DNA of 23,892 nucleotides, from IMG/VR virus record IMGVR_UViG_3300046499_000674, positions 1-23,892 of that record; one strand, given 5' to 3'. The stretch is from a virus. The position numbers and the translations under genes are program-made. The notes beneath the pieces are model-generated. The model ran no database searches. It saw nothing but the letters and a program-made list of their open reading frames with translations, and was not told the DNA's origin. The stretch's first letter is position 1. Each line of letters starts with the position of its first letter. Positions 1 to 23,892 of the stretch are shown in pieces.

Positions 1-9
1 GCGTCGGAG

Positions 10-327
10 ATGGCCTCGCCGACGTTCCCGGAGGACGTCTGGTGCTGGACGTGGCCGGAGGCGTTGACGCTGCCGGTCAACGAGAACGGTTCGCCTGAGG
101 AGTTCCGCGTCCTCTCCACGGTGATCAAGGTGGAGCCGTGGTCTCCGAAGGTCGCCGAGCGGCTGCCGTTCGCCGTCATCGAGCTGGTGGACGATCACTT
201 CGTCGACGGCCTTGACCCCGACGGGCTGGCCACGGTGATCCGGACGCTGTCTGACCGGCTGGAGCAGATGCGGGAGACGCACGCCCGGCTCGTCGCTGTC
301 CGTGCCGAGTACATGGGACGCTCGTGA
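10..327 (+). CDS. hypothetical protein, possibly 5'-truncated
   Basis: I do not recognise this 105-residue acidic protein with confidence. The frame is open to the left edge of the window with no upstream stop, so the ATG at 10 may be internal and the true start may lie outside. The C-terminal half (about residues 55-100) predicts as a beta strand followed by a long helix. This loosely resembles the short phage/Streptomyces proteins whose C-terminus is a helix after a D-P-D/L-x-P turn (DUF6907-like), but the match is weak. Its stop overlaps the next start as TGATG (325-329), so it is probably co-translated with the methyltransferase. No catalytic motif is visible. Confidence 0.65.
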   Translation: MASPTFPEDVWCWTWPEALTLPVNENGSPEEFRVLSTVIKVEPWSPKVAERLPFAVIELVDDHFVDGLDPDGLATVIRTLSDRLEQMRETHARLVAVRAEYMGRS

Positions 328-1706
328 TGGCGGGTTCAGTGTTCTCGACGGCTTTGAAGACGGCGGCTGGCTATATCGACGTGGCGGCGAACGCTCACGG
401 TGAGGAGAAGGCGCATCTCGCTGTCCGCGCGCTGGAGCGTATCCAGCACGACCGTCCGCGTCTGGTGGAGATTGGGCCGGGTGGCGGGTCCGCGGTCGCG
501 TATCTGGCGTCTCAGCTTGCCGCCGATCGGGCTCGCAGCGACGTCCACTTGACGCTGGTGGAGGTGCCCGGTGTGGCGTCGGCGTCGTTGTCCGACGCGA
601 TGGAGGCGTTTAACCGGGTCGGCTCGTGTGAGTTGGCTGCGGGGTTCGCGCAGGATGTCGGGACGATCCTCGACGATCCGGTGGACGTGGTGAGCGCGTC
701 GGCGCTGCTGCATGAGGTGTATTCCTATGGCGGCGGCTACAGCGGGCTGCATTCGATGATCCGGACTCTGCCGACGGTGCTGCGGCCGGGCGGGATGTTC
801 GCCTACCGGGACGTGTACGCGGTGAAGGCGCCGTCGCTGCACGACCGGTGCATGCAGACGTACACGTCCCGTTCGTGGCTGCGCTTTCTGCGGATGTTCA
901 TTCCGCAGTATCTGCAGGAGGGTACGCATCCGTACCACAGTGCCAGTGATCTGGTGGTTTTCCGGCAGGACTCGAGGGTCGTGCCAGCTGTGGACCTGTG
1001 TGCGCGGACGAGCGTGGTGGCATCGGCGCCGGTGGGGGTTTTCCGGGAGATCCAGCGGCATTACGTGACGCTCAGGGATCACGTGTGGCGGTCGGGTGTT
1101 CTCGGGTTCAGGCCGTTCCTCGAGGGCCCGCTCGCGGGCGACTGGATCGATGCCCGGCACGGCCACAAGCGCGTGCACTATGTGCTGACGGAATCCGACT
1201 GGCTGCCGGATTCCCAGAGGGCGATGCTGCTCGCACTGAGCGAGCCGTACACCGACCACTACACCGTGGACGGCGACATCCTCGACGAGTGCACCGATAT
1301 TGCCCTGAGTTCGTTCTTCCAGCTGGCGGAGCGCGGCGACGGGGAATGCTCGACGGTCTGGCAGGGCTGGGCCACGCGGGAGGGGCGTGAAACCTACGCG
1401 TACCTGACGCTGGACGCGTTGCTGGCGGCGTTCGCCGTGAACTCAGCGGAGGTGGCGCAGGAGCAGCGGACGGTGCTGGTGCCGGTCCAGGTGGAGGACG
1501 TGATCCGGCGTGACCGCGCGTATTACAACCGCTACCTGCGGCGGGCGATCCCCAATCCGTTGAAGGACGCGAAGCAGCTCGTGCTGTTTTCGAACGTCCC
1601 CGTCGACGATGCCCGCTCGTTGAGCCGGGGGCTCCACTGCCTGCAGCAGTGGTGCAGCAAGACGAGCCTGGCGCGCGTGTACTCGGCGATCAACGGAGGA
1701 GCCTGA
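327..1706 (+). CDS. class I SAM-dependent methyltransferase with large uncharacterised C-terminal domain
   Basis: This is a 459-residue protein from ATG 327; a GTG at 324 directly precedes it and is an alternative start. The N-terminal 170 residues show a Rossmann-fold methyltransferase. Motif I is VEIGPGGG at residues 47-54, the acidic end of strand 2 is E79 in LTLVEV, a motif around 119-133 ends in ALLHEVYS, and LRPGGMFAYRDV lies at 152-163, the usual place before strand 5. The remaining 290 residues match nothing I recognise and could bind or position the substrate. The gene is translationally coupled to the gene before it (TGATG). It is separated by one base from a CYTH-domain gene, so the two products probably act in one pathway. 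The substrate cannot be read from the sequence. Confidence 0.85.
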   Translation: MAGSVFSTALKTAAGYIDVAANAHGEEKAHLAVRALERIQHDRPRLVEIGPGGGSAVAYLASQLAADRARSDVHLTLVEVPGVASASLSDAMEAFNRVGSCELAAGFAQDVGTILDDPVDVVSASALLHEVYSYGGGYSGLHSMIRTLPTVLRPGGMFAYRDVYAVKAPSLHDRCMQTYTSRSWLRFLRMFIPQYLQEGTHPYHSASDLVVFRQDSRVVPAVDLCARTSVVASAPVGVFREIQRHYVTLRDHVWRSGVLGFRPFLEGPLAGDWIDARHGHKRVHYVLTESDWLPDSQRAMLLALSEPYTDHYTVDGDILDECTDIALSSFFQLAERGDGECSTVWQGWATREGRETYAYLTLDALLAAFAVNSAEVAQEQRTVLVPVQVEDVIRRDRAYYNRYLRRAIPNPLKDAKQLVLFSNVPVDDARSLSRGLHCLQQWCSKTSLARVYSAINGGA

Positions 1707-1707
1707 G

Positions 1708-2280
1708 ATGAACGACATGATCGAGGTTGAGCGGAAGCGGCGCCTGCCGGACGACGGCTCCGAACTGGCCGTGCTGCTGGCCGGGCTCGGCTGGCAGGCT
1801 GCGGAGCGGGTGGTCGAGGTGGACACGTACTACTCGCGGCCGGACGTGGACTTCATGGAGACGGTCGAGTGTCTGCGGGTGCGGCGCCGCGGCGACTTCG
1901 CCGAGGTCACCTACAAGCCGGCCTCCACCGTGGCGACCCATAGCGCCGACGGCGTGATCTCGAAGCCGGAGACGAACGTCATTCTCCAGTCGGCAGGCCA
2001 GGCCCCGCTCGCGGACCAGTTGCTTGAGGCGATCGGCATGCAATTGCTCGTGCGGGTGGAGAAGAACCGAGCTGCGTACCAGCACCCGGACGAGCCGGAC
2101 GTGACGGTGACCATCGACACGGTCGCCGGTGTCGCCACGTTCGTGGAGACAGAGGTCATGAGCGCTGACTCGATCGCGGCGGCCGAGACGGTCGAGCGGG
2201 TCGAGAAGGAGCTGGACATCACGGACTACCCGACGGTGGAGTTGCCGTACCGGGATCTCGCGATGGAGCGCGCGGTCTGA
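1708..2280 (+). CDS. CYTH-domain protein (triphosphate tunnel metalloenzyme / class IV adenylate cyclase-like)
   Basis: This is a 190-residue single-domain protein, the usual CYTH length. The signature ExExK is residues 6-10 (EVERK). The expected tunnel elements follow: the YYSRP segment near 41-45, LRVRRRG at 56-62, TYK at 68-70, VEKNR at 117-121, and a strand with D137, E147 and E149 where the family places metal-binding acids. The family hydrolyses or cyclises triphosphates (thiamine triphosphate, inorganic triphosphate, ATP to cAMP) with divalent metals. Which activity applies cannot be decided here. An excellent ribosome binding site GGAGGA (1695-1700) lies inside the end of the methyltransferase gene, and a terminator-like hairpin follows immediately. 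Confidence 0.9.
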   Translation: MNDMIEVERKRRLPDDGSELAVLLAGLGWQAAERVVEVDTYYSRPDVDFMETVECLRVRRRGDFAEVTYKPASTVATHSADGVISKPETNVILQSAGQAPLADQLLEAIGMQLLVRVEKNRAAYQHPDEPDVTVTIDTVAGVATFVETEVMSADSIAAAETVERVEKELDITDYPTVELPYRDLAMERAV

Positions 2281-2293
2281 CGACACGCTGCAG

Positions 2294-2324
2294 CGCCCCC
2301 GACTTCAGGACGGAGCCGGGGGCG
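2294..2324 (+). terminator. hairpin after the methyltransferase-CYTH unit
   Basis: A perfect 8-bp GC stem (CGCCCCCG at 2294-2301 with CGGGGGCG at 2317-2324) with a 15-base loop starts 14 bases after the CYTH stop. There is no strong T tract, which is common for actinobacterial terminators. It probably ends the unit that begins at or before position 10. Confidence 0.6.
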
Positions 2325-2484
2325 TCGTGCTGTCTAGACCGCCTCGTCGGCCGCTGCTGCTGCGCCTGGTGGGCTGTCGTGGTGCTGTCGTCGCCTCGGG
2401 TGTCGCGCTGGGGCTGCAGTGCCTCGCGGGTCCCGTCTGGTTGGCGCCGTGTTGCCGCGCCTGGTGGGGACGCACGCTCGGTGT

Positions 2485-2877
2485 ATGGGGGTCATCGAGG
2501 AGGGGCCGCGGCGGATCGGCGCGGGTCAGGTTTTCACGTGCCCGTTTTGCGGGCTGCCGCAGGACCGGGTACCGACACTGGACCACGACTGGGTGCTGCT
2601 CGAGCCGGGCGTGGATGTGCTGGCGCATCTGGTGCCGGCGGAGCACCGGTGGATCGTTGTGTCGGACGGCCGGGTGACGGTGTACGGGGTATGTCCGCCG
2701 GTGGCGGAGCAGCGCTGCCGGGTCGAGCATCGGCTGGCGTGCCCGGGGCAGGAACTGCCGGACCTGTGGCCTTGGCTGACGACGTTGCGGGGCGAGAACA
2801 AGCGGGCCTCGGAACGCCGGGACGGGGATCAGCCGCCGGAGCCGGAGCCGGACATCGAGTTGCCGGACGTCGGGTAG
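2485..2877 (+). CDS. DUF6083-like zinc-binding protein
   Basis: This is a 130-residue protein from ATG 2485. A GTG at 2419 would add 22 residues that look non-coding, so the shorter form is preferred, but no convincing ribosome binding site decides it. A CxxC pair (C19, C22) and a later C78-x3-H82-x3-C86 cluster suggest one zinc site. Between them is a conserved-looking core with VPAEHRW and a following DGR, and near the end DLWPWLTTLR. From memory this pattern fits the DUF6083 family of Streptomyces proteins of unknown function; a profile search would settle it. It lies between two terminator-like hairpins, so it may be transcribed alone. The positions from 2325 to 2484 show no other gene. 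Confidence 0.7.
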   Translation: MGVIEEGPRRIGAGQVFTCPFCGLPQDRVPTLDHDWVLLEPGVDVLAHLVPAEHRWIVVSDGRVTVYGVCPPVAEQRCRVEHRLACPGQELPDLWPWLTTLRGENKRASERRDGDQPPEPEPDIELPDVG

Positions 2878-2896
2878 GCGGTCCGAACGCAGCACG

Positions 2897-2930
2897 ACGC
2901 CCCCGCGCCGGATCCCGGCCGGGGGCGTTT
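2897..2930 (+). terminator. rho-independent terminator after the DUF6083-like gene
   Basis: A perfect 9-bp stem (ACGCCCCCG at 2897-2905 with CGGGGGCGT at 2920-2928) closes on a 14-base loop that can itself pair further. The stem ends in TTT (2928-2930). It lies 20 bases after the stop at 2877. Confidence 0.7.
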
Positions 2931-3021
2931 CCGTGTCACGCCTGCTGCTCGCCGCCGTTCACGCCGCGCCCCATTTGGCCGTATTGCGGTGTCGGACGGT
3001 GTGGTGCGGCGTTAACCGTGC

Positions 3022-3204
3022 ATGAGCAGGAGTCGCAGGTTGCGGGATCTTTCAGGACCTCAGGCGTTCGACCAGCTGCGGACACAGTTGGCTCGTGCCG
3101 CTGCCGGGGTGGCCAGGGAGAAAGTGCCACGACAGCGGCCTCGTCCGACGCCCGCGGAACCGGATGGCGTCGGCGGTGAGGCGGGCCCGCCAAGTTCGAG
3201 CTGA
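3022..3204 (+). CDS. small basic hypothetical protein (doubtful)
   Basis: This is a 60-residue ORF, rich in Arg, Ala and Pro, starting at ATG 3022 and ending five bases before the convergent minus-strand gene. An amphipathic helical segment spans about residues 14-35, followed by a Pro-rich tail. There is no clear ribosome binding site and no family I recognise. It fills an otherwise empty stretch (2931-3209), which is the main argument for it. An antisense ORF covers the same region but is more repetitive and less protein-like. Confidence 0.35.
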   Translation: MSRSRRLRDLSGPQAFDQLRTQLARAAAGVAREKVPRQRPRPTPAEPDGVGGEAGPPSSS

Positions 3205-3209
3205 GGCCA

Positions 3210-3674
3210 TCACTCCCCCGCCTGAGCCGCCTCCAGCTCCGCTGGCTGCTCGAGGACCCGCTCGAGTTTCCCCAGCAGCACCGGGTCGGCGAGCTGGAGC
3301 CGGGGCCGGTGGGCGGCGATGAGCTGGCGGATCTGGGCGAGGGCGGCCTGATCGCGGATCAGCGCGGCGCGGGCGGCGAGCTGCTCCCCCGACTCCTCGC
3401 CCACTTCCCGCAGGTGGTGGTCAACGAAGAAGATCGCGTTCTCCAGCCCGGCGGCGATCCCGTTGTGCGGGGTGACGCGCAGGTGGTCGAGGTCGGGGCG
3501 GGGATGCTGGTCGGCGGCGACGGCTTTGGCGTGTTCGGCGGCGAGTTGGCCGCGGAGACGCTGAAGGCGCTGTAGGGCCGCCTGTGGCGTCTCCGGGCCG
3601 CCTGTCGGCTGTCCGGGGCCGCCGGGGGTGTCCTGGGCCGTCACGGGGGCGTTGGTGGGCGTCTGGTTGGTCAT
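3210..3674 (-). CDS. hypothetical protein, helical, last gene of the replication-side block
   Basis: This is a 154-residue protein with a low-complexity N-terminus (about 1-30, rich in T, P, G, Q). It is followed by an almost wholly alpha-helical body with heptad-like Leu/Ala spacing, which suggests a coiled coil or helical bundle. No catalytic motif is visible and I do not recognise a family. The ATG overlaps the stop of the upstream gene as ATGA (3671-3674), indicating coupled translation. It is the most distal gene of the leftward block and converges on the rightward genes at about 3205. Confidence 0.75.
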   Translation of the reverse strand: MTNQTPTNAPVTAQDTPGGPGQPTGGPETPQAALQRLQRLRGQLAAEHAKAVAADQHPRPDLDHLRVTPHNGIAAGLENAIFFVDHHLREVGEESGEQLAARAALIRDQAALAQIRQLIAAHRPRLQLADPVLLGKLERVLEQPAELEAAQAGE

Positions 3675-4273
3675 GCCGGGGTCTCCTTGGCGTCGTCGCG
3701 GCGTCCGCCTCGCGGGATCGAGTGGAGGTCGCGGACTCGGGCGAGGTTGGCGTCGGTGAAGCCGAAGGGCCGGAAGCGGTCACAGACGGCGCAGCGCCCG
3801 TAGTTGCTGTGTTCGAGGACGGGCACGTCGCAGACGCAGGTGGAGTGCGCCCGCTTGATCGATGAGCAGTCGGCGTGGAACAGGTCTCGTTCGCCCTGCC
3901 ACCAGCGGGCGCGCGGCCCGTCCCACGAATGGGAGTGGTTGACCGAGTCGCCCTTGACGCTGCGGCCGTTGCACCACGCGCAGCGGGTGAGGAGCCGTCG
4001 ACGGAGCTGTTGGAGGGGGCTGATCTGTACGCGCCAGTGGTGGGCGTGGAGCCGCCAGCGTTTCGCCCGGCAGGTGACATCGTCGTAGCCGGACGAGTCC
4101 CGGTGCCAGACGGTGATCAGGGGCGGGAAGTACAGGCCGCGTCCAGCGATCACCCAGAACGGACTGCCGAAACGCCAGCGGATACCCTCCCGGGCTGCCT
4201 GCTTGGTGCGCCAGTCGGCGGTCTCAGGCCAGGGGCGGCGGATCTCGAACGCCACGGTCAGTGGATCATGCAT
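3671..4273 (-). CDS. Streptomyces-phage-type Cys/His-rich protein, unknown function
   Basis: This is a 200-residue protein of a type I recall from many Streptomyces phages and prophages, without a known role. The N-terminus (MHDPLTVAFEIRRPWP) and a Trp/His-rich centre are followed by several metal-type pairs: C98/C101, H115, H133/C136, C146/C148 and C161/C164. It therefore probably folds around two zinc ions. The segment around residues 108-126 (GDSVNHSHSWDGP and a following RWW) is unusual and might be a nucleic-acid-binding or catalytic loop, but that is a guess. It overlaps the stop of the upstream HTH gene by eight bases. Confidence 0.8.
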   Translation of the reverse strand: MHDPLTVAFEIRRPWPETADWRTKQAAREGIRWRFGSPFWVIAGRGLYFPPLITVWHRDSSGYDDVTCRAKRWRLHAHHWRVQISPLQQLRRRLLTRCAWCNGRSVKGDSVNHSHSWDGPRARWWQGERDLFHADCSSIKRAHSTCVCDVPVLEHSNYGRCAVCDRFRPFGFTDANLARVRDLHSIPRGGRRDDAKETPA

Positions 4274-4505
4274 GGTCGGTCTCCTTGGGTTTGATCACAT
4301 GTGCGAGTCCGTCGTCGAGGTCGAGCCAGACGAGCAGCGACACGAGCGCGTCGGCGTCGGGCCGGTTGCCGTCGGCGAGGCGGCTGAACATGGACGGGCT
4401 GACGTCGAGCTGCTCGGCGATCTGCCGCCAGGTCAGGCCCCGTTCCCGCCGCCTCACGTCGAGACGGCGGCGAAGCTCGGGCACGTCGAGGAGATAGGCG
4501 CTCAT
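4266..4505 (-). CDS. XRE-family helix-turn-helix DNA-binding protein
   Basis: This is a 79-residue protein that is essentially one HTH domain. Residues 8-22 form helix 1, LTWRQIAEQLDVSPSMFSRL (24-43) is the HTH with recognition helix at about 36-43, and two more helices follow. The frame extends much further upstream, but ATG 4505 is chosen because AAGGAG lies at the right distance and the ATG overlaps the previous stop as ATGA (4502-4505). It is likely a repressor or accessory transcription factor of the element. No operator can be assigned to it. Confidence 0.85.
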   Translation of the reverse strand: MSAYLLDVPELRRRLDVRRRERGLTWRQIAEQLDVSPSMFSRLADGNRPDADALVSLLVWLDLDDGLAHVIKPKETDHA

Positions 4506-4657
4506 GCCGCGGACTCCTTCGGCTGCGGGTAGGCGTGGGCGTACAGAGCCCGTATCTGGGTGCGGAGTTGGGCGGCTTCGGCGGGCAGGAGGGCGCCGCG
4601 CTCGGCCCGGTCGACGAGGTGCAAGAGTCGCTGGAGCGGGGCGGGTTCGGGGGTCAT
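4502..4657 (-). CDS. small phage protein (51 aa), unknown function
   Basis: This is a 51-residue ORF starting at ATG 4657 and stopping at 4502. It reads MTPEPAPLQRLLHLVDRAER and continues with GALLPAEAAQLR, ending KESAA. The L-x-x-L-V-D-R-A-E-R-G-x-L-L-x-x-E-A-A-x-L-R pattern is one I recall as common in Streptomyces phages. Both ends overlap neighbours by four bases (ATGA at 4654-4657 and 4502-4505), which strongly supports it as a coding gene. It is predicted to be two short helices. Function is unknown. Confidence 0.8.
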   Translation of the reverse strand: MTPEPAPLQRLLHLVDRAERGALLPAEAAQLRTQIRALYAHAYPQPKESAA

Positions 4658-4995
4658 CGGGGCTCCGTTCGGGTCGGCGGGGCGGGGTTGAGGCTCTGAG
4701 CGTCGATCTGCGCGTCTCGGCGGGCTCCGGTCCGCAGCGGCGAGTTAGGCCGCGAGAGAGGCGTCCAGGGCCCTTCTCGGGCCTCCTGGGCTCCAGCCGG
4801 ACCTTCCCGAAGCGCTGTGCGGCCCCCTGAGCCCTTCCGGCCCCGTCTCGCCGCCCGCCGTGCCGCCCGGTTCGCCCGCGGCTCCGGCTGGCCGTCCGGC
4901 ACGTACTGCTCGCCCAGCGGCCGGAGTTCCGTCTCCCAGCCGGCGCCCGGCGTTCCGGCACGCTCGCCGCGGGGCGCCGACGACGGGGCGGTCAC
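4654..4995 (-). CDS. hypothetical basic, low-complexity protein
   Basis: This is a 113-residue protein rich in Arg, Ala, Gly and Pro. A strongly basic stretch at residues 40-60 (RANRAARRAARRGRKG) could bind nucleic acid. The segment ELRPLGEQYVPDGQP before it looks like the most conserved-type part. It starts at GTG 4995, which overlaps the previous stop as GTGA, and it ends in an ATGA overlap with the next gene. The composition is close to what GC-rich noncoding frames give, so the coupling at both ends is the main support. Confidence 0.65.
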   Translation of the reverse strand: MTAPSSAPRGERAGTPGAGWETELRPLGEQYVPDGQPEPRANRAARRAARRGRKGSGGRTALREGPAGAQEAREGPWTPLSRPNSPLRTGARRDAQIDAQSLNPAPPTRTEPR

Positions 4996-5168
4996 GGCTG
5001 ACCCCCGTTCTTGATCCGCCCGTTGGGCAGGAGCAGCCCGTCCGCGGTCGCCCGCAGGCGGAGTGCGATCAGCAGGGCGCCGCGAGGCTTCTCGCCGCGC
5101 CGCACGTACAGCGACAGCAGGCGGCCGAACTCCTCGTCGACCAGCAGCCGCAGGATCCGGGTCGTCAT
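4992..5168 (-). CDS. small hypothetical protein (58 aa)
   Basis: This is a 58-residue helical protein beginning MTTRILRLLVDEEFGRLLSL, with ATG 5168 preceded by GAAAGG at a suitable distance. The open frame continues upstream to 5504, but that part is a shadow of the next gene in another frame. It is predicted to be an amphipathic helix followed by a basic tail. I do not recognise a family. It lies directly after a strong hairpin (5192-5218), so its level may be attenuated relative to the upstream genes. Confidence 0.7.
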   Translation of the reverse strand: MTTRILRLLVDEEFGRLLSLYVRRGEKPRGALLIALRLRATADGLLLPNGRIKNGGQP

Positions 5169-5191
5169 CGGTGGTGCCTTTCGGTGCGGGG

Positions 5192-5218
5192 TGCCGCCCC
5201 CACGACGCAGGGGCGGCA
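5192..5218 (-). terminator. intergenic hairpin
   Basis: A perfect 9-bp stem (TGCCGCCCC at 5192-5200 with GGGGCGGCA at 5210-5218) and a 9-base loop lie in the 59-base gap between 5228 and 5168. The position immediately after a stop codon suggests a terminator or attenuator. There is no T tract. Confidence 0.55.
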
Positions 5219-5227
5219 GGGGTGGGG

Positions 5228-5593
5228 TCAGGCGGTGGGCGCGGTCTTCGTGGCGGCCCAGTGCCAGCCCATGCGGGCGCGGTGCTTGCCGTCGTGTCCG
5301 GCGGGCAACTGGCAGGCGCGCGGCTGGTACTGCGACGGCACGAGGTTCGGCGGCCCGCCGACCGAACCGCACTCGGGTTCGCCGGGGTTGGCGAAGTCCT
5401 TGAACCAGTCGAGGTGCAGCAGCGTGCTGGCGTCGTCGCGGTAGCAGATGTGGATCACGCAGCTGCCGCAGAACTCGCACTCGGCGCACTCGTCGAGCAG
5501 CCACGGGTCGACCTGCAAACCGAAATGCGCGAGGTAACGCTCGTTGACGCAGGGGCTGCCGTAACGGCCCCAGGTCGTCTGGTCGTCGCTCAC
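5228..5593 (-). CDS. Cys-rich phage protein with C-x5-H-x3-H motif
   Basis: This is a 121-residue protein from GTG 5593, chosen because it overlaps the upstream stop as GTGA (5590-5593); the frame itself stays open much further. Residues 36-50 carry a dense cysteine cluster (C36, C39, C42, C45, C50), which could hold zinc or an Fe-S cluster. Near the end is C94-Q-L-P-A-G-H100-D-G-K-H104, a motif that recurs in actinophage proteins and again in the neighbouring gene. The role is unknown. The cluster spacing does not match WhiB. Confidence 0.75.
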   Translation of the reverse strand: MSDDQTTWGRYGSPCVNERYLAHFGLQVDPWLLDECAECEFCGSCVIHICYRDDASTLLHLDWFKDFANPGEPECGSVGGPPNLVPSQYQPRACQLPAGHDGKHRARMGWHWAATKTAPTA

Positions 5594-6300
5594 TGCTGCT
5601 CCCCCGCGGTGTCGGCCTGCTGCGCCACGACGGTCCGGGACGCGGCGGCGGGGTCGACGCTGTGCCCAGGGCACTGGACGTAGGGCATTCCGGGCTGCGG
5701 CCACCACGAGTGCGGAATGTGCGGCTGCTGCAGTACCGCCCGGCTGCACGGCACCACCGTCACGCCGGGGGTGACGACGTGGTCCCCGTCGTGCCCGGCG
5801 GGCTTGACGCAACCGGAGCCGTTACCCGGACCCTCGCCGTAGGGGCAGTCGGCGGCGGCCTGCGTCTCGGGCTGCTGCGCCTCGCCGGCCATGCGGCGCA
5901 CGTCGGCGATCACGTCGGCGGCGGTCGTCCAGGGGTTGCGCCGGTGCTTCTCGGCAGCAGCGTCGGCGGCCTCCCGCAGGATCGCGGCCCGGTCGGCGGG
6001 CTCGGGCAGCACGGCCAGCACCGCGTCGGCCTGCCGCAGGTAGTGCTGGTACGTGGGGCTCTGTGCCTTGTCGTATCCGGGAGCCCACTGCCAACCCTCG
6101 GCGTCGGCAAGCGCGTTGGCGGCCAGGTCCCGCAGCGCTGCCCGGTCGGCGGGCGCAGACGGTGCGGCGGCGGCTCGGGACGCGTCGTAGGCGGCGAGCA
6201 GCTGCTCGGCCTCATCCCACGGCATGCCATGCGCTTCCGGGACGGGATGCCAACCGGGCGAGGACAGGGCGGATAGGACAGCGATGCGGGGGTCGGTCAT
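5590..6300 (-). CDS. hypothetical phage protein with C-x5-H-x3-H motif
   Basis: This is a 236-residue Ala-rich protein. Residues 1-35 resemble a short helical module, the middle is a series of helices with DRAALRDLAANALADAEG at about 52-69, and DRAAILREAADAAAEKHR occurs again later. This looks like an internal duplication of a D-R-A-x-L/I-R-x-x-A helix. The C-terminal part has a Cys (C-V-K-P-A-G-H-D-G-D-H) motif shared with the gene downstream. AAGGAG lies ahead of ATG 6300. No enzyme signature is visible. Confidence 0.75.
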   Translation of the reverse strand: MTDPRIAVLSALSSPGWHPVPEAHGMPWDEAEQLLAAYDASRAAAAPSAPADRAALRDLAANALADAEGWQWAPGYDKAQSPTYQHYLRQADAVLAVLPEPADRAAILREAADAAAEKHRRNPWTTAADVIADVRRMAGEAQQPETQAAADCPYGEGPGNGSGCVKPAGHDGDHVVTPGVTVVPCSRAVLQQPHIPHSWWPQPGMPYVQCPGHSVDPAAASRTVVAQQADTAGEQQ

Positions 6301-6336
6301 GGTGTGGCTCCTTGATCGTGCGAGAGGATTGGGGGG

Positions 6337-6367
6337 CCGGCCGCCCCGGTTCGAGCGGGGCGGCCGG
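6337..6367 (-). terminator. strong intergenic hairpin
   Basis: A 12-bp perfect stem (6337-6348 with 6356-6367; core CCGGCCGCCCC) with a 7-base loop sits between the stop at 6380 and the start at 6300. It is probably a terminator or attenuator separating two subunits of the leftward block. Confidence 0.65.
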
Positions 6368-6379
6368 TGCTGCGTGTGG

Positions 6380-6646
6380 TCACTGCTCGTCGGTGGGCGG
6401 CCGGTGCGGAATGTCGATGCCCTCGCCCAACGCGGGTCGCCGGTACGACTCGAGGACCGCCAGCCACTTACGGCGGAAGCGGGCCGCCTGCCACAGCGAC
6501 CAGACGGTGGTTGCGGCCTCCGCGGCGGCGAGCAGCTCCAGCAGCGACGGCCAACGGCCGAACGCCAGCTGCCACAGCAGCGAGACGGCCATACCCGACA
6601 GCAGGCCGGTGACAGCGCCCTCGACAGCGAGCTTCAGGGGCTTCAT
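6380..6646 (-). CDS. small membrane protein
   Basis: This is an 88-residue protein starting at ATG 6646, which overlaps the upstream stop as ATGA (6643-6646). Residues about 6-28 (AVEGAVTGLLSGMAVSLLWQ) form a clear membrane segment. A second weakly hydrophobic stretch at about 36-55 is either a second segment or an amphipathic helix. A basic region (ARFRRKW) follows, which would face the cytoplasm. No family is recognised. In phages such proteins can be superinfection-exclusion or holin-like factors, but nothing here proves this. Confidence 0.7.
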   Translation of the reverse strand: MKPLKLAVEGAVTGLLSGMAVSLLWQLAFGRWPSLLELLAAAEAATTVWSLWQAARFRRKWLAVLESYRRPALGEGIDIPHRPPTDEQ

Positions 6647-7284
6647 CGCTGCGCCCCCTCGGCGGTAGCAGCAGCGCGCATGTGCGGCGGGTCGCAGTCC
6701 TGAGCGCCCGCGAGACGGCCGGTCGGGCACGGGTACGGCACGAGGCCGTCACCGCCCGCCGCAGCCGCGTCAGCGTCGATGCAGACGGGGCAGGGGCCCA
6801 TCGGGGAGTCCTTGTGCAGGTGCCGGATCTGCTCCACGGAGGCGCGGAGGGTGATCAGTTCGGACTCGCGGCGTGCGGCCAGCTCGCCAAGTTGCCGCTT
6901 CTCCGTGCGGAGCCGCTCGATGGTGGCGCGCTGCTTGTCCATCTCGGCGCCGTCCTCGCGGTGCCAGCGCACCAGCTTGTCGACTTCGCCCCGCTGTTCG
7001 ACCAGCTCGGTGCGGAGGCGGCGGACTTCAGCGAGCAGCGGGGCGATGTCCTGTGGTGCGTGGGCGATGAACTCGCCGAGGGCGCGGTCGCCGATGCTCA
7101 CCACGGCCGAGTGATCGTCGGGCTCGTCCGGCCCGCTGGCCGGGGTGCGGACAACCCACAGGTGGCCGGGGTATCCGTCACCCTCCAAGTCGTCGGTGAG
7201 GACCCACGGTCCGTCGGTGGCGACTTCGGCGCGGGCGCCGATGTCGTCGAGCTGCTGCTCGGTGAGGGGCTTCTGGTCGGTCAT
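6643..7284 (-). CDS. phage coiled-coil protein of the 'ARAxVATxGPW' type
   Basis: This is a 213-residue protein of a kind common in Streptomyces phages. It has an N-terminal motif LDDIGARAEVATDGPW (about 11-26), a beta-rich segment ending DHSAVVSIGDRALGEFIAHA, then DIAPLLAEVRRLRTEL opening a coiled coil that runs to about residue 160. A CPVC pair and later Cys residues near the end may bind zinc. ATG 7284 is chosen because the conserved N-terminal motif begins just after it; the open frame upstream is a shadow. Function is unknown. It is the first gene of a coupled pair with the membrane protein. Confidence 0.8.
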   Translation of the reverse strand: MTDQKPLTEQQLDDIGARAEVATDGPWVLTDDLEGDGYPGHLWVVRTPASGPDEPDDHSAVVSIGDRALGEFIAHAPQDIAPLLAEVRRLRTELVEQRGEVDKLVRWHREDGAEMDKQRATIERLRTEKRQLGELAARRESELITLRASVEQIRHLHKDSPMGPCPVCIDADAAAAGGDGLVPYPCPTGRLAGAQDCDPPHMRAAATAEGAQR

Positions 7285-7346
7285 GGGGTTCTCCGTTCGG
7301 TGGGCGGTTCGCTGGGGTTTGTGCCTACTGCGGGCGGGCCGCGGCG

Positions 7347-7706
7347 TCAGGAGATGTCGAGGATCGTCACGGGCTGCGCACCGGGCGTGCCCTCGCTGCT
7401 GCGGTCGAAGTACCACTCGCAGTCCGGGTCGTCGCCGCGCGCCGGGTCCGGGCTGCGGAAGATCACCCACAGCTCCTCGGTGCGGTTGAACCAGTCGTCG
7501 AGCTCGGCGCTGTAGTCGTCGGCGAGGTTCACGAGGTGGCAGAACACGCGGGCGTGCCGGTTGAAGGCGGCGAAGGCGCGACGGGCGCCAGGGTGGCCGA
7601 GGGCGAGCATGTCGCCGTCCTCGCCGAAGTGGCAGACGGGGATTCCGTAGTGGGTGGCCTCGGTCTCCGGGTCGGTGATCACGGTGGGCTGGGTGTCGGT
7701 GGTCAT
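7347..7706 (-). CDS. hypothetical protein
   Basis: This is a 119-residue acidic protein starting at ATG 7706 behind AGGAG. It looks globular, with beta strands near the start (THYGIPVCHFGEDGDMLAL) and a helical centre rich in aromatic residues (FAAFNRHARVF and DDWFNRTEELWVIF). There is no recognised domain and no metal cluster. Gaps of 62 bases after it and 112 bases before it (7707-7818) set it apart from the coupled neighbours. The upstream gap is GC-rich with imperfect inverted repeats but no site I can name. Confidence 0.7.
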   Translation of the reverse strand: MTTDTQPTVITDPETEATHYGIPVCHFGEDGDMLALGHPGARRAFAAFNRHARVFCHLVNLADDYSAELDDWFNRTEELWVIFRSPDPARGDDPDCEWYFDRSSEGTPGAQPVTILDIS

Positions 7707-7818
7707 CGGGCTTCTCCTGTCGGTGAGTTGGTTTGTCCAGGTTTCGCATCCCGCCCCGGTCGGGCTGGTGTGCGCCGCTTCCCCGGCCCGAGGGTCGGGC
7801 GGCAAACAACGGGCGACG

Positions 7819-8019
7819 TCACGCGGCTGGGCGTCGTCGGCGTTCGTCGCGGGCGCGATGTACCTCGGAGTACGCGGACAGCAGCCGGCTGGTGGCCCAA
7901 CGGTGTCCGCAGGAGGGGCACTGGTAGCCGTGGACGATCGAGTCGCCGCGGCGTTTCTCGGCGGCCGGGGATATGCCGCGCTGACAGCAGTTGGGGCACG
8001 AGTCGGTCATGGCGTTCAC
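7819..8019 (-). CDS. small zinc-ribbon protein
   Basis: This is a 66-residue protein with two knuckles, CPNC near the N-terminus (SCPNCCQRG) and CPSCGHRW in the middle, the classical zinc-ribbon pattern. A basic C-terminal tail follows (RARDERRRRPAA). The GTG at 8019 overlaps the helicase stop as GTGA (8016-8019), so it is co-translated with the helicase; ATG 8010 is an in-frame alternative. It may bind DNA or RNA or assist the replisome; that is inferred only from fold and position. Confidence 0.75.
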   Translation of the reverse strand: MNAMTDSCPNCCQRGISPAAEKRRGDSIVHGYQCPSCGHRWATSRLLSAYSEVHRARDERRRRPAA

Positions 8020-9377
8020 GTCTGCGCCATGTCGACGAAGCGGGAGTAGTGGCCCTGGAAGGCAGTGGTGATCGTTGCCGTCGGGCCGCCGCGGTTCTTC
8101 GCGACGATGAAGTCGGCCTCGCCGGCGCGCGGGGATTCCTTGTCGTAGGCGTCCTCGCGGTGCAGGAGGATCACCATGTTGGCGTCCTGCTCGATCGCCC
8201 CGGATTCCCGGAGGTCGGACAGTAGGGGCTTCTTGTCGGTGCGCTGTTCGGCGCCGCGGTTCAGCTGCGACATGGCGATCACGGGGACCTGGAGTTCTGC
8301 GGCGAGCTTCTTCAGGCTGCGGCTGATCTTCGCGACTTCCTGCTGCCGGTTCTCGGTGCGGCCGGACAGTTCGCCTTCCATCAGCTGGAGGTAGTCGATG
8401 ACGACGAGCCGCAGGTCTCGCTTGCGCTTGATGCGCCGGCAGTGAGAGCGGATCTTCGTCAGCGTCAGGCCGGGGTCGTCGACGATGTCGAGCGGCGCAG
8501 CGTTGATCATCGGCCAGGCTTTGGCGAGGCGGGTCCAGTCGTCGTCCGTCATGCCGTTCTGGCTCTGAAGGTGGTGGAGGGCGACCCGCGCCTGAGCGGA
8601 AGCGATCTTCATCTTGAGCTCGGTGCGGGACATTTCCAGGCTGAAGAACACGGCCGGGAGGCCTTCGACGATCGTCGCGTGGCGGACGATGTCGGTGCCG
8701 AGCGTGGACTTTCCGATGGCGGGCCGGGCCGCGATGACGATGAGCTGGCCGGGCTGAAGGCCGTTGGTCAGCGAATCGAAGTCCGTGAACCCGGTCTTCA
8801 CGCCGCGGGCCGGCCCGTTCTTCTGCAGCTCTTCCAACTGCTCCAGGAAGTCTTCGCCGTCGGCGCCGATGAGGGTGTCTTCGTCGCCGCGGGTGGTGTC
8901 GTCGACGATGCCGTCGACTTCGGCTCGCAGATCGTCGAGGAGTTCCCCGGTCTCGCCTGTGCCGCCGGCGATCTCGTTCAGGGTGCGGTGACAGGCGGCC
9001 TGCAGGTTCCTCAGTACGGCTTTCTGGCGGACGATCTCGGCGTAGTACTCGCCGCTTGTGGCGCTTGGCGCCTGCTGGACGAGGTGGTGCAGGTAGGTGG
9101 CGCCTCCGACTCGGCTGACGTCGCCGGTTTTGGTCAGGTCGTCGGCCAGGACGATCGGGTCGACGGGTGCACCGTCGAGGTAGCGGGCAACGATCGCGCT
9201 GAAGATCGTCTGGTGGGCGGGCCGGTAGAAGTCGGCAGGGTTCTTGATGAGCTCAGTGACGTCGGCGATCGCGTCGCGGGACAGGAGCATCGAGGAGAGG
9301 GTGGCCATTTCAGCGGCCAGGTCGTGCGGGGGCAGGGACTCTCGCTGCGGCTCGGGCTCGTAGTCGTCGTGGGTCAC
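8016..9377 (-). CDS. dnaB: DnaB-type replicative DNA helicase
   Basis: This is a 453-residue protein, full length for the family. Residues about 15-115 are the DnaB N-terminal domain, starting with the typical PPHDLAAEMATLSSMLLS. The C-terminal RecA-like motor has Walker A ARPAIGKST (217-225), H1a-type FFSLEMSRTEL (244-254), Walker B LVVIDYLQL (324-332), a motif with SQLNRGAEQR (370-379), LSDLRESGAIEQDA (386-399) and the KNRGG finger (427-431). It unwinds the fork 5'-3' as a hexamer. The GTG start at 9377 overlaps the loader stop as GTGA. The Walker A has Ala where Gly is usual (ARP rather than GRP), a mild variation unlikely to kill activity. Confidence 0.97.
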   Translation of the reverse strand: MTHDDYEPEPQRESLPPHDLAAEMATLSSMLLSRDAIADVTELIKNPADFYRPAHQTIFSAIVARYLDGAPVDPIVLADDLTKTGDVSRVGGATYLHHLVQQAPSATSGEYYAEIVRQKAVLRNLQAACHRTLNEIAGGTGETGELLDDLRAEVDGIVDDTTRGDEDTLIGADGEDFLEQLEELQKNGPARGVKTGFTDFDSLTNGLQPGQLIVIAARPAIGKSTLGTDIVRHATIVEGLPAVFFSLEMSRTELKMKIASAQARVALHHLQSQNGMTDDDWTRLAKAWPMINAAPLDIVDDPGLTLTKIRSHCRRIKRKRDLRLVVIDYLQLMEGELSGRTENRQQEVAKISRSLKKLAAELQVPVIAMSQLNRGAEQRTDKKPLLSDLRESGAIEQDANMVILLHREDAYDKESPRAGEADFIVAKNRGGPTATITTAFQGHYSRFVDMAQT

Positions 9378-9955
9378 TGAGTGTTGCCCTTCCTGAGGTC
9401 GTCCCCGGTGAAGCGGGCGACGGTGGCGCCGTCGCCAATGCGGGATGCGGCGCGGTCGCCGAGGACGTTGCGGAGTTCGCCGGTGGTCAGGTTCGTCGCG
9501 ATGACCGTCGGGCGACGGTTCTGCCAGCGGCTGTCGATGAGCTCGCTGATGGCGTCGGCCGTCCAGTCGTTGACGGCGCGGGCTCCGAGGTCGTCGATGG
9601 CGTACAGGTCTGCCTCGCGCCACCTGGTGAGCGCCTCGTGGTCGACGGGCCTGTCGGTGGCGATCTTGACGTCGTAGGTGGTGGCGATGCGGAACAGCCC
9701 CTGCCAGCCGCAGCGGATGAGGATCTCGTTGAGCTTCCACAGGTGCCACGTTTTGGTGGTGCCGATCACGCCGGTGAGGATGAGCGATCCGTGGCTGCCG
9801 GCCAGGAATCCGTCCATCCAGGCGCGGACGTCGGTCCTGAGGTTGCCGGGCTCGTTGAAGGCGGCGGGGCGGCGGTCGAGGAACGCTTGGAGGCGGTTGG
9901 CGACGGCTTCGGCTCGGGCCTCGGCCCGCCAGGCGTCGTGGTCGGTGGTGGTCAT
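9374..9955 (-). CDS. DnaC-like AAA+ helicase loader with degenerate Walker A
   Basis: This is a 193-residue, single AAA+ domain protein between initiator and helicase, the place and size of a DnaC/IstB-type loader. Walker A is at 62-69 (GVIGTTKT): the Lys-Thr pair is present but the preceding glycine is Thr. Walker B is LYAIDD (117-122), sensor I is VIATN (151-155), and the sensor II/arginine region is SRIGDG (171-176). It should deliver the helicase to origin single strands. ATG 9955 overlaps the initiator stop as ATGA (9952-9955). Confidence 0.88.
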   Translation of the reverse strand: MTTTDHDAWRAEARAEAVANRLQAFLDRRPAAFNEPGNLRTDVRAWMDGFLAGSHGSLILTGVIGTTKTWHLWKLNEILIRCGWQGLFRIATTYDVKIATDRPVDHEALTRWREADLYAIDDLGARAVNDWTADAISELIDSRWQNRRPTVIATNLTTGELRNVLGDRAASRIGDGATVARFTGDDLRKGNTQ

Positions 9956-10884
9956 GATGCGAACAGGTCCTCAACTTTCGAATTCGTGTAGTCGTCTGCG
10001 GTGTGCGAGTCGACGCGGGATCCGGTGCTGCCAACAGAGCGGAGCTGGGGGCGATTGGCGCGCTCGCTGGCGTACTTGGCTGAGCGGCGGATCCACTTCT
10101 GCCATTCGGCTGGCCAGTTGGGGCGGCGGACGTGCTGGGCGCGGAAGTGGTCGACGAATTGCGCGGTCTCGTAGTCGATGTCGAGGCCGGGGCCGAAGGT
10201 GCGCAGCGACCAGGCACGCATGGCGTCGGTGAGTTCGAAGCCGTCGTCGTCGATCGGGGCGGGGCCGTCAGGCTCAGTGGCGCGCCCAATAGGACGTGAA
10301 CCCTCTCCCCCTACATCAGCCATATCTATGGGGTTCGGGTCGGGTCGGGTCGGGGCGTCGTTAGTAACGCCGTTACGAAACTTGCTGACCTGCGACTCTT
10401 CCTCGAGAACGGCACCCTCTGAAGTCGCCGTCGTGTCGCCGTCGTGCTGCGGTCGTGTCGCCGTCGTGTCGCCGTCGTGCGTTTCGCCGTCTTCCGTAAC
10501 GCCGTTACTGCGCCCGTTACTTGACCCGCTCGGGGGCGGCGTCGGCTTTCCGTTGCGGCGCTTGCGGAACGCCTCCTGCCGCGCGGCGTTCTTCTTCCGC
10601 TCCGCGAGCACCTGGTCGCGCGACGGGTTGTAGTCCAGGTAGTCGTGGATCGCCCAGCCGTCCTCGGTGCGGTCCCACAGGCCGGCGTCCCGGAGCTGCT
10701 GCGCAGTCGCCTTGATATTGCGGACGTTCGCCACCAGCGCCAGCTCGCGGTCGCTGATGTGCCCGTCCGTCAGGTTCTCGGCGCACCAGCACATGGCGGA
10801 GACGTGCAGCCGGAACGCCCGGTCGGACAACAGCGCGATCTTCCGGTGGGAAGGGAAGCGGTCGTCGAGCTTGACCCAGGGCAT
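9952..10884 (-). CDS. replication initiator / replisome organiser (DnaD-like architecture)
   Basis: This is a 310-residue protein. The N-terminal 110 residues (WVKLDDRFPSHRKIALLS onward) form a winged-helix domain of the type found in phage replisome organisers. A long polar linker follows (about 110-215, rich in T, D, G, S, N). The C-terminal helical part (about 215-285) contains AEWQKWIRRSAKY, resembling the DnaD C-terminal helicase-loading module. Its neighbours, a DnaC-like loader and DnaB, support the role. The linker is encoded by DNA full of repeats (10364-10520), so the gene probably carries the origin it acts on, as in lambda O. ATG 10884 has a purine-rich site GAAAGAAG upstream. Confidence 0.85.
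   Translation of the reverse strand: MPWVKLDDRFPSHRKIALLSDRAFRLHVSAMCWCAENLTDGHISDRELALVANVRNIKATAQQLRDAGLWDRTEDGWAIHDYLDYNPSRDQVLAERKKNAARQEAFRKRRNGKPTPPPSGSSNGRSNGVTEDGETHDGDTTATRPQHDGDTTATSEGAVLEEESQVSKFRNGVTNDAPTRPDPNPIDMADVGGEGSRPIGRATEPDGPAPIDDDGFELTDAMRAWSLRTFGPGLDIDYETAQFVDHFRAQHVRRPNWPAEWQKWIRRSAKYASERANRPQLRSVGSTGSRVDSHTADDYTNSKVEDLFAS
10364..10376. repeat. 13-bp palindrome, copy 1
   Basis: GTAACG-C-CGTTAC is a perfect inverted repeat around one central base. The identical 13-mer recurs at 10496-10508. It flanks the tandem 11-bp units and is a plausible dimer binding site for the initiator. Confidence 0.85.
10424..10478. repeat. five tandem 11-bp units (iteron-like)
   Basis: The unit GTCGCCGTCGT occurs at 10424, 10435, 10457 and 10468, with a diverged copy GCTGCGGTCGT at 10446. 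The period of 11 bp is about one helical turn but not a multiple of three. The same bases are therefore read in different frames in successive copies, so protein selection alone does not explain the identity. Confidence 0.9.
10496..10508. repeat. 13-bp palindrome, copy 2
   Basis: This copy is identical to 10364-10376. It is followed six bases later by a half site CCGTTAC (10514-10520). Confidence 0.85.
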
Positions 10885-10977
10885 TGGAGCTTCTTTCGAG
10901 AGGTGTGGTTAAGGACTTCTGGGCGCGCGGAACCAGGGCCTCTAGGGGGGCGCCGATGAACGGCTGACGCTTGCCCC

Positions 10978-11015
10978 GTAGCCAACATTACTGTGGCCAC
11001 AGTAATGTTGGCTAC
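10978..11015. promoter_or_regulatory. perfect 38-bp palindrome in the divergent control region
   Basis: Every one of 19 base pairs matches across the axis between 10996 and 10997; the core is ACTGTGGCCACAGT and the outer arm begins GTAGCCAACATT. It sits between the leftward initiator gene (start 10884) and the rightward HTH gene (start 11062), 47 and 93 bases from the two starts, where both promoters must lie. It is AT-richer than its surroundings. Most likely it is an operator bound by a dimeric or tetrameric repressor. A smaller inverted repeat, CAGTTG-TC-CAACTG (11015-11028), and a 10-bp palindrome, GGCCTAGGCC (11034-11043), follow directly. I cannot place -10/-35 boxes with confidence. 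Confidence 0.85.
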
Positions 11016-11061
11016 AGTTGTCCAACTGGATGTGGCCTAGGCCGTGTGGGACCATGCGGCC

Positions 11062-11325
11062 ATGAGCGAGGAGGAGACCGTGACCCGCCTGAAGGAGGCG
11101 GCCGAGGCGAAGCGTGCCGCCGAAGAGGCCGCGACCAAGCAGTTCGAGGACGCCGTAGCTGCTGCGCTGCTCGAGGGCCTGAAGCCCAAAACGGTGGCCG
11201 CCGCGACCGGCTACAGCTACGAGACGATCCGCCGGATCGCCCGCAAGCGAAACATCGAGCCCCTGCGCGAGCCGACCGTCACCAGCAGGAAGAAAGCCCA
11301 GTCGGCCGACGGCTCCGAGTCCTGA
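11062..11325 (+). CDS. small helix-turn-helix protein, divergent regulator candidate
   Basis: This is an 87-residue protein. The N-terminal half is a charged Ala/Glu/Lys helix (MSEEETVTRLKEAAEAKRAA). The second half has an HTH: LLEGLKPKTVAAATGYSYETIRRIARKRNI, with its recognition helix around the YSYETIRRIARK stretch. It ends in a basic tail. It is the only rightward gene between 3205 and the right end of the window, and it is transcribed away from the replication genes across the palindromic region, as a repressor or Cro/Cox-like regulator would be. The start is uncertain: ATG 11062 has a weak site, while GTG 11080 has GAGGAGGAG (11068-11076) just before it; GTG 11044 is less likely. Confidence 0.8.
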   Translation: MSEEETVTRLKEAAEAKRAAEEAATKQFEDAVAAALLEGLKPKTVAAATGYSYETIRRIARKRNIEPLREPTVTSRKKAQSADGSES

Positions 11326-11348
11326 TCGCACGTCCCCTCCTCTCGTCC

Positions 11349-11370
11349 AGGCCCTGCTTCCGCAGGGCCT
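11349..11370. terminator. bidirectional terminator between convergent genes
   Basis: A perfect 9-bp stem (AGGCCCTGC at 11349-11357 with GCAGGGCCT at 11362-11370) with a TTCC loop lies in the 58 bases between the stop of the rightward HTH gene and the stop of the leftward CoiA-like gene. A pyrimidine-rich run with TTTCC follows on the plus strand. Confidence 0.75.
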
Positions 11371-11383
11371 CTGCCATTTCCTG

Positions 11384-12562
11384 CTAGCGGGCGCGCCAGT
11401 AGCTGACGGGCTGGTGTTCCTCGCATCGCCAGCCAGCCGCGTACAGGCGTGCCCGCTGGCCGCACTTCGGTCGGCCGGTGTCGCAAATGCCGGGGACCGG
11501 GCGGGGGATCGCTGGCGCGACCAGTTCCGATGCCGCGGTGGCGCCTCGCGGCGGGGCGGACAGGTCGACGGCCTGAGCTCGCATCGCTTCCAGCTCGGCT
11601 TCCTTGGCGCGGGAGTGCCCGTCGCGCCTGCCGTTCCGGGTGCGCGCACCCTCGGCAGGCGACCCGTCGGTCTGCGGTACGGCCGGGCTGGCTATGTACG
11701 CGAGGTACTGGCCGTATGACGCCATGTCGGTCCAGAAGAACTTGGGCGCCCGAAGTACGTTGGCGTCGACGACGGGCATATAGGCACCGATGGGTGCACC
11801 GCGAAGAACGTCGTCCAACTGGCCGGCCGTGACCTGCCCGCGAGCGTGGGGCTTGCCGCATCCGCTGAACTTGCTGTGCGGACACTCGTAGCCGTTGCGC
11901 ACGGTGCAGGTGTAGATCTCTATGCGGTAGATACCGCCGCGGAACTCGTGCCGGTAGTTGGGGTTCGCGATCACCTTCAGCGGAAGGCCGCCGTCAGTGC
12001 GCAGAATCGGCACCTGGCCCCGCACCTTGTCGCTGGTGGCGTGCCACATGGCGGTGCGTCCGACCCCAGCGGCCAGGCGCGTCCTTTCGGGCGCGCTGTA
12101 TCGGCCGGTGGCGCTGAACGGTGAGTGCTGGTGCTCGTAGGCGATCGTGAGCGTGCCGGTCAGCAGCACGTCGGCGCGGGTCTTCCTGTCCGCCGCCCAG
12201 GCTTCCTTCCGCGGGTTGTAGCCCTCGGCCTCGCCGATCGTGAAAGCGCGGTGGTTGTAGGCCCGGTGTTCCGGCGTCTCGACGGGCTCGTAGTCGTGGT
12301 CGGGTCGCGACTCGCCCGGCTGGTGGCTGCAGACGCGCGTGCCCCTGCTGGTGCTGTACGTCCTCAGCCACTGGATCTCGCGGTACAGCTCCCAGCACTT
12401 GGCGCACTGGACGAGCTTGATCTTCGTTGAGTTCGCGTTCCGTCCGCGCAACTCTTCCCACTCGCTGCTGGTGAGCTCTGCCGCGTCGACAACACCCTTG
12501 TCGTTCCGCGGAGCACGGGCGCAGACTTTGCCGTCCGTGATGATGATCTGGTTGTTCAGCAC
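11384..12562 (-). CDS. CoiA-like PD-(D/E)XK nuclease-domain protein with zinc clusters
   Basis: This is a 392-residue protein from GTG 12562 behind AAAGGAG. Residues 53-80 hold CAKC and CSH, a probable zinc knuckle. The segment 96-180 fits the nuclease fold of the competence protein CoiA: HRAYNHRAF, R-A-D131 (the metal Asp in RADVLL), then A-Y-E143-H-Q145-H-S in the place of the ExQ/ExK strand, then ERTRLAAGV. A second Cys/His group follows at 219-239, and near the C-terminus ICDTGRPKCGQRARLYAAGW-type residues form a third, of a kind seen at the ends of actinophage proteins. The role could be DNA processing or recombination. The homology is from motif recall, not a search; a zinc-protein of unknown role is the alternative. 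Confidence 0.7.
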   Translation of the reverse strand: MLNNQIIITDGKVCARAPRNDKGVVDAAELTSSEWEELRGRNANSTKIKLVQCAKCWELYREIQWLRTYSTSRGTRVCSHQPGESRPDHDYEPVETPEHRAYNHRAFTIGEAEGYNPRKEAWAADRKTRADVLLTGTLTIAYEHQHSPFSATGRYSAPERTRLAAGVGRTAMWHATSDKVRGQVPILRTDGGLPLKVIANPNYRHEFRGGIYRIEIYTCTVRNGYECPHSKFSGCGKPHARGQVTAGQLDDVLRGAPIGAYMPVVDANVLRAPKFFWTDMASYGQYLAYIASPAVPQTDGSPAEGARTRNGRRDGHSRAKEAELEAMRAQAVDLSAPPRGATAASELVAPAIPRPVPGICDTGRPKCGQRARLYAAGWRCEEHQPVSYWRAR

Positions 12563-12592
12563 GGGTACGCGCTCCTTTCGGTCGAGCCTCCG

Positions 12593-12613
12593 GCCCCGCC
12601 TGTACGGCGGGGC
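12593..12613 (-). terminator. intergenic hairpin before the CoiA-like gene
   Basis: A perfect 8-bp stem (GCCCCGCC at 12593-12600 with GGCGGGGC at 12606-12613) with a 5-base loop lies in the 66-base gap between the stop at 12629 and the start at 12562. It probably ends or attenuates the methylase transcript. The rest of the gap holds only the ribosome binding site. Confidence 0.65.
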
Positions 12614-12628
12614 TTCGTCGTGTCCGGG

Positions 12629-12778
12629 CTAGTGGTTGTGGCCGTCTTGGATGCGGCGTTCGCGGTCTCGGTCGACGCGCCAGCTGGTGCACCGCGGGCA
12701 GGTTTTGCAGGGGTGCGGTGCGGCGATGCGGTGGCCGATCCAGTCGTGGCCGCACCGGCAGCGGGGGCCTTCCTTCAT
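12629..12778 (-). CDS. 49-residue zinc-binding protein
   Basis: This is a 49-residue protein from ATG 12778, overlapping the methylase stop as ATGA (12775-12778). It contains CRCGHDWIGH, then PHPCKTCPRC, giving Cys/His ligands C8, C10, H11, H16, H22, C24, C27 and C30 in a compact knuckle. A charged tail follows. Tiny Cys-knuckle proteins of this kind are common in Streptomyces phages with no assigned role. The coupling to the methylase suggests joint expression. Confidence 0.75.
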   Translation of the reverse strand: MKEGPRCRCGHDWIGHRIAAPHPCKTCPRCTSWRVDRDRERRIQDGHNH

Positions 12779-13740
12779 GCGGCGACCGCCAGCCGTGTTT
12801 CGCGCCGGAGGATCCCGGCGGCTTCGAGGACCGGCGCGGCGAGCGGTACCGGGACTGCGTTGCCGACGGCGAGGTACTGCTGGCCGGCGCGCCCGTGGAA
12901 CTCGAGGTCCGGCCGGAACCCCTGCAGTGCCGCGCATTCGGCGACGGTCGGCCGCAGGTGCGGGAGCTCCCGGTCGCGCCAGGCCGCGGTCCCCATGTGC
13001 CGCTTCATCGCCTGCCGGGTCCCGTTCCCGAACGGCTCCGCACCGCCCGTGTACGTACCGCCGGAGGTGACGGTCGGCGCCGCCCGCTGGGTGTAGCCCC
13101 AGCCGATGACGTCGGCCATGGCGGTCTGTGGCGGCTGTCCGAGCCCGCCGTGGGTCGGGGCCGGGAGCTGGACGTCGGCGATCCGGGAGGCGATGAGGAC
13201 GGCCCGCTTCCGGGTCTGCCCGAGCCCGTAGTCCGCGGCGTCCAGGACGCCGGTGACGGCGCTGTAGCCCCACCGGCGGAGGATGTCGGCGTACTGCTCC
13301 CAGACGGGCAGGACGCTGGGTACCTGCTCCATGCAGATGCGCTCGGGCTGCAGGTCGTAGTGCCAGCGCATCGGCTCCGCGGTGAGGATGGACCGCTCGT
13401 CGCGGCAGGCCGCCCCGATCGCGGCCCGGGTGTCCTTGCCGCGGGAGAGGTCTTCGATGGCCTGGTGGACGAGCGGCAGGTCGAGGAGTCCGAGCTTCTT
13501 GCCGGACTTGCCGAAGCCGGGGCACGGCGGGCTGTCGATCTTGTCGACGGTGCAGCCCTTGAAGACCCACGTCGGGTAGGCGGTGACGTCGCAGCGGACC
13601 GTGTGGTGCCCGGCGCCGATGCGGGTACGGCAGGCCGCCTCATCCAGCTCCAGGCCGATCTCGTTGGCGTCCGCGGGCAGGGCCTCGGACCAGCCGATGC
13701 CGGCGAACCCGTGGACGGTCAGATGCGGTTGGGTGATCAC
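12775..13740 (-). CDS. DNA (cytosine-5) methyltransferase
   Basis: This is a 321-residue enzyme with all key C5-methylase motifs in order. Motif I is FAGIGW (12-17), motif IV is SPPCPGFGKSG (70-80) with the nucleophile C73, motif VI is MEQV (137-140, Gln in place of the usual Asn), motif VIII is QTRKR (175-179), motif IX is RPTVAECAALQGF (263-275) and motif X is VGNAV (292-296). It transfers methyl from SAM to cytosine in double-stranded DNA. The target-recognition region (about 180-262) is short, so specificity is not readable. GTG 13740 overlaps the HNH stop as GTGA; the frame remains open upstream but that part is a shadow. There is no partner restriction enzyme of recognised type, so an orphan protective or regulatory methylase is likely. 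Confidence 0.96.
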   Translation of the reverse strand: MITQPHLTVHGFAGIGWSEALPADANEIGLELDEAACRTRIGAGHHTVRCDVTAYPTWVFKGCTVDKIDSPPCPGFGKSGKKLGLLDLPLVHQAIEDLSRGKDTRAAIGAACRDERSILTAEPMRWHYDLQPERICMEQVPSVLPVWEQYADILRRWGYSAVTGVLDAADYGLGQTRKRAVLIASRIADVQLPAPTHGGLGQPPQTAMADVIGWGYTQRAAPTVTSGGTYTGGAEPFGNGTRQAMKRHMGTAAWRDRELPHLRPTVAECAALQGFRPDLEFHGRAGQQYLAVGNAVPVPLAAPVLEAAGILRRETRLAVAA

Positions 13741-14165
13741 GCCGCCACCGCCCCGAAGATCGCCGCGTACTGGTCGCGCATGGCCTGGTCGTCGACGTGC
13801 CCGGGGTGGACGCAGCCGTCTCGGCCGCAGCCGGTTCGGGTGATGCCGACGGGTTCGCGGTGGTGGGCAAGCCGGAATGCGATCTTGTGGGCGCTGTGGT
13901 TGTGGTCGCGGTGCTTGAGGAGGCAGGCCCGTCCGGGCTTGTAGAAGGGCCACAGGAGGTGTCCGTCGTCGGTGGGGACGACGCGCCGCCAGAAGGCGTC
14001 CTCGAGGGTTTGTCCGCGGAGCGGGTTGCCGGGCTTGTGAGGCGGGATGCCGAGCTCGTTGCGCAGCTTGCGGACTTGACGCTTGGAGACGTTGAGCTGG
14101 CGTTCGATGCCGCGGTCCGTGTGGCCGGCGCGCAGGAGTTCCTCGATGGCGTTGTGGGTGTTCAT
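13737..14165 (-). CDS. HNH endonuclease with N-terminal HTH
   Basis: This is a 142-residue protein. Residues about 4-40 form a helix-turn-helix (TDRGIERQLNVSKRQVRKLR). The C-terminal part is an HNH_3-type nuclease: H93 in SAHKIAFRLAHHREP, then C113-G-R-D-G-C118-V-H-P-G-H123, the family's Cys/His zinc and metal-binding end. It nicks or cuts DNA; in phages such genes act as homing endonucleases or as packaging/recombination helpers. ATG 14165 overlaps the WhiB stop as ATGA (14162-14165). Lying directly before the cytosine methylase raises, but does not prove, a functional pair. Confidence 0.9.
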   Translation of the reverse strand: MNTHNAIEELLRAGHTDRGIERQLNVSKRQVRKLRNELGIPPHKPGNPLRGQTLEDAFWRRVVPTDDGHLLWPFYKPGRACLLKHRDHNHSAHKIAFRLAHHREPVGITRTGCGRDGCVHPGHVDDQAMRDQYAAIFGAVAA

Positions 14166-14563
14166 GCGGCCTCTCCCATCTGCTCGCGGTAGGCCTCGGC
14201 GATGCGCCACACGGTGCGGACGTGGCATCCGACGGCGTCGGCGATCTGGTAGGCGTCCATGCCGCCGCGCTCGAGGAGGTTGAAGACTTTCTGGCGGCGT
14301 TCGGCTTCTCGGCGCCGTCGCTCGTTACCGCCGGCTGTGGCCGAGCGGGCTCGCGGGAGTTGGGCGCCCCACATGCCGTGGCGGCGGTTGTGGGCCAACT
14401 CGCCTTCCGTGGTCAGGGCGAAGTCGGCGCACTGCTGCTGGACGGGGCAGCCGGTGCAGATTTTCCGGGCGTCGGAGTAGCCGGCGCCGCTGCCTTCCGG
14501 GTGCCAAAGGTCGGGGTCGGTCTGTGCACAGCGTGCGTCTTCCATCCAGTCGTAGCGGCTCAC
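14162..14563 (-). CDS. WhiB-family Fe-S regulator fused to a C-terminal HTH
   Basis: This is a 133-residue protein. The WhiB domain has four cysteines C12, C36, C39 and C45 (C-x23-C-x2-C-x5-C) for a [4Fe-4S] cluster, then the turn GMWGAQLP (58-65). The remaining third contains a second DNA-binding unit, MDAYQIADAVGCHVRTVWRI (about 96-115), a homeodomain-like HTH not present in standard WhiB proteins of 80-110 residues. Phage WhiB proteins such as TM4 gp49 interfere with host WhiB2. This one may act as a standalone promoter-binding factor. GTG 14563 overlaps the previous stop as GTGA. Confidence 0.93.
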   Translation of the reverse strand: MSRYDWMEDARCAQTDPDLWHPEGSGAGYSDARKICTGCPVQQQCADFALTTEGELAHNRRHGMWGAQLPRARSATAGGNERRRREAERRQKVFNLLERGGMDAYQIADAVGCHVRTVWRIAEAYREQMGEAA

Positions 14564-14841
14564 GGCTTGATCTCCTCTCGTGTGGGCTGGTTCCAGGCGG
14601 TGCGGATGGTGAGGTAGTCGAGGACGGCCTGTTCGCTGGCGGTCTGTGGGGGTGCGGGGCGTCGCTTCATGCGGGCGAGGTCGGCGCGGTGGCGGGCCCG
14701 GCTGAGGGCCCAGCGGGTGGCGCGGTGGAGCACGTAGGCGGCTATGCCGAGGGCGAGGAAGCACCAGGCGGCGAGGAGGATCGCGGCGCCGGTCTCGGCC
14801 CACACGAAGGCGTTCAGCCAGGTGGCGGCGATGTCCCTCAC
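14560..14841 (-). CDS. small membrane protein
   Basis: This is a 93-residue protein starting at GTG 14841. One strong hydrophobic segment lies at about residues 17-39 (GAAILLAAWCFLALGIAAYV), followed by a very basic stretch (RARHRADLARMKRRP) that would stay in the cytoplasm, and a soluble tail. It overlaps its neighbours on both sides by four bases (GTGA at 14838-14841 and 14560-14563). No family is recognised. Confidence 0.75.
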   Translation of the reverse strand: MRDIAATWLNAFVWAETGAAILLAAWCFLALGIAAYVLHRATRWALSRARHRADLARMKRRPAPPQTASEQAVLDYLTIRTAWNQPTREEIKP

Positions 14842-14921
14842 GTCCGCCTCCCGGTGATGGAGGCGTAGGCGACAGCGGCGATACCCGTCATGAGCGCGAG
14901 GCAGGCGAGGAAGAGGGCCAT
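14838..14921 (-). CDS. 27-residue membrane peptide
   Basis: ATG 14921 opens a 27-residue frame beginning MALFLACLALMTGIAAVAYA and ending in a short basic tail (TGRRT). It is almost entirely one membrane span. The start shares one base with the previous stop (TGATG at 14919-14923), and its stop overlaps the next GTG as GTGA, so it fits exactly between two coupled genes with no spare base. That fit is the main evidence, since homology cannot be judged at this length. Confidence 0.65.
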   Translation of the reverse strand: MALFLACLALMTGIAAVAYASITGRRT

Positions 14922-15310
14922 CAGGCTGCCGCCCGTCGCTGCTCGATGCGGGCGGCCTGGCGGTCCTGTATGTAGGCGCGTCCGGCGCGGGTCAGCCGGT
15001 AGACGTTGACCTTCTTGCCGCGGGCCTTCGGGTTGATCGACACTTCTTCGTCGACCTTGACCAGCAGCGCGGGCTCGGCGGGGTGGAGGGTGTCGTGGCC
15101 GACGAGGGCGTGGAAGTACAGGCCAGCGCCGCGGGTGGCGCCGTCGGGGACGATTGTGCGGATCTGGTTCATGCCGAGGGGCTGGCCGGTGTCGGCGAGG
15201 TGCAGGACGACCTGGTCGTAGACCGCGGTGTCCCAGTCGGTGACGGTCGAGTAGAGGGCGCGGAGCTCGGTTATCGACCGGGCGTGGGCCTGCTCGGGCG
15301 TGATGGTCAT
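14921..15310 (-). CDS. winged-helix-like hypothetical protein
   Basis: This is a 129-residue protein. Helical N-terminal residues are followed by ADTGQPLGMNQIRTIVPDGA, which looks like an HTH entry helix, then a segment with VNVYRLTRAGRAYIQDRQAA, a pattern typical of the wing and last helix of winged-helix regulators. A DNA-binding role is likely but not proven. ATG 15310 has AAGGGA upstream. It begins a run of genes coupled without gaps down to the 49-residue zinc protein. Confidence 0.75.
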   Translation of the reverse strand: MTITPEQAHARSITELRALYSTVTDWDTAVYDQVVLHLADTGQPLGMNQIRTIVPDGATRGAGLYFHALVGHDTLHPAEPALLVKVDEEVSINPKARGKKVNVYRLTRAGRAYIQDRQAARIEQRRAAA

Positions 15311-15332
15311 GGCATGGTTCCCTTGGGTTGAG

Positions 15333-15361
15333 GGCCGGCCCGCATTGCCCGCGGGCCGGCC
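15333..15361 (-). terminator. strong hairpin after the recombination cassette
   Basis: An 11-bp perfect stem (GGCCGGCCCGC at 15333-15343 with GCGGGCCGGCC at 15351-15361) with a 7-base loop starts just after the stop of the Sak4-like gene at 15377. It separates the recombination genes from the WhiB-methylase group. Confidence 0.7.
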
Positions 15362-15376
15362 TCCGGTGTGTGCGGG

Positions 15377-16333
15377 CTACTGCTGGGCGTTCTTGAGTGC
15401 GGTGCCGCGCTCCTTGATGAAGTCGCCGAGGCTGGTGGGCTTGCCGGTCTGCGGGTGCATCAGCGGCGTCGCGAGGGCGCTGGCCGCCTCGAGCTCGCGG
15501 TAGAGCGCCAGGAGGCTGTCGGCCGTGGCGTCAGGCGAGTTCGCTGCGTCGACCCACGTGCTGGAGTCGATCTCCTTGGCGCCGTCGCGCAGCCAGTCCA
15601 GGTACGGCTTGGCGATGTCGCGTGCCCCATGCGGCTGGTCGAGGATCAGGCCGCGGAAGGCGGGGCAGCGGGACTTGATGAACCGGAGGCGGTTGGCCGC
15701 GTCCATCTCCGCGGCGACGCCGAACTCGAACTCGATACCTCGGCGCTGCTCGGCGCGCATGCCCTGGTTGACCGGGCTCTTGTCCACGAGGACCCAGTCG
15801 ACGTAGGAGCGCATCGTGACCACCACGTGCCCCGGGTAGGACATAAGCGCTTCGATCATTTCGTTCTGCATGGGGGTGCCGTCCTTCCACCCCGCGAACT
15901 TGTTGCCGCCGTACTTAGCCTTGGCTTTATCGACCTGGTCGAGGGTGCCGTCGGTGCCCTTCCAGAAGTGGCTGAGGGAGTCGACCATCACGACGGGGTA
16001 GCCGTTCTTGGCGGCGGCGGCGAGCGCCTTCTGGAGGTCTCGCGGGTCGTAGCGGTGCATCGGCAGGGTGTCGAAGGTGGCGTCGACATCGCGCATGTAG
16101 AGGCTGGCGGCCCGGCGTTCGGTGTCGATGACTCCGAACCGCTGCCCTTCGGCCAGGCCGCTGGCGATGGAGAGACCGGTCCAGGTCTTGCCGGAGCCGG
16201 ACGGGCCCTGGATGGCGACGGTGGCGTTGAAGCCGTCCTTCGTGGCGGGGCGGAAGGTGAACGGTCCGTCGTCGTACTCGTCGGTCTTCGGCTGCTGGCG
16301 GGCGGTTCGGACGGGAGGCGGGAGCTGGGACAT
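15377..16333 (-). CDS. Sak4/RecA-like ATPase, probable single-strand annealing recombinase
   Basis: This is a 318-residue P-loop ATPase. Walker A is GPSGSGKT (43-50), a conserved-type IDTE segment sits at 69-72, and Walker B is VVMVDSLSHFW (114-124, D118). The segment HVVVTMRSYVDWVL marks the later core strand and sensor region. Size and motif order match phage AAA_24/Sak4 proteins, which anneal single strands and stimulate homologous recombination. The exonuclease immediately upstream completes the usual two-component phage recombination pair. AGGAG precedes ATG 16333 and overlaps the stop of the exonuclease gene. A RecA-like or RadA-like function is the alternative reading. Confidence 0.88.
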   Translation of the reverse strand: MSQLPPPVRTARQQPKTDEYDDGPFTFRPATKDGFNATVAIQGPSGSGKTWTGLSIASGLAEGQRFGVIDTERRAASLYMRDVDATFDTLPMHRYDPRDLQKALAAAAKNGYPVVMVDSLSHFWKGTDGTLDQVDKAKAKYGGNKFAGWKDGTPMQNEMIEALMSYPGHVVVTMRSYVDWVLVDKSPVNQGMRAEQRRGIEFEFGVAAEMDAANRLRFIKSRCPAFRGLILDQPHGARDIAKPYLDWLRDGAKEIDSSTWVDAANSPDATADSLLALYRELEAASALATPLMHPQTGKPTSLGDFIKERGTALKNAQQ

Positions 16334-16342
16334 CGGGTTCTC

Positions 16343-17185
16343 CTAGGCGTACTGGCGCTCGACCCACGAGGGCAGCGCGGTCATCGGGTTGGGCAGATAG
16401 CCGGGCCATTCGCCGGACTCGCGGCAGATGGCGTAGGTGTTGAGGGCGACCGTGTTGAGGTGGCGGCCGATCTCTCGGGCCATCGGGTCGCAGGTGGTGA
16501 CGACCACCAGATAGGGCGGTTCCTTCTCCTGCAGCACGAACAGGAACGGCCGCTCCGGGTCGACCAGGTCGAGCGCCAGGCCGGCGTCGAGGTAGTACTC
16601 CTGCTGCTGGTGATAGCCGTGCTCGTGGAACGCCTTCTCAAGGTCTTCGCGGCGGCACGATCGGGCGGTCTTGAAATCGACGATCTGGCCGTCGTGGCGC
16701 AGCCAGTCGAAGCGGGCCCGCCGCCAGACGCCGTTGTCCTCCCAGAAGGCGGACTGTTCGGCGACACCGGAGCCGGGCTCCAGGAGTGCGGCCGCTTCGG
16801 GGTCGGCGCGCAGGGCTGCGGCCATGGCGTTGACCTGGTCCAGCTCGTGCCGCTTCAGCGGGATGTTCCCGGCTTCGCGGATCGCGGCGACCTCGGCCTT
16901 GATGGCGTTGGTGTTCCACTTCTCGGCGTCGACGAGGACGAGTTCGGGGCCGTCGTCGAGGACGAGCTTGTGGGCTGCGGTGCCGAGGTCCAGTGCCTTC
17001 TTCGGCGGCTCCCGATTGTCGAGCCAGTACTTGAACTTGGCGGGGCATTCGGCGGCGAGCTTGCGGGCCCCGCTGGACGAGAGGCTGCCTCCGGGGACCG
17101 GGTCGCTGTGGTAGAGCTCGGCGTCGATGTTGTACAGGCCGGGCTGCACCTCGGCCGGCGCTTCGACCTCCATCGCGGCCGTCAC
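16343..17185 (-). CDS. PD-(D/E)XK exonuclease (RecE/YqaJ-type)
   Basis: This is a 280-residue protein. The helix GTAAHKLVLDD carries H72. The catalytic core is R-A-R-F-D160 followed by I-V-D170-F-K172-T, the D...DxK signature of phage exonucleases related to RecE C-terminal and PDDEXK-like families. A Gln-rich helix follows (HQQQEYYLDAGL), the usual motif that packs on the active site. It should degrade one strand from DNA ends to give single strands for the ATPase encoded next. GTG 17185 overlaps the previous stop as GTGA (17182-17185). Confidence 0.9.
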   Translation of the reverse strand: MTAAMEVEAPAEVQPGLYNIDAELYHSDPVPGGSLSSSGARKLAAECPAKFKYWLDNREPPKKALDLGTAAHKLVLDDGPELVLVDAEKWNTNAIKAEVAAIREAGNIPLKRHELDQVNAMAAALRADPEAAALLEPGSGVAEQSAFWEDNGVWRRARFDWLRHDGQIVDFKTARSCRREDLEKAFHEHGYHQQQEYYLDAGLALDLVDPERPFLFVLQEKEPPYLVVVTTCDPMAREIGRHLNTVALNTYAICRESGEWPGYLPNPMTALPSWVERQYA

Positions 17186-17802
17186 TTCGCACCGCCGGTC
17201 ACCGCGTCGTACACGTCGCGGGCCCAGCGGGCGTCACCGAGGGCGGTGTGCGCTACGTCGTCACCGGGCGGCTCGACGCCGACCCAGCTTGAAAGGCTGC
17301 GAGACGAGAACGGCAAGCTCAGGAGGTCGCCCTCCTTCATCTCCCCGCCTGCACTGCGGAGGGTGGCGGCGATGCCGTTCTGGTAGCCGGCCGCGAGGGT
17401 GGCGATGTCGACAGGCCGGTAGTGCCAAGGCAGCTTGCGGCCGTGGGCCCACAGCAGCTTGGACAGGAACGCCACATCGAAGCCGGGATTCGAGCCGACT
17501 ACTACCGCCCCCGAGAGTGCCTCCTGCAGGTCGAACAGCATCTCGGGGAGCTTCGACTTCCATGGCGGGCCGGACGTCATGACCTCGATGGCGTCCCAGC
17601 CGTCCGGGACGGCGAACCGTTCGTGGAACTTGCCGATGGCGAGGGACTCGGGGTCCGCGGTGGTCAGGTCCGGGCGGACCTGCCAGACGTATTCGACGTC
17701 GACGCCGTCGTTGCGCCGCCGGATGACGGCGATTTCCCAGGCGTCGCCGTGGCGGGGGTCGAGGTGGGTCGTCTCTGTGTCGACGAAGGCGATGGTGGCC
17801 AT
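17182..17802 (-). CDS. DnaQ-like 3'-5' exonuclease (DEDDh)
   Basis: This is a 206-residue single-domain protein with all five DEDDh residues: D8 and E10 in FVDTET, D109 in NPGFDVAF, and H185 and D190 in AHTALGDA. It removes nucleotides from 3' ends of DNA or RNA; no polymerase is attached. Encoded directly before the RecE-type exonuclease and the annealing ATPase, it may trim 3' overhangs during recombination or replication. ATG 17802 shares its A with the previous stop (TGATG). Confidence 0.93.
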   Translation of the reverse strand: MATIAFVDTETTHLDPRHGDAWEIAVIRRRNDGVDVEYVWQVRPDLTTADPESLAIGKFHERFAVPDGWDAIEVMTSGPPWKSKLPEMLFDLQEALSGAVVVGSNPGFDVAFLSKLLWAHGRKLPWHYRPVDIATLAAGYQNGIAATLRSAGGEMKEGDLLSLPFSSRSLSSWVGVEPPGDDVAHTALGDARWARDVYDAVTGGAK

Positions 17803-18035
17803 CAGAACGGGTACTCCTGTCCGGTGGTGGCCCGTCCGGGCCAGAGGGGTAGTCGCCAGGTGCGGAGCTGGTCGAGGCAGGCGCATTCGTCCCAGTCGGC
17901 GCCGAGACGGTGCGGCATCCATCCGCCTTGCGAGCCGCGGCAGTCCGGGCAGCGCGGGTCGGGTTGTCGGGTCAGGTGGATCGCCCGCTGGTGCAGTTCG
18001 AACTGCCAGCGGCCGAAGGTGCGGGTGAGGTACAT
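17802..18035 (-). CDS. small Streptomyces-phage protein with CxxC and CxC motifs
   Basis: This is a 77-residue protein starting MYLTRTFGRWQFELHQRAIH, then CPDC and, about 20 residues later, CAC, a likely zinc site. It ends with a short segment terminating EYPF. I recall close relatives in Streptomyces phages without assigned function. The frame extends upstream, but ATG 18035 is where the recognisable protein starts and a GGAG lies nearby. It is coupled to the DnaQ-like gene through TGATG. Confidence 0.75.
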   Translation of the reverse strand: MYLTRTFGRWQFELHQRAIHLTRQPDPRCPDCRGSQGGWMPHRLGADWDECACLDQLRTWRLPLWPGRATTGQEYPF

Positions 18036-18064
18036 GAGGTGCTCCAGATGGGTGTGGGGTGCCG

Positions 18065-18098
18065 GGCCCCGCCCGCCAGGGGGAGGGAGGGCGGGGCC
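18065..18098 (-). terminator. intergenic hairpin
   Basis: A 10-bp perfect stem (GGCCCCGCCC at 18065-18074 with GGGCGGGGCC at 18089-18098) with a purine-rich loop lies in the 133-base gap 18036-18168. It is probably a terminator for the genes to its right. No other element is evident in the gap. Confidence 0.65.
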
Positions 18099-18168
18099 TC
18101 GGCTGCGGCGGAGCACCTGGGGGGAAGCGCTCGACACCGCGTTCTGTGGGCGGTTGCTAGCCAGCCGG

Positions 18169-18498
18169 TCAGCTGTGGTCGTGGAGCACGAGCCACGCCG
18201 GCTCGGGATGAAGTTCGTGGCCGAGGCGGACGGCCACGTTGTGGAGGACCGTGTTCCAGGCCGGGATCTCGTACCGGGTGAAGGCGTCCGGCGTGAGGCG
18301 AGCGAAGGTGTTCTCTTCGATCTCCTCGGACTCGGCAACCAGGAAGAGCTGCTCGAAGTCGCCGAGGAAGGTGTGCTCTACCCGGCCGAGGCGTTCGCCG
18401 TCGGGCTGGTCGGCGAGGACGGCGTCGAGGTGCTCGAAGTCCGTCGTGGCGGGGATCTCGAAGCCGTAGGCGATGCCGACGGAGTGGTAGAGGCCCAT
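18169..18498 (-). CDS. hypothetical protein
   Basis: This is a 109-residue acidic protein beginning MGLYHSVGIAYGFEIPATTD. It appears globular with mixed strands and helices (VEHTFLGDFEQLFLVAESEE, then RLTPDAFTRYEIPAW). No domain, metal cluster or membrane segment is recognised. The ATG shares a base with the stop of the upstream gene (TGATG at 18496-18500), so the two are co-translated. It is the last gene before a strong hairpin. Confidence 0.7.
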   Translation of the reverse strand: MGLYHSVGIAYGFEIPATTDFEHLDAVLADQPDGERLGRVEHTFLGDFEQLFLVAESEEIEENTFARLTPDAFTRYEIPAWNTVLHNVAVRLGHELHPEPAWLVLHDHS

Positions 18499-19040
18499 CA
18501 GTTGGCACCCGCCAACGTGACGATGCGGTCGTGGGCTTCGTTGAAGTCCTCGGTGTCGAGGCCCCTCCACGGCACGGTGTGCGACATCGCGATCAAGATG
18601 TCGTAGGCGCTGAAGCCGTCCGCCTTGGCCGCGGCTGCCGCTTCCTCGACGTCCGAGTCGGTGTACGTGCCGTTGCTGCTGACGTCGCCGGGCATGTAGT
18701 TGCTGCCGGGTTCGTCGCACCAGGCGTGGCTGAGCTTCGCGTACAGGTCGCGGGCCACCTTGTCGGTGATGGCTTCCTTGAGGTCCGCGGTGTCCTGCGT
18801 CCAGTCGATGCCGGACTCGGCGAGGATCTGCACGCCCTTGAAGGCGTTCTCGCGGGTCATCGCCTCGGCGATGGCGAGGCCTTCGTGGTGGCCGATCCGC
18901 CAGCGCGCCGGATTGTTCAGGGACTCGGTGGCGGGCATCCGGCAGACGAACAAGCCGGGCGCGGCCTGTACGGCGCCGGAGACGGTGTGCTTCTGCTGGC
19001 CGTGGACGATCATCGTGTAGTCGGTGGTCTCACCGATCAT
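18498..19040 (-). CDS. hypothetical protein
   Basis: This is a 180-residue acidic protein starting at ATG 19040 behind AAAGGGAA. The first 60 residues look beta-rich (YTMIVHGQQKHTVSGAVQ), the rest helical. No known domain is recognised. The gene has a 5' leader whose outer blocks are nearly identical to the leader of the next gene upstream (19054-19118 compared with 19677-19742), suggesting shared control. It is coupled to the downstream gene. Confidence 0.7.
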   Translation of the reverse strand: MIGETTDYTMIVHGQQKHTVSGAVQAAPGLFVCRMPATESLNNPARWRIGHHEGLAIAEAMTRENAFKGVQILAESGIDWTQDTADLKEAITDKVARDLYAKLSHAWCDEPGSNYMPGDVSSNGTYTDSDVEEAAAAAKADGFSAYDILIAMSHTVPWRGLDTEDFNEAHDRIVTLAGAN

Positions 19041-19053
19041 CGGAGTTCCCTTT

Positions 19054-19118
19054 CGTGGGATGCTGGTTGGTGAATCCCGCCCGCTAACCCCGGGCGGGGT
19101 TTCTTCTTGGGCCGCCGG
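19054..19118 (-). repeat. duplicated 5' leader, copy 1
   Basis: It has outer blocks identical to copy 2: CGTGGGATGCTGG (19054-19066) and TTCTTCTTGGGCCGCCGG (19101-19118). Between them is a different GC hairpin (CCCGCCC 19076-19082 with GGGCGGG 19092-19098). It lies just ahead of the ribosome binding site of the gene starting at 19040. Confidence 0.8.
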
Positions 19119-19152
19119 CCGGTGCGGGAGCGGATCACCGTCCGGCCGGCGG
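19112..19152 (-). terminator. hairpin upstream of leader copy 1
   Basis: An 11-bp perfect stem (CCGCCGGCCGG at 19112-19122 with CCGGCCGGCGG at 19142-19152) with a 19-base loop begins just after the stop at 19164. It overlaps the end of the leader repeat. It may terminate the upstream transcript. Confidence 0.5.
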
Positions 19153-19163
19153 GTGGTTGTCGG

Positions 19164-19667
19164 TCAGGCGACGGGCGCCGGGTGCTGCTCGATGACCGCA
19201 CGGATCGCCTTCACCGAGGGGGCGTAGTTGCCGCCCGGGTTGGCCGGAGTCACCGCGTGCCCGTTGCCGAACATGCGGACCTTCCCCGGGGCGCAGCCGC
19301 GGGAGTGCCACGTCCGCTCGAACTTCCAGCGGTCACCGAGCCCGACGTACCCGTCCGCCGCGTGAACCAGGCGCCCGACCCGCACGCTGACGGAGGGCTC
19401 GCCGCTGTATCCGGGCGAGGTCCACGTCACGAGGGCCATCCATCCGTGAGCCTCGGCGTGGGCGATGAGATCTGTGGCCGCCTTCGGGAGCGCGTATCCG
19501 GGCGGCGCGGTGGCTGCGATCTCCCGCAGGCGCTGGGTGACCGCGCGGCGCCGTTTGCGCGCCTCTGGGGTGGCGGCGCCTTCGTGGACGGCCTTGTCGA
19601 GTTCGCGCTGCTCATAGGTGAGGCGCTCGTACTCCTGCGCCAGGGTCGTGGTCGTTGCGGTCGTCAC
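19164..19667 (-). CDS. hypothetical protein
   Basis: This is a 167-residue protein from GTG 19667. The N-terminal 60 residues form a charged coiled coil (EYERLTYEQRELDKAVHEGA). The C-terminal part is a compact domain with AHGWMALVTWTSPGYSG, RVGRLV, and FERTWHSRGCAPGKVRMFG, which looks like a beta-sheet nucleic-acid or ligand-binding fold, but I recognise no family. The start is placed at GTG 19667 because GGAG precedes it and the coiled coil begins there. It shares its leader repeat with the next gene downstream. Confidence 0.7.
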   Translation of the reverse strand: MTTATTTTLAQEYERLTYEQRELDKAVHEGAATPEARKRRRAVTQRLREIAATAPPGYALPKAATDLIAHAEAHGWMALVTWTSPGYSGEPSVSVRVGRLVHAADGYVGLGDRWKFERTWHSRGCAPGKVRMFGNGHAVTPANPGGNYAPSVKAIRAVIEQHPAPVA

Positions 19668-19676
19668 GATCAACTC

Positions 19677-19742
19677 CGTGGGATGCTGGGTGTCGGATCC
19701 CCGGGCGTCTCTAGCGCTCGGGGCTTCTTCTTGGGCCGCCGG
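19677..19742 (-). repeat. duplicated 5' leader, copy 2
   Basis: It has the same outer blocks as copy 1 (CGTGGGATGCTGG at 19677-19689 and TTCTTCTTGGGCCGCCGG at 19725-19742) around a different GC hairpin. It overlaps a second possible hairpin, GGGCCGCC (19733-19740) with GGCGGCCC (19763-19770), that follows the stop of the upstream gene. It precedes the gene starting at 19667. Confidence 0.8.
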
Positions 19743-19776
19743 TCCGCCAGCCGGTGTCATCTGGCGGCCCGGCGAG

Positions 19777-20244
19777 TCAGGTGGTGGCGGGCAGCGCGTA
19801 CACGGGCCAGACGGCCGGCTGCGGCCGGTCGAGGATCGGCAGCTGCTGCGTCTCGTCGTTGGCGGTCGAGCGGTGCGGCACCGGGGAGACGTAGGGCAGG
19901 ACGACGACTGGCGAGTACGGGCGGACCATGGCGCTCGGCACCTCGCGGATGCGAGGCCGGGCGTTGACCACGGCCTGCCGGAGCCGCTCCTGTTCGGCCT
20001 TCGCGCGGATCGTCTTGTGCCGCAGATCGGCGTTCGCCTTCAGCAGCCGACCGTTCTCGTCCTCGGCTACGGCAGCCCGCAGGGAGTAGCGGCTGGCGGA
20101 GAGGATGGTGCTGGTGAGCTCGCAGACGAGTTCTTCGTTGCGGGCGATCAGCGCCTGGTTGTCGGCTTCCACCTGGGCGAGGCGGGCTTCGAGTTCGCGA
20201 TAGGCGGCGGTGTGCTTGCCGGGTGCGGTGGTGGTGAGGCTCAT
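19777..20244 (-). CDS. coiled-coil hypothetical protein
   Basis: This is a 155-residue protein with a coiled coil from about residue 13 to 95 (YRELEARLAQVEADNQALIA and onward). A Pro/Val-rich, probably unstructured tail follows, containing PYSPVVVLPYVSPVPH. No domain is recognised. ATG 20244 overlaps the stop of the DUF6197-like gene as ATGA (20241-20244). Such proteins often act as scaffolds, but there is no direct clue here. Confidence 0.7.
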   Translation of the reverse strand: MSLTTTAPGKHTAAYRELEARLAQVEADNQALIARNEELVCELTSTILSASRYSLRAAVAEDENGRLLKANADLRHKTIRAKAEQERLRQAVVNARPRIREVPSAMVRPYSPVVVLPYVSPVPHRSTANDETQQLPILDRPQPAVWPVYALPATT

Positions 20245-20603
20245 GCCGCCACCCCCGCCCGCAGGCTGGCCGCGGTGTCGCGGAGCAACTTGGCGGCCTC
20301 ACGCTTGCCGTGACCCCGGGCGTCGTTCCAGGAGACGATCGCCGCCTCGGGGATCCGGGCGAGGATCGCCTGCTCGGCGGCCCACACCCGCAGGTCGCGG
20401 CCGGTGTAGACGGGCGTGCCGTGCGCGGCGATGTTGAGGGCGCCGATGATGTCGACCCGGCAGCCGGCGGGCTTGGTGCCGCCCGCGGCCTGCTTGTGGT
20501 CGTACAGGTCCCGCTTGCAGTGCCCGTTGACGTCGATGACGTCGGCGGCCTTGCCGATGAGGTCGGCAGTCTCGGCGTCGGTGGGGATGGTCAGGGTGGT
20601 CAC
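20241..20603 (-). CDS. DUF6197-like protein, copy 1
   Basis: This is a 120-residue protein with the DUF6197 pattern. A helix ending KAADVIDVNGHCKRDLYD is followed by CRVDIIGALNIAAHG in the middle and WNDARGHGKREAAKLLRDTA near the end. The second copy of the same architecture is at 22038-22412. The function of the family is unknown; it is frequent in Streptomyces chromosomes, plasmids and phages. GTG 20603 overlaps the stop of a 35-residue membrane peptide as GTGA. Confidence 0.8.
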   Translation of the reverse strand: MTTLTIPTDAETADLIGKAADVIDVNGHCKRDLYDHKQAAGGTKPAGCRVDIIGALNIAAHGTPVYTGRDLRVWAAEQAILARIPEAAIVSWNDARGHGKREAAKLLRDTAASLRAGVAA

Positions 20604-20707
20604 TGACCCTCCTTGGCGGGCTGGAGCAGGTCGCGGATTTCGCGGGCGACGATCAGCAGCCAGCCGCAACACGGCAGCGAGACGGCGATCCAGATGGCGG
20701 CGCTCAC
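20600..20707 (-). CDS. 35-residue membrane peptide
   Basis: GTG 20707 opens a 35-residue frame beginning MSAAIWIAVSLPCCGWLLIV, one membrane span with a Cys pair, followed by a charged tail (AREIRDLLQPAKEGQ). Both ends overlap neighbours as GTGA (20704-20707 and 20600-20603), and AAGGAGG near its end is the ribosome binding site of the next gene. The exact fit supports it. Confidence 0.65.
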   Translation of the reverse strand: MSAAIWIAVSLPCCGWLLIVAREIRDLLQPAKEGQ

Positions 20708-21174
20708 GACTCAGCCCCCTCGTCCGTGCCCCACGCCTCGCACGCCGCGTTCAACACGTCGGCGCGCTCCCAGCGGGAGGCAGTGACAGACTGGTTGCGG
20801 TGCTCGATCAGCGCGCGAACGCTCTCGACGACGTAGGCCGGAGCCGCGTATCCCTCCGCGGTGAGCGCGGCCGGTTCGTCGTTGCCGCCGTGGTTGGGGC
20901 GGAGTTCGGCCCACTCCCAGACCGGGCCGCGTTCGGGCTCGCCGTCCTCGATGCCGGTGTGCCATTCCCAGCTGAGGATCAGGCCGTTCGGCCACCGTTC
21001 GGCGTTGAGGCCGGAGGTGTCGGGGTCGAGGGTGAGGACGGCGTTGAGGTAGCAGTAGATGCCGCGGGTCTCCCCGTCGGACGTCCACGCGTCGGCGGGC
21101 TCCATGCTGGCGGCGGTGAGCGCGTCGGTGACGGCGTTGATGTAGTCGTCGTGCGGAAGGGTGCGAGTGGTCAC
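20704..21174 (-). CDS. hypothetical protein (Trp-rich, ligand-binding-like)
   Basis: This is a 156-residue acidic protein. A helical N-terminus is followed by a beta-rich core with GIYCYLNAVLTLDP, ERWPNGLILSWEWH and RGPVWEWAELRP. Helices containing YVVESVRALIEHR end it. The core of alternating Trp-containing strands resembles small immunity or binding domains, but no family is assigned. It is coupled at both ends by GTGA overlaps (21171-21174 and 20704-20707). Confidence 0.75.
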   Translation of the reverse strand: MTTRTLPHDDYINAVTDALTAASMEPADAWTSDGETRGIYCYLNAVLTLDPDTSGLNAERWPNGLILSWEWHTGIEDGEPERGPVWEWAELRPNHGGNDEPAALTAEGYAAPAYVVESVRALIEHRNQSVTASRWERADVLNAACEAWGTDEGAES

Positions 21175-21302
21175 TGGTTCCCCCTGGAGATCTGGTCACT
21201 GATGCGGGTGCCGAACACGGCGAGGAAGGCCATGGCGGCGAGGACGGTCCAGCCGGTCACGGAGATGTGGGCGGCGGCGAGGATGGACGGGATCGGGATC
21301 AC
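21171..21302 (-). CDS. 43-residue membrane peptide
   Basis: GTG 21302 opens a 43-residue frame beginning MIPIPSILAAAHISVTGWTV. It has one hydrophobic span to about residue 31 (LAAMAFLAVFG) and a short polar tail (TRISDQISRGNQ). It fits exactly between two neighbours through GTGA overlaps at 21299-21302 and 21171-21174, and the GGGGGAACC ahead of the next GTG lies inside it. No homology can be claimed. Confidence 0.65.
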   Translation of the reverse strand: MIPIPSILAAAHISVTGWTVLAAMAFLAVFGTRISDQISRGNQ

Positions 21303-21538
21303 GGCGTCCTCCGGATCTGGTCGGGTCGGATGCCGAGCTGGGCGACGAGTTCGAGGATTCCGGCGGCGATCACCGGGTCTTTGGCCAGCTCACGTCCGGC
21401 CTGGGCCGGGTCCTCGTCGTCGAGCGGGTGCGGGTTTTCCTTGCCGAACTGGTCGGCGATGCGGACCGCGGCCCGGCGCTGCTCGTCTGCCTCGGCGGTG
21501 GTCGGCTTCGGGCTGTAGTCGGTGAGCTCCATGCCCAT
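21299..21538 (-). CDS. hypothetical acidic helical protein
   Basis: This is a 79-residue protein beginning MGMELTDYSPKPTTAEADEQ. Helical segments follow, AAVRIADQFG and AAGILELVAQLGIRPDQI, which resemble a small helical bundle. No motif is seen. The ATG shares one base with the upstream stop (TGATG). An 18-bp sequence over this junction (21535-21552) is repeated exactly 500 bp away at the next junction (22035-22052). Confidence 0.7.
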   Translation of the reverse strand: MGMELTDYSPKPTTAEADEQRRAAVRIADQFGKENPHPLDDEDPAQAGRELAKDPVIAAGILELVAQLGIRPDQIRRTP

Positions 21539-22038
21539 CACGCCACCGCCTTGGTGATGCGGTCCGTGAGCGTGTTGCGGGCGGCGCTCCACGTCTGCGG
21601 GTGGTCCCAGTTCGCGGCCGGGTAGGCGCCTTGGAGCAGCGCAGTGATCTGCCGGGATCCGCCGGCCGGGAACTTGACGATCTGCCCGTCGGCGGTGAGG
21701 GCGCGGGCGACGACGTGACGGACGCCGGTTCCGGTGGTGTCGGTCCACAGCGGCGTGACGAGGACGGTGATGGCCCCGGGCGCGATCGCGCGGACACGCC
21801 ACGAGAGTTGCTTCAGGTGCCTGCGCCGGCGGGAAGCCGAGGCCCGTCGCGGGTGCAGCGGGTGCGTCTCGCGGTCGGCGGTGCGCCGGGCCCGCTGCAT
21901 CTCCAGCAGCTCCCCGCGCACGCCCTTCGCCCAGACGCCCATGTCGGGGCCGTAGACGGCGGCGAAGTCCCGGTCCAGCAGGATGAGGGATTCCTCGACG
22001 TCGTCGGCCAGCGGGCGGAGTTCGATCACGGTCGCCAT
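21538..22038 (-). CDS. hypothetical basic protein
   Basis: This is a 166-residue protein. The N-terminal part is acidic (MATVIELRPLADDVEESLIL), a very basic linker lies at about 60-76 (HPLHPRRASASRRRRHLKQL), and the C-terminal part has strands (PGAITVLVTPLW, VRHVVARALTADGQIVKFPA) and a last helix ending ITKAVA. A DNA-binding role is possible because of the basic segment. The ATG shares a base with the stop of the DUF6197-like gene. Confidence 0.7.
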   Translation of the reverse strand: MATVIELRPLADDVEESLILLDRDFAAVYGPDMGVWAKGVRGELLEMQRARRTADRETHPLHPRRASASRRRRHLKQLSWRVRAIAPGAITVLVTPLWTDTTGTGVRHVVARALTADGQIVKFPAGGSRQITALLQGAYPAANWDHPQTWSAARNTLTDRITKAVA

Positions 22039-22412
22039 CACGCCACCGCCTTCGCAGTGCGCTCGAACGCGGCGATGACGTCGGCGGCGGTGCGTTCGGC
22101 GGCGTCGTTCCAGCCGGTCAGCCGCAGCACGGGCGGCTCGCCGTGGAAGCTGTACAGGTGGAAGTCCTCGATGCGGGCGTTCAGGCGTGCGACGACCGCT
22201 TCGAACTCGGCGCGCCCGTCTTCTCCTTCGCAGGGCGGGACCGGGTCGTCGAAGATGACGACCGACAGGGCCCCGGCCGCACACACCGGGTACTCGCTGC
22301 GGCTCTTCTCGATGCCGACCCCGCTCTCGGGGACGCTGTAGAAGTCGCCCTTGGCGTGGCCGTTCGACTCGATGACCTTGGCGGCCTTCAGGTAGATCTC
22401 GGAGAGGGTCAC
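22038..22412 (-). CDS. DUF6197-like protein, copy 2
   Basis: This is a 124-residue protein with the same layout as the one at 20241-20603: KAAKVIESNGHAKGDFYS at the start, YPVCAAGALSVVIFD in the middle, and GWNDAAERTAADVIAAFERT near the end. Here the middle has an acidic, Cys-containing insert (VPPCEGEDGRAEF). The function of the family is unknown. GTG 22412 overlaps the stop of the upstream gene as GTGA. The two copies within 2 kb indicate an old duplication or independent gain. Confidence 0.82.
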   Translation of the reverse strand: MTLSEIYLKAAKVIESNGHAKGDFYSVPESGVGIEKSRSEYPVCAAGALSVVIFDDPVPPCEGEDGRAEFEAVVARLNARIEDFHLYSFHGEPPVLRLTGWNDAAERTAADVIAAFERTAKAVA

Positions 22413-22693
22413 GACGCCTCCAACGGGCGGTAATAGGTGGGCTGAGCGGCAAGAGCGGTGGCCCACGCCGGGTAGTCGTCGTTGGTGGAGCAGGCCCCGT
22501 CCGAGTGGCTGAGGAGCCACGCGTCGTGGGCGTAGGCGATGCGGTCCGACGGGGAGTGCGTGTGTGCGGCGGCGTCGGCCAACGTCTGGCAGTTGCGCTG
22601 ACGGGCGACGAGGGCCTGCATGTCGGTGGCCAGTTCGGCGGCCGGACGGTCCGCGCGGGTGATATGCGGGGCGGGGGTCTGGAAGGCCTTCAC
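22409..22693 (-). CDS. hypothetical protein
   Basis: This is a 94-residue protein from GTG 22693, mostly helical (AAELATDMQALVARQRNCQT), with a His/Asp-rich centre and a Pro/Tyr ending (PTYYRPLEAS). Two Cys residues (C35 and C68) are too far apart for a simple knuckle. No family is recognised. Both ends are coupled by GTGA overlaps (22690-22693 and 22409-22412). Confidence 0.7.
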   Translation of the reverse strand: MKAFQTPAPHITRADRPAAELATDMQALVARQRNCQTLADAAAHTHSPSDRIAYAHDAWLLSHSDGACSTNDDYPAWATALAAQPTYYRPLEAS

Positions 22694-23475
22694 GACGCAC
22701 CCCCGGCCCGAATGCAGGAGCAGCCGTGCAGGTGGCTCTCGGGCGTCTCGCAGCCGTACTGGAGCTTGAGGAGCTTGGCCTCGGCCTGCTTCAGCCAGAC
22801 CTGGTACTGCTCGCGGTCGCTGACGACGCGGAGGATGCCCTCGCTGTAGGCCTGCGCCCGGAAGCGGGCCGACCGCCAGGCCGCCTTGAAGCGAGCACGC
22901 TCGCCCTCGGCCTTCTCTGCCCGGTCGCGCCAGCGCTTCTTGCCGTCCTCGTGGCGCTGGATCGTGCGGCGTAGCTCCGGGAGCGTGGTCCGCTCCAGGA
23001 AGGCGAGGTCTTCTGTGCGGCGCTCCAATTCGTCCTTCAGGCGCCGGATCTCGGCGGTGCCCTCCAGCAGCGCCTCCGTGATCACCTCGTCGAGCCGGTC
23101 GACTGCCTTGGTCGCGGCCGTCTCCGGCATGTAGGGGCGGAACGTGCAGATCAGCTCGTGGCGCAGCTGGTGCCAGCGGGGCTTGGCGGCGGGTGCCGGG
23201 CCGGCGGGCATCGGCAGGGCGCCCATGACCTCCACGGCCGTGGCCAGGTCGATGATCGGCTCGGCTGCCGGGGTTACGTCGACGTGGGTGAGGGCGATGC
23301 AGGCGTCGTGCCCGTCGACCCAGACGACGTCCGTGTGGCCGCCGAGCACCTCGGCCTTGCTACGGGTGCGGGTCACGAGACGCTCGTCGTTCGCGTCGTC
23401 CTCCGGGCGACAGCCCGGGTAGGCGACGACCGGAGTACCGACCGGATAACGGGCGTTGAACTCGTCGGCGTTCAC
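22690..23475 (-). CDS. phage protein with N-terminal 'DEFNARYPVGTPV' domain and coiled coil
   Basis: This is a 261-residue protein. The first 67 residues (DEFNARYPVGTPVVAYPG, then RLVTRTRSKAEVLGG and VVWVDGHDACIALTHVDV) form a small beta domain I recall from many actinophage accessory proteins. After a Pro/Ala linker the residues from about 125 to 240 form a long charged coiled coil, and the end holds C-E-T-P-E-S-H-L-H-G-C-S-C, a possible zinc knuckle. Function is unknown. The ATG 23475 overlaps the previous stop as ATGA (23472-23475). Confidence 0.8.
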   Translation of the reverse strand: MNADEFNARYPVGTPVVAYPGCRPEDDANDERLVTRTRSKAEVLGGHTDVVWVDGHDACIALTHVDVTPAAEPIIDLATAVEVMGALPMPAGPAPAAKPRWHQLRHELICTFRPYMPETAATKAVDRLDEVITEALLEGTAEIRRLKDELERRTEDLAFLERTTLPELRRTIQRHEDGKKRWRDRAEKAEGERARFKAAWRSARFRAQAYSEGILRVVSDREQYQVWLKQAEAKLLKLQYGCETPESHLHGCSCIRAGGAS

Positions 23476-23735
23476 GCGAGCTCACCGCCGTCCGACAGCG
23501 GGAGAACCTCGTCCTCGGTGATGCCACGGATCGTCCGCAAGTCGTCCTCGAGCGCCGACAGCTGGATGCGCATCCGGCCGTTCACGTCCGCCAGGAACAC
23601 GACGCGCTTGTTCGCGAACGACACGTCATGGGCGACGATCTTTTCGACGTGACCCGACATCCAGATCAGCTCGTACAGGTCCGGCGTGGGCGGCTCGTAG
23701 TCGCACGGCTCAGGAGTGGGTGATGATGTAGGCAC
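23472..23735 (-). CDS. hypothetical protein, first gene of the leftward block in this window
   Basis: This is an 87-residue acidic protein from GTG 23735, with AGAAGAGG upstream. A Pro/Thr-rich start is followed by strands (DLYELIWMSGHVEKIVAHD, then RVVFLADVNGRMRIQLSALE) and a short helix. No family is recognised. It begins the coupled series that runs left from the right edge. The gap 23736-23843 before it contains overlapping small hairpins (for example GGGCC 23787-23791 with GGCCC 23796-23800) and may hold the promoter, but no boxes are clear. Confidence 0.65.
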   Translation of the reverse strand: MPTSSPTPEPCDYEPPTPDLYELIWMSGHVEKIVAHDVSFANKRVVFLADVNGRMRIQLSALEDDLRTIRGITEDEVLPLSDGGELA

Positions 23736-23843
23736 CGATCTGCCTCTTCTCTTCGGAGTGGTGAGGGGTGGATCGACGCGGCTCTCGGGCCGCGAGGCCC
23801 CTGCTGCCGGTGTGTCAGAGCCCGGCGGTGGGGGCTTGCCGCG

Positions 23844-23891
23844 TTACGCGGCGGTGTGGCTCATCTCGCTGGCGCCGGCGTGGTCGCCGTT
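23844..23891 (-). CDS. C-terminal end of a gene cut by the window edge (tentative)
   Basis: A minus-strand frame enters from the right edge and ends at TAA 23844-23846 with the residues NGDHAGASEMSHTAA. The composition looks like a protein C-terminus and the spacing to the next gene is normal, but fifteen residues cannot prove it. Its start lies outside the window. Confidence 0.3.
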   Translation of the reverse strand, partial: NGDHAGASEMSHTAA

Positions 23892-23892
23892 C

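Follow-up and report, generated by a model that had tools for sequence, protein, structure and literature searches.

A perfect 38-bp palindrome beside viral replication genes as the probable operator of an exchangeable regulator cassette

Introduction

Why does a viral genome carry a perfectly symmetric sequence of 38 bp between leftward replication genes and a lone gene that points rightward? The window analyzed here is a whole 23.9-kb IMG/VR record (23,892 nucleotides, 70% GC) that shows no DNA similarity to described phages and has no close described phage. In a preliminary description, the palindrome was suggested to be the master operator of an early switch, a protein-binding site in a divergent promoter region, a cruciform, or a recombination site.

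Results

The palindrome, GTAGCCAACATTACTGTGGCCACAGTAATGTTGGCTAC, occupies positions 10978–11015 and pairs at 19 of 19 positions with no spacer, as had been claimed. About 1e-6 such palindromes with 19-bp arms are expected by chance; the longest arm in 60 first-order Markov simulations was 11 bp and all other zero-gap palindromes in the window have arms of 7 bp or less. No viral contig searched, besides the window, has the exact 38-bp palindrome. It folds strongly as single-stranded DNA. The reading as an intrinsic terminator was rejected, since the site does not combine a GC-rich stem with a downstream run of T residues. The conserved core is formed by the outer arms, GCCAACA (10981–10987) and TGTTGGC (11006–11012), which are spaced 26 bp centre to centre. 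Two further inverted repeats noted earlier are also present and, like the palindrome, are not assigned to a strand. The first is a 14-bp dyad (11015–11028; CAGTTG-TC-CAACTG, 6-bp arms and a 2-nt centre) with GTTG/CAAC half-sites one helical turn to the right of the palindrome's right arm; most relatives retain its GTTGNNCAAC core. The second is a 10-bp perfect palindrome, GGCCTAGGCC (11034–11043), the place of which is taken by GATGTGGCCACATC or GGATGTGGACACATCC in other relatives.

The described setting, with leftward replication genes on one side and a lone rightward HTH gene on the other, also holds. A RepA-like replication initiation gene (9952–10884, minus strand) is first in the leftward operon, and its start and the left edge of the palindrome's core are 94 nt apart. 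A DnaC-like loader (9374–9955) and DnaB (within 8016–10289) are encoded leftward as well. To the right of the HTH gene, genes are again leftward and include C5-methylase, WhiB-like, and exonuclease VIII-like genes. Searches of the window for tRNAs and Rfam families gave no match, and no integrase was detected in this fragment. Three rightward genes at 10–2280 (DUF6907, methyltransferase-like, and CYTH domain) stand apart from the phage block and could represent host sequence next to a prophage. The other HTH protein named in the preliminary description, at 4266–4505, has an HTH_31 domain, and nothing found in the analysis connects it with the palindrome.

The rightward gene (11062–11325, plus strand) encodes a small HTH regulator of 87 aa, recognized from a weak HTH_23 match and from close family members. 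The layout of the protein is a long N-terminal helix, an HTH, and a basic tail; in an AlphaFold2 model (81 residues from a GTG start; mean pLDDT of 75), the long helix and an HTH pair are formed and the basic tail is disordered. Searches of the PDB by sequence or fold (Foldseek) returned generic HTH matches alone, none of which is significant, and the window protein has no match in described phages or plasmids. The protein is a possible match to the phrog_34713 profile (E value of 0.0014), and values for family members go down to 3e-22. Among Streptomyces genomes, the family is found in 12 of 393 with one profile (E 1e-6) and in 33 of 383 with a broader profile (1e-5). By eye, some homologues (L051/L073, L058/L077, and L099, 889–1356) seem to carry an additional GIY-YIG-like domain at the N-terminus, and a similar gene comes after the HTH gene in L012/L099; such fusions and neighbors may bear on cassette movement. 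Family members in L074, L080, L082, and L091 have two tandem HTH units in one protein.

The palindrome is strictly linked to this gene. Relatives of the HTH gene were gathered first, and all 12 have TAGCCAACA-like arms, 18 bp apart, upstream of the gene. The converse test was a scan with an arms-only pattern, TAGCCAACA-N18-TGTTGGCTA. Each of 15 matches in viral contigs has the HTH gene exactly 47 bp rightward. Nine matches were found in bacterial genomes: two in Streptomyces have the HTH gene at 47 bp, and seven in unrelated bacteria are without it and look like chance matches. Thus, every HTH-linked match (17/17; 15 viral contigs and two Streptomyces genomes) ends 47 bp before an ATG. Across 393 Streptomyces genomes, the pattern occurs solely upstream of the HTH gene family, and phage records with a zero-mismatch site have one copy. 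Strict linkage at a fixed distance from an adjacent regulator gene is the pattern expected of an autoregulatory operator.

Absence of the palindrome from close relatives with the same gene order had been proposed as evidence against a function. Relatives with the HTH gene have the palindrome, and relatives that retain replication genes without the HTH gene lack it. For example, the initiator of L003 is 78% identical to that of the window, yet L003 has no site within three mismatches; the site therefore goes with the HTH gene and not with the initiator. In L019 and L021, the palindrome adjoins C5-methylase genes. Loss or replacement of the site together with the regulator is seen in L003, L004, L005, L006, and L009, as well as in the comparison of regulator classes below.

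Edges of similarity delimit a region that is exchanged. DNA similarity of the window to L015, L016, L017, L021, L026, and L045 extends from 10978–10979 to near the HTH stop codon. In L003, the rep gene and leader match the window up to 10951 and are followed by a Phd/YefM-like gene without a palindrome. In L004, a different HTH gene occupies the slot and the match resumes at 11329, 4 bp past the HTH stop. The slot is bordered by a conserved leader element, GGGCGCGCGGAACCAGG (10921–10937, minus strand; CCTGGTTCCGCGCGCCC in the leftward reading). In the window and in related loci (L025–L136), the leader element GGGCGCRCGGAACCAGR is 32–44 nt before the start codons of many different leftward genes of Streptomyces phages, and it may act in the leader as a site at the level of RNA or for a protein. 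A scan with the element found 42 stretches, six of which look like unrelated chance hits. In 35 loci, including the window, there is a recognized regulator; these form seven classes, each with its own upstream operator motif, and because motifs were chosen after inspecting the sequences, the table of classes shows consistency and is not a blind test. Regulators in the slot of related phages are predicted to be leaderless and are of another HTH class, Phd/YefM-like, or, as assigned by eye, RHH-like. Of the four classes labeled Phd/YefM, three were confirmed with Pfam and the fourth fell below the cut-off.

The start of the HTH gene is marked by a promoter-like signature. Among family members, 25 of 28 carry the pattern TGn-nAnnnT 5–7 nt ahead of the ATG, as do 0.5% of all ATGs in the window. 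In the window, the proposed extended -10 (TGG-GACCAT; 11050–11055, plus strand) is 6 nt before the ATG, and its GACCAT is a weak match to TANNNT in the correct position. The HTH mRNA therefore looks leaderless, as we propose; in S. coelicolor, leaderless transcripts account for 21% of primary start sites, and the -10 box is usually TANNNT (PMC4895711). A GTG at 11080, which has a Shine-Dalgarno-like GAGGAGG, is a possible but less favored start; the ATG at 11062 is preferred because the leaderless signature is conserved there. With this start site, the 14-bp dyad is a proposed secondary site over the -35 region and the 10-bp palindrome is within the promoter spacer. No consensus sigma-70 promoter was found on either strand, and for this reason the leftward promoter was not located. 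The leftward start codon is mostly 91–102 nt from the site, though the leftward genes differ. Just outside the site, the leftward leader has a hairpin with a conserved CGCCA-type loop (10948–10968, minus strand); its stem is weak in the window and covaries in relatives (22 cells in which both sides changed, a value reached in 0 of 500 shuffles).

Symmetry is less conserved than the arms. The perfect symmetry that was first reported is real in the window, but only the outer arms, GCCAACA/TGTTGGC, are the conserved feature, being invariant in 14 of 14 distinct sites. Across these sites, 82% of dyad cells are paired, compared with 77% after shuffling, both sides have changed in 14 cells, and the inner pairs 12–27 and 16–23 are unpaired in 11 of 14. 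Near-perfect symmetry is confined to the window and its nearest relative, L011, while sites of other relatives are quasi-palindromes with 13–15 of 19 pairs. The window and L011 have a common, distinct, and fully symmetric centre, in which the inner half-sites of the window are TACTGTGG, and a single paired change, T-A to C-G, separates the two. Perfect symmetry is thus derived and belongs to one small lineage. The left half, TAGCCAACATACACTTG, varies less than the right half, which suggests an overlapping promoter or an asymmetric site. Half-sites are also repeated upstream of the gene in several more distant family members, commonly as the GCCAAC type and in others as the TTGCAA or GCGAA types; in some members they clearly outnumber those in shuffles, and in others they do not. 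In Streptomyces phage TurkishDelight, an inverted repeat near gp91 (L091:12884–12928; 22-nt arms, 91% complementary, 1-nt spacer) is just upstream of an unrelated small HTH gene.

Discussion

We conclude that the palindrome is probably the operator of a divergent, autoregulated regulator cassette that would control the replication operon. Strict linkage, the 47-bp spacing, presence in single copy, and exchange of regulators along with their operators all favor the earlier suggestion of an operator in a divergent promoter region that is probably bound by the protein encoded at 11062–11325. In the mechanism we propose from these comparisons, the small HTH protein whose gene begins 47 bp rightward would use the palindrome as its cis-operator. 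The protein, probably a dimer formed through its long N-terminal helix, would bind the inverted TAGCCAACA/TGTTGGCTA arms and thereby repress the divergent leftward replication operon, the leader of which begins beside the left arm. Weaker dyads at the -35 and in the spacer of its own leaderless promoter would allow the protein to limit its own synthesis. Operator and gene would together be one ∼350-bp cassette, swapped as a unit. The distance between arms is a point against this reading as stated, since 26 bp is long for a simple dimer. A cruciform would not be needed for function because relatives keep merely a quasi-palindrome.

Either quasi-palindrome correction or selection for symmetry could have made the site perfect. 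That template switching corrected an ordinary imperfect operator, rather than selection having favored perfect symmetry, has in our estimation nearly an even chance of being the right explanation. This is compatible with the operator reading and bears solely on why the site is perfect. The quasi-palindromes of relatives (13–15/19), the single paired change between the window and L011, and the strong folding as single-stranded DNA are consistent with it, and published accounts describe such mutations in E. coli and yeast. However, neither old arm is an exact match to the new inner arms, which would call for several template-switch steps, and selection for a symmetric second half-site is expected to leave the same pattern.

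The main alternative to an operator bound by a repressor is that the same operator is bound by an HTH protein that is mainly an activator, which from a class I position upstream of a weak extended -10 would turn on its own gene, the replication operon, or both. Relative to the proposed HTH start site, the palindrome spans about -84 to -47 and is centred at about -65, which would also suit an activator, and there is no recognizable -35 on either strand. Conversely, the smaller dyads lie over the -35 and in the spacer of the HTH promoter, and Phd/YefM-like and RHH-like proteins, families usually known as repressors, occupy the same slot. We regard activation as the main role as unlikely and favor repression.

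Control by this operator is probably not the master lysis-lysogeny switch, as had been suggested, because two relatives have HTH or Xre-type genes beside the integrase, 10–12 kb away. In L100, translations inspected by eye show that an Xre-type repressor gene and a divergent Cro/Xis-like pair adjoin a tyrosine integrase about 10 kb from the palindrome, and in L099, inspected in the same manner, HTH genes are beside an integrase about 12 kb away. The palindrome of relatives is thus not located beside a repressor/integrase module. A tyrosine integrase is present in seven of 10 examined records (eight of the 10 hold the HTH gene), and where both are present, it is at least 11 kb from the palindrome and HTH gene. 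This distance, along with the fixed 47-bp spacing to the HTH gene that the site tracks, makes the earlier suggestion of a phage attachment or other site-specific recombination site highly improbable, even though long dyads can be recombinase sites and an edge of the cassette coincides with the palindrome in several relatives. Equally improbable is a part of a replication origin bound by the RepA-like initiator; its location 94 nt upstream of the initiator gene fits, but it is absent from L003 despite the similar initiator and present beside C5-methylase genes in L019 and L021.

As an operator, the palindrome is nothing unusual. What it brings to light is a recurrent arrangement, in which a fixed leader element precedes a leftward operon and an adjoining slot, linked to control of phage replication, swaps unrelated small leaderless regulators along with their operators. 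We found no description of such a cassette system in the literature searched, which is not proof that there is none. In a possible but still doubtful interpretation, the slot would give Streptomyces temperate phages a second locus for immunity or copy control, one that acts on replication and is distinct from the integrase-linked switch. Unrelated regulator/operator pairs of several HTH classes and of the Phd/YefM-like and RHH-like kinds would be swapped there as cassettes beside a constant leader element. If so, the pairs would define incompatible specificities, as in heteroimmune regions. For Streptomyces, the slot is also a natural source of regulator/operator pairs that probably do not cross-react, and it provides a testable role for Phd/YefM-like proteins as phage regulators.

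The locus resembles lambda OR and the 33-34 region of mycobacteriophage BPs (PMC4557955) in that the proposed operator is intergenic and separates a regulator gene from its divergent operon, and, as with these repressor operators of temperate phages, regulator and operator vary together. Unlike them, it is away from the integrase, is apparently not the main switch in the relatives examined, and combines an 87-aa regulator and a predicted leaderless promoter with a single site that has two arms 26 bp apart; in BPs, a tetramer recognizes two half-sites in five genome regions (PMC4557955). The autoregulated operators of Phd/YefM antitoxins are a second point of comparison, because related phages carry Phd/YefM-like genes in the same slot, each with its own upstream motif, whereas the regulator of the window is an unrelated HTH protein. 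Closest in protein family are phrog_34713 and gp102 of TurkishDelight, which are connected to the window protein via other members (best E 3e-22). The upstream repeats of gp102 differ from those of the window, but its gene is likewise a lone rightward gene within a leftward block.
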